From Yoonia sp. (GTDB lineage: Bacteria; Pseudomonadota; Alphaproteobacteria; Rhodobacterales; Rhodobacteraceae), in the NCBI GenBank assembly GCA_029250945.1, contig JAQXEG010000009.1:1-64000 (forward strand): DNA of 64,000 nucleotides. The letters run 5' to 3'. Below the pieces are notes generated by a model that made no database searches, had not been told where the DNA came from, and worked only from the letters and a program-made list of their open reading frames with translations. Position numbers and translations under genes: made by a program. Positions 1 through 64,000 of this stretch are shown in pieces (position 1 is the stretch's first letter; every line of letters starts with the position of its first letter).

Positions 1-536
1 CATTGGCGGTGCTGGCGTCGCATCCCGGTGGTGCCTTGCGGGCCGATCATTTGCCACTAATCATGACAAAATCCAAACTGATCGGACATATCGCCATCGC
101 GAATGATTTGCATGAAACCCTTGGTGACGATCAGCCAGTTCTGGCGATTTTCCAAGGACCAGATGCCTACATTTCCCCCAATTCATACCCAAGCAAGGCC
201 GACACCCATGAGGTTGTGCCAACATGGAATTACGAGGTGATCCATGTGCATGGGCGCATTCGGTTTCACCATGATCGGCGTCCGAAACATGGCGCGGTTG
301 GTATGCTGACCAAGCTGATGGAAACACGCACGAACGGGGGCGCCGCATGGCGCATGTCGGATGCGCCAGATGCGTTTATGGATGAAAAGCTGTCCCCAAT
401 TGTAGGGTTAGAGATTGAGATCATAGAAACCCGTGCCAAGTCAAAACTAAGCCAGAACAAGCCGGACGCTGATCGGCTTGGTGCGGCGGACGGGCGAGGG
501 GCCAACCCGATCGCGGACCGCATCCGCGACGTCTAG
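1..536 (+). CDS. FMN-binding negative regulator, PaiB family (5' end outside window)
   Basis: C-terminal 177 or so residues of a PaiB-type protein; the reading frame is open to the window edge, so the start lies upstream. PaiB proteins have a split-barrel FMN-binding fold and are described as negative regulators (of sporulation and proteases in Bacillus); in Proteobacteria they are mostly uncharacterised. Visible family features are the N-terminal stretch ending in HLPL, the NPHW-like region here reading SYPSKADTHEVVPTWNYEVIH (VPTWNY is diagnostic), and a late segment LSPIVGLEIEI before a basic tail. The tail ends in an Asp-Arg-Ile-Arg-rich stretch. It points at the ABC permease genes downstream, but a gap of about 150 bases separates them, so a shared transcript is uncertain. 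Family assignment is good; biological role is not known. Confidence 0.8.
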   Translation, partial: LAVLASHPGGALRADHLPLIMTKSKLIGHIAIANDLHETLGDDQPVLAIFQGPDAYISPNSYPSKADTHEVVPTWNYEVIHVHGRIRFHHDRRPKHGAVGMLTKLMETRTNGGAAWRMSDAPDAFMDEKLSPIVGLEIEIIETRAKSKLSQNKPDADRLGAADGRGANPIADRIRDV

Positions 537-689
537 GGTTTCACCCAAACAACCACATGGGACTGGTTTGTAGTAAAAAGCGCTAAAATTCCTGTCTTCC
601 GTAATAGTGATTACCGACCTAGGCGATTGCCGCCTACAAAAATCATTTTGCGCCTTGCACTTTTGCCCCATGCGGTGAAAATCAGGCAC

Positions 690-1562
690 ATGTGGGGAAA
701 GCTGACAGCAACAGAAGGCCGCCGCGGACTCCTGATGGTTAGCCCGCCGTTGATCTATGTCTTGCTAATGCTTGCGTTCCCGATGGGCGCAATCATCTTG
801 TTCAGTTTCTGGACCCAAGAATTTATGACGCTGGACACCACATTCACCCTCGCCAACTACCGCGAGATTTGGGAGAAGCCGATTTTCGCGGCGCTATTGC
901 AGCGGTCATTGTTCGTGTCGGGCTGCGTGACCCTTGTAACTGTGATCCTTGCGTTCCCGGTGGCGTATTTCGTGTCGTTTCATGTAGCGCCAGAACGCAA
1001 ATCCCTGTGGCTTTTCCTGATCACGATCCCGTTCTGGACCAGCTATCTGATCCGTGTATTTTTGTGGAAGGTGATCCTTGGGTATAACGGCGTGGTGAAC
1101 ACCGGTCTGATCAAGATCGGCCTTATTGATGAGCCGCTGACCTTTATCCTATATAATGTGAACGCGGTCATCATCACGTTGGCCCACGCATTTGCACCCT
1201 TCGCGATCCTGCCGATTTTCGTCGCCTTGGAAAAGATTGACCGCAGTCTGCTAGAGGCCTCCCAAGACCTTGGCGAAAGCAAATTCACCACCTTCTTTCG
1301 GGTCACGTTACCACTTGCGATGCCGGGCGTTGTGGCGGCGGTGTTGATCGTTTTCATCCCAACCATTGGTGACTATGTCACGCCCGAACTGATGGGCGGG
1401 GCTGGCGGCAAATTGGTGGCGAATATGATCCAGACACAGTTTTTGGCCCTCAATAACGCGCCCCTTGGTGCAGCCTTGGCCATCGTGGCGATGATCTGTG
1501 TGACGGCGATTAGCCTGTTGTTTGTGTTCCTCAACCGCCGTTGGCTACGGGGGCGATCATGA
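690..1562 (+). CDS. ABC transporter permease, spermidine/putrescine type (PotB-like)
   Basis: Inner-membrane permease of a polyamine-type ABC importer, about 290 residues with six hydrophobic segments. The cytoplasmic coupling loop (EAA loop) is visible as EASQDLGESKFTTFF followed by LPLAMPG, in the place expected for PotB/PotH proteins. I chose the ATG at 690 because the protein then begins MWGKLTATEGRRG shortly before the first membrane helix; a TTG 21 codons upstream is also open but adds residues not typical of the family. It overlaps the next permease by four bases (ATGA), and the ATPase follows, so the three form one operon. No periplasmic binding protein is seen on either side, so the substrate (polyamine, or a related amine) cannot be told from this locus. 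Confidence 0.88.
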   Translation: MWGKLTATEGRRGLLMVSPPLIYVLLMLAFPMGAIILFSFWTQEFMTLDTTFTLANYREIWEKPIFAALLQRSLFVSGCVTLVTVILAFPVAYFVSFHVAPERKSLWLFLITIPFWTSYLIRVFLWKVILGYNGVVNTGLIKIGLIDEPLTFILYNVNAVIITLAHAFAPFAILPIFVALEKIDRSLLEASQDLGESKFTTFFRVTLPLAMPGVVAAVLIVFIPTIGDYVTPELMGGAGGKLVANMIQTQFLALNNAPLGAALAIVAMICVTAISLLFVFLNRRWLRGRS

Positions 1563-2359
1563 CCCTGCGCATCTACGCCATCGCCTATTTGGTCTTTCTC
1601 TATGCGCCGATCATTCTGCTACCGTTGTTTGCATTCAACGATGCCACAATCATCGCGTTCCCGCTGTCGGGGTTCACGACCGAGTGGTTCCAGCAACTGA
1701 TGACGACGCAAGCCCTGCATCGCGCTGCGCAAAACTCACTGTTCATCGCGGTGCTTACGGCGTTGTTGTCCACGATACTTGGCGTTTGCGCCGCGCGGGC
1801 AGGGGCGATGTATGACTTTCCGCTCAAACGCGGCATCCTTGGCCTGGTGATGATCCCGCTGGTCTTACCAGAGATTATCGTCGCCGTGTCCCTGCTGGTG
1901 GTCGCGGTGCAGATATTCGACGTGGGGCTTTCGAATTGGACGGTCATTGCGGCACATGTGCTAATCTGCACGCCATTCTCCATCGCTATTCTGAACGGTG
2001 CCTTCCAAAACCTCGACCCCGCCATGGAAGAGGCGGCGATGGATCTGGGCGAAAGCCGCTGGTCAGCGTTCCGGCTTGTTACACTGCCATTGGTCATGCC
2101 CGGCATCATTGCGTCGATGTTGATCGCCTTCACCATAAGCTTGGATGAATTCATCATCGCATTCTTCCTGACAGGCGCGAACCCGACAATGCCCGTCTAT
2201 ATCTGGGGGCTGTTGCGGTTTCCGGCGTCCTTGCCCGTTGTGATGGCGCTTGGCACGATCCTTGTGGCACTCTCAATCGCCTTGCTTACTTGCGCGGAAT
2301 TACTGCGCCGTCGCGGCATGGCCCGCGTTGGCCTCAAAGACAAAGGAGGCTTCATTTGA
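1559..2359 (+). CDS. ABC transporter permease, spermidine/putrescine type (PotC-like)
   Basis: Second inner-membrane permease of the importer, about 266 residues. The start is the ATG inside the ATGA overlap with the upstream permease, a normal sign of translational coupling. The EAA coupling loop reads EEAAMDLGESRWSAFRL followed by LPLVMPG, and the residues after it (SLDEFIIAFFLTG) are characteristic of PotC/PotI proteins. Six hydrophobic segments are evident. It forms a heterodimer with the preceding permease in known systems. Its stop codon overlaps the TTG start of the ATPase gene. Substrate is unresolved because the binding protein is not in view. Confidence 0.88.
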   Translation: MTLRIYAIAYLVFLYAPIILLPLFAFNDATIIAFPLSGFTTEWFQQLMTTQALHRAAQNSLFIAVLTALLSTILGVCAARAGAMYDFPLKRGILGLVMIPLVLPEIIVAVSLLVVAVQIFDVGLSNWTVIAAHVLICTPFSIAILNGAFQNLDPAMEEAAMDLGESRWSAFRLVTLPLVMPGIIASMLIAFTISLDEFIIAFFLTGANPTMPVYIWGLLRFPASLPVVMALGTILVALSIALLTCAELLRRRGMARVGLKDKGGFI

Positions 2360-3435
2360 CCGGCCTGATCCAGCTGAATGGCGTGAACAAATACTATGGC
2401 GACTACCATGCGCTGCGTGACATCGACCTGACGATCAATGAGGGGGAATTCTTTTCCCTGCTCGGCCCGTCAGGCTGCGGCAAGACCACGCTGCTGCGCA
2501 CAATCGCAGGGTTTGAGGGCGTGTCAGGCGGGGTCGTGATGATCGGGGGACGTGACATGGCCGGTGTGCCAGCCAACCAGCGGCCGACCAATATGGTGTT
2601 CCAGTCCTATGCGATTTTCCCGCATCTGACGGTGGCCGAAAACGTGGCCTTTGGCCTGCGCAAGCGTCCTGATATCGACAAATCAACGGCTGTGGATGCC
2701 GCCCTTGATATGGTGGGGCTCTCGGGCTTTGGCCACCGTGTGGCCCATGCGCTGTCAGGGGGACAGCGGCAACGGGTGGCGCTTGCACGCGCGCTGATCC
2801 TGAAACCCCAGGTGCTGCTGCTGGATGAGCCGCTGTCGGCGCTCGACAAGAAGATGCGCGAACAAATGCAGGTTGAGCTGATGCGGCTGCAACGGCACAT
2901 CGGCATCACCTTTATCCTCGTCACCCATGATCAGGAGGAGGCGCTGGTCATGTCAGACCGGATCGCCGTAATGTTTGATGGCAAGATCGGGCAAATGGAC
3001 GATCCTGAAACGCTCTATCGGCGGCCAAAGACGCGGCTGGTTGCGGAATTCATTGGCAAGATGAACTTCCTCGACGCGATGGTGAAAGATGCAGATATCA
3101 CCGTGGACGTTCAGGGGCTTGGCACCTGTGTGATCGCCCCCGAACAGGCGCCGTCGGGCGTGACATTAGGCGCGGGCGCGGTTGGTATTCGCCCCGAAAC
3201 CCTCGCCATTTTGTTCGACGGAGAAACCACAGACCGCGAAACGATCCAAGGCACCGTGGCAGAGGTCGTCTATTACGGCGACATGACATATTACGATGTC
3301 ACCATCGCGGGGATCGCAACGCCGCTGAACATCGCCATGAAAAATCTGATTGGACGGCCTGTGCTGGACGTGGGCGACGCAACAACCGTCGTCTGGGATG
3401 CGCGGTCCCTCGTGCTATTGCCCGCAGCTGCGTAG
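2356..3435 (+). CDS. ABC transporter ATP-binding protein (PotA-like)
   Basis: Cytoplasmic ATPase driving the two permeases, about 359 residues. It shows Walker A (GPSGCGKTT), the Q-loop, the ABC signature LSGGQRQRVALARAL, Walker B LLLDEPLSALD and the switch His (VTHDQEEAL), followed by a C-terminal TOBE-type domain from about residue 245. The start is decided by the ribosome-binding site: AAAGGAGG at 2342-2349 sits six bases before a TTG at 2356, and that TTG overlaps the upstream TGA (TTGA). The family assignment is firm; polyamine specificity is inferred from the permeases. Confidence 0.92.
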   Translation: MTGLIQLNGVNKYYGDYHALRDIDLTINEGEFFSLLGPSGCGKTTLLRTIAGFEGVSGGVVMIGGRDMAGVPANQRPTNMVFQSYAIFPHLTVAENVAFGLRKRPDIDKSTAVDAALDMVGLSGFGHRVAHALSGGQRQRVALARALILKPQVLLLDEPLSALDKKMREQMQVELMRLQRHIGITFILVTHDQEEALVMSDRIAVMFDGKIGQMDDPETLYRRPKTRLVAEFIGKMNFLDAMVKDADITVDVQGLGTCVIAPEQAPSGVTLGAGAVGIRPETLAILFDGETTDRETIQGTVAEVVYYGDMTYYDVTIAGIATPLNIAMKNLIGRPVLDVGDATTVVWDARSLVLLPAAA

Positions 3436-3453
3436 GATGGGTTTTAACCCATC
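3436..3453. terminator. palindrome between convergent genes, possible bidirectional terminator
   Basis: GATGGGTT / AACCCATC form a perfect inverted repeat directly after the ATPase stop codon and four bases before the stop of the convergent pagL-like gene. There is no long T-run on either side, so termination strength is uncertain. Confidence 0.5.
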
Positions 3454-3456
3454 ATC

Positions 3457-3969
3457 CTAAAATGGAAACGCAACCCGTAGGGCGATGGTTTCCAGTCCGG
3501 GGTTCAGATCTTGGGTATCTGCGTTCGACCGGTGGTCATAGGACGCAAGCACGGTGACGCCGTTGGCAAATTCATATCCCGCACCCAGCGATGACCGGAA
3601 CTGTAACGCCCCGCCGATGTCCGGCCCGTCGCCCTGATCGTAGAAACCGGGCATCAGCGATGCCTCGATAAAGAACGGGCCGCCAAACATGTCCTTGGAC
3701 GTCCATTTCGCACCAGCGCCAACCCAAATGGCCCCTGCATCGGTCACCGACGCGCCAATCGTTGGCTGGAACGGGCCGTAGGTCGTGCCGAAATCATAGC
3801 CGACATAGAATTCTTCACCGATCAGATCCCCTTGGAATTCGACCTTGGCTGCCTGAAATGAAAGGCTCGATGTGGCCTCACGTTCGGCCAAGCACCCCGT
3901 CGGGCAATCATTTAAGGCCATATCTGTTAGGCTGGCCGCCAGAAACAATACTGTAAGTGTTCCGTCCAT
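3457..3969 (-). CDS. PagL-like lipid A 3-O-deacylase / acyloxyacyl hydrolase
   Basis: Outer-membrane beta-barrel enzyme of 170 residues, predicted to remove the 3-O-linked acyl chain of lipid A. The PagL catalytic triad of Pseudomonas is His126, Ser128, Glu140 (spacing +2 and +14). Here His146, Ser148 and Glu160 have exactly the same spacing in the segment DHRSNADTQDLNPGLE, and the protein ends in aromatic Phe as barrel proteins do. The N-terminal 20 residues are hydrophobic but lack a clear positive charge, so the signal peptide is unusual. A strong ribosome-binding site (TAGGAGA) precedes the ATG. It starts nine bases after the TetR gene and is the last gene of that run. Activity on lipid A is inference from the triad. 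Confidence 0.8.
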   Translation of the reverse strand: MDGTLTVLFLAASLTDMALNDCPTGCLAEREATSSLSFQAAKVEFQGDLIGEEFYVGYDFGTTYGPFQPTIGASVTDAGAIWVGAGAKWTSKDMFGGPFFIEASLMPGFYDQGDGPDIGGALQFRSSLGAGYEFANGVTVLASYDHRSNADTQDLNPGLETIALRVAFPF

Positions 3970-3978
3970 AATCGTCTC

Positions 3979-4596
3979 CTAAGAATCTGGCGCCACAAGG
4001 CCGAGGCCGCGTAAATAAATCCCGATACCGGTTTCCAACAGATCCTCGGGCGGGAAGGGGGATTTGGTGCCGGGGCTACCGCGTGCAAACAGTTCCACAA
4101 CCCCGTGGCTCATCGCCCAGATATGTGCGGAAAACATCTGTGGCGGCGGGCGTTTTTCGGCCGGAATATGCTGGGACAGGGCAACAGCGGCAGTTTCCAA
4201 CACGCCCAAGGCGCGGGTCGCCACATCATTCAGCTCGGGCGTGCGCTGGATCGAAATCCCGCTTTCAAACATCGCAACATATTGTCCGGGGTATTTGCGG
4301 GCGAACGCCAGATAGGCACGGCCCGTGGCCTCAAACGCGGCCAAATCCGATGGCCGGCCACCGTTATAGGCGTGTTCCATCAGATCAGCGAAAATCTGAT
4401 ACCCTTGGCGGGCGGCCTCGGCGATCAGCTCTTCGCGTCCGTCGAAATGGCGGTAGACGGCGGCGGGGGTCACACCCGCCTCGCGCGCGGCCTCGGACAG
4501 GGTAAAGCCTGTTGGCCCCTTCTTTTCGATCAGGGACAGACAGCCTGCGACCAGTGTTTCGCGCAGGTTGCCGTGATGATACCCGCGTTTAGCCAT
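3979..4596 (-). CDS. TetR-family transcriptional regulator
   Basis: DNA-binding repressor of about 205 residues. The N-terminal helix-turn-helix region is typical (KRGYHHGNLRETL, then GFTLSEAAREAGVTPAAVYRHF at roughly residues 27-48), and the C-terminal half resembles the TetR_C_33 type (WHG-like) ligand-binding domain. I use the ATG at 4596 (MAKRGYHHGN), the usual start in this subfamily; a longer reading frame exists but overlaps the PPK2 gene further. It overlaps the end of the polyphosphate kinase gene by eight bases and precedes the pagL-like gene by nine, so it probably controls one or both. Ligand unknown. Confidence 0.88.
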   Translation of the reverse strand: MAKRGYHHGNLRETLVAGCLSLIEKKGPTGFTLSEAAREAGVTPAAVYRHFDGREELIAEAARQGYQIFADLMEHAYNGGRPSDLAAFEATGRAYLAFARKYPGQYVAMFESGISIQRTPELNDVATRALGVLETAAVALSQHIPAEKRPPPQMFSAHIWAMSHGVVELFARGSPGTKSPFPPEDLLETGIGIYLRGLGLVAPDS

Positions 4597-5446
4597 GGGT
4601 GCCGGCGACCTTTGGATCAATCGCGCCCAAGCGGGCATCGTCGCGGCCCGCGTAATCCGTCCGCGACAGAATACTGCGGATCGTGTTCAACCGTGCACGG
4701 CATTTGTCATCAGAACGCACAACAATCCAACGTGCGACATCCGTATGGGTGCTGTCCAGCGTTTCCTTGATCGCATCTGAATAGGCATCCCAACGGTTCA
4801 ACCCCTCGTCATCGATCCACGACAGTTTCCACTGTTTCAGCAGGTCGCTTTCGCGGTCCAAAAACCGTTTTAGCTGTGTGGCTTGGCCGACATTCAGCCA
4901 GGTTTTGAAAACCTTGATGCCTTCATCCACCAGCATTTTTTCAAATGTATTGACCTGTCCGAACCATTTTTCGCGTGCCTCGGGCGAGCAAAAGCCAAAC
5001 ACATGTTCCACGACACCGCGGTTATACCAGCTACGGTCGAACAGCACGATCTCACCTGCGGATGGCATGTGGTCGATGTAGCGTTGGAAATACCATTGAC
5101 CGGCTTCCACATCCGACGGTTTCGACAGGGCGACCACACGCGCATGACGCGGGTTAAGATGTTCGCGTAACCGCGAAATGGTGCCACCTTTGCCCGCTGC
5201 ATCACAGCCTTCGAACACCACAACAATGCGTTCACCGGTATCACGCGCCCATGCCTGCAGGCGGACAAGTTCAATCTGCAAGGCGGCGATCTCGGCCTCG
5301 TAGGCTGCGCGTTTCATCTGCTTGTCATAGGGGTAATCAGGGTTCAGGATTTCACCCTTTTTCGCGTCAGCAATGGCCGTGCGCACAGCATCAGGCGCGC
5401 TGTCGTTATAAAAGCGGCTGATGCCGCCATCAAATGGCAAATCCAT
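4589..5446 (-). CDS. ppk2: polyphosphate kinase 2 (PPK2, class I)
   Basis: Cytoplasmic enzyme of 285 residues that transfers phosphate between polyphosphate and nucleoside diphosphates (ADP/GDP). Walker A is FEGCDAAGKGG at about residues 78-88 and the lid/Walker B segment is LFDRSWYNRGVVEHVFGF at about 135-152, both diagnostic of the PPK2 family; length fits single-domain class I enzymes. It is embedded in a minus-strand run with metA and an alpha/beta hydrolase upstream and TetR/pagL-like genes downstream, overlapping the TetR start. Whether it works mainly in polyP synthesis or use cannot be read from sequence. Confidence 0.93.
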   Translation of the reverse strand: MDLPFDGGISRFYNDSAPDAVRTAIADAKKGEILNPDYPYDKQMKRAAYEAEIAALQIELVRLQAWARDTGERIVVVFEGCDAAGKGGTISRLREHLNPRHARVVALSKPSDVEAGQWYFQRYIDHMPSAGEIVLFDRSWYNRGVVEHVFGFCSPEAREKWFGQVNTFEKMLVDEGIKVFKTWLNVGQATQLKRFLDRESDLLKQWKLSWIDDEGLNRWDAYSDAIKETLDSTHTDVARWIVVRSDDKCRARLNTIRSILSRTDYAGRDDARLGAIDPKVAGTHG

Positions 5447-5492
5447 GGGATGTCCTTTGGGTCCTTGGCCCCATTATGGGCAAAGGGACGGG

Positions 5493-6488
5493 CTAGCGCA
5501 ATCCGGCGCGGCCTGCGGCGCGGTCAATTGCGGCCACAGCGGCGATTGGATCGACGTGGTGTGGCATATGACCCACGCCTTCCAATTCCTGCACCCGCAC
5601 TGATGGCACGATTTTCACAATCTCGCGGGCGTGGATATCAATCGGCACGACAGTATCAGCGGTGCCATGCAAAATCTCAATCGGCAGGGTTAATTCGTCA
5701 TAGTGCGTCTGTAGCTTGACGACATTGGGATGCAATTCGCTGACCTGACGGACATTGGCGCGGAAACTATCGGGGCGCAGGATCAAACGCGCGCCAAGGT
5801 GTTCGCCGTAACCCTCTGGCGCGGGATCGGGGGCAAACACCCCTTCGATTGAATTATCAACGATGCCATCCGTCGCAAGCGCCGACAAAACAGGGATCAC
5901 GATCCCGCCGCCAAGCGCGCTGCTATTGGCCGTGTAATACGCACCAAGGCCGCCATCCCACGGCATCGCCACACCGGCAAAGGACACAATTGCGCGTGCG
6001 TTGTGATCTGCATCTTCATCCAGCCCCGCCACGGCCCATGCCAGCGACACGATCCCGCCAAAGCTGTGACCGCCAACAACGGGATCCTTGATCCCCAGCT
6101 TGCCAGCAGCCTCGCGTAGCATCTTGGCTTGTGCTTGCGGGCTGTCGCCGTCGGTCGCGAAAGCGCCTGTATCAATGCCTGGTACGCGGTCGGTATAGCC
6201 ATGACCAGGACGGTCAAACAGCGTGACGGTATAGTCATCCGTCAAACGGTGCATCAGATCAAATGTGAAATCGCGCAGATTGCCGCCAGCGCCATGCAGT
6301 AGGATCAGCTCTGGTCCGGTGCCATCACGCAAGTAATGCACCTTGCCGCCTGTCACATCAACGAATTGGCCGACAGGGGGATAGGTCATCTCAATCTTGG
6401 CCGTGCGCTGCGTCGTGGCGCACCCCGTCAGAACAGAGCCTGCCCCAATCGCCAGCGCATATGCCAAAAGTCTAAGTGCCGACGTCAT
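5493..6488 (-). CDS. alpha/beta hydrolase, predicted lipoprotein
   Basis: About 331 residues. The start at 6488 gives a lipoprotein signal: hydrophobic residues 5-19 followed by LTGC with Cys23 as the predicted lipidated residue. The hydrolase core shows the oxyanion segment [22 protein letters not shown] and the nucleophile elbow GGHSFGG (Ser), with a late Asp (HGTADTVVP) and His (GVGHMPHHV) completing a classic triad. It therefore probably acts as an esterase or lipase-like enzyme facing the periplasm. Its start overlaps the end of metA by 17 bases, so it is translated from the same message. Substrate unknown. Confidence 0.87.
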
Positions 6489-7389
6489 CCAAATTATACT
6501 TCGTTGTCTGATAAATTTCGTTGATCCAGTTACCATATAGGAGGTGGGCGTGACTTCGCCACTTATTCATGGGGCGTTCCGTTGGGTCATCGTTGGGATA
6601 ATAGTTCTGCGGCACATGGATTTTGGTCCCCTCGGCCACATCCCGATCATATTCCTGTTTCAACGTCCCGCTGTCGTATTCAAAGTGGTTAAAGATATAA
6701 AGCGCACGGTGCGCCGGATCCTCGACCAGACAGGGGCCGGACTGATCACTGGTGATCAACGTCTTTAGACCGGTGGCGCGGGCGATGTCATCCTCGCGCA
6801 TTTCGGTCCAGCGGCTAACCGGCACCACACAATCATCCGAAAACCCGCGCAGAAACGGTGACGACGCATCCGTCACACGGTGTCGGTAACAACCAAACAC
6901 CTTTTCATCCGTTATATGCTTGGGCACGTTGTGGAAATGGTTGATCATGGCCATACCACCCCAGCAGACGCCGAATGTGGAATGCACGTTGGTCTGGGTC
7001 CAGGCAAACACCTCTGTCAGCTCGTCCCAATAGGTTACATCGGTGAAATCCAGATGCTCGATCGGGGCGCCTGTGATGATCAGCCCGTCGAATTTCTGGT
7101 CGCGCACATCGCTGAACGGCACATAGAATTCTTCCATATGCTCGGCTGCGGTATTCTTGGTCTGATGTTCCGACATGCGGATCAGGGTCAATTCAATCTG
7201 CAACGGGGTCGCGCCAATCAGGCGGGCAAACTGGTTCTCCGTCTGGATTTTCTTGGGCATCAGGTTCAGCAGTGCAATCCGCAGCGGGCGGATATCCTGA
7301 CGGGCGGCGGTGTCATCATCCAGCACCATCACACCTTCGTTGCGCAAAACGTCAAAGGCGGGCAGGGCAGAGGGCAGTTTGATCGGCAT
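6472..7389 (-). CDS. metA: homoserine O-acyltransferase MetA, predicted acetyl-CoA type
   Basis: Methionine biosynthesis enzyme, 305 residues, acylating homoserine. The catalytic Cys142 lies in FGVCWGG, with the conserved His (FNHFEYD) and Glu nearby. At residue 111 this protein has Glu ([11 protein letters not shown]). In MetA-fold enzymes Glu111 goes with acetyl-CoA use (Bacillus cereus) and Gly111 with succinyl-CoA use (E. coli), so I predict O-acetylhomoserine as product despite the usual name homoserine O-succinyltransferase. It follows the P-loop gene by 39 bases and overlaps the hydrolase gene. The gap upstream is too short for a SAM-II riboswitch, which often precedes metA in Alphaproteobacteria. 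Confidence 0.93.
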
Positions 7390-7428
7390 TGTCTTGGTCC
7401 TTACGGGCAGGTCATTGAAACAGGCGGC

Positions 7429-8292
7429 CTAGCCGCGCATCTCAAGTGCGTCAGCGATCATGCTGACAAAGCCCTCCGTGTCTTTCACCTTGGTCACAGC
7501 CTCCATCGGGACCGTGATCCCCCATTTCTCGGCGATCTTGCGATAGCGTGGCTGACGGTGTGCCAGCGCCTTGGCAAACGCCCAGCGGATGAAATCATCG
7601 GGGTCCACCTTGTCCTCGGCCACGCCAAATTCAGCCAGATAGGCCCGCCATGTCGCCAACAAGAACGTCGGATCATAAGACATCGGCTTAGGCTCTTTGT
7701 CAAAACGGCGGACCAGCTCAGCGGTGTGATCATCGGTCCCTTCGATCCAGACCATCAATGTCTTGGACGCAAGTTCAGTCAGGATTGGATCATCTGGATC
7801 ATCGGCATCTACCCATTCGCAGATCGACCCACCCGTGTCACAGATGAAATGTGGATAGCCGTAGATCGCGCCAGAGCGTTCCATAAAATGGCTGGTGTCC
7901 ATCAATGCGGACACTTCGGCCACCTGAAACTGATCCTGCCTGTGGGTATATTCACCCCACGCCAAACCACCTTTGGCCACATCGCCCGGCTTGCCCAGAT
8001 ATTTGGAAATCGCCTTTAGGTCGGTCGTATGCACATTGGGCGCAATATAGATGCTGTCGGACATCAACAGATCCTTAAGCACGGGGTTCTTCATCGCCTC
8101 ACCCAGCGCCATATCCACGATGTGTGGCGACATATATCGCGTGCCAATCCGGTAATCGATGGAGTAGTGGAACCAATCACCCGTGTCGCGCAGCATGGAT
8201 GACAAATACGTCTTGCCCAGCCCCGACATCGCGAACAGCAAGATATTTTTATGGGGCGCGGCACGCCACCGAGATGCATTTTCATATATCAT
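7429..8292 (-). CDS. P-loop ATPase of unknown function
   Basis: A 287-residue protein I cannot name. A nucleotide-binding loop is clear near the N terminus (AMSGLGKTYLS, about residues 21-31), followed by a segment rich in acidic and aromatic residues; there is no signal peptide or membrane helix. Similar proteins sit next to metA in Roseobacter-group genomes, as far as I recall, and are labelled ATPase. It is the first gene of a minus-strand run leading to metA, hydrolase, ppk2, TetR and pagL-like genes. The ATG at 8292 lies only about eight bases downstream of a conserved 12-base element (8301-8312), and no strong ribosome-binding site is seen, so a very short leader is possible. Confidence 0.6.
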   Translation of the reverse strand: MIYENASRWRAAPHKNILLFAMSGLGKTYLSSMLRDTGDWFHYSIDYRIGTRYMSPHIVDMALGEAMKNPVLKDLLMSDSIYIAPNVHTTDLKAISKYLGKPGDVAKGGLAWGEYTHRQDQFQVAEVSALMDTSHFMERSGAIYGYPHFICDTGGSICEWVDADDPDDPILTELASKTLMVWIEGTDDHTAELVRRFDKEPKPMSYDPTFLLATWRAYLAEFGVAEDKVDPDDFIRWAFAKALAHRQPRYRKIAEKWGITVPMEAVTKVKDTEGFVSMIADALEMRG

Positions 8293-8300
8293 GCTTCACT

Positions 8301-8462
8301 GCGTAATATGCAGCGGCGAAACGGTCCAGAGGCAATTGCCCACCATCCCCCTTTCAGACCGCCCGCAAAACCCGCGTTCCTCGCTTTTTGACAAATACGT
8401 GCGTTTCCAGGGCTGCCCCCGCAAACATACCATCCCATGCTTATTTCCATTGCATATTACGC
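8301..8462. promoter_or_regulatory. paired 12-bp inverted elements between divergent genes
   Basis: GCGTAATATGCA at 8301-8312 and its exact reverse complement TGCATATTACGC at 8451-8462 flank the divergent intergenic region, each next to one of the two start codons and each in the same orientation relative to its gene. They could be operator half-sites for one regulator or the -10 regions of two matched promoters (TGCATATTA resembles an extended -10). Confidence 0.5.
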
Positions 8463-8509
8463 GCAAATAGCCGCTTGTGTTCATATCGCCGCGCCAAAAG
8501 GAAGCCGCA

Positions 8510-9721
8510 ATGACACTGACCCCAGACCTGATCACATCCACCTATGCCACTATTCAGGACGCGACCATCCGCACCCCGACCGTCAAGGCCGCACGGCTGT
8601 CGCTGCAACTGGGTTTTGATCTGTATCTCAAGCTGGAAAACCTGCAACACACGAACGCCTTTAAAACCCGTGGTGCCTTGGCCAAATTGCTAACCTTGAA
8701 CGAAACACAGCGCCGCAAGGGCGTCATCGCCTGTAGTGCGGGCAACCACGCCCAAGGGGTCGCCTATCACGCCGAACAGCTTGGCATTCCGGCCACCATC
8801 GTCATGCCCGTCGGCACCCCTTTTAATAAGGTCAAACGGACCGAGGATTTCGGCGCCACCGTTATGCAATATGGCACAGGCTTTGACGATGGCGTCAGCT
8901 ACACGCTGGACCGCGCCGCAGCCGAGGGGCTGACATTCATCCACCCGTTTGATGATCCCGTTGTTGCCGCGGGCCAAGGGTCTGTTGCGCTCGAAATGCT
9001 TGACCAAGTCCCTGATCTGGACGTGATCGTTGTGCCCATCGGCGGTGGCGGGCTGATCGCGGGCATGGCTGTCGCGGCCAAGGCGATCAACCCCGACCTG
9101 CATATCATTGGCGCGCAAGCCGAGCTATTCGACGCGGTGAAGGCCCAGCTTTCAGGCACCGAACTCCATAACAATGGGGCCTCCTTGGCCGAAGGGATCG
9201 CCGTGCGCGAACCCGGGCAAGCCAATATTGACATCATCAAATCCCACGTCGATCAGGTTGAAACCGCAACCGAGAATGAAATCGAAGACGCGGTCTTTGA
9301 CCTCCTCAGCTACGAAAAGCTCGTCGCCGAGGGCGCCCCCGGCGCGGGCCTCGCGGTGATCAAGAAACTTGCCCCCACGCTTCAGGGCAAAAAAGTGGGG
9401 CTGGTGATCTGCGGCGGCAATATCGACTCGCGGCTTCTCTCCACCCTGATCCTGCGCGGGCTTGTCCGCGACGGGCGGATCACACGGCTGACGTTCGCGA
9501 TTGACGACACCCCCGGTCAGCTCTCTGACATCAGCCGGATCATCGGCGAAGAGGGCGCGAACGTGATCGAGGTGATCCACCAACGCATGATGCAAACCCT
9601 CGCCCTGAAAAAGGCCGAGTTAGAGGTCGTGATCGAAGCCCGCGACAGCCTCCATGTCGAGGCAATCGTCGCGCGGCTGCGCAGCTCCGGCTTCACTTTG
9701 CGCACACAAAGCGGGCTCTAA
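8510..9721 (+). CDS. ilvA: threonine ammonia-lyase (threonine dehydratase)
   Basis: PLP enzyme of about 403 residues converting threonine to 2-oxobutyrate, the first step of isoleucine synthesis (or a catabolic form). The PLP lysine is in TNAFKTRGA, the phosphate-binding glycine loop in PIGGGGLIAG, and a C-terminal ACT domain covers roughly residues 325-403, which is typical of allosteric or catabolic TdcB-like enzymes of this length. The ATG at 8510 has an AAGGAAG ribosome-binding site; an earlier start in the same frame lacks one. It is transcribed away from the P-loop/metA run across a gap with paired 12-bp elements, so methionine and isoleucine branch genes (both drawing on the aspartate family) may be co-regulated. 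Confidence 0.92.
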   Translation: MTLTPDLITSTYATIQDATIRTPTVKAARLSLQLGFDLYLKLENLQHTNAFKTRGALAKLLTLNETQRRKGVIACSAGNHAQGVAYHAEQLGIPATIVMPVGTPFNKVKRTEDFGATVMQYGTGFDDGVSYTLDRAAAEGLTFIHPFDDPVVAAGQGSVALEMLDQVPDLDVIVVPIGGGGLIAGMAVAAKAINPDLHIIGAQAELFDAVKAQLSGTELHNNGASLAEGIAVREPGQANIDIIKSHVDQVETATENEIEDAVFDLLSYEKLVAEGAPGAGLAVIKKLAPTLQGKKVGLVICGGNIDSRLLSTLILRGLVRDGRITRLTFAIDDTPGQLSDISRIIGEEGANVIEVIHQRMMQTLALKKAELEVVIEARDSLHVEAIVARLRSSGFTLRTQSGL

Positions 9722-9733
9722 CCAACCCCGTTT

Positions 9734-9800
9734 CGCTTTTTCTAAAATACTCCGGGGTCCGGGGCTGGCCCCGGCGGATCGCCCGCATTTGAATGCGGGG
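9734..9800. repeat. intergenic repeat with two hairpins (Rhodobacteraceae-type), likely terminator
   Basis: Between the convergent ilvA and mnmA genes. CGCTTTTTCTAAAATACTCC (9734-9753) is followed by a hairpin CCGGGGC/GCCCCGG (9759-9774) and a second hairpin CCCGCATT/AATGCGGG (9782-9799). A related copy (16 of 20 bases of the leader alike) lies at 55307 after the hupE-like gene. I take it as a dispersed 3'-end element that may help end transcripts. Confidence 0.5.
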
Positions 9801-9806
9801 GGATGC

Positions 9807-10964
9807 TTAGTATCCGCGCCAGATCCAGCCACCGCCCAACACGCGGCTGCTATCAGGGTCGTAGAACACACACGCCTGTCCAGGTGACACGCCTTCCTCG
9901 GCGACCAACAATTCAACCTCGGCCTCTGTGTCCGAAATCGGACGCAATACCGCCTCGATGGGTGGCTTGGTTGACCGGACCTTCACCGCGATCTGGCGCG
10001 GACCACCCGCCAAGAACCCACCGTCACCCAGCCAGTTAATCTCGCGCAGCGGCACCATGCGCGTGGCAAGCATCGCCTTGGTGCCAACAATCACATGGCG
10101 CTGGTCCACATCCAGCTTCACCACATAAAGCGGGTCAGCCAGGCCCCCGATGCCAAGCCCGCGTCGTTGGCCAATCGTGTAATGGATCACACCAGTGTGC
10201 TGCCCCAAAACGCGGCCCTCGGTGTCAACAATATCACCGGGCTCCGCCGCACCAGGGCGCAACTTTTCAATCACGGCGGCGTAGTTCCCATCCGGCACAA
10301 AACAAATATCCTGACTGTCCGGCTTATCCGCCACACCCAGCCCGTATTTCTGCGCAAGCGCGCGCGTTTCTTCCTTGGACTTCAAATGCCCCAAGGGAAA
10401 GCGTAGGTAATCCAACTGCTCGGCCGTGGTGGAAAACAGGAAATAGCTCTGGTCTTTGGTCGGATCGGCTGCGGAGTGCAGCTCGGCACATTGATCACCC
10501 ATCATTCGCTGGATATAATGACCCGTCGCCATACAATCAGCATCCAGATCCTTGGCCGTTTCCAACAGATCCTTGAACTTCACCCGTTCATTGCACCGAA
10601 TGCACGGCACAGGCGTCGCACCGGCCAGATAGCTGTCGGCGAACTCATCCATCACCGCATCCTTAAAGATGTTTTCGTAATCCAGCACATAATGCGGAAA
10701 ACCCATCTCCTCGGCGACGCGGCGGGCATCGTGGATATCGCGGCCCGCACAGCAGGCACCCTTTTTGGCCAGCGCCGCCCCGTGGTCATATAACTGCAAC
10801 GTTACACCAACCACGTCATAGCCTTCTTCAGCCAGTTGCGCCGCCACAACCGAGCTGTCAACACCGCCCGACATGGCGACCACAACACGGGTTTCCGACG
10901 GCGGTTTTGCAAATCCAAGTGAGTTCAGCGCAGGGTCCAGCGGCATACCATCAAGTCCGATCAT
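9807..10964 (-). CDS. mnmA: tRNA-specific 2-thiouridylase
   Basis: Cytoplasmic enzyme of about 385 residues that thiolates U34 of Glu/Gln/Lys tRNAs. It has the PP-loop AMSGGVDSS near residue 35, the catalytic Cys in the segment [12 protein letters not shown] region and the conserved tRNA-binding stretch ATGHYI, with GIGGL and QRRGLGIGG further on. I choose the ATG at 10964; a second ATG at 10946 is also plausible, and the longer reading frame from 11000 is not supported by resemblance to relatives. It is divergent from sciP, an arrangement conserved in Rhodobacteraceae. Confidence 0.95.
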
Positions 10965-11081
10965 GAAAGATTTGGTCAAAATATAGGAAAATAAGCACAA
11001 CGAAAAAGGGCCCGCCTATACCGGTCTTTAACCCCTTGTGAGCATAACGTCTTTGGGAAAACCTGAAAAGGGGTGAACAAG

Positions 11082-11351
11082 ATGTATTTAAAGAAAATAG
11101 ATAGGCCACGATCCGTGACACTGCCCGATGGTAAGGTGATGACACGTACGGACCTGCCGCCAGCCGACACACGACGCTCAGCCGCATCACGTAAGGCACT
11201 GGTAATCAAAGCCGTTTTATCGGGGCTGATCACAAAGGACACGGCAAAATCAACCTATGCGTTATCCGATGACGAATACGCCGAATGGGAAAATGCCGTC
11301 CAAAACAACGGTGAGGCGTCGCTGAAAGCCACGGCATTGAAACAATACTGA
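11082..11351 (+). CDS. sciP: SciP-like CtrA inhibitor (DUF1153)
   Basis: Small cytoplasmic protein of 89 residues. In Caulobacter SciP binds CtrA and blocks its recruitment of RNA polymerase. The family pattern is clear: MYLKKIDRPRSVTLPDG at the start, LPPADTRR, then a helical segment ending EASLKATALKQY. The start is the ATG at 11082, eight bases after GGGGTGA; a GTG three codons upstream is also open. One point is odd: relatives carry Trp after the Thr-(Arg/Lys)-Arg motif (RRWVASRK), but here it is RRSAASRK, so the Trp is lost. The gene lies 99 bases upstream of ctrA, itself broken, which may mean reduced constraint on both. Confidence 0.88.
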   Translation: MYLKKIDRPRSVTLPDGKVMTRTDLPPADTRRSAASRKALVIKAVLSGLITKDTAKSTYALSDDEYAEWENAVQNNGEASLKATALKQY

Positions 11352-11387
11352 CAACCATAGGTGGAGATGCAAAGTTATCTTTGGTCG

Positions 11388-11404
11388 TTAAACCCGAATT
11401 AACC
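11388..11404 (+). promoter_or_regulatory. CtrA-type binding site TTAA-N7-TTAACC upstream of ctrA
   Basis: TTAAACCCGAATTAACC matches the alphaproteobacterial CtrA box (TTAA, seven bases, TTAA). It lies about 47 bases upstream of the ctrA start, where autoregulatory sites sit in relatives. The site is intact although the gene carries a stop codon. Confidence 0.7.
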
Positions 11405-11450
11405 ATTCGAAGCTTACGATGGGAAAAGCGAACATGATCGGAGATTTTGC

Positions 11451-12164
11451 ATGCGTGTCCTACTCGTCGAAGACGACCCAACAACATCTAAAAGCATCGA
11501 ATTGATGCTGACCCACGCCAACCTGAACGTCTATGCGACGGATTTGGGGGAAGAGGGGATCGATCTTGCGAAGTTGTATGACTACGACCTGATCCTTCTG
11601 GACCTGAACTTGCCTGACATGAATGGGCATGAGGTGCTTCGCCAACTCCGGCTTAGCCGGATTGAGACGCCGATCCTGATCCTGTCAGGGGATGATGACA
11701 CGGAAAGCAAGCTTAAGGGTTTTGGCTTTGGTGCTGACGATTATCTCACTAAATCCTTCCACCGCGAAGAATTGGTTGCGCGTATCCACGCCATCATCCG
11801 CCGGTCCAAGGGGCATGCGTAATCCATCACCAAAACGGGCCGAATTTCCGTTAATCTTGATGCGAAAACCGTGGATGTGGGCGGCTCCACCGTGCGTCTA
11901 AGCGGTAAAGAATACCAAATGTTAGATCTTTTGTCGCTCCGCAAAGGCACGACATTGACCAAAGAAATGTTCCTCAACCATCTTTATGGCGGCATGGATG
12001 AACCTGAACTGAAGATCATTGATGTCTTTATCTGGAAGCTGCGCAAGAAATTGGGCGAGGCGACCGAGGGTGAAAATTACATCGAAAAGGTCTGGGGCCG
12101 TGGCTATGTCCTGCGCGATCCAGAGCCGAACATGAACGCAGAAAAGATTGCTGTCGGCGCATAA
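11451..12164 (+). pseudogene. ctrA: cell-cycle response regulator CtrA, interrupted by in-frame TAA at codon 124
   Basis: CtrA is the OmpR-family master regulator of cell cycle, motility and gene-transfer agents in Alphaproteobacteria. The receiver domain is complete (phosphoacceptor Asp51 in LLDLNLPDM, Thr/Lys partners), and after the stop the same frame continues with the whole winged-helix domain ([44 protein letters not shown]). The interruption at 11820-11822 is TAA between GHA and SITKTG; relatives read GHAQS, so a single CAA-to-TAA change explains it. There is no frameshift. Two other conserved sites differ: Lys101 is followed by Ser rather than the usual cis-Pro, and FIWKLRKK replaces FICKLRKK. 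A good ribosome-binding site (CGGAGA) and a CtrA box remain. The product would be a 123-residue receiver without DNA binding, unless the stop is read through. A sequencing error is possible but would have to be a substitution. Confidence 0.9.
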
Positions 12165-12204
12165 CGCCCGCGGTCCTCTTTACCTACAGCTAGACACTGC
12201 TAGA

Positions 12205-12243
12205 ACTTAGGTCAGTCGGGGCCGCACCCGACATGACCTAAGT
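12205..12243 (+). promoter_or_regulatory. long hairpin/operator in the ctrA-ligA gap
   Basis: A 16-base arm (ACTTAGGTCAGTCGGG) pairs with its complement across a six-base loop with one bulged A. No T-run follows, and the right arm ends 12 bases before the ligA GTG, beside its ribosome-binding site. It could be a dyad operator, an attenuator-like structure, or a weak terminator of ctrA. Confidence 0.55.
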
Positions 12244-12245
12244 GA

Positions 12246-16477
<4,232 letters not shown>

Positions 16478-16494
16478 TATTTTTGTTCACCTTT

Positions 16495-16509
16495 GTTCTT
16501 ATTTAGTTC
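16495..16509 (+). promoter_or_regulatory. SOS (LexA)-type box GTTC-N7-GTTC
   Basis: GTTCTTATTTAGTTC fits the direct-repeat LexA site described for Rhodobacter and Rhizobium. Another GTTC lies at 16485, and the last repeat also forms an inverted GTTC-N6-GAAC with 16516-16519. The box lies 70 bases upstream of the 40-residue membrane protein gene. It was found by eye, and a four-base repeat can occur by chance. Confidence 0.5.
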
Positions 16510-16578
16510 TTTACAGAACATTAATCATATGAGAACAAAGGGGAAACATATAGAAACGAACACTGAGGACGCAAACAA

Positions 16579-16701
16579 ATGGCCAAAGATATCAAATCAG
16601 CGATCACACGATCCAGCGATACGATCATTGCAGATGCCATTGGTGCAGCCTCATTGCTTGTGATGCTTTTTGTCGGATTGTCCTTGCCCGGGATGATCTG
16701 A
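16579..16701 (+). CDS. small single-pass membrane protein (40 residues)
   Basis: A short reading frame MAKDIKSAITRSS... with a polar N-terminal half and one hydrophobic segment at about residues 20-40 (AASLLVMLFVGLSLPGMI), ending at TGA. A GAGGA ribosome-binding site precedes the ATG by about ten bases. The sequence resembles short unannotated proteins that I recall from Rhodobacteraceae near recG, but I cannot verify this. An SOS-type box lies upstream; the Caulobacter division inhibitor SidA is a 29-residue SOS-induced inner-membrane protein, so a damage-response role is a possible, unproven, reading. A structured non-coding stretch and terminator follow. Confidence 0.65.
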   Translation: MAKDIKSAITRSSDTIIADAIGAASLLVMLFVGLSLPGMI

Positions 16702-16887
16702 CCTGCCTCGCGGTTCCGGCGTTCGGTCCATCAAATTGCACTGTCCCACCTACGCAACTTGATGACCTGCCTGTCCCATCCATAAGTCGGGAGATTGGCC
16801 TCTTCCCCCTCTGGAAATACGGACCGGACGCCTATAATCGCAAACCTCGCCGCCGCCATCCCTGTCCCGGATGTGCGGCGGTTTTTT
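16702..16887 (+). ncRNA. candidate 3'-UTR-type small RNA with three CTGTCCC motifs
   Basis: No reading frame is evident in 16702-16849, yet the stretch is structured and ends in a strong intrinsic terminator. CTGTCCC occurs at 16741-16747, 16771-16777 and 16862-16868. The first lies in the 14-base loop of a hairpin with arms CATCAAATTGC (16729-16739) and GCAACTTGATG (16754-16764; one mismatch). The third is exactly the seven-base terminator loop. The segment at 16757-16764 can instead pair with 16777-16780 and 16784-16787, so two folds may compete. No promoter was identified inside; it may be processed from the recG/small-protein transcript. Confidence 0.45.
16850..16887 (+). terminator. intrinsic terminator
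   Basis: Arms CCGCCGCCATCC (16850-16861) and GGATGTGCGGCGG (16869-16881, one bulge) are followed by six T. It ends the plus-strand transcript coming from recG and the small protein gene, and overlaps the stop codon of the convergent IscU-like gene. Confidence 0.85.
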
Positions 16888-17326
16888 ATGTGGATAGGCT
16901 ATCGAGCGCGTCAATCGTGGCATCAAACGCCAGCATGATCGACGCATGGCGGTTCTTGTAATCACGCGCAGGGGTCAGCACCTCAAGCCCGTCAAACGGG
17001 GCATCGGGCACGGGACCATCATCCTTTAGCATGGCGCGCATCTGGTCACGCCCGACACGGACCTGATCAACGTGCAACCCGACAATCGCACCGCCAACAA
17101 CAGCGGCTGCCGCTTGGCCCAAGGCGCAGGCTTTGACGTCTTGCCCATAGCCGGCGATCACGCCATCCGCGACCATCACGTCAACAGTCACAGTGGACCC
17201 ACACAATGGCGCACGCCTCTTGGCCGTTGCATCAGGATCGGTCAGCCGCGCCGTATGGGGCATATCCGCTGCCAGCGCGAGGATACGCTGCGAATACAGC
17301 TTCATCATATCAGTTTCAGCGCTCAC
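16886..17326 (-). CDS. iron-sulfur cluster assembly scaffold-like protein (IscU/NifU N-terminal family)
   Basis: A 146-residue protein of the IscU fold. Conserved Cys positions are visible in APLCGSTV (about residue 42) and KACALGQAA (about 67), but the usual third Cys near the C-terminal LxxLxGVxxxPxR region is not obvious, as in the divergent scaffold-like proteins of Rhodobacteraceae. The start is uncertain: GTG at 17326 or ATG at 17308/17305 ([10 protein letters not shown]). It is convergent with the terminator described above and divergent from hisI. Whether it carries a cluster is inference. Confidence 0.75.
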
Positions 17327-17392
17327 AGCGTTTGCCCTTCGATTGTCTTGCCCTTAGATAGGCCGCACAGACCCATTTGCAAAGGTGCCACC

Positions 17393-17758
17393 ATGTCATT
17401 TGATCCCGCCAACCTGACCTATAATGACGCAGGTTTGATTCCCGCGATTGCCCAAGACGCCAACAGCGGTGAGGTGCTGATGATGGCATGGATGAACGCC
17501 ACCAGCGTCGCCCGCACATTGGAAACCGGCAATGTCACCTATTGGTCCCGCTCACGTCAGGAATTCTGGGTCAAAGGTGCGACCAGCGGCCATACGCAGA
17601 AACTCGTGGCCTTCCGACTGGATTGTGATCGTGATTGCCTGTTGGTCACTGTGCAGCAAACCGGTGCGGCCTGTCACACCGGACGGCGCAGCTGTTTCTA
17701 CACCGAGGTGCAGGATGGCGTAGAGGTTATTGTTCAGGAAGTCCTACCAACCGCCTGA
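17393..17758 (+). CDS. hisI: phosphoribosyl-AMP cyclohydrolase
   Basis: Histidine biosynthesis enzyme, 121 residues, single-domain HisI form (no HisE fusion). Recognisable segments are [10 protein letters not shown], the [11 protein letters not shown] loop, and the metal ligands DCDRDCLL and [14 protein letters not shown]. The ATG at 17393 has AAAGGTG upstream; the upstream open frame is not part of the protein. Its 3' end overlaps the convergent gluQ gene by 32 bases. Confidence 0.95.
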
Positions 17759-18512
17759 TATCATTGGGTGTTGCACCCTCGGTGCGGTATTTTGACAGAG
17801 CGCGTGCGTCGTCACGTTTGGCCAGCCGTTTGCCGTTCTCATCACGGATCAGATCATGATGATGATAGCGCGGCGTCGGCAGGCCCAGCAGGTTTTGCAA
17901 CAGCGTATGGATCGGCGTGGCATCTAACAGATCGGCACCGCGCACCACGTCCGTCACCCCTTGGGCCGCATCATCAATGACAACGGACAGGTGATAAGAC
18001 GTGCCCATATCACGCCTTGCGAGGACGACATCACCAACCGATTTGGCCAGCGCCAGGTCGACCGCTTCCATGTCCAATCGCAGAACGGCAGCGGATGGAA
18101 ACGGACCGCTGCGATCATGCAAATGTCGGCACGTTCCTGGGTAAATCAGACCATCGGGACCAACCAGCGGCGCACCTTCTTGCGGGGCAGATGCCGCCGA
18201 TAGAAGGTCCTTGCGATTGCATGAACACGGATAAAGAATGCCCTTTTTCCAGAGAGTTACCAGTCGATCTTGATATACGGCTTGCCGCTCACTTTGCCGC
18301 ATCACAGGCTCTGGCCACCGCAGGCCGAGCCACATCAGATCGTCATAAATTTGGGTCTCCCACGCGGGGCGTGCGCGGGACGAGTCGATGTCTTCGATCC
18401 GCAACAAAAACGTCCCGTTCGCAGCCATCGCCATATCATGCGCCAGCATCGCAGAATACGCATGCCCCAAATGTAACGGCCCAGTTGGGGAAGGTGCAAA
18501 TCGGGTGATCAT
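17727..18512 (-). CDS. gluQ: glutamyl-Q tRNA(Asp) synthetase
   Basis: GluQRS paralogue of glutamyl-tRNA synthetase, about 261 residues, which glutamylates queuosine in tRNA-Asp. [19 protein letters not shown] contains the HIGH motif; the KMSKS equivalent reads [13 protein letters not shown]; there is no anticodon-binding domain, consistent with GluQRS length. A zinc-type CSCN segment is present. The ATG (18510-18512) overlaps the trmFO stop by one base (TAATG), so the two tRNA-modification genes are coupled. Confidence 0.93.
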
Positions 18513-19858
18513 TACTGCGCCAATTGCGCGACCCAATCCGCCCAATCAATCTTGGCCCGGTCCGTGTAGCCCTTGTAGCGTTCCTTGCGCCCGCGACGGC
18601 CTGATTTCATGCCTTCAAGCGGGGGAAACAGGCCAAAGTTCACGTTCATCGGCTGGAACGTCTTGGCGGCCGCACCACCGGTGATGTGGGACACAAGCGC
18701 ACCCATCGCAGTGGTATCTGGCACATCCGCAATGTCGCGTCCCTGCATTTCGGCCACGGCCATACGGCCGGCAAGCAAACCCATCGCAGCACTTTCAACG
18801 TAGCCTTCAACGCCAGTAATCTGCCCCGCAAACCGGATATTGGGCCGCGATTTCAGCCGCATTTGACTGTCGAGCAACGTGGGCGAGTTGATAAAGCTGT
18901 TCCGATGAATTCCGCCAAGCCGGGCAAATTCTGCATCCTCGAGACCAGGAATGGATGAAAAAACAGCCTTTTGCGCGCCGTACTTCATCTTGGTCTGAAA
19001 GCCGACGATGTTGTAAAGCGTGCCAAGCGCGTTATCGCGGCGCAGCTGCACAACGGCATAGGGCTTATTCTCAGGGTCGTTGGCGTTGGTCAGGCCCACA
19101 GGTTTCATGGGGCCAAACCGCAGCGTTTCACGGCCGCGTTCGGCCATCACTTCAATCGGCAAACACCCATCGAAATAACCTGCAGTTTCGCCTTCTTTGA
19201 ACTCAGTCTTGTCGGCCTCTAGCAGGGCGTCGATGAACGCCTCGTACTGGGCCTTGTTCATGGGGCAATTCAGGTATGCTGTGCGCTCTTCCTCAGTCTC
19301 GCCCTTATCATAACGCGACTGCATCCATGCGACGTCCATGTTGATGCTTTCGTGGTAAACGATTGGGGCGATGGCATCAAAAAACGCAAGCGCCTCTGCG
19401 CCTGTTTCGGCGGCAATCGCCTCGGCCAAGGCGCCTGACGTAAGCGGCCCGGTTGCGATGATCCACTGGCCATCCGTCGGCAATTCGGTGATCTCATCAT
19501 AGGAAATACTGATATTGGGATGGGCGTTCAGTGCGGCTGTCACGCTTTCGGCGAATGGGTCGCGGTCCACGGCCAATGCGCCACCCGCAGGGATGCGGTG
19601 TTTTTCGGCCGTTGCCATAATTAACCCGCCAGCGGCCCGCATTTCCCAATGCAAAAGTCCCACAGCATTTTTTTCGTCGTCGTCCGAGCGGAACGAATTG
19701 GAACACACCATTTCGCCCAAAAACCCAGTGCGATGGGCAAAGGTTTCGACCTTTGGGCGCATCTCGTGAATGACCACTTTTATGCCTGCGTTTGCAGCCT
19801 GCCAAGCGGCCTCTGATCCGGCCATACCGCCGCCGATGATGTTCAATATATCTGTCAT
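18512..19858 (-). CDS. trmFO: methylenetetrahydrofolate-tRNA-(uracil-5)-methyltransferase
   Basis: Folate/FAD-dependent enzyme making m5U54 in tRNA, about 448 residues. The FAD-binding [14 protein letters not shown] lies at the start, with EMRPK and [14 protein letters not shown] further on (the catalytic Cys region) and [13 protein letters not shown] near the C terminus. The ATG at 19858 fits the family; the longer frame from 19912 has no support. It precedes gluQ and follows gyrA across an 87-base gap containing a terminator and a palindrome. Confidence 0.95.
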
Positions 19859-19874
19859 GCTGCCCGATCTAGGA

Positions 19875-19906
19875 CAAAAGGCGAGGTGTGAAAACCCCGC
19901 CTTTTG
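19875..19906 (-). terminator. intrinsic terminator downstream of gyrA
   Basis: Arms CAAAAGGCG/CGCCTTTTG pair with additional G-C pairs around an eight-base loop. On the minus strand the stem ends in a short U tract, placing the end of gyrA transcripts about 40-70 bases after its stop. Confidence 0.65.
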
Positions 19907-19915
19907 CCGCATATT

Positions 19916-19931
19916 GTTTCGCGTGCGAAAC
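19916..19931. promoter_or_regulatory. palindrome GTTTCGC-GT-GCGAAAC upstream of trmFO
   Basis: A perfect seven-base inverted repeat between gyrA and trmFO, outside the terminator hairpin. It may be an operator for trmFO-gluQ or part of the termination region; no promoter could be fixed. Confidence 0.4.
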
Positions 19932-19945
19932 GTGTTGATAATTGG

Positions 19946-22693
19946 TTAATCCGCAGGGGTCTCAACCGCCTCGTCCTCGCCCTGATCCGCAATCCATGCG
20001 ACGGACACGACGACCTCACCCTTGGCTGTGTCGAACACTTTGACACCGCCGGCACCGCGCGACCGGAAGCTGATCCCGTCGATTGGCACGCGGATGGACT
20101 GGCCGGTGGAGGTGACCAGCATGATCTGGTCGGACAATTCGACGGGGAAGGATGTGACAAGATCGCCGCCGCGCATCGCCTTATCCATCGCCGCCACACC
20201 CATGCCGCCACGCCCGCGCACGGGGTAATCGTGGCTGGATGACAATTTGCCAGAGCCCTGTTCGGTGATTGTCAGGATCAGATTTTCAGTGGCGGACATT
20301 TCGGCATAACGCTCAGGCGACAATTCACCCGCGACCGCGCCATCCTCATCATCGACCTCTGCATCGTCAGCCAATCCAGCCATCGCACGGCGCATTTTCA
20401 GATATGCGGCACGTTCATCGGCCTCGGCCTTAAAGTGGCTGATGATCGACATCGACACGACCGCATCGTCGCCTTGCAGCTTGATCCCGCGGACACCAAC
20501 CGAATTACGGCTGTTGAACACGCGTACGTCCGTCGCAGGGAAGCGGATCGCACGCCCAGAGTTCGTGACCAGCATCACATCGTCATCATTGGATGCGATG
20601 CGCGCGTTGATCAGCGTGTAATCGGCCGTGTCGCCTTCAAATTTCATCGCAATTTTACCGTTGCGCATGACATTAGTGAAATCAGACAGCTTGTTGCGGC
20701 GGACGGTGCCTGCGGAGGTGGCAAAGACAACTTGCAGGTCGTCCCATTCTTTTTCGTCGCGATCCACGGGCATGATTGCCGCGATGGACACACCTGTCGG
20801 GATCGGCAGGATATTCACAATCGCCTTGCCCTTGGCCGTGCGTGACCCCAGCGGCAGACGCCATGTTTTAAGCTTGTAAACCATGCCATCGGTCGTAAAG
20901 AACAACAGCTGCGTGTGGGTGTTGGCGACGAAAAGGGTGGTGACCACATCCTCTTCCTTGGTGGCCATAGAGCCGACGCCCTTACCACCGCGCCGCTGTG
21001 CGCGGAAATCAGCGAGGGCGGTACGTTTGATGTAACCACCAGAGGTGACGGTGACGACCATATCCTCTTTCTCGATCAGATCCTCGTCGTCCATATCGCC
21101 GGACCAGTCGACGATTTCGGTGCGGCGCGGCACAGCGAATGCATCGCGCACCTCGGTCAGCTCATCGCGGATGATCTGCATGATACGGTCACGGGAGCCA
21201 AGGATTTCAAGGTATTCGCGGATTTTCGCGGCCAGTTCCTTCAGCTCGTCTGTGACTTCTTTCACGCCAATTTGTGTCAGGCGTTGCAGGCGCAATTCAA
21301 GGATCGCACGGGCCTGCGTTTCGGACAAGTTATAGGTGCCGTCGTCGTTGGCGGTATGGGTCGGGTCGTCGATCAGCGCGATATATTCAAGGATCGGCTG
21401 GGCGGGCCAACGGCGGGTCATCAGCTTGTGACGTGCCTCAGACGCGTCGGCGGACTGGCGGATCGTGTTGACGATCTCGTCGATGTTGGTGACAGCCACG
21501 GCCAGACCGCACAAAACGTGAGACCGTTCGCGGGCCTTGCGCAATTCATACGCGGTGCGGCGGGCGACAACATCTTCGCGGAAGTCCACAAAGTTGGTCA
21601 GGAAGGCCCGCAGGGTCAGCTGTTCGGGTCGGCCACCGTTCAGCGCCAGCATGTTACAGCCGAAATAGGTTTGCATCGGTGTGAAACGGAAGAGCTGGTT
21701 CAACACCACCTCTGCGGTGGCGTCGCGTTTGAGTTCGACCACGACGCGCACGCCGTTGCGATCGGATTCATCCTGAACATGCGCGATGCCTTCGATCTTT
21801 TTATCGCGGGCGGCCTCAGCGATCTTGTCGATCATCGCGGATTTGTTCACCTGATACGGGATTTCGTCGATGACGATGGCCCAGCGATCTTTGCGAATTT
21901 CCTCGATCCGGGTTTTACAGCGCACAACGACGGAACCGCGCCCTTCGATATAAGCCTTCCGCGCGCCAGAGCGGCCAAGGATGATGCCGCCCGTCGGGAA
22001 ATCAGGTGCAGGGATGTATTCAATCAGTTCCTCGGACGTCAGATCAGGGCTGTCGATAATCGCCAGCGTCGCGTCGATGACTTCGCCAAGGTTATGGGGC
22101 GGAATGTTCGTGGCCATACCAACCGCAATACCGCCAGCGCCGTTGACCAGCATGTTGGGATAGCGGGCAGGCAGCACAGTGGGTTCGCGGTCTTTGCCGT
22201 CGTAGTTATCCTGGAAATCAACGGTGTCTTTGTCGATGTCTTGCAGCAGCGCTTGGGCTGCCTTTTCCATCCGCACCTCGGTATAGCGATAGGCCGCAGC
22301 GCGGTCGCCGTCCATAGAGCCAAAGTTGCCCTGACCATCCAAAAGCACCAGCGACATAGAGAAATCTTGGGCCATACGCACCAGCGCATCATAGATCGCG
22401 CTATCGCCGTGGGGGTGATATTTCCCCATGGTTTCGGCGACGGGGCGCGACGATTTACGATAAGGTTTGTCGTGGCTGTTGTTGGTTTCATGCATCGCAT
22501 AAAGGATGCGCCGGTGAACCGGTTTTAGACCGTCGCGCAGGTCGGGAATGGCGCGGGATACGATGACGGACATCGCGTAATCAAGATAGCTAGTTTTCAG
22601 CTCATGCTCGATCGTGACGGACGGGCCTTCATATGCTGGCCGATCCATCGAGATTTCGTCATTGTTTTCAGGTGTTTCCGGCGTATCGTTCAC
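19946..22693 (-). CDS. gyrA: DNA gyrase subunit A
   Basis: Type II topoisomerase subunit, about 915 residues. The catalytic Tyr137 is in [11 protein letters not shown] (E. coli Tyr122), and the quinolone-resistance region reads GDSAIYD with Ser98 and Asp102 in the positions of E. coli Ser83 and Asp87, the drug-sensitive residues. The C-terminal beta-pinwheel contains the GyrA box QRRGGKG. I use GTG at 22693 ([10 protein letters not shown]), the start typical of relatives; an open frame continues 11 codons upstream. Monocistronic, with a terminator downstream. Confidence 0.96.
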
Positions 22694-22763
22694 GGTGCTG
22701 TCCCAGCCTATATTTCGTAGTCTCAAGACTAGCAGACACTAGGGATACCTTCAACGCCTATCG

Positions 22764-23813
22764 TTATGCTTTGGCCCGTTGCAGCATGCCGAACAGGTCA
22801 CGCGGATCATCGGGGTCGGCGATCATATCCAGATCGGCGTAGAACGGCGTGTCCTTGATCGCGGAATGCACGTAGCGCAGGGCGCTGAAATCCTCAATCG
22901 CGAAGCCGACACCGTCGAACAGTGTCACCTCTGCCGCGGATGTGCGCCCGTCGGCCTGACTGGTGATCACCTGCCACAGCTCGACCACGGGATGGTCGGG
23001 GTCCATTTGCTGAATTTCGCCCTCGATCCGCGTTTGCGGCGGATATTCGACGAACACGGTGGACCGATCCACGACGTCGCGGTGGAGTTCGGTTTTGCCG
23101 GGGCAATCGCCGCCGATTGCGTTGATATGCACGCCCGCGCCGACCATGTTGTCGGTCAGGATCGTTTGCATATCCTTATCAGCGGTGGCGGTGGTGATGA
23201 CATCCGCGCCCTCAATCGCCTCCTCTGGAGTTTTGCAGAGCGTGATATCGAACCCAAGGCCCGCGAGGTTAGCGGCACATTTTTCGGTCGCGGCCATGTC
23301 GATGTCATAGAGCCGGATGCGGTCGATGCCATTCACGGCCTTTTGCGCAAGGCATTGGAATTCGGACTGTGCGCCGTTGCCGATCATCGCCATCGTGCGC
23401 GCGCCCTTGGACGCAAGGTGCTTGGTCGCCATGGCGGACATGGACGCGGTGCGCAGCGCGGTCAACACGGTCATTTCCGACAGCATGAGCGGGTAGCCGG
23501 AATAGACATCGGCGAGAAGGCCGAACGCGGTCACGGTTTGCAGCCCCTCGGACATATTCTTGGGGTGGCCGTTCACATATTTGAAGCCGTACATTTCGCC
23601 ATCAGAGGTCGGCATCAGCTCAATCACACCGACGTCGGAATGCGAGCCGACACGCGGGGTTTTGTCGAAGAGTTCCCAACGGGCAAAGTCGGATTCGATT
23701 TCTGCGGCGACGTCGGCCAGAAATTTCGCAAGCCCGACATGATGCACAAGTTTCATCATATGATCGACGGATACGAATGGCACCATGGCCAGCTTTGAGG
23801 GGGTCAGGGTCAT
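22764..23813 (-). CDS. ornithine cyclodeaminase
   Basis: NAD-dependent enzyme of the OCD/mu-crystallin family, 349 residues, converting ornithine to proline and ammonia. It has substrate-binding GFKYVNGHPKN, the Rossmann segment MIGNGAQSEFQ and NAIGGDCPGKTELH, with the catalytic Asp in the latter. Its ATG overlaps the arginase stop (ATGA), so arginine is taken to ornithine and on to proline by one operon. The neighbouring divergent Lrp regulator is the likely controller. Confidence 0.92.
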   Translation of the reverse strand: MTLTPSKLAMVPFVSVDHMMKLVHHVGLAKFLADVAAEIESDFARWELFDKTPRVGSHSDVGVIELMPTSDGEMYGFKYVNGHPKNMSEGLQTVTAFGLLADVYSGYPLMLSEMTVLTALRTASMSAMATKHLASKGARTMAMIGNGAQSEFQCLAQKAVNGIDRIRLYDIDMAATEKCAANLAGLGFDITLCKTPEEAIEGADVITTATADKDMQTILTDNMVGAGVHINAIGGDCPGKTELHRDVVDRSTVFVEYPPQTRIEGEIQQMDPDHPVVELWQVITSQADGRTSAAEVTLFDGVGFAIEDFSALRYVHSAIKDTPFYADLDMIADPDDPRDLFGMLQRAKA

Positions 23814-24739
23814 CCGTTTGTCCTTGTTGGGCGGTCAAACACGCGGCGGCCCATCAGGGACGCGGTCAGTTCGACCATCAGGTTTGCTGTTTTGCCGCGC
23901 TCGTCCATAAAAGGGTTCAGCTCGACCAGATCAAGTGATCCGACAAGCCCGCTATCGGACACCATTTCCATGATCAAATGCGCCTCGCGGTCGGTGGCAC
24001 CGCCGGGGACGGTTGTGCCAACGGCGGGGGCCACAGACGGGTCAAGGCAGTCCACATCAAGCGACACATGCAAAAACCCGCCCACAGCGGCCACGCGGTC
24101 AAGAAAGGCGGCGAGGGGTGCGCGGATGCCTTCTTCGTCGATACGGCGCATGTCGACCAGATCAACGTTCAGGTCCCCAAGGGCCGCATGTTCTGCGGGA
24201 TCGACAGAGCGTAGGCCGATCATGCAGATGTTTTCAGTCGGCACAGGGTTGGCCACGGGGGGGAACATATCAAACCCCTCGCGTCCGATATAATAACCGG
24301 TGGGCGTGCCGTGGATATTACCGCTGTCGGTGCTGGATAACGTGTGGATGTCGGTATGCGCATCCAGCCAGAGGACGAAGAACGGCTTGCCCAGTTTGGC
24401 CGCGTGATCAGCCATGCCAGATACGGTACCCATCGCCAGCGCGTGATCCCCACCAAGGAAGATCGGCATCCCCTTAAGCGCCTGTGTGCGGGCTGCATCT
24501 TGCAAGGTTTCGCACCAGCCGATGTTTTCCTCTAGCTTATATAGCTGTGGGTTATCGTGGCTTTGCGCGGGCACATTTGCGGGTGCCAGATTGCCGATAT
24601 CTTCAACGGTGTGCCCAAGGGCGGTGATGGCTTCGCCCAGACCGGCAGTGCGGTAGGCGTCCGGCCCCATAAGGCAGCCACGAACGCGTTTACCGCAGTC
24701 GACAGGGGCCCCGATCAGGATGCAATGTTTCTGTGTCAT
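23810..24739 (-). CDS. rocF: arginase
   Basis: Mn-dependent enzyme of about 309 residues giving ornithine and urea. Metal ligands are visible in FLGGDHALAMG, LDAHTDIHT and SLDVDCLDPS. The start is uncertain: ATG at 24739 (MTQKHCILIGAP) fits relatives, while ATG at 24781 adds 14 residues; neither has a strong ribosome-binding site. It is transcribed with ornithine cyclodeaminase and divergent from an Lrp-type gene. This pair is a standard arginine-to-proline catabolic module. Confidence 0.93.
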   Translation of the reverse strand: MTQKHCILIGAPVDCGKRVRGCLMGPDAYRTAGLGEAITALGHTVEDIGNLAPANVPAQSHDNPQLYKLEENIGWCETLQDAARTQALKGMPIFLGGDHALAMGTVSGMADHAAKLGKPFFVLWLDAHTDIHTLSSTDSGNIHGTPTGYYIGREGFDMFPPVANPVPTENICMIGLRSVDPAEHAALGDLNVDLVDMRRIDEEGIRAPLAAFLDRVAAVGGFLHVSLDVDCLDPSVAPAVGTTVPGGATDREAHLIMEMVSDSGLVGSLDLVELNPFMDERGKTANLMVELTASLMGRRVFDRPTRTNG

Positions 24740-24812
24740 ATTCTGATTATTCACCGGAGTGGCGGTGGTTTCATCAATCATTTTGTGCTATTTGGTGCCG
24801 AATTGATCAAAC

Positions 24813-24834
24813 TGGATAACCACATTGGATAACC
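24813..24834 (+). promoter_or_regulatory. tandem TGGATAACC repeats at the lrp start
   Basis: TGGATAACC occurs at 24813-24821 and 24826-24834, 13 bases apart, the second overlapping the proposed TTG start of the regulator. It may be an autoregulatory site for the Lrp-type protein, or coincidence. Confidence 0.35.
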
Positions 24835-25244
24835 TGGACAATCAGCTGATTGCCGCATTGCGGCGCGACGGGCGTGCCTCGCTATCCGTTTTGGCCGCAG
24901 ACCTGAATGTGACCCGTGCGACGGTGCGCGCCCGCATGGATCGTCTGATCGCCAGCGGGGGCATTGCGGGGTTCACGGTGCTGACGCGCGGGGATATCGC
25001 GACCCATCCGGTGCGCGGGCTAATGATGCTGGAATGCGCGGGCAGAGGTGCGGATCGGGCAATGCCACGTCTGCGCGCCATGCCAGAGGTGACGGCCGTG
25101 CATTCAACCAATGGCACATGGGATCTGATTGCCGAGATTGGGACAGATACGCTTGAGCGGTTCGACGCAGTGCTATCGGCCATTCGCCAGATCGACGGGA
25201 TCACGCGATCGGAAACGAGCCTACTGCTTTCGAGCCGCCGCTAG
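24825..25244 (+). CDS. Lrp/AsnC-family transcriptional regulator
   Basis: A 139-residue feast/famine regulator with N-terminal helix-turn-helix (LIAALRRDGRASLSVLAADLNVTRATVRARMDRL) and a C-terminal RAM ligand-binding domain. The only plausible start is TTG at 24825, giving MDNLDNQLI, as in many Lrp proteins; no ATG exists upstream in frame before a stop. Placed divergently to arginase/ornithine cyclodeaminase, it probably senses arginine or ornithine and controls that operon, as similar regulators (ArgR/Lrp types) do in other Rhodobacteraceae. Its end overlaps the convergent dsbB gene by 24 bases. Confidence 0.9.
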   Translation: MDNLDNQLIAALRRDGRASLSVLAADLNVTRATVRARMDRLIASGGIAGFTVLTRGDIATHPVRGLMMLECAGRGADRAMPRLRAMPEVTAVHSTNGTWDLIAEIGTDTLERFDAVLSAIRQIDGITRSETSLLLSSRR

Positions 25245-25673
25245 CCAGATCAGGGTCAGACCAAAGGCGAACACAGCGTTCCAGCTGGCCATCGACAGGC
25301 CAAGCAGGGACCACGATACCTGATCACACATGATCAGTTTGTCACCCGACAGGGACAGCAGGTCCGCACCGTTGGTGGCGTCCAATCCACCGCCAGTGCA
25401 GCTTGATGGGCCTTCCCACCAACCGCGTTCTACACCTGTGTGAAACACGGCGATGCTCGATGTGATCGCGGTAGCAAGCGCGCCGAGGTATGCCAACGCG
25501 CGGGCAGGGATGAAAACAACGAGCACCCCGATCGCAATCGCGGCCATATGCGGCCAGCGCTGCCAGTAACACATCTGGCAAGGCGGATAGCCGATTGCCT
25601 GAAACAGATAGGCGCCGGCCAGCAGTGCGAATGACCCGAATGCGGCGAGATTGGTCAGGTTTTGGCGTGTCAT
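25221..25673 (-). CDS. dsbB: disulfide bond formation protein B
   Basis: Inner-membrane quinone reductase for DsbA, 150 residues with four membrane segments. The first periplasmic Cys pair is CQMC (Cys32, Cys35); a second pair lies in SSC (Cys92) and MCDQ (Cys116), as in DsbB. It overlaps the upstream VTT-domain gene (ATGA). Confidence 0.92.
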   Translation of the reverse strand: MTRQNLTNLAAFGSFALLAGAYLFQAIGYPPCQMCYWQRWPHMAAIAIGVLVVFIPARALAYLGALATAITSSIAVFHTGVERGWWEGPSSCTGGGLDATNGADLLSLSGDKLIMCDQVSWSLLGLSMASWNAVFAFGLTLIWLAAARKQ

Positions 25674-26248
25674 AGCAATCCCACAAGCGCAAAGCCACCA
25701 AACAGCAGCACGCAGAAAATGATGAACATCAGGCCAAGCCGACGCTCAATGAAATCACGGATCGGTGCGCCGAACTTCCAAAGTAGCGCGGCCACAATAA
25801 AGAACCGCAGCGCCCGTGCGATAATGGCAGACATGATGAAAATCGGCAGCGACAGCCCCGTGACGCCCGACATGATCGTGATAACCTTGAACGGAAACGG
25901 CGTGATACCAGCAACCAGCACAGCCCAAGGACCGTAGGTGTTGAACTGTTCCGAGAAGGCCGCAACAGCATCGGATTTGCCATAAAAGTCAAAGATCGGC
26001 TGGCCAACGTTCTCAAACAAGAATGCGCCAATATAATAGCCGAACATGCCCCCCAAGACCGAGGACACGGTCGCGACCCCTGCGATCAGGAATGCGCGGC
26101 GCGGCGCGGCGATGATCATCGGGATCATAATAACGTCCGGCGGGATCGGGAAAAACGACGATTCTACAAAGGCGACGATGGCCAGAAACCACAGCGCATA
26201 GGGCGACTGTGCCAGCGACAATGTCCAATCATAGAGTTTACGCAGCAT
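25670..26248 (-). CDS. VTT-domain (DedA/YqaA-like) membrane protein
   Basis: About 192 residues, mostly hydrophobic, of the SNARE-associated/VTT family. The conserved segments ESSFFPIPPDVIMIP and GPWAVLVAGITPFPFKV resemble YqaA-type members rather than the longer DedA. The ATG at 26248 has GGAAACG before it. Function in lipid or envelope homeostasis is proposed for the family but not known. First gene of a two-gene operon with dsbB. The region upstream holds the remains of a protease gene on the other strand. Confidence 0.85.
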   Translation of the reverse strand: MLRKLYDWTLSLAQSPYALWFLAIVAFVESSFFPIPPDVIMIPMIIAAPRRAFLIAGVATVSSVLGGMFGYYIGAFLFENVGQPIFDFYGKSDAVAAFSEQFNTYGPWAVLVAGITPFPFKVITIMSGVTGLSLPIFIMSAIIARALRFFIVAALLWKFGAPIRDFIERRLGLMFIIFCVLLFGGFALVGLL

Positions 26249-26360
26249 GATGACGTTTCCTTTGGATGCGCGCCTTAGGCCACGGGGGCGATGCGGCGTC
26301 AACCTTGTGATTGCGCAGTTTCTTATTAGGGTGAAATACAACATTCGAAGGGACAGACCA

Positions 26361-27211
26361 ATACAATGGCAAGGTCGACGCACTAGCGGCAATATCGAAG
26401 ACAGACGCCGCAGCGGCAGCACATCGCGCAGGAGCGGGGTGACAGGGATCGAGGCCGTGATTGCTTTGATCATCGGCTAGTATTTTGGCGTGGATGTCAG
26501 CGGGTTTGTCGATACCGGCAACACGGGCATTACCACAAGCCAATACGCTGAAATCACCTAACAAGATGAGGCAGCGGCTGAATTTGTCAGCGTGACCCTT
26601 GCCGATACAGAAGAGGTCTGGACCGACATTTTCCGCCAACGAGTTGGACATTCGTATGTCGCGTCCAAGCTAGTCTTGTTCAAAGGCAGCACACAATCGG
26701 CCTGTGGCGGCGCAAGTGCGGCGACAGGGCCATTCTATTGCCCTCCCGAGAAAAAGTCGTTCTGGACACGGCGTTTTTCACGCCCCTTGAACGGCAGATG
26801 GGGGCAGGTGGGGATTTCGCGGCGGCCTATGTTGTAGTCCATGAAATCGCGCATCACGTCCAAAACGAACTGGGCATTCTGGGGCAGGCCAACCTAATCC
26901 GGACAAAGGTGTCACAAGCGGAATCAAATGGAATTTCCGTTCGGATCGAGCTTCAGGCGGATTGCTATTTGGGGATCTGGGCGCGCGCTGTGCAGGCGAA
27001 ATTCGGCACGTTAGAACGCGGCGATATTGCAGAGGCCATGAATGCGGCAAAGCAGATTGGTGACGACACGCTGCAACGCAACGCAGGGCGCACAGTGCAA
27101 CCACACACGTTCACACACGGCACAAGTGCGCAGCGCCAACGCTGGTTTGCACGCGGTTTTGAAAGCGGTCAGCTGGAATCCTGTGACACGTTTTCGGCGC
27201 GCCAATTATAG
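26361..27211 (+). pseudogene. YpfJ-type neutral zinc metallopeptidase, decayed
   Basis: The remains can be followed through almost the whole protein: QWQGRRTSGNIEDRRR at the start, EFVSVTLADTEEVWTDIF, SACGGASAATGPFYCPP, the zinc motif HEIAHH, then LQADCYLGIWARAV and FTHGTSAQRQRWF. Damage: the start codon position is ATA (26361) instead of ATG; in-frame stops TAG at 26478-26480 and TAA at 26559-26561; and a one-base loss near 26750 shifts the frame just before the EKVVLDTAFF segment. It lies divergently next to the VTT-domain gene. With four lesions a functional product is very unlikely. Confidence 0.9.
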
Positions 27212-27235
27212 GCGATAAAAACCATCAAAACCGGA

Positions 27236-27264
27236 TTGACGCCGCCCTGCGCGGGGGGTAATTG
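27236..27264 (+). promoter_or_regulatory. putative promoter of tRNA-Leu
   Basis: TTGACG (27236-27241) and TAATTG (27259-27264) are separated by 17 bases, about 24 bases before the tRNA. Only the -35 is close to consensus. Confidence 0.45.
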
Positions 27265-27287
27265 ATCCCCTGCAAGCCCTATGGCAT

Positions 27288-27373
27288 GCCGATGTGGCGG
27301 AATGGTAGACGCAGGGGATTCAAAATCCCCCGATAGTAATATCGTGAGAGTTCGAGTCTCTCCATCGGCACCA
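27288..27373 (+). tRNA. tRNA-Leu(CAA)
   Basis: The acceptor stem GCCGATG pairs with CATCGGC, followed by discriminator A and an encoded CCA. The anticodon stem GGGGA/TCCCC encloses the loop TTCAAAA, anticodon CAA. A long variable arm (CCCGATAGTAATATCG) and T loop GTTCGAGTC are present, all expected of class II tRNA-Leu. 86 bases. Confidence 0.95.
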
Positions 27374-27780
27374 ATTTTTCAGACAGTTGATTCGGGCGAG
27401 ACATCCAAATTTGGACATGTTGCTTGTATTTTTACGGGGAACAAACAAACAATTAGCGTCATATCTGATGATTGTTCACGGATCAGGAACACGCCGATCC
27501 TGAAAAAATCCTAGCATCTGAAAAAATATGCGGGGAAATCGGCCAAAATCCGCTGGCTAATTTTGTTGAATAAACCATTGTTTCGAAACGGTTATGTCAA
27601 TTAATTATGCAAAGATTACAAAAACCTGACCTTTTGGACAGGTTTTGAGAGTTATTTATGTTCGTTTTTGGAAACAATCGCGGTGCAGCCTTGTGCGCTT
27701 ACCCAGCGTAAACACACCAGATTTGGCCATGGTTAACGAAAAGTGAGCAGATTTTCGGCATTTTTTCCTTTTGTGAACCT
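27374..27780. other. non-coding AT-rich stretch
   Basis: About 400 bases, more AT-rich than neighbours, without a supported gene. It holds a hairpin (AAAACCTG 27621-27628 / CAGGTTTT 27639-27646) that could end a transcript, and several short inverted TGTTC/GAACA elements near 27472. A 17-codon ATG frame at 27658 is in phase with the following RTX remnant but is cut by TAA. I see no tRNA, IS end or terminator T-run. Confidence 0.5.
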
Positions 27781-28545
27781 TTGGCTTTGGGTATCTCGGT
27801 CTTGCCCAACTTTGGGGGCACACCGGTCGATTGGGGCGACCAGATCGGCTATCAGCTGAATGGCCAGCACCTGTGCAACTTAACTGACTCAACTATGACG
27901 GCGAACGAGACATTGACCCTGTTCGACGGTTCGACCCAAGTTGTTAAAGTTATCATGTTCCAGCAGCACAACGGCGATTTGTTCATCTCTGAGCTGTCGA
28001 ACGGCGGCAAGTTTGATAACCTCGAGATTGCAAACATTGAAATTACCCAGATCACAGATATCCACTCGACGGGCTGGTATTCTAACCAATCCGTAAGCAA
28101 CACATCGTTTGCACCGGTTGTGGCAGCCAACCTCGACGGTATCGTTGACGGCACAAATGCCTCTGAGACGATTGATGCAAATTTTGCGGACGCTGATGGT
28201 GATTGCGTGGATGCAAACGACCAGCAGTTGCCGGGTGAAGCGACCAATTACGACATCATTCTTGCAGGTGGCGGTGACGATTTCGTGCTGGCCGGTGCAG
28301 GCGCTGATGAAGTCTTTGGCGGTACAGGCGATGATACACTTTGCGCCCAGCACGAGGTGGTCCTGTACAACGGCGCATGGACCGAGAGCTTCCAGCCAGG
28401 TGATTATTCCCTGCGTGGCATCGGCGACGCACAGAGCAAGGAATTGATCACCCTGTTCCCAGAACTGGCAACCTTTGAAGGCGTATCAAACTATGGGGCT
28501 GCACGCGCCACATTGCGCAGCCACGAGGCAAAGCTGATCAATTAA
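27781..28545 (+). pseudogene. RTX-type calcium-binding / Hint-domain protein with internal deletion
   Basis: The remnant joins two halves of a secreted Rhodobacteraceae protein type. The first part contains an N-terminal domain and a short RTX block of GG-x-G-x-D-type repeats (LAGGGDDFVLAGAGADEVFGG) near residues 170-190. Straight after it (CAQHEVVLYNGAWTESFQPGDYSL) the sequence becomes the tail of a Hint_2 domain, ending PELATFEGVSNYGAARATLRS. The N-terminal Hint half (the CFTPGT self-cleaving Cys) is missing, so roughly 130 residues appear to have been deleted in frame. No good ATG exists; the frame opens with TTG after an AT-rich stretch with a stop at 27709. A non-functional remnant is the simplest reading, though the remaining frame is open. 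Confidence 0.7.
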
Positions 28546-29129
28546 GTCTGCGATGCATGCCACGCGGCCCAGTCGGCTGGCGTGTCCAGATCATGCAGCG
28601 CACGGTCATCGGCAAAACGGCACAGGCTGGTTTGGTCCACATAGGCCCGCGCAATCACATCCGCCCCCCGATCACCGTTGAGCGTGCCAAATTGCGGACG
28701 CAGCGACGCGTGAAAAATAATCGGATGACCCGGCTTACCTGCAGGCGTTGCCCCGCGCCAGGTTATCCGATCAGGTTCAGTGCGGTGGAGATGAAGAACG
28801 TCCAGCAGATCACTTTTTTCTAATGATATTAAATCCCCAAGCAGCACCATGAACGCCCCACAAACGGGCAACTGCGCGACCGCATCCCGTAGCGTTGCGC
28901 CCATGCCGTCAGCGGCATTCTGCGCGATCAAGGGGGACGCCCTTGTCCCGACCAACGCAGCCATCCGTGGGTGATCAGCGGCAGGCAAAGCCACGTAAAC
29001 CGCCCCAACCCCAGCAGCGATATCAATCTGGCGGCGCAAAAGCGGGACACCACCCACGTCCTCCATCAGCTTATCACGGCCACCCATCCGGCTGGACGCA
29101 CCCGCGGCAAGGATCAGAACCGGTATCAT
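28542..29129 (-). CDS. MobA/MocA-like nucleotidyltransferase
   Basis: A 195-residue protein of the MobA-like NTP transferase family (LAAGASSRMGGRDKL at the N terminus, the classic GxxSRMGxxK signature, and LLGDLISL). Such proteins attach CMP/GMP to molybdopterin or activate sugars; which one applies here is uncertain. Its ATG overlaps the upstream flavoprotein stop (ATGA), so it is translated from the same message. The short overlap (four bases) with the RTX remnant on the other strand is convergent. Confidence 0.8.
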   Translation of the reverse strand: MIPVLILAAGASSRMGGRDKLMEDVGGVPLLRRQIDIAAGVGAVYVALPAADHPRMAALVGTRASPLIAQNAADGMGATLRDAVAQLPVCGAFMVLLGDLISLEKSDLLDVLHLHRTEPDRITWRGATPAGKPGHPIIFHASLRPQFGTLNGDRGADVIARAYVDQTSLCRFADDRALHDLDTPADWAAWHASQT

Positions 29130-31531
29130 GATCGCATTTTGGACATCTCGGAGTCGAAACTCGGGTCGACTTGGACCGCGCGGCGCATTTTGCCCATGAT
29201 CTCAATCTCGACCTGCGCGCCGGTTTGGGCATGTGCACGCGGGATCAGGGCCATCGCGATGGATTTCTGCTGGTGATGCGAATAGCCGCCAGAGGTGCAG
29301 AAGCCTTGGACCTTACCGTCGATGAACACCGGCTCATAGGCCACGACATCCGCGTCATCAGCATCCACCTCATAGGTCACAAGGGTGCGTGCGGGGGGAT
29401 TGGCGCGCTCTGCCTCGGCCACGGAACGGCCAATGAAATCAACGTCTTTCTTGAAGTTGACAAAGCGATCCATACCCGTTTCCGCAGCCGTGTAATCGGG
29501 TGAAAACTCTGACAACCACGACCCGAAATGCCGATCAAGCCGCAGCGACATCATCGCCCGCATCCCAAACGGCATAATACCCAGCGGTCGACCCGCGTTC
29601 CACAACGTCCACCACAGCTGACGCTGATCCATGGGATCGCAGTAAATTTCATAGCCCAGATCGCCAGTATAGCTGACCCGTTGCACGGTGCAGGCGACCT
29701 GACCGACAGTCATGTGGCGCACATCAAGGAATTTAATTCCCTGCACGTCACTGCGGGTGCAAGCCGCCAACAATTTGCGTGCGTTTGGACCAGCGATCTG
29801 AAAACCAGTGCGCTTGTCGGACATATTCATCAGACGCACATTTGAACCGGGGTTTTGTTCAAACCACCGCAGATGCACCTCTTGCGCGCCATAGCTGGCG
29901 GTCAGATGAAAATGGTCGTCGGCGAGACATGAGATGGTGAAATCCCCCAAAAGCCGCCCCTTGGGTGATAGCATCGGTGACAAGGACATGCGCCCCGGCT
30001 TTGGAATGCGCCCCGCCATAATCCGGTCGAGCCATTCACGCGCACCCGGGCCATGCACATCGAATTTGCCGAAATTCTGCACCTCGTTGATGCCGACGGC
30101 GTGGCGGACGGCGGCCACCTCTCGCGCTGTGGCGGCAAAGGCGTTGGACCGCCGGAAGGTTGGGTTTTCAAAATCCGGTTCACCGTCTTGGGCAAAGTAA
30201 TTTGGCACCTCTAGCCCGAATTGATGCCCCCAGACCGCACCTAGATCGCTAAAGATGTCATACATTGCCGTGGTCCGGTGGGGCCGCGCGGCTGGCAGTT
30301 CCTCGTTCGGGTAGCTGACCGAGAAACGACGTTGATAATTCTCAATCACCTTGGGGCGCGTATAACCGGGCGTGATCCATTTGCCGTAGCGGGCGACATC
30401 CATCGCCGTCACATCGCGTTCGCATTCGCCCTCGATCATCCATTGCGCCAGCATCAGGCCAACGCCGCCACCTTGGCTAAAGCCAGCCATCACGCCACAA
30501 GCGGACCAGTAGTTACGCAAACCGGGCACAGGCCCAACCAGCGGATTCCCATCAGGAGCAAAGGTAAACGGCCCGTGGATCACGGATTTGATGCCAGCGC
30601 TTTCCAGCACGGGGAAGCGTTTGAAAGCAAATTCAATACTATCGGCCACTTTATCCAAGTTATCAGGCAGCAGTTCATGGCCGAAAGTCCAAGGCGTGCC
30701 ATCCACGGCCCACGGCTCACACGGTTGTTCGTAAAACCCGATGCAAAGCCCGCGACCTTCTTGGCGCAGATAACTTTCGCCAGCGGGGTCCATGACGTGG
30801 GGATGTTCTGTGGCGCGCTCGTAAATCTCGGGCGTTTCTTCGGTGACAACGTATTGATGTTCCATCGGATGCAGCGGCAGATAGACGCCCGCCATCGCGC
30901 CGACCTCACGCGCCCAAAGGCCACCGGCGTTAACCACATGTTCGGCGTGGATCGTACCCTTATCCGTCACAACATCCCATGTGCCGTCGGGGCGTTGGTT
31001 GATTTCATTCACCATGCAATGCGTTTCAATCGTGGCCCCACCCATGCGCGCCGCCTTCGCATAGGCGTGGGTCGTGCCCGACGGATCAAGGTGTCCGTCC
31101 AGCGGATCATACAACGCCCCGATAATCCCATCGGTGTTCGTTATCGGCGCGATTTTCGCGATCTCTTCGGGACCGACGATTTCGGTTTCCAACCCCATAT
31201 AGCGGTGCTTGGCCCGTTCGGCGACCAGCATGTCAAACCGGTCCTGGTTATCGGCCAATGTGATACCACCAACATGGTGCAACCCGCAGGACATGCCTGT
31301 AATCTCTTCAAGCTCTTTATACAGCTTGATAGTATAGCCTTGAAGGGCAGCCATGTTCGTGTCGCCATTGAGCGTATGAAAACCGCCAGCCGCGTGCCAC
31401 GTCGACCCAGATGTCAGTTCTGACCGTTCCAGCAACATAACGTCCGACCAGCCCAGTTTCGTCAGGTGATACAAGACCGATGCGCCGACGACGCCCCCAC
31501 CGATGACGGCAACTCTGGTGGTGGTTTTCAT
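29126..31531 (-). CDS. dimethylglycine/sarcosine dehydrogenase-type flavoprotein with GcvT domain (paralogue 1)
   Basis: Large 801-residue flavoprotein. The N-terminal FAD-binding GGGVVGASVLYHL and the segment SGSTWHAAGG (the His expected to hold FAD covalently in DMGDH-type enzymes) are followed by a GcvT-like tetrahydrofolate-binding C-terminal half (FQIAGPNARKLL, SYTGDLGYEIYCDP). Such enzymes demethylate choline/betaine-derived amines and pass the one-carbon unit to THF. ATG at 31531 has a strong AAGGGAGA site. It is divergent from an 801-residue paralogue and precedes the NTP transferase gene by an overlap. Exact substrate unknown. Confidence 0.9.
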   Translation of the reverse strand: MKTTTRVAVIGGGVVGASVLYHLTKLGWSDVMLLERSELTSGSTWHAAGGFHTLNGDTNMAALQGYTIKLYKELEEITGMSCGLHHVGGITLADNQDRFDMLVAERAKHRYMGLETEIVGPEEIAKIAPITNTDGIIGALYDPLDGHLDPSGTTHAYAKAARMGGATIETHCMVNEINQRPDGTWDVVTDKGTIHAEHVVNAGGLWAREVGAMAGVYLPLHPMEHQYVVTEETPEIYERATEHPHVMDPAGESYLRQEGRGLCIGFYEQPCEPWAVDGTPWTFGHELLPDNLDKVADSIEFAFKRFPVLESAGIKSVIHGPFTFAPDGNPLVGPVPGLRNYWSACGVMAGFSQGGGVGLMLAQWMIEGECERDVTAMDVARYGKWITPGYTRPKVIENYQRRFSVSYPNEELPAARPHRTTAMYDIFSDLGAVWGHQFGLEVPNYFAQDGEPDFENPTFRRSNAFAATAREVAAVRHAVGINEVQNFGKFDVHGPGAREWLDRIMAGRIPKPGRMSLSPMLSPKGRLLGDFTISCLADDHFHLTASYGAQEVHLRWFEQNPGSNVRLMNMSDKRTGFQIAGPNARKLLAACTRSDVQGIKFLDVRHMTVGQVACTVQRVSYTGDLGYEIYCDPMDQRQLWWTLWNAGRPLGIMPFGMRAMMSLRLDRHFGSWLSEFSPDYTAAETGMDRFVNFKKDVDFIGRSVAEAERANPPARTLVTYEVDADDADVVAYEPVFIDGKVQGFCTSGGYSHHQQKSIAMALIPRAHAQTGAQVEIEIMGKMRRAVQVDPSFDSEMSKMRS

Positions 31532-31622
31532 GGTGACATCTCCCTTAGCGTTGGCATCAGACTGCCAGACCATTTCCGCGGGGCCAAGCCGCTTACGACA
31601 ATTCATGTCGTTATTGGCAGAT

Positions 31623-31658
31623 GTTGCTGTGAGACAAGGATTTGTCGCAGTGAGGCAA
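31623..31658 (+). promoter_or_regulatory. tandem operator-like repeats between the divergent flavoprotein genes
   Basis: GTTGCTGTGAGACAA (31623-31637) and GTCGCAGTGAGGCAA (31644-31658) match at 12 of 15 positions and are 21 bases apart, two helical turns. The second also reads as an inverted repeat (TTGTCGCA/TGAGGCAA). They lie in the only gap shared by both promoters. Confidence 0.55.
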
Positions 31659-31717
31659 ACCTTTTACATTTTCATGGCGCATCGTGGTGAAAATAACTGC
31701 CCGCAAAAGGAAATCCC

Positions 31718-34123
31718 ATGCGCACCCATGCCCAAGCCGTTGTCATCGGAGGCGGCGTTATCGGCTGCTCTATCTTGTATCACCTTGCCAAACTGGGGTG
31801 GACCGACAGCATTCTGCTGGAAAGGGACGAGCTGACGTCGGGCTCCACATGGCACGCGGCGGCCAATATTCACGGGCTGCACGATAGCACCAACATCAGC
31901 CGCATTCAGCATTATACGATGAACCTGTATAATGAGCTAGAGGCAGAGACGGGCCAATCCTGCGGCGTGTTCCAGCCCGGCAGCTTGTATTTGGCCCAGA
32001 CCGAGGCGCGTGAACATCAGTTGCGATTGCAGGCCGCGAAGGCGAAATTTTACGACATGAATTTCCACGAGGTGTCCCGAGATGAGGCAGAACGCCTGCA
32101 CCCGCTGGTCGATTACGACGGCATCCGCTGCATCATGTATGAACCCGATGGCGGCAACGTGGACCCCAGCGGCGTGACCAATGCCTATGCCACCGGCGCG
32201 CGCAAAATGGGGGCCGAGATTGAACGGTTCTGTCCCGTCACCGCGACCGAACAGCAACCCGACGGTACATGGATCGTGCGCACGCCCAAGGGGGATATTC
32301 ACACGCAATGGGTGGTGAATGCCGCTGGCCTTTGGGGACGCGAGGTGGCGGCGTTGGCGGGCATCAAGCTGCCGCTTTTGCCGACAGAGCATCAGTATTT
32401 CGTGACCGAAACCATTCCGCAGATTGCCGCGATGGATCGACGTTTACCCTCTGTGGCGGACCGTGATGGCGAGTATTATCTGCGCCAAGAGGGGCAGGGC
32501 CTGTTGGTCGGCGCCTATGAAAAAGACGTGCGGTTCTGGGCAGAAGACGGCACGCCCCAAGGGTTCGGTCATGAATTATTCGCCGATGATCTGGAACGGA
32601 TCGAAGACAACATGATGCGCGCAATTGACCGCGTGCCAGCCGTAGGCGAGGCGGGGATCAAGCGGGTTATCAACGGCCCGATGATTTGGTCGCCTGACAG
32701 CAACGCGCTTTATGGTGCGCATCCTGATCTGCGGAATTACTTTTGTTGTAACGGTATTATCCCCGGTTTCAGCCAATCGGGCGGCATGGGCCTGATGGCC
32801 GCGCAATGGATCGTCGAAGGCGAAAGCCAATATGACATGTTCGCGTGGGACGTGGCCCGTTTCGGCAAATGGGCGGATGAGGCATTTACCAAGTCCCGCG
32901 TCGGCGACCAATACGCCAACCGCTTTGCCATCCACTTCCCCAATGAGGAACGCAGCGCGGGGCGGCCTATGCGCGTGCGTCCCACACATGATGTGCAGAA
33001 ATCCTTGGGCGCTGTGATGGGCCTGAATTACGGCTGGGAACATCCGTTGTATTTTGATGCCGACACACCCGAAAGCGCAGGGTTTGTCCGTCAGCCTTGG
33101 TTTGACAGCGTCGGGCGCGAGGCGCGGATGTTGCGCGACCGTGCTGGCATCATTGATATCTCGAACTTTGCCAAATATTTTGTGCGTGGGCCGGGCGCGG
33201 AGGCGTGGTTGAACGCGGTGTTCGCCAATAACATGCCATTGGCTGTCGGGCGGTCCTGCCTGACGCCACTGATCGGAGTGCGTGGCGGGATCGCGGGCGA
33301 TTTCACGGTCACAAAGCTGGCCGAGGATGAGTTTATGTTCATCGGTGGCGGCCTGTCGGAGCGCTATCATTCGCGTTTCTGGGCCATGGTGCCATTGCCC
33401 GAGGGCACAACATTCGAAAGCCGTACCGACACGATGTGCGGGTTCAACGTGGCCGGGCCGAAGTCGCGCGCATTGCTGGCGTCGCTGACCATTGCGGACC
33501 TGTCGACAGAGGCGTTTCCGTTCATGCGGTCCAAACGGATAACGGTGGCAGGGGTCGACGTCATCGCCTTGCGCGTGTCGTTCACAGGCGATCTGGGCTG
33601 GGAATTACATTGCGCGGAGGCGGACCAACTCCGCCTGTATGAAGCATTGTTAGAAGCGGCCAAGCCGTTGGGTGCCGGACCTGTCGGCAGCCGTGCGTTG
33701 ATGTCGCTGCGGGTGGAAAAGGGCTATGGCTCATGGTCGCGAGAGTATTCGTCAGAATATTGGCCGCAAGAGGTTGGCTTGGACCGACTGGTAAAGACCG
33801 AGAAGGAATTTCTACACAAAAGCGCATATTTAGCAATCAAAGATAATGCACCACGTGAAGTTCTGTCATTGATCCATGTGACTGACATTGACGGCGCGGA
33901 TGCAACGGGCGGGGAACCAATCTTTCTGCCTGATGGGACGCCTGTGGGACGTGTTACATCGGGAACCTATGGGTATGCGGTGGATATGTCACTGGCGCTC
34001 GGCTATCTCAAGGACGTGAGTGCGGGGGCCCAGGTTGACGTCATGATTTTGGGTAAACCGCACCGTGGTGTGGTATTGGCGAAGCCACCGTTTGATCCCA
34101 AAGGTGAAAAGCTGCGGGCGTAA
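31718..34123 (+). CDS. dimethylglycine/sarcosine dehydrogenase-type flavoprotein with GcvT domain (paralogue 2)
   Basis: 801 residues, the same length as its divergent neighbour and clearly homologous through the whole protein (GGGVIGCSILYHL, SGSTWHAA, the GcvT tail SFTGDLGWELHC). Differences in the substrate region (WHAAANIHGLHD against WHAAGGFHTLNG) suggest different amine substrates, but I cannot name them. AAAGGAA precedes the ATG at 31718. The pair looks like a duplication kept head-to-head under a shared control region. Confidence 0.9.
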   Translation: MRTHAQAVVIGGGVIGCSILYHLAKLGWTDSILLERDELTSGSTWHAAANIHGLHDSTNISRIQHYTMNLYNELEAETGQSCGVFQPGSLYLAQTEAREHQLRLQAAKAKFYDMNFHEVSRDEAERLHPLVDYDGIRCIMYEPDGGNVDPSGVTNAYATGARKMGAEIERFCPVTATEQQPDGTWIVRTPKGDIHTQWVVNAAGLWGREVAALAGIKLPLLPTEHQYFVTETIPQIAAMDRRLPSVADRDGEYYLRQEGQGLLVGAYEKDVRFWAEDGTPQGFGHELFADDLERIEDNMMRAIDRVPAVGEAGIKRVINGPMIWSPDSNALYGAHPDLRNYFCCNGIIPGFSQSGGMGLMAAQWIVEGESQYDMFAWDVARFGKWADEAFTKSRVGDQYANRFAIHFPNEERSAGRPMRVRPTHDVQKSLGAVMGLNYGWEHPLYFDADTPESAGFVRQPWFDSVGREARMLRDRAGIIDISNFAKYFVRGPGAEAWLNAVFANNMPLAVGRSCLTPLIGVRGGIAGDFTVTKLAEDEFMFIGGGLSERYHSRFWAMVPLPEGTTFESRTDTMCGFNVAGPKSRALLASLTIADLSTEAFPFMRSKRITVAGVDVIALRVSFTGDLGWELHCAEADQLRLYEALLEAAKPLGAGPVGSRALMSLRVEKGYGSWSREYSSEYWPQEVGLDRLVKTEKEFLHKSAYLAIKDNAPREVLSLIHVTDIDGADATGGEPIFLPDGTPVGRVTSGTYGYAVDMSLALGYLKDVSAGAQVDVMILGKPHRGVVLAKPPFDPKGEKLRA

Positions 34124-34144
34124 AACCCGCAGCATATCAATCGC

Positions 34145-34702
34145 TTATGGAATGATCCGTGTGTATTTTGTGCCCTCAAGCGTGGCACCAACGCGCAGGC
34201 CTGCTTGCGCAAATACCACGGCGATCACGGGCGCGAGGGATGTTGTGGTTTCCGCCTGCAACATCTCGCCCTGATCGTTGATCGCATAGGTCACATCCGC
34301 GCCAGCCGCCCAGCCTTGCCCGCGCCGGAAATCCAGCAACGCGTCTTGGGTCATGAAAAACAAGACGTGGCTATATTGCTGTGCGCCGATCTGCAAACCC
34401 GCAGAACCGGAAGCGGAGGAATAGTAATCCACCGTCGTATCACCGACCCGCAGCGCGCCGCGCCCGAATGATCCGCCCAGCCCAAGGCCGATTTCGGTCA
34501 CCACGGGCATGACCAGCACACCAGCGGCCTTACCAGCCAGATCGCGGGTGCCGGGATAGGTATCATACATAAAATTCAGGGTACTGTCGGTGCGTGCATC
34601 AATCGTCGCCGCGCCATTGCTGCCGATGCCATTACCGCAAGCCGCAAGCGTCATACCTGCCAGCGCGCCAAGCACGGCTGTCCGTCGTGTAAATTGGGTC
34701 AT
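34145..34702 (-). CDS. SYLF/YSC84-domain lipoprotein
   Basis: About 185 residues. A lipoprotein signal ends in LAAC (Cys22 or so) and the rest is the YSC84/SYLF domain (GVLVMPVVTEIGLGLGGSFG). SYLF proteins bind phosphoinositides in eukaryotes; their bacterial role is not known. The ATG at 34702 follows AGAGG. Convergent with paralogue 2. Confidence 0.85.
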   Translation of the reverse strand: MTQFTRRTAVLGALAGMTLAACGNGIGSNGAATIDARTDSTLNFMYDTYPGTRDLAGKAAGVLVMPVVTEIGLGLGGSFGRGALRVGDTTVDYYSSASGSAGLQIGAQQYSHVLFFMTQDALLDFRRGQGWAAGADVTYAINDQGEMLQAETTTSLAPVIAVVFAQAGLRVGATLEGTKYTRIIP

Positions 34703-34830
34703 TATACTGCCTCTGTGCCAATTTGGTTGGGGCTGTTGCCGCCCTATGACGCAAAACATACGCAATTTGCGCGAATCTGTCACGTGGAACATGATGGGGT
34801 CGGCGAATAGTTAACCAAAGGACAAAAACC

Positions 34831-35205
34831 ATGCATCACGCGTCCTGTCTGTGCGGCAATGTCAAAATCGAAGTCGCGGGTGATCTGCCGCCCCCAAACG
34901 CCTGCCATTGCACGATGTGCCGCAAGCAGTCGGGGCATTACTGGGCCTCAACGGAAGTGAAAAAGACCAACATGACCGTCACAGGCGATGTGACGTGGTA
35001 TCAGGCCAGCGACCGCGTGCGACGCGGGTTTTGCCCCACTTGTGGTAGTTTTCTGTTCTTTGACCCGCTTTTTCAGGATTGGACGGCCATATCCATGGGG
35101 GCGTTTGACGGGCCAACTGGCGTGAAGCTGACCCATCATATCTATATTGATAACAAGGGCGACTATTACGATATCGCCGATGGGTTGCCGCAAAACGGCC
35201 AGTGA
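34831..35205 (+). CDS. GFA-family (glutathione-dependent formaldehyde-activating-like) protein
   Basis: A 124-residue zinc protein with the CENP-V/GFA fold. Cys pairs are seen in CLCGNVK, CHCTMCRKQ and CPTCGS. Members near formaldehyde-producing demethylases may help in C1 handling, and the DMGDH genes are close, but many GFA proteins have no proven glutathione activity. It directly abuts the convergent hemB stop. Confidence 0.85.
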   Translation: MHHASCLCGNVKIEVAGDLPPPNACHCTMCRKQSGHYWASTEVKKTNMTVTGDVTWYQASDRVRRGFCPTCGSFLFFDPLFQDWTAISMGAFDGPTGVKLTHHIYIDNKGDYYDIADGLPQNGQ

Positions 35206-36204
35206 TTAACCGTTCAGGATTTTGGCGGCCTCTGGCGCGAAATAAGTCAGGATGCCGTCACAGCCAGCGCGTTTGAAACACATCAGGCTTTCCATCATGA
35301 CCGCATCACCGTCTAACCAACCGCTTTGCGCGGCAGCCCGCAGCATCGCAAACTCGCCCGACACCTGATAGGCATATGTCGGCACGCCGAACGTATCCTT
35401 CACGCGGCGGCAGATATCCAAATACGGCATGCCGGGTTTAACCATGATCATATCGGCGCCCTCGTTCAGGTCACGCTCAACCAGCCGCAGGGCCTCATCG
35501 CTGTTGGCGGGGTCCATTTGATAAGTGTTTTTGTCACCTGTCAGGGCCGATGACGCGCCGACTGCATCGCGGAACGGGCCATAAAAGCTGCTGGCGTATT
35601 TAGCAGTGTAGGACAGGATGGTGACGTTCTGGTGGCCCTCAGATTCTAGCGCGCCTCGAATGGCCCCGATGCGCCCGTCCATCATGTCAGACGGGCCAAG
35701 GATGTCCGCGCCAGCCTCGGCCTGTGCAATCCCCATCTTCACAAGCGCATCGACCGTTCGGTCATTCACGATCTGGCCGTTTTCAACAAACCCGTCGTGA
35801 CCATTGATATTATAGGGGTCCAACGCAATGTCGGTCATCACAGCAATGTCTGGCACTGCATCCTTAATAGCGCGAATGGCCTGATTGCTGATGTTGTCGG
35901 GCGACCACGCCAGCGCGCAATCCTCGGTCCGCGCGTCCATGCTGGTGTAGGGAAAGATACAGATCGCCGGAATGCCAAGGGCGTGGGCCTCCCGTGCCGC
36001 GATCACAGCGCGATCGACGGTTTTACGGGTGACACCGGGCATAGAGGGGATCGGCTCTTCTGCATCGGTGCCTTCCATCACAAAGATCGGCCAAATGAAA
36101 TCAGACGGGGTCAGCACATTCTGGCGGGCCAAAGCACGTAAAGCAGGTGATTGACGCATCCGGCGCAAGCGCGTGGTCGGGAAGGGGGCAACGGTCGGTT
36201 TCAT
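35206..36204 (-). CDS. hemB: delta-aminolevulinic acid dehydratase (porphobilinogen synthase)
   Basis: Haem/bacteriochlorophyll pathway enzyme of about 332 residues, condensing two ALA molecules. The active-site lysines lie in SYTAKYASSFYG and MVKPGMPY. The metal site reads ALDPYNINGHDG, with Asp replacing the Cys cluster of zinc enzymes, so it belongs to the Mg/K-type group like Rhodobacter HemB. The ATG at 36204 fits relatives; an upstream in-frame ATG is less likely. Monocistronic. Confidence 0.95.
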   Translation of the reverse strand: MKPTVAPFPTTRLRRMRQSPALRALARQNVLTPSDFIWPIFVMEGTDAEEPIPSMPGVTRKTVDRAVIAAREAHALGIPAICIFPYTSMDARTEDCALAWSPDNISNQAIRAIKDAVPDIAVMTDIALDPYNINGHDGFVENGQIVNDRTVDALVKMGIAQAEAGADILGPSDMMDGRIGAIRGALESEGHQNVTILSYTAKYASSFYGPFRDAVGASSALTGDKNTYQMDPANSDEALRLVERDLNEGADMIMVKPGMPYLDICRRVKDTFGVPTYAYQVSGEFAMLRAAAQSGWLDGDAVMMESLMCFKRAGCDGILTYFAPEAAKILNG

Positions 36205-36330
36205 GTGATACGGGCCTTTCTTGTCACACCCTTGTGGTTGCATGGTTTTTCACACTTCACAAGTCTGGGCATTACCGATGGGCGCGGCTAATGTACTATA
36301 AAATCTGTTCAATAATGACAGGCTGCCCCC

Positions 36331-36855
36331 TTGGACTGGAGCAAAGCAATCTTACAAGTGATCGATCTGCGGTCATTCTCAAGCCTCTGGTATTGGGTCT
36401 TGGTCGCGGTGACGTGGTCGACGATCAACAACTGGGTGCTGGGCGTGCCGTCGGACATGATCCACAGTGCGCGCAACAAAGGCGGGCAGGCGGATATTGA
36501 TCTGGCCGATCTGGTGCGTATCAACGTCAACCGACAGCTCAATACCGCTGCGGTGGCGGGGCTCTGGCTGATGGGGATCGTCTGCTTTGTTCTGACCATG
36601 CTGGCCGCCCTTGGGTTCATCTACGGAGTGGAACTGGCGCAGGCGGTGTTTCTGCTGATGTTTCCTGTAACGATCATCGGCGGGTTTACTTTGTCCACGG
36701 CACGGCTGATTGACGCGACCCAACCACAAGGCGAAGACCTGTACCGGATCCTGTTTCGTCAGCGCCTTTGGACCCAGATTATCGGGATGGTCGCGATCTT
36801 TATCACCGCACTTTACGGCATGTTTCAGAACCTTGCGATTGTGCGCTGGCTCTGA
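36331..36855 (+). CDS. conserved Rhodobacterales membrane protein (often labelled SufBCD-associated)
   Basis: A 174-residue protein with four membrane segments (about residues 19-39, 72-95, 100-122, 149-168). I recognise it as a conserved Rhodobacterales protein commonly labelled as a component of the SufBCD complex; nothing in the sequence shows an Fe-S role, so I treat the label as unproven. The frame has a stop at 36316, so the TTG at 36331 (MDWSKAILQVIDLRS) is the only good start. It stands alone, upstream of mfd. Confidence 0.75.
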   Translation: MDWSKAILQVIDLRSFSSLWYWVLVAVTWSTINNWVLGVPSDMIHSARNKGGQADIDLADLVRINVNRQLNTAAVAGLWLMGIVCFVLTMLAALGFIYGVELAQAVFLLMFPVTIIGGFTLSTARLIDATQPQGEDLYRILFRQRLWTQIIGMVAIFITALYGMFQNLAIVRWL

Positions 36856-36859
36856 CCCA

Positions 36860-36887
36860 TTGACACAGGGCGTACGCGGGGTAGATC
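36860..36887 (+). promoter_or_regulatory. putative mfd promoter
   Basis: TTGACA (36860-36865), 16 bases, then TAGATC (36882-36887). Transcription would begin at about 36894, at the mfd ATG (36895), suggesting a leaderless or nearly leaderless message; no ribosome-binding site is visible. Confidence 0.4.
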
Positions 36888-36894
36888 ACGGCGT

Positions 36895-39800
36895 ATGACT
36901 GCCCCAAAACATATCACCATCGCCGGCGCGCCCGAAGGGTTCGACGCCAAACTGATCCTTGACGAGGTCGCGAAATCTGGCCCCGTGGCCCACATCGCAC
37001 GCGACGATAAGCGACTGGCAGCGATGCAGGCGGCACTTGCGTTCTTTGCCCCCGATATGCCGGTGTTTGTGTTTCCTGCGTGGGATTGCCTGCCCTATGA
37101 CCGAGTGTCGCCAAATGCCGATATTTCGGCGGCGCGTATGGCCACGCTGGCGGGGCTGGTCCACGGGATGCCAGAACGATTTGTCCTGCTGACCACCATG
37201 GCCGCCGCGACGCAACGCGTGCCTGCACGTCATGTGCTGCGCGACGCCGCGTTTAAGGCCCGTGTTGGCGACCGGATCGACGAAAAGGGCCTGCGCAATT
37301 TTCTGGTGCGCATGGGCTTCACCCAAAGCCCGACGGTCATGGAACCCGGTGATTATGCCGTGCGTGGCGGGATCATTGATATTTTCCCCCCCGGGCAATC
37401 GGGGCCAGTGCGGCTTGATCTGTTTGGTGATGTCCTGGACGGGGCGCGGCGGTTCGATCCGGCCACGCAACGCACTACCGAGACGCTTAAACTGGTTGAA
37501 CTGGCGCCGGTGTCAGAGGTAATCTTGGACGAAGCTGCGATCACACGGTTCCGCCAGAACTATCGCATCGCATTCGGCGCCGCCGGTACCGATGACCCGC
37601 TGTATGAGGCCGTAAGCGCCGGCCGCAAACATGCGGGGATCGAGCATTGGCTGGGGTTTTTCCAAGACGATCTGGAAACGCTGCTCGACTATCTGCCCAA
37701 TGTGTCTGTATCGCTAGATGACCAGATTGGCGCGACACGACTGGCCCGCTGGGAAAGCATTGAAGACCAATACGGCACCCGCATGCACGCGCTGGATCAA
37801 AAGGGGCGCATGGACACGGTGTATAAACCAGCCAAACCTGCGTTGCTGTATTTGGATGATGCGGCGTGGGATGCGGCTGTGGCCGACGCCCGCGTACTGC
37901 AATTTGCCCCCAACAAACAGGCCACAGGTGTGGGCGTCTTGGACGCGGGCGGACGCACAGGGCGTAATTTCGCGCCCGAACGGCAGCAAGAAAACCTAAG
38001 CCTTTTCGAGACTTTAGCCGGTCATATTCGTGCGAAAATTGCCGATGGTCCTGTCGTTGTCGCGTCATATTCCGAAGGAGCGCGTGAACGCCTGACCGGA
38101 TTGATCGAGGATGAGGGGATTGGCGAAGTTATCCCCGTGACCGACTTTTCCCGCGTCGGGAAAACTGGTGTGCATCTGGCCGTTTGGGCGCTGGATTCGG
38201 GGTTTGAGGCTGATGGGCTGACCGTCATTTCTGAACAAGATGTGTTGGGCGACCGCCTGATCCGTCAGACAAAACGCAAACGCCGCGCCGAAAATTTCCT
38301 AACCGAGGCCAACAGCCTAGCGCCCGGTGATCTGGTGGTGCATGTCGACCACGGCGTCGGCCGTTTTGTCGGGCTAGAGGTTGTGACCGCCCTTGGGGCC
38401 GCACATGAATGTTTACTGCTGGAATATGCAGAAAGTTCAAAGCTTTACCTACCAGTTGAAAACATCGAACTGCTGTCAAAATACGGCCACGAAACGGGAC
38501 TGCTGGACAAACTGGGCGGCGGGGCTTGGCAGGCGAAAAAGGCCAAGCTCAAGGAACGGATCCGCCAGATTGCGGAGCGTCTGATCCGTGTGGCCGCCGA
38601 ACGCGCCCTGCGCACAGCCCCCGCGCTGGACCCGCCAGAGGCGCTTTGGGATCAGTTTCTTGCGCGTTTTCCATACGTTGAGACCGATGACCAACTGGCC
38701 GCGATCGAGGATGTTCTGACCGATCTTGGGTCTGGCAAGCCGATGGACCGGCTGATCTGCGGCGACGTAGGCTTTGGCAAGACAGAGGTCGCGATCCGCG
38801 CCGCATTCATCGCCGCCATGTGCGGTGTGCAGGTCGCAATCATTGCGCCGACCACGTTGTTAGCAAGGCAACACTATCAGAACTTCGCCGAACGATTTCG
38901 TGGTTTTCCGATTAATGTCAGACCCTTATCGCGCTTTGTTGGCACACGTGATGCCGCACTGACCCGTGACGGTATCGCCGATGGCACCGCGGATATCGTG
39001 GTCGGAACCCACGCGTTGTTGGCCAAAGGGGTGAAATTCAAGAACCTTGGGTTGCTGGTGATTGACGAAGAACAGAAATTCGGCGTGCAACACAAGGAAC
39101 GACTGAAACAGCTGCGCACCGACGTACATGTTTTAACATTAACTGCGACGCCTATCCCACGGACATTGCAGCTGAGTTTTTCGGGCGTTCGCGATCTGTC
39201 GATCATCGGCACACCGCCCATCGACCGCCTTGCGATCCGCACCTATGTGTCCGAATTCGACACGGTCACTATCCGAGAGGCACTGTTGCGCGAACATTAT
39301 CGCGGGGGGCAATCCTTCCTCGTGGTGCCGCGCATCACCGACATGGCCGAGATGGAGGATTTCATCAAATGCGAGGTGCCAGAGGTGTCCTATGTCACCG
39401 CCACGGGTCAGATGGCCGCTGGCGAATTGGATGACCGAATGAACGCGTTTTATGACGGTAAGTTCGATGTGCTGCTGGCGACAACGATTGTTGAATCCGG
39501 TCTCGATATTCCGACGGCCAACACGATGATCGTCTGGCGGTCCGACATGTTCGGTCTGTCGCAACTATATCAAATTCGCGGACGTGTGGGCCGGTCCAAG
39601 ACCCGCGCCTATGCCTATCTGACAACAAAGCCGCGTCAAAAGCTAACGGATACCGCGCAGAAACGTCTGCGGGTATTAGGGTCCATTGATACGCTCGGCG
39701 CTGGGTTCACGCTGGCGTCGCAGGATCTGGACATCCGCGGGGCGGGCAATCTGCTGGGCGAGGAACAATCGGGCCAGATGCGCGAGGTCGGGTATGAGCT

Positions 39801-40338
39801 GTATCAGCAGATGCTAGAAGATCAGATCAACGCGATTAAGTCCGGTGCGGCCGAGGGGCTGACCGATGATGGCCAATGGGCGCCGCAGATCAATCTGGGC
39901 GTGCCTGTGCTGATCCCAGATGATTACATCCCAGATTTGGACGTGCGTCTGGGTCTGTATCGCCGCCTGTCTGAGCTGACTACCAAGGTTGAGCTAGAAG
40001 GATTCGCCGCCGAGCTGATCGACCGTTTTGGCAAGCTGCCGCGCGAGGTCAACACCCTCATGCTGGTGGTGAGGATCAAGGCAATGTGTAAACGCGCGGG
40101 TATTTCCAAGCTGGATGCGGGGCCAAAGGGCGCGACAATCCAGTTCCATAACGATAAATTCGCCTCGCCCACGGGCTTGGTCGATTTTATCCACGACCAA
40201 AAAGGTCAGGCCAAGGTGAAGGACAATAAGATCGTCGTCATGCGTGACTGGACCAAGGAACGCGACAAAATTCAGGGCGCGTTCAATATCGCTCGTGACC
40301 TGGCAAACAAGCTGAAAGAGGCCAAGGCGAAGGGTTAA
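36895..40338 (+). CDS. mfd: transcription-repair coupling factor
   Basis: An 1147-residue protein that removes stalled RNA polymerase and recruits UvrA. The UvrB-like N-terminal half includes AWDCLPYDRVSPN; the RNA polymerase-interacting domain (PGDLVVHVDHGVGRF, about residue 475) follows, then RecG-like helicase motifs (GDVGFGKTEVAIRA, IDEEQKFGV, ATPIPRTL, QIRGRVGRS) and the D7 domain. Length is normal. The stop overlaps the convergent MFS gene by four bases. Confidence 0.96.
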   Translation: MTAPKHITIAGAPEGFDAKLILDEVAKSGPVAHIARDDKRLAAMQAALAFFAPDMPVFVFPAWDCLPYDRVSPNADISAARMATLAGLVHGMPERFVLLTTMAAATQRVPARHVLRDAAFKARVGDRIDEKGLRNFLVRMGFTQSPTVMEPGDYAVRGGIIDIFPPGQSGPVRLDLFGDVLDGARRFDPATQRTTETLKLVELAPVSEVILDEAAITRFRQNYRIAFGAAGTDDPLYEAVSAGRKHAGIEHWLGFFQDDLETLLDYLPNVSVSLDDQIGATRLARWESIEDQYGTRMHALDQKGRMDTVYKPAKPALLYLDDAAWDAAVADARVLQFAPNKQATGVGVLDAGGRTGRNFAPERQQENLSLFETLAGHIRAKIADGPVVVASYSEGARERLTGLIEDEGIGEVIPVTDFSRVGKTGVHLAVWALDSGFEADGLTVISEQDVLGDRLIRQTKRKRRAENFLTEANSLAPGDLVVHVDHGVGRFVGLEVVTALGAAHECLLLEYAESSKLYLPVENIELLSKYGHETGLLDKLGGGAWQAKKAKLKERIRQIAERLIRVAAERALRTAPALDPPEALWDQFLARFPYVETDDQLAAIEDVLTDLGSGKPMDRLICGDVGFGKTEVAIRAAFIAAMCGVQVAIIAPTTLLARQHYQNFAERFRGFPINVRPLSRFVGTRDAALTRDGIADGTADIVVGTHALLAKGVKFKNLGLLVIDEEQKFGVQHKERLKQLRTDVHVLTLTATPIPRTLQLSFSGVRDLSIIGTPPIDRLAIRTYVSEFDTVTIREALLREHYRGGQSFLVVPRITDMAEMEDFIKCEVPEVSYVTATGQMAAGELDDRMNAFYDGKFDVLLATTIVESGLDIPTANTMIVWRSDMFGLSQLYQIRGRVGRSKTRAYAYLTTKPRQKLTDTAQKRLRVLGSIDTLGAGFTLASQDLDIRGAGNLLGEEQSGQMREVGYELYQQMLEDQINAIKSGAAEGLTDDGQWAPQINLGVPVLIPDDYIPDLDVRLGLYRRLSELTTKVELEGFAAELIDRFGKLPREVNTLMLVVRIKAMCKRAGISKLDAGPKGATIQFHNDKFASPTGLVDFIHDQKGQAKVKDNKIVVMRDWTKERDKIQGAFNIARDLANKLKEAKAKG

Positions 40339-41543
40339 TCTTCGCCTGGCCGTTTAATTTTCGTGGTGAGCCACAGGCCGAGGACAACACAGGTCAGTGT
40401 CCCAAATGCCATCGGCAGCGGCGTGCCGTTGAACGCCAGCCCAATGGGGGCCGCGATGATCACAGCGCCCACGGTGGATAGCGCCGCGATAATGGATGCA
40501 GCTAGCCCCGCGATGTGGCCCACAGGTTCCATCGCCAATGCGTTGAGATTGCCGATTGTCAGCCCCGCCTGCATGAATACGCCGATCGTCCAGACCACAA
40601 ACATCCCAAATGTCACCCAGTAGGGACCGCTGATTAAAGTGACGGCGATCAGGGCGCTAGACAACACGATTTGAGCGATAAATGTGGCCTTGATGATCGC
40701 GCGCATGCCCAAACGTCCAACGAACCTCGCATTCAGCATGCTGGCCGTGGAAGCGATGATCGCGATGCCGCCGAACCACAGGTGAAACACGTCCCCCTGG
40801 CCATATGTGACGTCAAACAACTGCTGCGTGGACGAAAGCGATGTGAACAACGCCCCGAACGCAAGCGTCTGGATCATGATCGACAGGCGCGTTGTGCGGA
40901 TCGAGAACACTTCGACAGTGGCGGCACCCAATGCTTTGAAATTGATCGGACGCCGGTCTGCAGGGGCCAGTGTTTCGGGTTGCCGGAACCAGAGCCATGC
41001 GGTTGAAATGATCGAAAATACGATAAACGCGACAAAGATCGAGCGCCAGCCGAACGCCGCGATGATGTAGTGACCCATCGTTGGCGCAAGTGCGGGCACA
41101 AGCGAGAATACCATCATCACGAATGACATGATCCGCGCCATATCGCGCCCGCCATATAGATCGCGCACCATGGCCATGGCGACAACACGCGGGCCTGCTG
41201 CACCTAGCCCCATGATGACCCGCGTGATCAGCATCATTTCAAGCGACGGGGCCGCCCATGCCGCCGCCGCCGCGATGATATAGATGACTGCACCGCTAAC
41301 CATCACAGGTTTGCGCCCGAAGGCATCCGACAGTGGCCCGGTCAGAAACGTCCCAAGCCCCATACCAAGGACAAAGCTGGTCAGGATAAGCTGTGCACGG
41401 TTCAGGTCCATCGGCGACAGCTCTGCCCCGATTTCGGGCAGGGCGGGCAACATGGCATCAATCGAGAACGCGATTGTCGCCGCGAGCATCGCCATCAGCG
41501 CAATGAATTCCGCCTGATGCAAGTGTTTGATCGAGTGTTTCAT
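40335..41543 (-). CDS. Bcr/CflA-type multidrug efflux MFS transporter
   Basis: 402 residues, twelve hydrophobic segments. Motif A between TM2 and TM3 reads GPLSDAFGRKPV, and the segment SIDAMLPALPEI in TM1 is typical of the Bcr/CflA family. It is the last gene of a four-gene overlapping run, starting four bases before the end of the K+ channel gene. Substrate not predictable. Confidence 0.88.
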   Translation of the reverse strand: MKHSIKHLHQAEFIALMAMLAATIAFSIDAMLPALPEIGAELSPMDLNRAQLILTSFVLGMGLGTFLTGPLSDAFGRKPVMVSGAVIYIIAAAAAWAAPSLEMMLITRVIMGLGAAGPRVVAMAMVRDLYGGRDMARIMSFVMMVFSLVPALAPTMGHYIIAAFGWRSIFVAFIVFSIISTAWLWFRQPETLAPADRRPINFKALGAATVEVFSIRTTRLSIMIQTLAFGALFTSLSSTQQLFDVTYGQGDVFHLWFGGIAIIASTASMLNARFVGRLGMRAIIKATFIAQIVLSSALIAVTLISGPYWVTFGMFVVWTIGVFMQAGLTIGNLNALAMEPVGHIAGLAASIIAALSTVGAVIIAAPIGLAFNGTPLPMAFGTLTCVVLGLWLTTKIKRPGED

Positions 41544-41851
41544 TTGTCTGCCGTATCCTTGCGCGTCTGCCGTCGTTTGGCCATCCGCCGTTGGAGTGTG
41601 AATTGCCCGAATTCATGGATGGCGACTGCGAAGATGCCCAAGCCCACAAAGATAAATACGGTCATGCCGATTTTGCCCAGCACCGTGGCTGGCACCAGAT
41701 TGCCATATCCCAGCGCCGATAACGTGACGACGTTAAAGAAATAGGCATCAACCCATGTCCACCCTTCGACAAAGTGGAAAAAGCAGGTGCCAAGAGCCAC
41801 GACAGTCCCAAGCGTACCGCCAAGGATAACCGCCGCCTCGCGCCGTATCAT
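41540..41851 (-). CDS. two-TM potassium channel-like protein
   Basis: About 103 residues with two membrane helices around a pore loop, TLSALGYGNLVP, a K+ selectivity filter (GYG). It resembles the Ion_trans_2 family; the filter ends GYGN rather than the usual GYGD. A basic C-terminal tail follows (RRMAKRRQTRK). The ATG at 41851 overlaps the FrnE-like stop (ATGA), so it is translated with the upstream gene. Confidence 0.82.
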   Translation of the reverse strand: MIRREAAVILGGTLGTVVALGTCFFHFVEGWTWVDAYFFNVVTLSALGYGNLVPATVLGKIGMTVFIFVGLGIFAVAIHEFGQFTLQRRMAKRRQTRKDTADK

Positions 41852-42492
41852 GCGTTGGCGTCCAGTTGGGATTGGATGTCCTTGATCACATTGATCCACA
41901 TTTCGGGCGGTTGCGCCCCGGGCACCGCGTGTTGCTGTGCCACGATGAATGTCGGGACCGAACTAATCCCCATTTTGCGGCTATGCGCGTCGCGGTCGCG
42001 GATAGATTTGAGGTCTTCATCCGTGTTGAGCAGCCGCGTGACCATAGATGCATCCATTTCAGCCGTATCGGCGATGTCAGCAAGCACCTCGGCGCTGCCG
42101 ATATCGCGCCCGTCAACGAAATAGGCCTTGAACAACAGATCAACGACATAAGTCTGGCGTTGCTCAATTCCGGCCCAATGGATCAGGCGGTGGGCGTTGA
42201 TCGTATTCGGGGTCGTTTTGATCCCTTCGAAATTGATATGCGCACCGGATGTTTGGGCATGTTCAACCACGGGGGCGTAGGCCTTGATCGCGGCTTCTTT
42301 GCCGCCAAACTTGCCTTCAAGATAGGCGCGGCGATCCATGCCTTCGGCTGGCATATCGGGGTTCAACTGGAATGGGTGCCATTCCATAACAAACGGATGG
42401 TCGGGAAACTGTGCCAGCGCCTTATCAAGGTTGGTTTTGCCGATATAGCACCACGGGCAGATCGGGTCAGAAATGATATCAAGTTTGACCAT
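41848..42492 (-). CDS. FrnE-like DsbA-family oxidoreductase
   Basis: About 214 residues, cytoplasmic DsbA-fold (2-hydroxychromene-2-carboxylate isomerase/FrnE group). The N-terminal CPWC is clear (DPICPWCYIGKTNL), with the conserved VPTFIV cis-Pro region near residue 180. It is involved in thiol redox or polyketide-type chemistry in characterised members; the role here is unknown. It overlaps the AMP-ligase gene by 14 bases. Confidence 0.87.
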   Translation of the reverse strand: MVKLDIISDPICPWCYIGKTNLDKALAQFPDHPFVMEWHPFQLNPDMPAEGMDRRAYLEGKFGGKEAAIKAYAPVVEHAQTSGAHINFEGIKTTPNTINAHRLIHWAGIEQRQTYVVDLLFKAYFVDGRDIGSAEVLADIADTAEMDASMVTRLLNTDEDLKSIRDRDAHSRKMGISSVPTFIVAQQHAVPGAQPPEMWINVIKDIQSQLDANA

Positions 42493-43990
42493 GTGCGGTC
42501 TCCCAATTGTGGCGCAGCATTCGGCGCAAAAGTTTGTTATTCGACCCGCGGGGCAATTCATCGCACGCCACAAAAAGGCGCGGCATCTTGTAAGGCGCGA
42601 GGCGAGCGGTGCACCAATCGCGCAGCACCTCTTCGTCTAACACAGTTGTGCTGGTGTAAAAGACCGCAATGACCGTGACGTCCTTTTTGACGGTGACCGC
42701 GACGGCCCCGACGTCTTGCACATTGGGGTGGGCGGACAGGGCGGTTTCAACCTCAATCGGGCTGACACGGTAGCCACCAGCGTTCATCATATCATCACGC
42801 CGGCCCGCATATGAGATCGCCCCATCGGCGCCCATTTGTCCCATATCACCCGTTTCGAACCAATCGCCAGCGGGTGGAATGATCTGATCACCATCAAGAT
42901 AACCCAGCATCAGGCCGGGGTCGCTGGTGTGGATTGCGATGTTGCCAACGACGTCACTGGCAACGGGCGCGCCATCGGCCAAAATCGCCAGCTTACGCCC
43001 CATTTGCGCGAACCCCGACGTGCCAACCGGCGCAGGACGGGCAGGACAACCAGAGATGAAGGTGGAACATTCCGACATGCCAAATGCCTCGTGCACAGCC
43101 GTGTCGGTCGCATTCTCCCACGTGGATTGCGTCCCAAGCGGTAGCTTTTCACCGGCACAGAGACCGTGGCGCAGATCGGGCAGGGCAGGCATATCCGACC
43201 GCAGCAGACGCCGATAAACTCCGGGGGCGGCGGCAAAGATGGTGGCCCGATGCCGCGCCATCAGAGCAGGTAAATCAGCCGCAGCGGTGTCATCACGCGG
43301 GATCAGCGCGGTCGCGCCAATTGCCCAAGGGTCCATCAATCCGGTCCCAAGCGTATAGGTCCAGTTGAACGCGCCCGCGTGCAGCATCCGGTCGGTGTCG
43401 CGCAGCCCGTACCAGTCATCCCACATCATGCGCCGCGCCCAAACCGCCCGATGCGCATGCACGACAGCACGGGGCGTGCCTGAGGTGCCAGATGTGTGGA
43501 TGAAATAAGCAGGGCTGTTCGGGTCGCCGTCCAGAATGTGCGCGGGTGAAAGGCCGTAGAAACCTTGCAATGCTGAGAGGTCCACGGATATCGGGGCGCC
43601 GATGTGCCACGTGTCCTCTGTTATGGCGGCGGCGGGCTTGATCCGTGCGGTGATCGCCAAAACCTCCGCTTGCGTCAATTGCATCGACAATGGCACAGGG
43701 ATCAGCCCCACGGCGATACAGCCAAGAAACGCGATGGGAAAATCTGCACGATTGCCAAGCCGGATCACAACACGGTCGCCGGACACACAACCCGTGGACA
43801 AAAGCCCCGTGCCAACTCCAAGGATTGCGGCGTTAAGCTGGGCGTAGGTCCAATCCTCTGACCCGCAGGCATCAATGATCGACAGCGCAATCTTATCCGC
43901 GCGCGTTTGCGCATGCTGCATCACATAGCCCGCCATGTTGAAACGCGAAGGTGGCGCAGCAAAGGGTGTAGGCGTGGTAACGGATTGCAT
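42479..43990 (-). CDS. AMP-forming acyl-CoA synthetase, benzoate-CoA ligase-like
   Basis: 503 residues of the adenylate-forming superfamily. Motifs seen: the P-loop IHTSGTSGTPRAVVHAH, the A5 segment AFGMSECSTFISG, YKTGD-type WFETGDMG and the A10 region with catalytic Lys near the C terminus (RGSNNKLLRRML). Its size and segments resemble benzoate-CoA ligase and related aryl-CoA ligases; substrate uncertain. Divergent from an XRE-cupin regulator. Confidence 0.85.
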   Translation of the reverse strand: MQSVTTPTPFAAPPSRFNMAGYVMQHAQTRADKIALSIIDACGSEDWTYAQLNAAILGVGTGLLSTGCVSGDRVVIRLGNRADFPIAFLGCIAVGLIPVPLSMQLTQAEVLAITARIKPAAAITEDTWHIGAPISVDLSALQGFYGLSPAHILDGDPNSPAYFIHTSGTSGTPRAVVHAHRAVWARRMMWDDWYGLRDTDRMLHAGAFNWTYTLGTGLMDPWAIGATALIPRDDTAAADLPALMARHRATIFAAAPGVYRRLLRSDMPALPDLRHGLCAGEKLPLGTQSTWENATDTAVHEAFGMSECSTFISGCPARPAPVGTSGFAQMGRKLAILADGAPVASDVVGNIAIHTSDPGLMLGYLDGDQIIPPAGDWFETGDMGQMGADGAISYAGRRDDMMNAGGYRVSPIEVETALSAHPNVQDVGAVAVTVKKDVTVIAVFYTSTTVLDEEVLRDWCTARLAPYKMPRLFVACDELPRGSNNKLLRRMLRHNWETAHGQT

Positions 43991-44006
43991 ATGTCATCGC
44001 TATGCC

Positions 44007-44027
44007 GCTTGCCTTGCGGTTGCAAGC
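44007..44027. promoter_or_regulatory. inverted repeat GCTTGC-N9-GCAAGC in the divergent gap
   Basis: A symmetric element in the 64-base gap between the AMP-ligase and the XRE-cupin regulator, with three TTGC copies inside or beside it. It is placed to control both genes and is a candidate site for the regulator. Confidence 0.5.
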
Positions 44028-44054
44028 CCGCGGACCGATGCGTATGAACATGGC

Positions 44055-44681
44055 ATGTCAGAACAGTCCGCATCCCAGCCCACAATCCGCATTGAACGCG
44101 CCGAAGGTGACGCCGCAAGCGCCGAGCCATTGGACCTTGGCGCGCGTGTGCGTGAATTACGCAAGGCGCAGGACTGGACGCTAGAACAGGCCGCATCGCG
44201 GGCGGGGCTGGCCCGCTCAACCCTGTCCAAGATTGAAAACGGGCAGATGTCCCCGACCTATGAGGCGCTTAAAAAGCTGGCGATCGGGTTGGAAATCTCT
44301 GTCCCGCAGTTGTTCACGCCGCCATCACGCGATCAGGTGAACGGACGCATGGCCACGACCCTTGCGGGTGAGGGCGGAGAGCTGATCACCACCACCTATG
44401 AGCACAACATTCTGGCCGAACCGCTGAGCAGCAAAAAGATGCTGCCTTACCGGACCCGTGTGCGCGCCCGCACGATGGAGGATTTCGACGGCTGGATCCG
44501 CCATGACGGGGAGGAATTCATGTATGTGCTGACAGGCCGCGTGACCCTGTTCACCGAATTCTACGAACCCGTCACATTGGGCCGCGGCGACAGCGTCTAT
44601 TACGATGCGTCGATGGGGCACAACGTGGTGTCGGTAAGCGCGGATGATGCCACGATCCTATGGGTGACGTCGCTGGTTTAA
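44055..44681 (+). CDS. XRE-family regulator with cupin domain
   Basis: 208 residues. The helix-turn-helix lies at about residues 28-80 (LGARVRELRKAQDWTLEQAA) and the C-terminal cupin at about 125-205 (HDGEEFMYVLTGRVTLF). Such regulators bind small ligands and often control a neighbouring divergent operon. I use ATG 44055 (MSEQSASQP); the longer frame begins inside the neighbour. Convergent with the aquaporin by four bases. Confidence 0.9.
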   Translation: MSEQSASQPTIRIERAEGDAASAEPLDLGARVRELRKAQDWTLEQAASRAGLARSTLSKIENGQMSPTYEALKKLAIGLEISVPQLFTPPSRDQVNGRMATTLAGEGGELITTTYEHNILAEPLSSKKMLPYRTRVRARTMEDFDGWIRHDGEEFMYVLTGRVTLFTEFYEPVTLGRGDSVYYDASMGHNVVSVSADDATILWVTSLV

Positions 44682-45340
44682 TCGCGTCCGAACAGCCGCA
44701 TCAGCACGATATGCCCGATACCGACCCCGATCAGCTGCATCACAATGAACATCGCAATATGGCGTGGGTCGATGCCTGCGAATGTATCGGACAAGCCGCG
44801 CGCGATGGTGACGGCAGGGTTGGCAAAACTGGTGGATGACGTGAACCAATAGGCCCCCGTGATATAGATCGCCACAAGGGTCGGCACAGCGTCAGGGCGT
44901 TGGCGCAACCCGCCGAAGATCACGAACAACAGGCCAAAGGTCGCAAGGATTTCGGAAAACCATTGCGCTGTGCCGGTGCGCGGCGTGGTCGATGTCTGGA
45001 AAACCGCCAGATCAAACATCACATGGGTCGCCCAAACGCCGATGATCCCACCCGCGATTTGCGCCACGATATAGGGGGCGATGTCGCGCCTTACATGTTC
45101 ACCGCGCAAGGCAAACGCCACCGTGACCGCCGGATTGAAATGTGCGCCTGATATGGGGCCAAGTGTCGTGATAATAACATAGAGCATACAGCCCGTCGCA
45201 ATTGCATTGGCCAGCAACGCAACGGCGGTATTTCCGTCCGACAGCGCCGCGCCCATAATGCCAGAGCCCACGACGCCTATCAGCAACATCGCGGTGCCCA
45301 AAAATTCCGCCATTAGGCGCGTTGTTTTAGAGGGTGCCAA
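44678..45340 (-). CDS. aqpS: aquaporin-family channel (AqpS-like)
   Basis: 220 residues with six helices and both NPA boxes (HFNPAVT and FANPAVT). Because the adjoining gene is an arsenate reductase, it probably works as AqpS does in Sinorhizobium, letting arsenite out after arsenate reduction; no ArsR, ArsB or ArsH was seen. The TTG at 45340 has AGGAG upstream and overlaps the arsC end; an ATG nine codons later lacks such a site. Confidence 0.87.
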   Translation of the reverse strand: MAPSKTTRLMAEFLGTAMLLIGVVGSGIMGAALSDGNTAVALLANAIATGCMLYVIITTLGPISGAHFNPAVTVAFALRGEHVRRDIAPYIVAQIAGGIIGVWATHVMFDLAVFQTSTTPRTGTAQWFSEILATFGLLFVIFGGLRQRPDAVPTLVAIYITGAYWFTSSTSFANPAVTIARGLSDTFAGIDPRHIAMFIVMQLIGVGIGHIVLMRLFGRD

Positions 45341-45800
45341 TGCGTGTTAGCTCCTGCTTGAGCGTTGGTTTATCCATTGCCGCGATATCGAGGGCAAAGA
45401 ACGCCTTGGCCCGTTTATAAAGCTGATTATAGGCAAGCGTGAACGCGGCGTCCCAATCGGCGGGCGCGGCCGCAGCGGGGTCTTCGACGCCCCAATGCAC
45501 TTGGATCGGCGCACCCGGCCAGATCGGGCATTGCTCGGATGCGGCAGACCCGCAAACGGTGATCACGATGTCCATTTGGGGCGCGTCGTCCGCGCCAAAT
45601 TCATCCCAGCTTTTGGACCGCAGCCCATCTCTGGGATAGCCATGTGCGGCCAAGTGGACCAGCGATTGTGGATGCACCTTGCCGGACGGTGTCGAACCCG
45701 CGGAATAGCCGGTATAGCGCCCATCCGAGCGATGGGTAAGGATGGCCTCAAGCAGGATCGACCGTGCCGAATTGCCCGTGCAAAGAACAAGGATATTCAT
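45327..45800 (-). CDS. arsC: arsenate reductase, low-molecular-weight phosphatase type
   Basis: 157 residues of the LMW-PTPase-fold arsenate reductase group. The P-loop is CTGNSARS at residues 7-14, with later Cys in ITVCGSAASEQCP as the likely redox partner Cys, as in thioredoxin-linked ArsC. It overlaps aqpS. No regulator gene is next to it. A 42-residue lipoprotein gene ends nine bases upstream. Confidence 0.9.
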   Translation of the reverse strand: MNILVLCTGNSARSILLEAILTHRSDGRYTGYSAGSTPSGKVHPQSLVHLAAHGYPRDGLRSKSWDEFGADDAPQMDIVITVCGSAASEQCPIWPGAPIQVHWGVEDPAAAAPADWDAAFTLAYNQLYKRAKAFFALDIAAMDKPTLKQELTRIGTL

Positions 45801-45809
45801 GTTATTGGC

Positions 45810-45938
45810 TTATAAAACGACCTGTGCCGCACCCAGCGCAAGTTGCCCCGCACCAATCGCCGCACTTGTGCCGACCTTGGCAACGGAACACGCCTGAAGC
45901 CCGCCAAGGACCACCGCAATCATCATCAATTTCTTCAT
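45810..45938 (-). CDS. small lipoprotein, 42 residues
   Basis: A short frame beginning with three ATG codons; the third (45938) has GAAAG at a proper distance. The product MKKLMMIAVVLGGLQAC... has a lipobox (LQAC, Cys17) and a mature part of about 25 residues rich in Ala, Gly and Val. It resembles small Rhodobacteraceae lipoproteins in form but is not clearly entericidin. It ends nine bases before arsC and could be co-transcribed with it. Function unknown. Confidence 0.65.
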   Translation of the reverse strand: MKKLMMIAVVLGGLQACSVAKVGTSAAIGAGQLALGAAQVVL

Positions 45939-45956
45939 CATCATACTTTCAAGAAT

Positions 45957-45985
45957 GAAACGGGCCGCCCGTTACGGACGACCCG
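45957..45985 (-). terminator. hairpin after the peptide-binding protein gene
   Basis: On the minus strand an 11-pair stem (two G-U pairs) with a three-base loop, followed by TTTC. It ends the binding-protein transcript before the lipoprotein gene. Confidence 0.6.
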
Positions 45986-45992
45986 GTATGTC

Positions 45993-47810
45993 TTAGTCCT
46001 CTTCATACCACCAGACGTCGGGCTGCCAACCCGGCCAGTCGCCAAAAATCGGCAAGTTGGCGGGATACTTTAGCTCTTTGTTAGATGCGACGCGGCTGAT
46101 GTTCCATTGATAAATCGGCAGCACATAGCGGCCAGCGGTCAACACACGGTCCAATCCGGCCACAGCGGCGCGGAAATCATCCTGACTTTCCGATGTCAAA
46201 AGTCGCCCGATCATCGCATCCGCCGCAGCAGATTTCACACCCATCAGGTTGCGACCACCCGGCTCGTCCGCGCGTTCCGACCCGTAATAGGCGTATTGTT
46301 CATTGCCAGGCGACAGCGATACCGACCGACGGTAATAGGTCATATCGAAATCATAGGCGTCTGTGCGTTCTTTGAACTGAGCATTGTCAGCTGACACCAC
46401 CGTGGGCGTCACGCCGATGCGCGACAGCGACTGCGCAAAGATATCAATGATCGCAGCCTGCTCAGAACGGCCATTCTGCACCAGAATTTCAAACGTAAAC
46501 GGTTTACCATTGGCGTCAGCCAGTACACCGTCTTGAACGGTGTAACCCGCCGCCTCTAGCTGGGCGAGGGCGGCGCGGATACCAGCGCGGTTGCGTTCTG
46601 ATCCATCCGAGACGGGCAGGGCGTAGCCTTCTATCGTGCCGGGGGTCAGTTCATCCGCGAAGGGTTCCAGAAACTCGTCGACGCGGCCCGTTGCAGGGCC
46701 ATCTTTCATCGCAAGCGGGGAATTGGACCAATAAGACGTGATGCGCGGTTGCTGGCTGCCTGTCATCGCCTCGTTGATGAATTCAAAGTTGAACACATAC
46801 AGCATCGCGTCGCGTACGCGCCAGTCGGAAAACACGTCGCGGCGCGTGTTCATCACATAACCCGTCATGCCAGAGGGCCGTGCATGTGGCAGGATAGCCT
46901 TGACGACCTCACCATTCTGAATGCGCGGGAAGTTATACTGCCCATCCCATTTGGCCACGTTGAATTCACGCTGCGTGTTCACGATGCCGATCTTGAACGC
47001 CTCAAACGCGGCGGTGTCATCGCCAAAGAATTCCAGCCGGACCTCATCCAGATTGCCGGTGCCAACCTTGAACGGAATATCCGCGCCCCAATAATCGGGA
47101 TCGCGCTGGAAGGAGATAAAGCGGCCAGCCTCAAAATCAGCGATCTTATATTCGCCCGACACAATCGGGATGACATCCAGACCGCTATCGCCGAATTCAA
47201 CACCGTCCCACTGCGCCTTTTTCAAAATGGGCCGCAGACCGGCGATCAGTGCCAGCTCTTTGTCCTCGACGTTAAAGGTGAACCGCACGGTGCGCGGACC
47301 AACCACTTCGAGCGTATCAACCTTGGCCCAGAAACCGCGATAGCGACCATGCCCTTCGGTGCCGAGGGTTTCATACGACCAAATCACGTCTTCGACAGTG
47401 ATCGGGCTGCCGTCATGGAATTCTGCACCTTCGCGAATCGTAAATTCGACCCAATCCCGCTCTGAGCTGGTCTCAATCGATTCGGCAATTACACCGTAAA
47501 GCGTGAATGGTTCGTCCAAAGACCGGCCCATCAGGCTGTCACCTGTCAAATAACGCAGCTGCCAATGTACCGACCCTTTTTGGATATACGGGTTCAAACT
47601 GTCGAAGCTACCGACATTGGCCGTGACCATTTTGCCGCCTGTGGGCGCATCAGGGTTTGCGTAGGGGAGGTGCGCAAAATCTGGTGGAAGTGCCGGGTCA
47701 CCATACATAGCTATGCCATGCTGCGGTTCGGCCATGGCGTATGTTCCGGCTAATGTGATCGACGCGGCGGCGCCGATACCGGCCAATTTCGCGAAAAACT
47801 CTGATTTCAT
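45993..47810 (-). CDS. periplasmic oligopeptide-type substrate-binding protein (family 5)
   Basis: About 605 residues. A signal peptide precedes the mature start AEPQHGIAMYGDP; SBP family 5 features include DSLNPY and GSPITVEDVIWSY near residue 130. It resembles YejA-type binding proteins. No permease or ATPase follows within the window, so it is an orphan here. The ATG at 47810 is preferred to a longer frame. A divergent small-RNA candidate lies upstream. Confidence 0.9.
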   Translation of the reverse strand: MKSEFFAKLAGIGAAASITLAGTYAMAEPQHGIAMYGDPALPPDFAHLPYANPDAPTGGKMVTANVGSFDSLNPYIQKGSVHWQLRYLTGDSLMGRSLDEPFTLYGVIAESIETSSERDWVEFTIREGAEFHDGSPITVEDVIWSYETLGTEGHGRYRGFWAKVDTLEVVGPRTVRFTFNVEDKELALIAGLRPILKKAQWDGVEFGDSGLDVIPIVSGEYKIADFEAGRFISFQRDPDYWGADIPFKVGTGNLDEVRLEFFGDDTAAFEAFKIGIVNTQREFNVAKWDGQYNFPRIQNGEVVKAILPHARPSGMTGYVMNTRRDVFSDWRVRDAMLYVFNFEFINEAMTGSQQPRITSYWSNSPLAMKDGPATGRVDEFLEPFADELTPGTIEGYALPVSDGSERNRAGIRAALAQLEAAGYTVQDGVLADANGKPFTFEILVQNGRSEQAAIIDIFAQSLSRIGVTPTVVSADNAQFKERTDAYDFDMTYYRRSVSLSPGNEQYAYYGSERADEPGGRNLMGVKSAAADAMIGRLLTSESQDDFRAAVAGLDRVLTAGRYVLPIYQWNISRVASNKELKYPANLPIFGDWPGWQPDVWWYEED

Positions 47811-47889
47811 TTTGGCGACAATCCCTCTGATCCCTGTGTTTATTACGTCTGACACTAAAGAGGGTTTTGTGACTTTTCAAACTTTTAGC

Positions 47890-47918
47890 TTGGATGCAGG
47901 CACGCAATTGCTTATAAC
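47890..47918 (+). promoter_or_regulatory. promoter of the candidate small RNA
   Basis: TTGGAT (47890-47895), 17 bases, TATAAC (47913-47918). It points to a start near 47925 on the plus strand and precedes no gene until bdhA at 48149. Confidence 0.5.
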
Positions 47919-47924
47919 AACTTC

Positions 47925-48000
47925 ACTGCTCGATAGGTTTCTTGCCTGTATGAAACCTGCCTCAATAACTTTACGCCCGCCTTGTGCGGGCGTTTTTTTT
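47925..48000 (+). ncRNA. candidate intergenic small RNA (about 75 nt)
   Basis: After the promoter, a hairpin AGGTTTC/GAAACCT (47935-47941 and 47952-47958) is followed by a terminator hairpin CGCCCGC/GCGGGCG (47974-47992) and eight T. No plus-strand coding gene precedes the terminator, so the promoter-terminator pair encloses a short non-coding transcript. The remainder of this gap up to bdhA (48001-48148) shows only a ribosome-binding site. Confidence 0.6.
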
Positions 48001-48148
48001 GGGGCTTTCGTGCGATTTTCCTACCTTTTGACCCCATCAGAATCGGGTGGGAATCGGTTGCCCGTTTTCCCCAGCTTTAGACGTGTATTTTGCAGGTGCA
48101 GCATTTATATGAGACATAACATTTTCGTTTGATCAAGGAGCCGCCACC

Positions 48149-48922
48149 ATGTCGTTGTCAGGGAAAACCGCCGTTATCACCGGATCAAACTCTGGCATCG
48201 GGTTGGGCATTGCCCGCGAAATGGCCAAGGCGGGGGCGGATGTAGTCCTGAACTCCTATTCTGATCGGGATGAGGATCACGCGCTGGCCGCTGACATCGC
48301 GTCAGAATTTGGCGTGAACGCCCGCTATATCGGCGCGGATATGTCCAAGGCAGACGACTGCCGCCGCCTGATTACAGATGCGGGCACATGCGATATTCTG
48401 ATCAACAACGCGGGCATTCAGCACGTCGCCCCAATTGATGAATTCCCGACCGCCAAATGGGACGCGATCATTGCGATCAACATGTCATCCGCGTTTCACA
48501 CCACTGCCGCCGCCTTGCCGATGATGCGCGACGCAGGGTGGGGGCGGGTGGTCAATATCGCCTCGGCCCACGGGTTGACCGCGTCCCCATTCAAATCCGC
48601 CTATGTCGCGGCCAAGCACGGGATCGTGGGCATGACCAAGGTCGTCGCATTGGAAACCGCCCAAGAACCCATCACCGCCAACGCCATCTGCCCGGGCTAT
48701 GTGTTGACCCCATTGGTCGAGGCGCAAATCCCCAACACGATGAAAGAATACGACATGTCCCGTGAGGATGTGGTCAAGAATGTCCTACTCAAACGTCAAC
48801 CGTCCAAGGAATTTGCGACCGTTGAACAACTTGGTGGCACCGTGAATTTCCTGTGTTCTGATGCGGCGGCCCAGATCACTGGCACCACCATCAGCGTGGA
48901 CGGCGGCTGGACCGCGCTGTGA
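48149..48922 (+). CDS. bdhA: 3-hydroxybutyrate dehydrogenase-type SDR
   Basis: 257 residues, short-chain dehydrogenase. The cofactor loop TGSNSGIGLGIA, NAG (NNAGIQHVAP), and the catalytic Ser-Tyr-Lys (IASAHG, SAYVAAKHG) are present. The C-terminal pattern fits 3-hydroxybutyrate dehydrogenase, oxidising 3-hydroxybutyrate from polyhydroxybutyrate. A strong AAGGAG site precedes the ATG. The patatin gene starts within its stop codon (GTGA). Confidence 0.88.
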   Translation: MSLSGKTAVITGSNSGIGLGIAREMAKAGADVVLNSYSDRDEDHALAADIASEFGVNARYIGADMSKADDCRRLITDAGTCDILINNAGIQHVAPIDEFPTAKWDAIIAINMSSAFHTTAAALPMMRDAGWGRVVNIASAHGLTASPFKSAYVAAKHGIVGMTKVVALETAQEPITANAICPGYVLTPLVEAQIPNTMKEYDMSREDVVKNVLLKRQPSKEFATVEQLGGTVNFLCSDAAAQITGTTISVDGGWTAL

Positions 48923-49949
48923 TCAAGATCAATCTGGCCTTGCAAGGCGACGGCGCGCATGGCGCATTCACATGGGGTGTGCTTGATCGCATTCTTGAGG
49001 ATGACGGGATTGAGATTGCATCCGTTTCCGGCACCTCCGCTGGGGCGCTGAATGCCGCCGCGCTTAAGGCTGGTTTGGTGTCAGGTGGACGCGACGGGGC
49101 GCGCGAAAACCTTGCGTAGGTCTGGGAACAGGTCGACGCCGTTGGCAATGACACGCTGTCAGGGTGGCTCGCTGCGTGGTCGCCCAGCACGCAGATCATG
49201 GCGAAATCATTGGAACTGTCCCCAATGTTTACAGCCCTCGACGCCATGCAGCGCAGCATAACGCCCTATATCTGCGGGCCAGCGACGCGTAATCCGTTGG
49301 AAAATATCCTGAACCAGCTGCATTTGACGATATCTGCGGCGATGCGGGGCCAGAGGTGCATATATGCGCCACAAACGTGCGATCTGGAAAAATACGCGTC
49401 TTCACCAGTGCCGAGATTACGCCAAAGGCGATCATTGCCAGCGCGTGTCTGCCGACGCTGTTCCAAGCCGTTGAGATCGAAGACCCCAAAACCGGCAAGC
49501 TAGAGGCATTTTGGGATGGTGGTTACACCGGCAACCCCGCGCTATTCCCGCTATTTGCACCGCGTTTACCGCAAGACGTGTTGATCGTGAACATCAACCC
49601 GCTGCGCCGCGAGGAGGTCCCCAAAGACACCCAAGCGATCCAGAACCGCATCAATGAAATCAGTTTTAACACATCGCTTCTACGCGAATTGCGCGCGATT
49701 GATTTCGTGAAACGGCTGATCGGTGCGGTCACGATGCCCAAGGGCGCGATGAAGGATGTTCCGGTGCATATGATTGCCGATGATAATCTGATGAATAATC
49801 TGAATGTCGCCACAAAAACAGTGCCTTCACCGGTGTTGCTAAACCGGCTACGTGATGATGGACATGCTGCGACGGATCGTTTTCTGGCCGCACACCGCGC
49901 TGATCTAAACGTGCGGGCGACAGTTGATTTGGACGTGATGTTTAACTGA
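48919..49949 (+). pseudogene. patatin-like phospholipase, disrupted
   Basis: A patatin-family gene coupled to bdhA. The N-terminal GDGAHGAFTWGVLDRIL oxyanion segment and nucleophile SGTSAGALNAA (Ser) are intact. TAG at 49117-49119 stops the frame after about 66 residues (ENLA, then VWEQVDAV in the same frame). A one-base loss near 49322 then shifts the frame before the DDICGDAGPEV-like region, and the remaining 195 residues read on in another frame. It would have acted on membrane or storage lipid; the product is now truncated. Confidence 0.88.
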
Positions 49950-50544
49950 TCAACTTAATCGCAAGCGCCCACATCACCACGCCGATCAGCACATCCAAAA
50001 TGCGCCACGCCCGTGCGGATTGCATGACGGGCGCCAGTAAACGCGCGCCCCATCCCAGGCTAAAGAAGAACACAAAAGACGCAGAAACTGCACCAATACC
50101 AAAGATATAGCGGTCGTTGATCACGTCATATTGCGTCGACACAGCCCCGATCAGCCCGAGCGTATCCAGATAAACATGCGGGTTCAGCCAGGTGAACGCC
50201 GCCCCCGTGGCCAATGTTGCCCACAGTCCAGCTGAGGTTCCTGCGATTTGCATCGCATAGTCGCCCACATAGGCCGCCCAGAACCGCATCGCGCCGTAGA
50301 CCAGCAAGAAGACCGCGCCACCCCACGCCATGATCATCGGCAGCATCGGTGCCTTTTCGACAATCGCAGAAAACCCGAGCACACCAGCAGTAATCAAAAT
50401 GGCATCAGACGTCGCACATAGCAGGCACAGCCAGAACACGTGCTGTTTGGCCAAACCCTGCCGCAGCACAAACGCATTTTGCGCACCAATCGCTAGGATG
50501 AGTGCAAAAGTAGTGGCAAAACCTGTCGCGGCGGGGCCGATCAT
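49942..50544 (-). CDS. LysE/ArgO-family amino acid exporter
   Basis: 200 residues with five to six membrane segments. The N-terminal GAQNAFVLRQGL and TWLNPHVYLDTLGLIGAV motifs are typical of the LysE/ArgO family, which exports basic amino acids. It overlaps the DUF502 start by four bases (ATGA), so it is the last gene of the psuK-psuG-DUF502 run. Confidence 0.88.
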   Translation of the reverse strand: MIGPAATGFATTFALILAIGAQNAFVLRQGLAKQHVFWLCLLCATSDAILITAGVLGFSAIVEKAPMLPMIMAWGGAVFLLVYGAMRFWAAYVGDYAMQIAGTSAGLWATLATGAAFTWLNPHVYLDTLGLIGAVSTQYDVINDRYIFGIGAVSASFVFFFSLGWGARLLAPVMQSARAWRILDVLIGVVMWALAIKLIS

Positions 50545-51254
50545 TTCGCGGGCGGCTCCGTAGGATCTTTGCTATTGGGGTAAACCAGACCGGCTGAAAT
50601 CACCAATTTCGCCGCATCTTCAACGGACATATCCAGCGGTTTGATGTTTGCCTTTGGTAAAAACAGCAGGAAACCGGATGTCGGGTTGGGCGTAGTGGGC
50701 AAAAAGACGGTTGTGATCTCTTCATCATCGGAAATCTTTTGCTTTACCTCGCCCTTGGCGGCGGTCGACACGAATGCAATCGCCCAGATGCCTTTGCGCG
50801 GGTATTCGATCAGGCAAGCCTTGTCGAACGACGTATCACGCTGGGAAAACACCGTTTCGGCAATCTGCTTCACGCCGTTGTAGATCGAGCGGACGACAGG
50901 CATCCGTTCCACAATACTTTCGCCCCAGCGCAGAAACGAGCGGCCCAAGATACCCTTGCCGACCCAACCAACAAGCATGGTGAAGATCAGGAAAACCACC
51001 ACGCCAATGCCGCGCACGTTCACATTGATCTGTTCGGCGCCCTCGGCACGGAAATAGCGGTTGATTAGCTGTTCGGGTTGATAATTATCAGGCACAAACG
51101 GCCAGACCCAGCTGTCGATCCAGCCAACAACCGTCCAAATCAGGTAAAGCGTCAGCCCGATAGGTGCGACGATGATCAGCCCCGCCAGGAAGTTGGACCG
51201 CAGACGGGCAATGATCCCGCGGCGTGCTGTTTTATCCTCGATCGGGTTTTCCAT
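50541..51254 (-). CDS. DUF502 membrane protein
   Basis: 237 residues, two membrane helices near the N terminus (FLAGLIIVAPIGLTLYLIW and GVVVFLIFTMLVGWVG), then a soluble domain with VYNGVKQIAETVF-like segment and PNPTSGFLLFLP. Family of unknown function. It follows psuG with a 69-base gap. Confidence 0.85.
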   Translation of the reverse strand: MENPIEDKTARRGIIARLRSNFLAGLIIVAPIGLTLYLIWTVVGWIDSWVWPFVPDNYQPEQLINRYFRAEGAEQINVNVRGIGVVVFLIFTMLVGWVGKGILGRSFLRWGESIVERMPVVRSIYNGVKQIAETVFSQRDTSFDKACLIEYPRKGIWAIAFVSTAAKGEVKQKISDDEEITTVFLPTTPNPTSGFLLFLPKANIKPLDMSVEDAAKLVISAGLVYPNSKDPTEPPAK

Positions 51255-51323
51255 GTCTTGCAGCCGTTCTTTTGTTCTACCGACATCTATGCAGGGGCCT
51301 GTGCGGCCACAAGCCTTGTGGGG

Positions 51324-52232
51324 TTATTTGGCCATTTCGCTGGCGATTTTTGCAGCCAAGACCGCGTTATTGCGCACCAAGGCGATGTTTGCGGTCAAGG
51401 ACCGCCCCTCCGTCAGCTCAAAAATACGGCCCAGAAGGAAAGGTGTCACGGCCTTCGCGCTAATCGCTTGTGCATCCGCCTCAGCAAGGGCTTGCGCGAT
51501 GACGGGGGCCAACACATCGGCGGGGATTTGTGCGTCAGCAGGGATCGGGTTGCAGATCAACTGCCCGCCCGACAGACCCATGGCCGTGCGCATCACTTGG
51601 CCCGCGGCGATATCGGCGGCGGTATCCATGCGTAGCGGGGCAGTCATATGCGACGTGGCGGACCAAAACGCGGGTAGCGTGTCTTGGCCGTATGCGATCA
51701 CCGGCACGCCAAGGGTTTCCAGAACCTCAAACGTCTTTTCAAGGTCCAAGATCGCCTTGGCCCCAGCGGCCACAACCGTCACAGGGGTCTGCGCCAATTC
51801 GTGCAGGTCGGCAGAGATATCAAAGCTGGTTTCAGCCCCTTTATGCACGCCGCCGATACCGCCCGTTGCAAAAACATGGATGCCAGCCAAATGGGCACCA
51901 ATCATGGTGGCCGCGACCGTTGTCGCGCCAGTTCCGCCCGTTGCGATGCACCCCGCCATATCGGCGCGTGACAGTTTGGCGACGCCCATAGCCTGACCCA
52001 ATGCGTCCAGCTCTGCCGCCTCTAGCCCGACATGCAAAACGCCATTCATTACGGCAATCGTGGCCGGTGTCGCGCCATTGTCGCGCACGTCTTGTTCGAC
52101 CAGACGTGCGGTTTCAACATTCTGCGGGAATGGCATGCCGTGTGTGATGATCGTGCTTTCAAGGGCGACAATCGCGGTGCCAGCGGCGCGGGCGGCGGCG
52201 ACTTCTGTGCTGAATTGCATGGGAATGGTCAT
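51324..52232 (-). CDS. psuG: pseudouridine-5'-phosphate glycosidase
   Basis: 302 residues, cleaving or forming the C-glycosidic bond of pseudouridine 5'-phosphate. It begins STIITHGMPFPQN, a clear family signature, and has RADMAGCIATGGTGATTVAAT and LICNPIP. Its ATG overlaps the psuK stop (ATGA), so kinase and glycosidase are co-translated. Confidence 0.93.
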   Translation of the reverse strand: MTIPMQFSTEVAAARAAGTAIVALESTIITHGMPFPQNVETARLVEQDVRDNGATPATIAVMNGVLHVGLEAAELDALGQAMGVAKLSRADMAGCIATGGTGATTVAATMIGAHLAGIHVFATGGIGGVHKGAETSFDISADLHELAQTPVTVVAAGAKAILDLEKTFEVLETLGVPVIAYGQDTLPAFWSATSHMTAPLRMDTAADIAAGQVMRTAMGLSGGQLICNPIPADAQIPADVLAPVIAQALAEADAQAISAKAVTPFLLGRIFELTEGRSLTANIALVRNNAVLAAKIASEMAK

Positions 52233-53122
52233 AGGGGTGTCTCTCCGGAAACGTAAGTGGTGGCGGCGTTTGAGGCGCGGGTGAGGGCGGCTATGCGGTC
52301 CATGCCTTGCGCCTCTGATGCGATATGGGCGGCCATAAACGTATCACCGGCGCCGGTGACGCGGGTGACCATGACGGCAGGGGGCGTGTGGCTGATGATG
52401 TCGCCATCCGTGCCCTCGGCGGCGGCGTTCCCCCCATCAGTGACCAAAACGCGGTGTGCACCGCGCGCCAACAGGCCAGCCGCCCCATCACAAGACGTCG
52501 CAAATTCGGTTCGGCACAGTAATCCGGCCTCTTCCAAATTCACATAAAGCGTGGCGGTCGGATGCCCCATCAACGCCAATAGACGTGCCGCCTTGCCCGG
52601 GGATGCAGGTGCGACGCGCAGGTCGGCCTTGGCGAAAAGGGGCGAGGTGGCAATGGTTTGCAACAACTCTTCGGTCAGGTTGCCGTCCAGTGCGACGGGG
52701 CCGTCGAATGGCACCTCTGCCGATCCCAGCGTCCCGTCGCGCAGGGCTTGCAATATCTTTTCTCCCGCAGCCTCTAGCGAGTGGGCGTCGGCGATGGCTG
52801 CGACCAGCCCGTTGGCGCCCTCAATCGCCATATAGACGTCCGTGGGTAGGTCATCAGACCGGTAAAGATGGTCACAGATCAGGCCCATGCGCTGTGCCTC
52901 TGTCACCAAATCCTCACCCTCGGCATCGCGGCCGATGGCGGACAACAGGGCAGGGCGCATCCCGAATCCGTGCAATGTCATGGCAATGTTCATCGCGACC
53001 CCACCGGGCAGGCGCCTGATCCGCCCCGGCACGTCAGAACCGACGCGCATATGACTAGCCGCACGCCCGATCACGTCCCACAGGACAGACCCAATGCAAA
53101 GGATATCTGGTTGTTGTGTCAT
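52229..53122 (-). CDS. psuK: PfkB-family carbohydrate kinase, probably pseudouridine kinase
   Basis: 297 residues. PfkB motifs: GGVAMNIAMTLHGFG near the start and VTGAGDTFMAAHIA near the end, with the catalytic Asp. The direct coupling to psuG makes pseudouridine the most likely substrate. First gene of the run. Confidence 0.87.
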   Translation of the reverse strand: MTQQPDILCIGSVLWDVIGRAASHMRVGSDVPGRIRRLPGGVAMNIAMTLHGFGMRPALLSAIGRDAEGEDLVTEAQRMGLICDHLYRSDDLPTDVYMAIEGANGLVAAIADAHSLEAAGEKILQALRDGTLGSAEVPFDGPVALDGNLTEELLQTIATSPLFAKADLRVAPASPGKAARLLALMGHPTATLYVNLEEAGLLCRTEFATSCDGAAGLLARGAHRVLVTDGGNAAAEGTDGDIISHTPPAVMVTRVTGAGDTFMAAHIASEAQGMDRIAALTRASNAATTYVSGETPL

Positions 53123-53159
53123 GCCACGCTTGTGCCGAATGCGCGCGCCATGCGCAAGT

Positions 53160-53957
53160 TTAGGGAACCATGAATGTCATATTGGCCCAAAGCGTTTCCC
53201 ACGCCGCACCTGTGTCAGCGGCAATCGCCTCTGACGGTTCGCGCAGCAGAACGGCATCCAGCATATATTCGTGGTCTGCTTTTACAGGGATCGTGGCGAT
53301 CCCGTCGGCATCTGTGCGCAGCGTGAAAATCGTGACAGTGTCATCGTTAGCCTTTTCAAATACTTCGATCTGTTCATCGGCCCGCGGTTGGGTCTGATAA
53401 AACAGCTGCACGCGCATCCCGTCCGCCATGTCATCGACATAAGGATTGGTCAGCGCGACAATCTCAGTCAGCAAACCCAGTTGCCGGTCCGCACCCGCGG
53501 CATTGCCAACAGCAACAAGGGATTTGGAATAACGCGAATAGATTTCTTTGAAGCCTTCGGTCGGAAAACCGCGTTCCTCGTGGATGGCACGTTGATCGCC
53601 CAAATCCTTATGATCCAGGAATCTTTGAAACTTTTCCCAGGTTTCATACGTGATTTCAGCGATCTTGGCCTGATACGCGATGACGTTCAGGCCCTCTGCG
53701 ACCGCAGGTTGGCTCATCGCAGGGTTGTCACCCAAACGACTGTCGACCTTGGTGCCTGTGCTGCCAGAGAAGTTGACAAAATACGTAAACCGGCGCGGCA
53801 CGAAAGGTAATCTTGTCCCTTCAAATTCCTGACCGTTGACAATATTGGCTGTAATATTAACGTTCGGTTCAATCACATAGGCCTCCGGCTCAACCCACAG
53901 TTCATGCGCGCCAAGTGGCGTCGCCAGTAAACCAAAAATGAAAGCTAGTTTCCGCAT
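53160..53957 (-). CDS. DUF4198 periplasmic protein
   Basis: About 265 residues; a signal peptide (MRKLAFIFGLLATPLGA) precedes HELWVEPEAYVIEP, the DUF4198 start. DUF4198 proteins occur with metal-transport genes and are linked to nickel/cobalt. The AAGGACG site precedes the ATG at 53957, which overlaps the divergent hupE-like ATG in the single palindrome CATG. Confidence 0.82.
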   Translation of the reverse strand: MRKLAFIFGLLATPLGAHELWVEPEAYVIEPNVNITANIVNGQEFEGTRLPFVPRRFTYFVNFSGSTGTKVDSRLGDNPAMSQPAVAEGLNVIAYQAKIAEITYETWEKFQRFLDHKDLGDQRAIHEERGFPTEGFKEIYSRYSKSLVAVGNAAGADRQLGLLTEIVALTNPYVDDMADGMRVQLFYQTQPRADEQIEVFEKANDDTVTIFTLRTDADGIATIPVKADHEYMLDAVLLREPSEAIAADTGAAWETLWANMTFMVP

Positions 53958-55296
53958 GTCGTCGTCCTTTTCCACCCCTTTCAAACTGTCGTTTGTCCGA
54001 CTATTGTCAAGCGCGTTCCTGATCTGGATCACGTCCCTGTCATCTGCCACCGCACATGAGGTTCTGCCTTCCATCGCGGATATGACCCATGAGGGCGAGA
54101 TGGTGCAGTTCGACATGCGCCTCAACATCGAAAGCTTTATCGCGGGCATCAACCAGACCGAGGTTGAAGATACCAACGCCGCCCCAGAGGCCGCCACATA
54201 TGATGAGCTGCGCGCACTGACGCCCGATGCCTTGTCCGCACGGTTTGATGCGTTCTGGCCTGAAATGGCTGACAAAATCACCATTTTAGCCGATGGCGTT
54301 GCCGTGACCCCGCAATACCCCGTGATCAGCATTGATTCGGTTGGTGACGTGGAAACCGTCCGCGCCACATCCCTCCAATTCAACGCGCAAATCCCTGCAG
54401 ACAGCACCGCGGTGCAGGTCGGCTGGGCACCTGAATTTGGTGTGCTTGTCCTGCGCCAGATGGGTGTTGATGCGCCCTATGACGGCTATCTTGAGGCGGG
54501 TACATTGTCCGATCCGATCACGCTTGCGGGCGGCGATCAGGCGACAGGCTGGCAGACACTTCTGCGCTACATTCCCATTGGGTTTGATCACATCGTTCCA
54601 AAGGGCTTGGACCACATCTTGTTTGTGCTGGGCCTCTTCTTCCTGTCAGCCCGCATGCGCCCACTGATCACCCAAGTATCCCTGTTCACACTGGCACACA
54701 CCATCACACTGGCGCTTGCCGCATTGGGCTATGTGACTGTTCCCGGGTCAATCGTTGAACCGCTGATCGCGGCCTCGATCGTCTATGTCGCGGTCGAAAA
54801 CATCTTTATGAAAAACCTGTCGCCATGGCGACCTGTGATCATCTTTGGCTTTGGCTTGTTGCACGGGCTTGGCTTTGCCTCTGTTCTGGCCGAATTCGGC
54901 TTGCCCGATGGTGCGTTTGTACCAGCGCTGATCGGCTTTAACGTTGGCGTCGAAGTCGGGCAGCTTGCGGTAATCGCGGTGATGTTCCTGTGCGTTTGGC
55001 AGGCTCTGCGGGTCGACCGCGGCGCCAACGCAGCGTATCGGGGCAAGGTCCTTTACATCATCCTCGCCGCTGTGGCCGGTGTGCTGATGTATCTGAACCC
55101 AACCGCACTGCAAGCGCTGATCGAGGGGCCCACATGGGTCTTTGCCGCGCCATTGATGGGCATCTTCCTGCTGTGTCTGGCCTCGATTCAGTTCCGCGAC
55201 AAGATCGACTCCTATCGCCGGATCGTGGCCATTCCCGCATCCCTCGCGATTGCTGCTGTGGGTGCTTATTGGGTGATTGAGCGGGTCTTTCTCTAG
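53956..55296 (+). CDS. HupE/UreJ-family membrane protein
   Basis: About 446 residues. A signal or membrane anchor (FVRLLSSAFLIWITSLSSATA) precedes HEVLPSIADM, and the C-terminal half carries HupE/UreJ helices (PIGFDHIVPKGLDHILFVLGLFF, HTITLALAALG, ENIFMKNLSPWRP, GLLHGLGFASVLAEF). Nickel or cobalt transport is suggested by the family and by the divergent DUF4198 gene. The start is uncertain: ATG 53956, upstream ATG 53938, or TTG 54004. No B12 riboswitch fits in the gap. Confidence 0.85.
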   Translation: MSSSFSTPFKLSFVRLLSSAFLIWITSLSSATAHEVLPSIADMTHEGEMVQFDMRLNIESFIAGINQTEVEDTNAAPEAATYDELRALTPDALSARFDAFWPEMADKITILADGVAVTPQYPVISIDSVGDVETVRATSLQFNAQIPADSTAVQVGWAPEFGVLVLRQMGVDAPYDGYLEAGTLSDPITLAGGDQATGWQTLLRYIPIGFDHIVPKGLDHILFVLGLFFLSARMRPLITQVSLFTLAHTITLALAALGYVTVPGSIVEPLIAASIVYVAVENIFMKNLSPWRPVIIFGFGLLHGLGFASVLAEFGLPDGAFVPALIGFNVGVEVGQLAVIAVMFLCVWQALRVDRGANAAYRGKVLYIILAAVAGVLMYLNPTALQALIEGPTWVFAAPLMGIFLLCLASIQFRDKIDSYRRIVAIPASLAIAAVGAYWVIERVFL

Positions 55297-55306
55297 AAAA
55301 CCGCCT

Positions 55307-55360
55307 CGCTTCTTTCGAAATACTCCCGTCGGAGGCATCACTGCTTGCATCCGGCGGGAA
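55307..55360 (+). repeat. intergenic repeat with hairpin after hupE-like gene
   Basis: CGCTTCTTTCGAAATACTCC (55307-55326) matches the element at 9734 at 16 of 20 bases. The hairpin TCCCGTCGGA/TCCGGCGGGA spans 55324-55359. It lies directly after the hupE-like stop and probably marks its 3' end. Confidence 0.55.
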
Positions 55361-55496
55361 CCCCCACTAAAACGCACCTACGAAATCCCCAAGCGGGGGC
55401 GGGCCGATTGGGGAGAAATCCCAATATGTCCACCGGTTGTCGCGATCCTCGCGTCGATACCCCCGCTCAAGGTTAAACCGGAAAAGGAATACGACC
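55361..55496 (+). other. rpsB leader region
   Basis: The remaining stretch before rpsB contains a short hairpin (ATCCCC ... GGGG around 55385-55400) and AAAGGA before the start. I see no riboswitch or leader-peptide pattern that I can name, and no gene. Confidence 0.4.
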
Positions 55497-56264
55497 ATGG
55501 CTCTACCCGAGTTCTCCATGCGTCAGCTCTTGGAAGCTGGCGTTCACTTTGGCCACCAGACAGCGCGCTGGAACCCAAAGATGCAAAACTACATTTACGG
55601 CAGCCGCAACGGCATCCACATCATGGACCTGACACAGACCGTGCCAATGCTTGACCAAGCGTTGAACGTGATCCGTGACACCGTTGCCAAAGGCGGCCGT
55701 ATCCTGTTCGTCGGCACCAAGCGCCAGGCGGCTAAGCCTGTTGCAGACGCCGCAGAGCGTTGCGCACAGTATTACATGAACCACCGTTGGTTGGGTGGCA
55801 CACTCACCAACTGGCAGACTGTTTCTCAGTCCATCAACCGCCTCAAGGCGATTGACGAAGCATCCGAGAACGGTTTTGCCGGTCTGACCAAGAAAGAACG
55901 TCTTGGCATGGAACGTGAGCAGGGCAAACTCGAAGCGTCCCTTGGCGGTATCCGCGAAATGGGCGGCGTGCCTGACCTGATTTTCGTCATCGACGTGAAC
56001 AAAGAAGATCTTGCCATCGCAGAAGCCAAAAAGCTGGGCATCCCAGTTGTGGCTGTTGTCGACACCAACTGTTCCCCAGACGGCGTTGATTACGTCATCC
56101 CGGGCAACGATGACGCGGCACGTGCGATCGCACTTTACACAGACTTGGCTGCACGCGCAGCACTTGACGGCATGTCCGCACAGCTGGGTGCAGCTGGCGT
56201 TGACATGGGCGCCATGGAAGAGCTGGCCGAAGAAGTGATCGCTGAAGAAGAAGCTGCTGAATAA
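55497..56264 (+). CDS. rpsB: 30S ribosomal protein S2
   Basis: 255 residues. [21 protein letters not shown] is the standard S2 start, with [11 protein letters not shown] and [12 protein letters not shown]. The ATG at 55497 follows AAAGGA. A tail rich in Glu/Ala ends the protein. tsf follows, a conserved order. Confidence 0.97.
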
Positions 56265-56343
56265 GCAACCGGCTGACAAATGAACACGGGGCAGGGGTCA
56301 TCCTTGCCTCGTCCCAATTCAATTTCCCATACGGAGAAATAAC

Positions 56344-57216
56344 ATGGCTATTACCGCTGCAATGGTAAAAGAGCTGCGCGACAGCACAGGCGCAGGCATG
56401 ATGGACGCCAAAAAGGCGCTGACAGAAAACGATGGCGACATGGAAGCAGCAGTTGATTGGCTGCGCACCAAAGGTCTGGCCAAAGCTGCTAAGAAATCCG
56501 GCCGTACAGCTGCCGAAGGTCTGGTGGCTGTTGCTGTCAATGGCGGCAAGGGCGTTGCGGTTGAAGTAAACTCCGAGACCGACTTTGTTGCGAAAAACGC
56601 CGACTTCCAGAAAATGGTTGCTGGCATCGCCGAAGTCGCACTTGGCACCAACGATGTGGACGCGCTGAAAGCGGCTGACATGGACGGCAAGTCCGTTGAG
56701 CAGACTGTGACCGACGCGGTTGCGATCATCGGTGAAAACATGTCCGTGCGCCGTATGGCCACCATCGAAGGCGGCTCTGTTGTAAACTATGTGCACAACG
56801 CAGCAGCCCCAGGCATGGGTAACATCGGTGTTCTGGTTGCAATGTCCGGCGAAAACGAAGGCTTTGGCCGTCAGGTTGCCATGCACATTGCAGCGGCGAA
56901 CCCAGCGTCCTTGTCTGAGGCTGACCTTGACCCATCCGTGGTTGAAAAGGAAAAGCAGGTCCAGATGGATATCGCCCGCGAATCCGGCAAGCCAGAAGCT
57001 GTGATCGAGAAAATGATCGTTGGCCGTATGAAGAAATACATGGCCGAAGTCACATTGCTCAACCAGCAGTTCGTTGTGAACCCAGACGTAACCGTTGGCG
57101 ACGCAGCCAAAGAAGCTGGTGTTGAAATCACCGGTTTTGTGCGCCTCGAAGTGGGCGAAGGCATCGAAGTTGAAAAAGAAGACTTCGCTGCTGAAGTGGC
57201 AAAAATGAACAGCTAA
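56344..57216 (+). CDS. tsf: elongation factor Ts
   Basis: 290 residues, the nucleotide exchange factor for EF-Tu. It starts [24 protein letters not shown], the conserved TDFV (SETDFVAKN) follows. A strong GGAGA site precedes the ATG. Codon use in rpsB and tsf looks highly biased, as expected for translation genes. Confidence 0.97.
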
Positions 57217-57238
57217 GTCTGACTTCAGATTTAACATG

Positions 57239-57269
57239 GGCCCGTCTGTTTACGCAGGCGGGCCTTTTT
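57239..57269 (+). terminator. terminator of rpsB-tsf
   Basis: Arms GGCCCGTCTG and CAGGCGGGCC (one G-U pair) around a short loop, followed by five T. Confidence 0.85.
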
Positions 57270-57625
57270 GTTTGTGAAATGACTGTGCTGCAGTGATGCG
57301 CGCCAGAGTTCCAACCCGATACTCCCCACACCTCAAGGCACCTACAAACCGCCGCACGACATCATCATCTACAAAAGTCTGTGTCGCGATAAAATCGACT
57401 GATCCAAGCCGAAGGTGCTATGTGTTCTGTGGGCGGTGGCCATATTCATTTCACCGTTACAGCACTCTTGATTGCTTTCAGTGATACGAACAGCGCGCCT
57501 ATCGGGTTCACCTGACGTCGGCTAGCGGAATTGCCGCATGTGGCACAAACAATGCCGCGATCATCCTTGTTCTTTGTTAGTCCGCAGACGATTATGCCCA
57601 AGATAAACGAGGACCCGCAAAACCC
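57270..57625. other. gap between tsf and tupB without recognised gene
   Basis: About 355 bases. A 63-codon open frame (57293-57484) has no ribosome-binding site and no recognised similarity, and I reject it as a gene. Nothing that resembles a tRNA, IS end or terminator was seen. It may include the tup operon promoter. Confidence 0.4.
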
Positions 57626-58330
57626 ATGAACGATATTCTAGACGGCCTGATCGCCGCGTTCTGGCTAGTTGTTTCGCTGGACCCCGAGTTGATCCAGATT
57701 AGCCTGCGGTCGTTGCAAGTCACGATCACCGCAGTCGCCATTGGCTGTTTGATCGGCGTGCCATTTGGCGCCTACCTCGCGGTGCAACGGTTCAGACATC
57801 GCAGATTGGTAATCTCGATCATCAATGCGCTGATGGGGCTACCGCCGGTCGTGGTTGGGTTGATGGTCTATATCCTGCTTTCGCGGTCGGGGCCATTCGG
57901 GGTACTGGGGCTATTGTTCACGCCCACAGCCATGATCATCGCCCAAGTCATCATTGTGACCCCGCTGATCACATCCATCGCGCACCAAGCCATGAGAGAG
58001 CTATGGGCCGAATACCACGACCTTCTGATTTCCTTGAACACAACCAAGTGGCAGCGGATCAAGACATTGATCTGGGACGGGCGGCGCAATTTGTTGACGG
58101 CAGGTCTGGCCGGTTTTGGGCGCGCCATCGGCGAAGTTGGGGCAATTATGATCGTGGGCGGCAATATCGACCAAGTGACCCGCGTACTGACCACCGCAAT
58201 CGCATTGGAAACAGGCAAAGGTGACTTTGCCCTCGCGCTTGGTCTCGGGTTTGTGCTGATCGCGCTTAGCATGATCGTGAACATCACAATCCACAGCCTG
58301 TCGCGCACAGAACGGGACGGGCGCTGGTGA
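57626..58330 (+). CDS. tupB: tungstate ABC transporter permease (TupB-like)
   Basis: 234 residues with five to six helices. The EAA loop and the conserved segment AGFGRAIGEVGAIMIVGGNI match TupB/ModB-like permeases. Order here is permease, ATPase, binding protein. GTG/ATG of tupC overlaps its stop. Confidence 0.85.
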   Translation: MNDILDGLIAAFWLVVSLDPELIQISLRSLQVTITAVAIGCLIGVPFGAYLAVQRFRHRRLVISIINALMGLPPVVVGLMVYILLSRSGPFGVLGLLFTPTAMIIAQVIIVTPLITSIAHQAMRELWAEYHDLLISLNTTKWQRIKTLIWDGRRNLLTAGLAGFGRAIGEVGAIMIVGGNIDQVTRVLTTAIALETGKGDFALALGLGFVLIALSMIVNITIHSLSRTERDGRW

Positions 58331-59028
58331 TGGGGGATCTGCTACGCCTGCGCGATGTTGTGGTCCAAAAGCGGGGCAGGCGGGTCATTGGCCCGATTGA
58401 CCTGACCTTGCTCGATCATGGTCCCACGATGGTTATTGGCCCCAATGGGTCGGGCAAAACCAGCCTGCTGCGCGTGGCCTACGGGATTGAGCGGCTGACC
58501 AGCGGCACCGTTGACTGGATGCAGGACACGCCCATGGGACGTGCGTTTGTGTTTCAATCACCCACCGTGCTACGGCGCAGTGTAGCCGATAACCTTGCTT
58601 ATCCTTTGCAAATTCTAGGCTGGGACAAGGCGGCGATCAATGATGCTGTCGATGACTGGTTGGTCAAAATCGGGCTTGAAAAGCAGGCGAAAACGCCCGC
58701 AACGCGCCTTTCAGGTGGTGAGCGGCAAAAGCTCGCCATCGCACGCGCCTTGATCCGCGCACCACAGGTTTTGTTCCTTGATGAGCCTTGCGCCAACCTA
58801 GACGGTCACACCACCCGAGAGATCGAGGCGATCCTAACCGCAACCGCCCAAGCCGGCACTAAGCTGGTCATGGCAACGCATGGTATGGGCCAGGCACGGC
58901 GTTTGGCGACCCATACGGTGTTTATGCTGGATGGGCAGGTTCACGAAAGCGGCGGGGCAGATATGCTGAACGGTGCCGCGCAAACACCACAACTCACCGC
59001 GTTTCTACAAGGGGATATCGTCACATGA
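58330..59028 (+). CDS. tupC: tungstate ABC transporter ATP-binding protein (TupC-like)
   Basis: About 232 residues. Walker A GPNGSGKTS, signature LSGGERQKLAIARAL and Walker B LFLDEPCANLDG are present, and the switch is ATHGMGQA. ATG at 58330 is in the TGATG overlap; GTG at 58327 is the alternative. It overlaps tupA by four bases. Confidence 0.87.
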   Translation: MGDLLRLRDVVVQKRGRRVIGPIDLTLLDHGPTMVIGPNGSGKTSLLRVAYGIERLTSGTVDWMQDTPMGRAFVFQSPTVLRRSVADNLAYPLQILGWDKAAINDAVDDWLVKIGLEKQAKTPATRLSGGERQKLAIARALIRAPQVLFLDEPCANLDGHTTREIEAILTATAQAGTKLVMATHGMGQARRLATHTVFMLDGQVHESGGADMLNGAAQTPQLTAFLQGDIVT

Positions 59029-59819
59029 TGAGGCTCATTTTCACGATGATGATATCGGTTTGGGGAACGTTTGCCGTGGCAGATTCCATGCGTCTGGCGG
59101 TCACAACATCCTTTGACAACTCTGGCCTTGCGGATGTTTTGTTACCCCAGATCAAGGCGGACATCGGGCTTGATGTGCAATTGCTGGTCGTCGGCACGGG
59201 GCAGGCGCTTCGGCTGGGCGCCGCTGGTGATGTGGACGCCGTGTTGGTGCATTCGCGCGCTGCTGAAGACGCATTCATCGCAGACGGACACGGCACACAT
59301 CGCACCGAAATCATGTATAATGACTTTGTCATTATCGGACCACAATCAGACCCCGCAAACGTCCGAAGCACGGCAAGCGCCGCCGCAGCGTTAAGCGCCA
59401 TCGCACAGTCCCAAGCCGTCTTTGTCAGCCGTGGTGACGATAGCGGCACACATAAAGCCGAAATCGCGCTTTGGGACGATGTTGCCTTTGGACCTTGGTA
59501 TCGGGCCCTCGGGGCTGGCATGGGCGCGACATTAAACACAGCATCCGCAATGAACGCATACACACTGTCAGATCGCGCGAGCTGGCTGAACTTTGCCAAC
59601 AAAGGCGATCTGCAAATTCTGTTCAGCGGCGACCCCAAACTGTTCAACCAATACAGCCTTATTCCAGTCAATCCGGCCAAAGGGTCCGGCATCAACCACA
59701 CGCAGGCGCTGGCCCTTGAGGGGTGGTTTCTGGGTAAAACCGCGCAGCAGATGATCAACACCTACAAGATCATGGATCAACCGCTGTTTGTTTATAATGA
59801 CAACAGTAGCACACAGTAA
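59025..59819 (+). CDS. tupA: tungstate-binding periplasmic protein (TupA-like)
   Basis: 264 residues. A signal peptide ends AVADS, and the mature protein begins with the oxyanion-binding TTSFDNSGLADVLLP and has SRGDDSGTHKAE, both typical of TupA. In the usual tup order the binding protein comes first; here it is last. Tungstate rather than molybdate is inferred from these segments. ATGA overlap with tupC. Confidence 0.87.
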   Translation: MMRLIFTMMISVWGTFAVADSMRLAVTTSFDNSGLADVLLPQIKADIGLDVQLLVVGTGQALRLGAAGDVDAVLVHSRAAEDAFIADGHGTHRTEIMYNDFVIIGPQSDPANVRSTASAAAALSAIAQSQAVFVSRGDDSGTHKAEIALWDDVAFGPWYRALGAGMGATLNTASAMNAYTLSDRASWLNFANKGDLQILFSGDPKLFNQYSLIPVNPAKGSGINHTQALALEGWFLGKTAQQMINTYKIMDQPLFVYNDNSSTQ

Positions 59820-59929
59820 TTCGTATATATATTACATAATACATATTATACGCTCCGCTTAATATCCGCGCTGATACCCTTATAGACATATATTTCAACG
59901 CGTTACGCAGCGCAGCCCATCCATCGCGT

Positions 59930-60619
59930 TTATGTCAGATAATGCGTAACCGCTTGTAGCCCGTCAATCTCTGCGCGCATCGTATCCCCTGCTACGACTG
60001 GCCCGACGCCAGCTGGCGTGCCTGTCATGATCACATCACCCGGCCCAAGATGATAATAGCGCGACAGATGACTGATCACCTCTGGCACTGACCACACCAT
60101 GTCGGTTAGCGTCGCGTCTTGCTTGATGCTCTCGTTGACGGTCAAACAAATGCGTTGATCCGCAAGTGCACCAAAATCATCCTGCGGTGTAATCGCGCCG
60201 ATCACAGCACCATTCTCGACGTCCTTACCCAACGACCACGGCCTGCGCGCGTCTTTGCCGTCCTGCTGGCGATCCCTGCGCGTCATATCCAGCCCGCAGG
60301 CATAGCCATGCACCGCGTCGGCGGATTGCTGCAAATCAGCCTCAAACACAGACCTTCCCAGCGTGACGACAAGCTCCATCTCATAGTGGAAATTCGACGT
60401 GCCTGGCGGATATGGGACGGTCTGGCCGCTTTGACACAGCGCATGGCAGGATTTCGTGAAATACCACGGCGCTTCGCGGTCCACTTCGCTACCCATTTCG
60501 GCGGCATGGGCGACGTAATTTCGCCCAACGCAGAAAATACGCCCCACGGCATAGCGCTGATCCGCCCCAACAATTGGTAAGGACGGCACAGCCCTTGGTG
60601 CAAAGATATAGTCTGACAT
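59930..60619 (-). CDS. fumarylacetoacetate hydrolase family protein
   Basis: About 229 residues of the FAH/HpcE fold. CVGRNYVAHAAEMG and FHYEMELVV carry the metal-binding Glu pair, followed by DVIMTGTPAGVGPV. It may hydrolyse a beta-diketone or decarboxylate oxaloacetate; the substrate is unknown. The third of three consecutive ATG codons (60619) has GAAAGG at a normal distance. Confidence 0.88.
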   Translation of the reverse strand: MSDYIFAPRAVPSLPIVGADQRYAVGRIFCVGRNYVAHAAEMGSEVDREAPWYFTKSCHALCQSGQTVPYPPGTSNFHYEMELVVTLGRSVFEADLQQSADAVHGYACGLDMTRRDRQQDGKDARRPWSLGKDVENGAVIGAITPQDDFGALADQRICLTVNESIKQDATLTDMVWSVPEVISHLSRYYHLGPGDVIMTGTPAGVGPVVAGDTMRAEIDGLQAVTHYLT

Positions 60620-60718
60620 CATCATCCTTTCGCGCAAAACCTGCGGTTCGCCTCTATTTATCCGCACATGGGGTAGCTATATATCAATCGTGATACAATC
60701 TTGCAGGAGCATCCCCCC

Positions 60719-62113
60719 ATGACACAAGCTGATATTGGTCTGATCGGCCTTGGCACAATGGGCGCAGCCCTTGCACTGAATATTGCCGACAACGGATTTG
60801 ATGTGGCGGTCTGGAACCGCACAACAAGCGTTACCCATGAATTCAAGAACGATGCCGGTGACTTAGCAAGTAAAGTTCATCCGCATGAGACGCTGGAATC
60901 GCTTATTTCTGGCCTTTCAAAACCCCGCGCAATCATTCTGATGGTGCCAGCGGGCGATGCTGTGGACCAGCAGATTGCAGCGCTGCGCCCCCTGCTCGAC
61001 CCTGATGATATGATCATTGATGCGGGCAACGCCAATTTCCACGACACCAATCGCCGCGCGCAAGATGCCGGTGATCTGCCATTTCTGGGCATTGGCGTGT
61101 CCGGCGGTGAGGAAGGTGCGCGGTTCGGCCCGTCGATAATGGGCGGTGGCAAGCGCGCACATTGGGACCGCGTGTCCCATATACTGAAGGCGATATCGGC
61201 CAAATACGATGGCACACCCTGCGCTACTTGGATGGGCAACGAAGGTACGGGGCATTTTGTGAAAGCCGTGCACAACGGGATCGAATATGCCGATATGCAA
61301 ATGATTGCAGAGGCTTATGGCGTGATGCGTGACGGCATGGGCATGTCCGCTGATGCGGTCGGCACCACATTTGCCACATGGGATAATGGCCCTCTGGATT
61401 CCTACCTGACCGAGATTTCCGCCAAGGTCGCCAAGGCCGCTGACCCCGAGACAGGCAAACCCATGCTGGACGTCATCGTTGATGCCGCCGGCCAAAAAGG
61501 CACCGGTCGCTGGACCGTGATCGAGGCCCAGCACCTTGCCGCACCGATCCCCGCGATTGATGCCGCCGTGGTGGCCCGCAACCTGTCATCCCAGCGCGCC
61601 AACCGCACCCATGGGCAGGATTTGTTTGGCGCAGCGCCGCAACCAATCGACGGTGTCAGCCTTGATGATCTTGAAGGCGCGTTGATCGCGGGTAAGATCA
61701 TTTGCTACGCGCAAGGCTTTGAAATGATACGCAAAGCGTCCGATCAGTTTGACTGGGCCCTGCCCTTGCCCGACATCGCCCGCGTCTGGCGCGAGGGCTG
61801 TATCATCCGGTCCAAGATGCTCAATGACATGGCAGAGGCGCTGACCGATGATGCGGATCGCAATCTGATGTTTGCACCATTCTTTGCTGATCTGCTCAAA
61901 ACGCACCATGACGCGCTGCGCCGTGTTGTGGCGGCTGCGGCGATTGGTGGTGTGGCAATGCCTGCACTAGCATCTGGGCTAGCTTATTTCGACGCGATGC
62001 GCACGGCGCGTGGCACGGCCAATATGATCCAAGGCCAGCGCGATTTCTTCGGGGCCCACGGGTTTGAACGTTTCGACGGGCGCCACGACCAGCACGGCCA
62101 TTGGGGCGCCTAA
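60719..62113 (+). CDS. gnd: 6-phosphogluconate dehydrogenase, decarboxylating
   Basis: 464 residues, the pentose-phosphate enzyme yielding ribulose 5-phosphate. The N-terminal GLGTMGAALALNIADNG, VSGGEEGARFGPSIMGG and KAVHNGIEYADMQ (with catalytic Lys) are clear, and GQRDFFGAHGFER is the C-terminal signature. The ATG at 60719 has AGGAGC. Its stop overlaps the convergent phoB gene. Confidence 0.94.
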   Translation: MTQADIGLIGLGTMGAALALNIADNGFDVAVWNRTTSVTHEFKNDAGDLASKVHPHETLESLISGLSKPRAIILMVPAGDAVDQQIAALRPLLDPDDMIIDAGNANFHDTNRRAQDAGDLPFLGIGVSGGEEGARFGPSIMGGGKRAHWDRVSHILKAISAKYDGTPCATWMGNEGTGHFVKAVHNGIEYADMQMIAEAYGVMRDGMGMSADAVGTTFATWDNGPLDSYLTEISAKVAKAADPETGKPMLDVIVDAAGQKGTGRWTVIEAQHLAAPIPAIDAAVVARNLSSQRANRTHGQDLFGAAPQPIDGVSLDDLEGALIAGKIICYAQGFEMIRKASDQFDWALPLPDIARVWREGCIIRSKMLNDMAEALTDDADRNLMFAPFFADLLKTHHDALRRVVAAAAIGGVAMPALASGLAYFDAMRTARGTANMIQGQRDFFGAHGFERFDGRHDQHGHWGA

Positions 62114-62796
62114 CCTAGCGCGTAGCCGGCCCCGCGCACCGTGCGGATGGGGTCGGCGCCGCCAGCCTTTAGCGCCTTGCGCAGCCGCCCCACATGCACG
62201 TCCACGGTGCGGGTATCGACATAAACGTCCCAGCCCCACACGCGGTCCAGCAGCATGTCGCGTGACCACACGCGCCCCGGCTTTTCCATGAATGTGACCA
62301 GCAACCGAAATTCGGTCGGCCCAAGCTTGATCGCTTGTCCGGCCCGTACAGCGCGATGCGTTTCCGTGTCCAGCGTGATATCATCAAAGCTAAGCACCTG
62401 CCCTTGGGTCGCGGGCCGCACGCGGCGCAGTTGGGCACGCACACGGGCCATGAATTCGGACACCGAATAAGGTTTGACAACATAGTCATCAGCACCCGTT
62501 TCAAGGCCGCGGACGCGGTCCACCTCCTCTGTGCGGGCCGATAGCATGATGATCGGGATGCTGCGCGTAGCGGCGCTGGATTTCAGCTGGCGGCATACCT
62601 CAATCCCCGAAACATGGGGCATCATCCAATCCAGCACGATCACATCGGGCGGATCTTCGACCACGATCAACAACGCCTCTTCACCGTTGTCGGCTGGGGT
62701 CACGCGGTAACCCTCAGCGCGCAGGTTATAAACCAACACCTCGCGTTGGGATGCCTCGTCTTCGACCACAAGAATATGCGGGGTTTGATCGGCCAT
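62110..62796 (-). CDS. phoB: phosphate regulon response regulator PhoB
   Basis: 228 residues, OmpR family. The receiver shows acidic VVEDEASQ, phospho-Asp in VLDWMMP and Lys in VVKPYS; the winged-helix domain contains GPTEFRLLVTFMEKPGRVWSRD and TVDVHVGRLRKAL. Neighbours are phoU and pstB, confirming the phosphate role. It is transcribed last in the pst operon. Confidence 0.93.
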   Translation of the reverse strand: MADQTPHILVVEDEASQREVLVYNLRAEGYRVTPADNGEEALLIVVEDPPDVIVLDWMMPHVSGIEVCRQLKSSAATRSIPIIMLSARTEEVDRVRGLETGADDYVVKPYSVSEFMARVRAQLRRVRPATQGQVLSFDDITLDTETHRAVRAGQAIKLGPTEFRLLVTFMEKPGRVWSRDMLLDRVWGWDVYVDTRTVDVHVGRLRKALKAGGADPIRTVRGAGYALG

Positions 62797-62802
62797 ACCG
62801 CC

Positions 62803-63510
62803 CTAGTCCAGTTCCGAGACAAAGGCGGTTTGGTCACCCTTCGGCCGTGCCTCTTCCGGCATGACGCCGGTTTCCAGATAGATCACCTGTTCGGCCATAT
62901 TGGTCACTAGATCACCCATGCGTTCCACGTTCTTGGCCATAAAATGCAGGTGCATAAAGGCGGTGATATTGCGCGGGTCTTCCATCATGAATGTCAGAAA
63001 CTCGCGAAACAGCGCGTTATACATCTGGTCCACATCATGATCGCGCTGGCGCACATCCTCGGCCAGTTCCGCGTCACCGCGCAAATAGCTGTCGATCAAG
63101 TCCTTTAGCATCGCCTGCACCTCGCGGGCCATACGGCGCAGGGCGGCGTCCGATCCACTAATCACCGGCATATCAACCAAGGTGCTGGTCCGCTTGGCCA
63201 TGTTTTTCGCGTAATCCCCGATGCGTTCCATGCTGGCGGCAATCCGCAGCACAGTCAGGATCACGCGCAAATCCTTGGATACAGGTGCGCGCAACGCAAT
63301 GATGCGCGCCGCCTCTTCGTTGATTTGCAGCTCGAGCGCGTCAATCTGTTTGTCCCCTGCCCGGACTTTTTCGGCCAAGGCTAGATCACGGGTTTCCAAG
63401 GATTTAGCCGCGGATAGGATCGCCTCTTCGACCATGCCCCCCATTTTGATCACAAGAGTTTGGATCGCATCAAGGTCGCGGTCATAGGCGGATGAGATAT
63501 GCTCATTCAT
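62803..63510 (-). CDS. phoU: phosphate transport regulator PhoU
   Basis: 235 residues, all helical, a double PhoU repeat. Conserved metal-binding segments E-x3-D-type are present (RIGDYAKNMA at about residue 95 and RMGDLVTNMAEQ near 205). It connects PstB to PhoR signalling. Six-base gap to phoB. Confidence 0.93.
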   Translation of the reverse strand: MNEHISSAYDRDLDAIQTLVIKMGGMVEEAILSAAKSLETRDLALAEKVRAGDKQIDALELQINEEAARIIALRAPVSKDLRVILTVLRIAASMERIGDYAKNMAKRTSTLVDMPVISGSDAALRRMAREVQAMLKDLIDSYLRGDAELAEDVRQRDHDVDQMYNALFREFLTFMMEDPRNITAFMHLHFMAKNVERMGDLVTNMAEQVIYLETGVMPEEARPKGDQTAFVSELD

Positions 63511-63522
63511 GATCGTCGCTCC

Positions 63523-64000
63523 TTACCCGATCCGGCCGGAAATATAGCTTTCGGTGCGCGGGTCTTCGGGGTTGGTGAAAATTTTATCTGTCTCGCCGAA
63601 TTCCACAAGGTTACCGAGGTGAAAAAACGCAGTTTTCTGACTGACGCGGGCGGCCTGCTGCATGGAGTGGGTCACAATCACAACGCTATAGGATTGGCGC
63701 AGTTCGTCGATCAGTTCCTCCACTTGGGCGGTGGCGATGGGATCAAGGGCGGAACACGGCTCGTCCATCAGCAACACCTCGGGCGCGGTTGCGATGGCGC
63801 GGGCAATGCACAGCCGCTGTTGTTGGCCACCAGACAGGCCCGTGCCGGACGCATGAAGCCTATCCTTGGCCTCATTCCACAACGCCGCCTTGCGCAGCGC
63901 GTTTTCAACGATCTGGTCCAGATCATCCTTATCCCGTGCAAGCCCGTGGATTTTGGGGCCGTAAGCCACATTATCATATATGGATTTGGGAAACGGGTTT
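63523..64000 (-). CDS. pstB: phosphate ABC transporter ATP-binding protein PstB (5' end outside window)
   Basis: C-terminal about 158 residues of PstB; the frame runs to the window edge. [27 protein letters not shown] and the switch [12 protein letters not shown] are visible, and the C terminus has [13 protein letters not shown], typical of PstB. Walker A is outside. Confidence 0.93.

Follow-up and report, generated by a model that had tools for sequence, protein, structure and literature searches.

The ctrA gene of a Yoonia/Loktanella-type small-genome lineage (G000) is, with a probability that we put at about 0.88, a recent pseudogene and part of a collapse of the CckA-ChpT-CtrA phosphorelay. 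CtrA is the textbook master regulator of the cell cycle in Alphaproteobacteria, and the decay of regulators whose targets have been lost is a familiar phenomenon. The genome is a 2.53-Mb draft in 48 contigs and 95.4% complete. Its best named matches include two uncultured Loktanella MAGs and one Yoonia sp. MAG, on which the genus assignment is based. The window, i.e. the whole stretch of DNA analysed here, comprises 64,000 nucleotides of one contig (G000:C29:1-64000); the features discussed below are collected in Table 1.

Table 1. Features of the ctrA locus (positions in the window)
Feature	Position	Strand	Remarks
ctrA remnant	11451..12164	+	full-length frame, one internal stop; relatives share neighbours mnmA, sciP, ligA
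In-frame TAA, codon 124	11820..11822	+	next base T; Gln in 127/127 other distinct sequences
Receiver domain frame up to stop	11451..11822	+	123 aa; Asp51, Lys101 kept; P102S
Stranded DNA-binding half	11823..12164	+	I127T, H149R, T151S, E159D, C195W, T213K
TTAA-N7-TTAA site	11388..11402	+	63 bases upstream of ctrA start
sciP (DUF1153, CtrA inhibitor)	11073..11351	+	G11R, W36S at invariant columns
mnmA	9807..11000	-	intact neighbour, control
ligA	12255..14390	+	intact neighbour, control

An initial annotation of this DNA had described a full-length ctrA frame with a single in-frame TAA that replaces a Gln codon, and named two more altered positions. The frame is indeed open apart from that stop, and the Gln-to-stop change is borne out by comparison with other CtrA sequences. 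A ctrA match was obtained at 136 loci, eight of which were left out before columns were counted. These were four duplicates (L050, L051, L052, L054), a second copy of the window (L006), the broken gene of genome G026 (L044), the interrupted gene of G066 (L141) and one sequence containing N (L137). The resulting set holds 128 distinct sequences, the G000 copy and 127 others, and was submitted to a leave-one-out count of changes at columns that are otherwise invariant. Both of the additional positions are real, P102S (Pro in 127/127) and C195W (Cys in 126/127), and five more were found beyond these (I127T, H149R, T151S, E159D, T213K), each at a residue identical in all 127. The G000 gene has six changes at invariant columns, namely P102S and these five, plus C195W. 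Among the other 127 sequences, 111 show no such change, 13 show one and 3 show two.

The Pfam domain Response_reg (PF00072) lies before the stop and Trans_reg_C (PF00486) after it; with the TAA between them they are not read as one chain. Asp51 and Lys101, to which we ascribe active-site roles, are both retained. The remnant is orthologous to ctrA of the relatives by best match (identity up to 93%) and by conserved neighbours, and the intact orthologue in G014 passes the NCBIfam family NF045991 (427 bits; cut-off 350). A second ctrA, which the initial annotation had considered, was sought, and the 95%-complete draft gave a single match at E ≤ 1e-60. Five further OmpR-type DNA-binding domains detected there belong to different genes, and a duplicate elsewhere in the draft was dismissed, none being found.

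Pairwise dN/dS-like ratios for the whole gene were only slightly raised in G000 (0.084 vs 0.057–0.082 in six intact relatives). The rise is carried by codons 102–237 (0.111 vs 0.068–0.085); codons 1–101 are ordinary (0.045 vs 0.038–0.077). Two marks of a pseudogene are present, a disrupted frame and relaxed constraint beyond the stop, the latter in the invariant-column count as well as in codons 102–237. Since about seven unusual missense changes stand against ~109 synonymous differences between G000 and G014, the loss looks recent. Judged from the sequence comparisons, a genuine loss of CtrA in G000 appears well supported.

Erosion extends to sciP and spares the other neighbours. When all loci covering them were considered, no invariant column was changed in mnmA (0/160), ligA (0/138) or recG (0/20) of G000; within the genus recG showed 1/31, as it did in 5 of 16 other rows. 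For sciP the count was 2/15, the highest among 130 loci, and includes Trp36. The SciP protein reached 97.4 bits in NCBIfam, below the cut-off of 100, as compared to 107.7–122.3 in six relatives (G026 among them), and its dN/dS-like ratio was 0.302 vs 0.206–0.273.

To judge the quality of the assembly, the window was set against one contig of G014; frames were counted as shared if they had 120 codons or more and an identity of ≥60%. There are 40 such frames. Just two of them are interrupted, ctrA and a zinc-peptidase gene, and a third is just 9% covered. Five shared frames had first seemed interrupted, but in three of them the stops lay solely in upstream frame extensions. With just two interrupted genes among 40, false stops at base level are not rampant in this assembly. 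The zinc-peptidase gene (window 26274-27208), putatively that of a neutral zinc metallopeptidase (PF04228), is a second pseudogene; relative to G014 it contains one frameshift and two stops. The poorly covered frame (27829-28539) is a 9% remnant of a 2625-codon calcium-binding-repeat-like protein (repeat type assigned by eye), the frame of which is open in G014; most of this gene is without a match in the window.

In the remainder of the relay, cckA was found on contig C38, where an in-frame stop interrupts it and the frame shifts as the receiver domain begins; it gives no match to the first 137 of 801 residues. The orthologue in G014 reads through 811 codons and comprises PAS, HisKA, HATPase and receiver domains, and its top NCBIfam families are CckA, at scores below their cut-offs. 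An intact CckA hybrid kinase was not found in G000. CckA is the usual phosphate donor of ChpT. The chpT gene (C44) retains an open frame and its histidine, with 2/50 invariant columns changed; the corresponding figure for G010, a genome with open ctrA, is 3/51. Invariant columns of chpT were defined on 21 sequences, which come from 20 genomes (L143 and L196 are one and the same gene). Among the best matches that are free of stops, in the 55 genomes that have a match, ChpT of G000 scores lowest (54 bits). This leaves chpT as the sole relay gene that looks nearly whole.

The clients of CtrA were probed by single markers, FlhA for the flagellum and GTA_TIM for the gene transfer agent (GTA), in a genus set of 56 genomes that includes G000. 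With the threshold of E ≤ 1e-60, ctrA was matched in 55/56; the exception, G065, is a draft in 440 contigs and its missing ctrA is probably a gap in the assembly. FlhA was present in 36/56 genomes and GTA_TIM in 51/56, any match being counted, fragments such as that of G021 included. Neither marker was matched in G000 (one marker per system, 95%-complete draft) nor in G026 (one marker per system, 84% complete), and both were likewise absent from G006 and G010. The latter two have an open ctrA despite lacking both, and hence the loss of clients does not force that of CtrA at once. G014 and G013 lack FlhA and have GTA_TIM and ctrA, and G073 has all three. Eroded ctrA was observed in 2/4 genomes without both markers vs 0/52 others (p=0.004); if G065 and G066 are counted as broken, the figures are 2/4 vs 2/52 (p=0.022).

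According to the initial annotation, this lineage might have lost control of its motility and GTA genes. The loss of CtrA stood up; the remainder of that statement has to be revised, given that the markers FlhA and GTA_TIM are themselves absent and cckA is broken as well. With both markers missing, it appears that CtrA has lost its clients, and not the clients CtrA. As to the order of events, we infer that the clients disappeared before CtrA function did.

A second case occurs in the same genus. In G026 (84% complete) the frame of ctrA shifts after codon 52, and the gene also carries two stops and an insertion of 6 bases; cckA contains two frameshifts. Its chpT shows H15L, affecting what we take to be the phospho-acceptor, and W94stop, with 9/48 invariant columns changed in all and three TGA codons in the ChpT match. 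In a tree of mnmA+ligA (59 rows; L141 was dropped, having no ligA), G000 clusters with G014 (support 89) and G013 (91), and G026 is sister to G073 (100), followed by G035 (100). Because ctrA is open in G014, G013, G073 and G035, the neighbours of both in the tree, the losses in G000 and G026 are independent; a shared, inherited loss was ruled out by this tree together with the different lesions. A ChpT match was not found in G073 (380 contigs, 92% complete), which, given the number of contigs, is likely an assembly gap, and cckA of G073 is seen only from a contig edge.

Other readings of the interrupted gene have to be weighed. A receiver-only CtrA of 123 amino acids might still be made and be under selection, for instance by pairing in dimers or serving as a phosphate sink, with only the DNA-binding half decaying. 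We consider this improbable, and equally so its more specific version in which the peptide would act as a phosphate sink for, or a brake on, the near-intact ChpT; if true, CtrA would be on its way to becoming a signalling protein with a single domain. In favour of such a peptide, the linker is where the stop falls, neither Asp51 nor Lys101 has been lost, residues 1–101 show no change at any invariant column and have the ordinary ratio given above, and the histidine of ChpT is retained. P102S, however, removes the invariant Pro right after Lys101, and CckA is broken. Just one of the seven missense changes at near-invariant columns precedes the stop (80 columns before, 73 after; binomial p=0.049), but this p-value is weak and was looked at with the data already known, and the bin 1–101 was also chosen post hoc. 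Moreover, the first 52 residues of CtrA in G026 are unchanged with respect to G073 in a gene that is otherwise wrecked, so that mutation may just not have reached the early residues so far. The TTAA-N7-TTAA site, presumably a CtrA box, persists upstream of ctrA in G000 and is also present in G014; it was not found within 160 bases upstream of the gene in G026 or G073. As ctrA of G073 is open without such a site, its persistence says little. Among the findings that do count against a pseudogene are the nearly intact ChpT of G000, the only slightly raised ratio over the whole gene and the open ctrA of G006 and G010.

It is very unlikely that the TAA stems from an error of sequencing, assembly or strain mixing and that CtrA is intact in the living cell. 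The stop is known from the assembly alone, a draft in 48 contigs, and one C to T change suffices to create it; such an error would leave unexplained the seven missense changes at near-invariant sites, the cckA lesions on another contig and an eroded sciP alongside clean neighbours, and G026 provides an independent and more advanced parallel. An isolated sequencing error was accordingly ruled out by the lesion counts in ctrA, cckA and sciP vs the clean neighbours. Least probable is a split CtrA in which the receiver peptide and a separately started DNA-binding peptide jointly regulate. An internal GTG at 11871 does open a 97-aa frame over the DNA-binding domain, but no Shine-Dalgarno sequence was recognised upstream of it by eye, the DNA-binding half bears 6/7 of the unusual missense changes, C195W included, and cckA is broken. 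We retain the pseudogene as the preferred reading.

The distribution of CtrA was then considered across the family (394 genomes from 393 genera). A ctrA match was obtained in 365/394 genomes, and in 328/347 good genomes, with at most seven candidates scored per genome. Of the 19 good genomes lacking ctrA, 14 (2.1–5.6 Mb) were rechecked; 13 had only distant paralogues or nothing, and G085 had a ctrA fragment. ChpT, FlhA and GTA_TIM were each matched in 2 of these 14. The controls, 20 ctrA-bearing genomes of 2.4–2.9 Mb, were hand-picked, neither random nor size-matched, and had ChpT in 19, FlhA in 15 and GTA_TIM in 19. At least one client marker was present in 3/14 genomes without ctrA vs 20/20 controls (p=1.3e-6), a value that overstates the case since the genera lack phylogenetic independence and the choice of controls was made by hand. 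Exceptions among the genomes lacking ctrA are G169, which keeps FlhA, and G263, which keeps GTA_TIM and ChpT. The latter assembly (2 contigs, 99% complete, 4.0 Mb) has GTA_TIM in two pieces and no match for ctrA or FlhA. It breaks the pattern of co-loss, and its GTA may have a different regulator.

Several other genomes were seen to have a broken ctrA. Two prophages, one of ~41.6 kb and one of ~47.2 kb, found in different genera, occupy the same site in the DNA-binding half (around codon 180): the gene is split in G066 between L156:8314-8898 and L190:15458-15652, and in G167 between L225:13158-13694 and L223:5833-5991. Each prophage is bounded on either side by a near-repeat of the core that encodes FLNHLY. 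Their integrases, which adjoin ctrA, are 52% identical; the terminase and portal families differ and the head genes are unrelated. A phage attachment site inside ctrA might allow CtrA to be switched. No report of a prophage inside ctrA was found in the literature searched, and the available portions of PMC10589892, PMC8224337 and PMC9437464 describe no integration into this gene. A search of viral_contigs with the prophage integrase gave no match. The 18-base att core occurred there in five contigs, AT-rich and unrelated-looking by eye; the stretches examined matched neither ctrA nor integrase.

In G432 (end of L227, L228:1-327) and G085 (end of L226), ctrA breaks in or near the linker between receiver and DNA-binding domain, at codons ~118–125 and near the position of the stop in the window, and transposase genes (rve-type, DDE_Tnp_1) are located at the break. 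Only the 3' half of the gene was found in G085, at a contig end. In G296 (L229:2297-2301) and G101 (L230:2163-2166) ctrA is in two pieces in different frames that meet at about codon 165–169; these splits could be single small insertions or deletions, or sequencing errors.

The passages of PMC12363192 that treat the relay in Rhodobacterales assign it a core role in flagellar gene control, with the GTA cluster as a conserved target; according to PMC4046655, ctrA has not proved essential in the Rhodobacterales studied to date. The survey of 65 genomes by Brilli et al. (2010; PMC2877005) reports CtrA in most, but not all, Alphaproteobacteria. A scenario may be put forward on this basis. CtrA, not known to be essential in Rhodobacterales, would mainly switch on flagellar and GTA genes, and the loss of flagellum and GTA would have ended selection on the CckA-ChpT-CtrA relay. 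A nonsense mutation in the linker of ctrA, and a stop and a frameshift in cckA, may have followed, with missense changes piling up in the DNA-binding half of CtrA and in SciP. We found no report of ctrA decay in Rhodobacteraceae in the literature searched. A relay caught in mid-decay twice independently in one genus, beside relatives with a whole ctrA, represents a clean natural experiment. It makes testable what keeps CtrA in Rhodobacteraceae, and the data point to flagellar and GTA clients rather than to the cell cycle. The next genomes to consider are clearly G006 and G010, in which ctrA is open although both client markers are absent.

Compared with known systems, the G000 gene is orthologous to CtrA of other Rhodobacterales by sequence and by its neighbours mnmA, sciP and ligA; it differs in the interruption between the receiver and DNA-binding domains, in its erosion and in the broken state of its kinase gene, cckA. 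G026 resembles it in the independent decay of ctrA and cckA without a match for FlhA or GTA_TIM, but is further advanced, with a frameshift, an insertion, two stops and a broken chpT, and its lesions are different ones. The Rhodobacteraceae genera without ctrA share the absence of CtrA and, in most of the 14 genomes, of matches for ChpT, FlhA and GTA_TIM. In contrast to G000 the gene is wholly gone there, so that the order and age of the loss can no longer be read. In G066 and G167 (prophages) and in G432 and G085 (transposase genes) ctrA is broken as in G000, but by insertion; unlike G000, G066 keeps GTA_TIM, and G085 keeps both FlhA and GTA_TIM.
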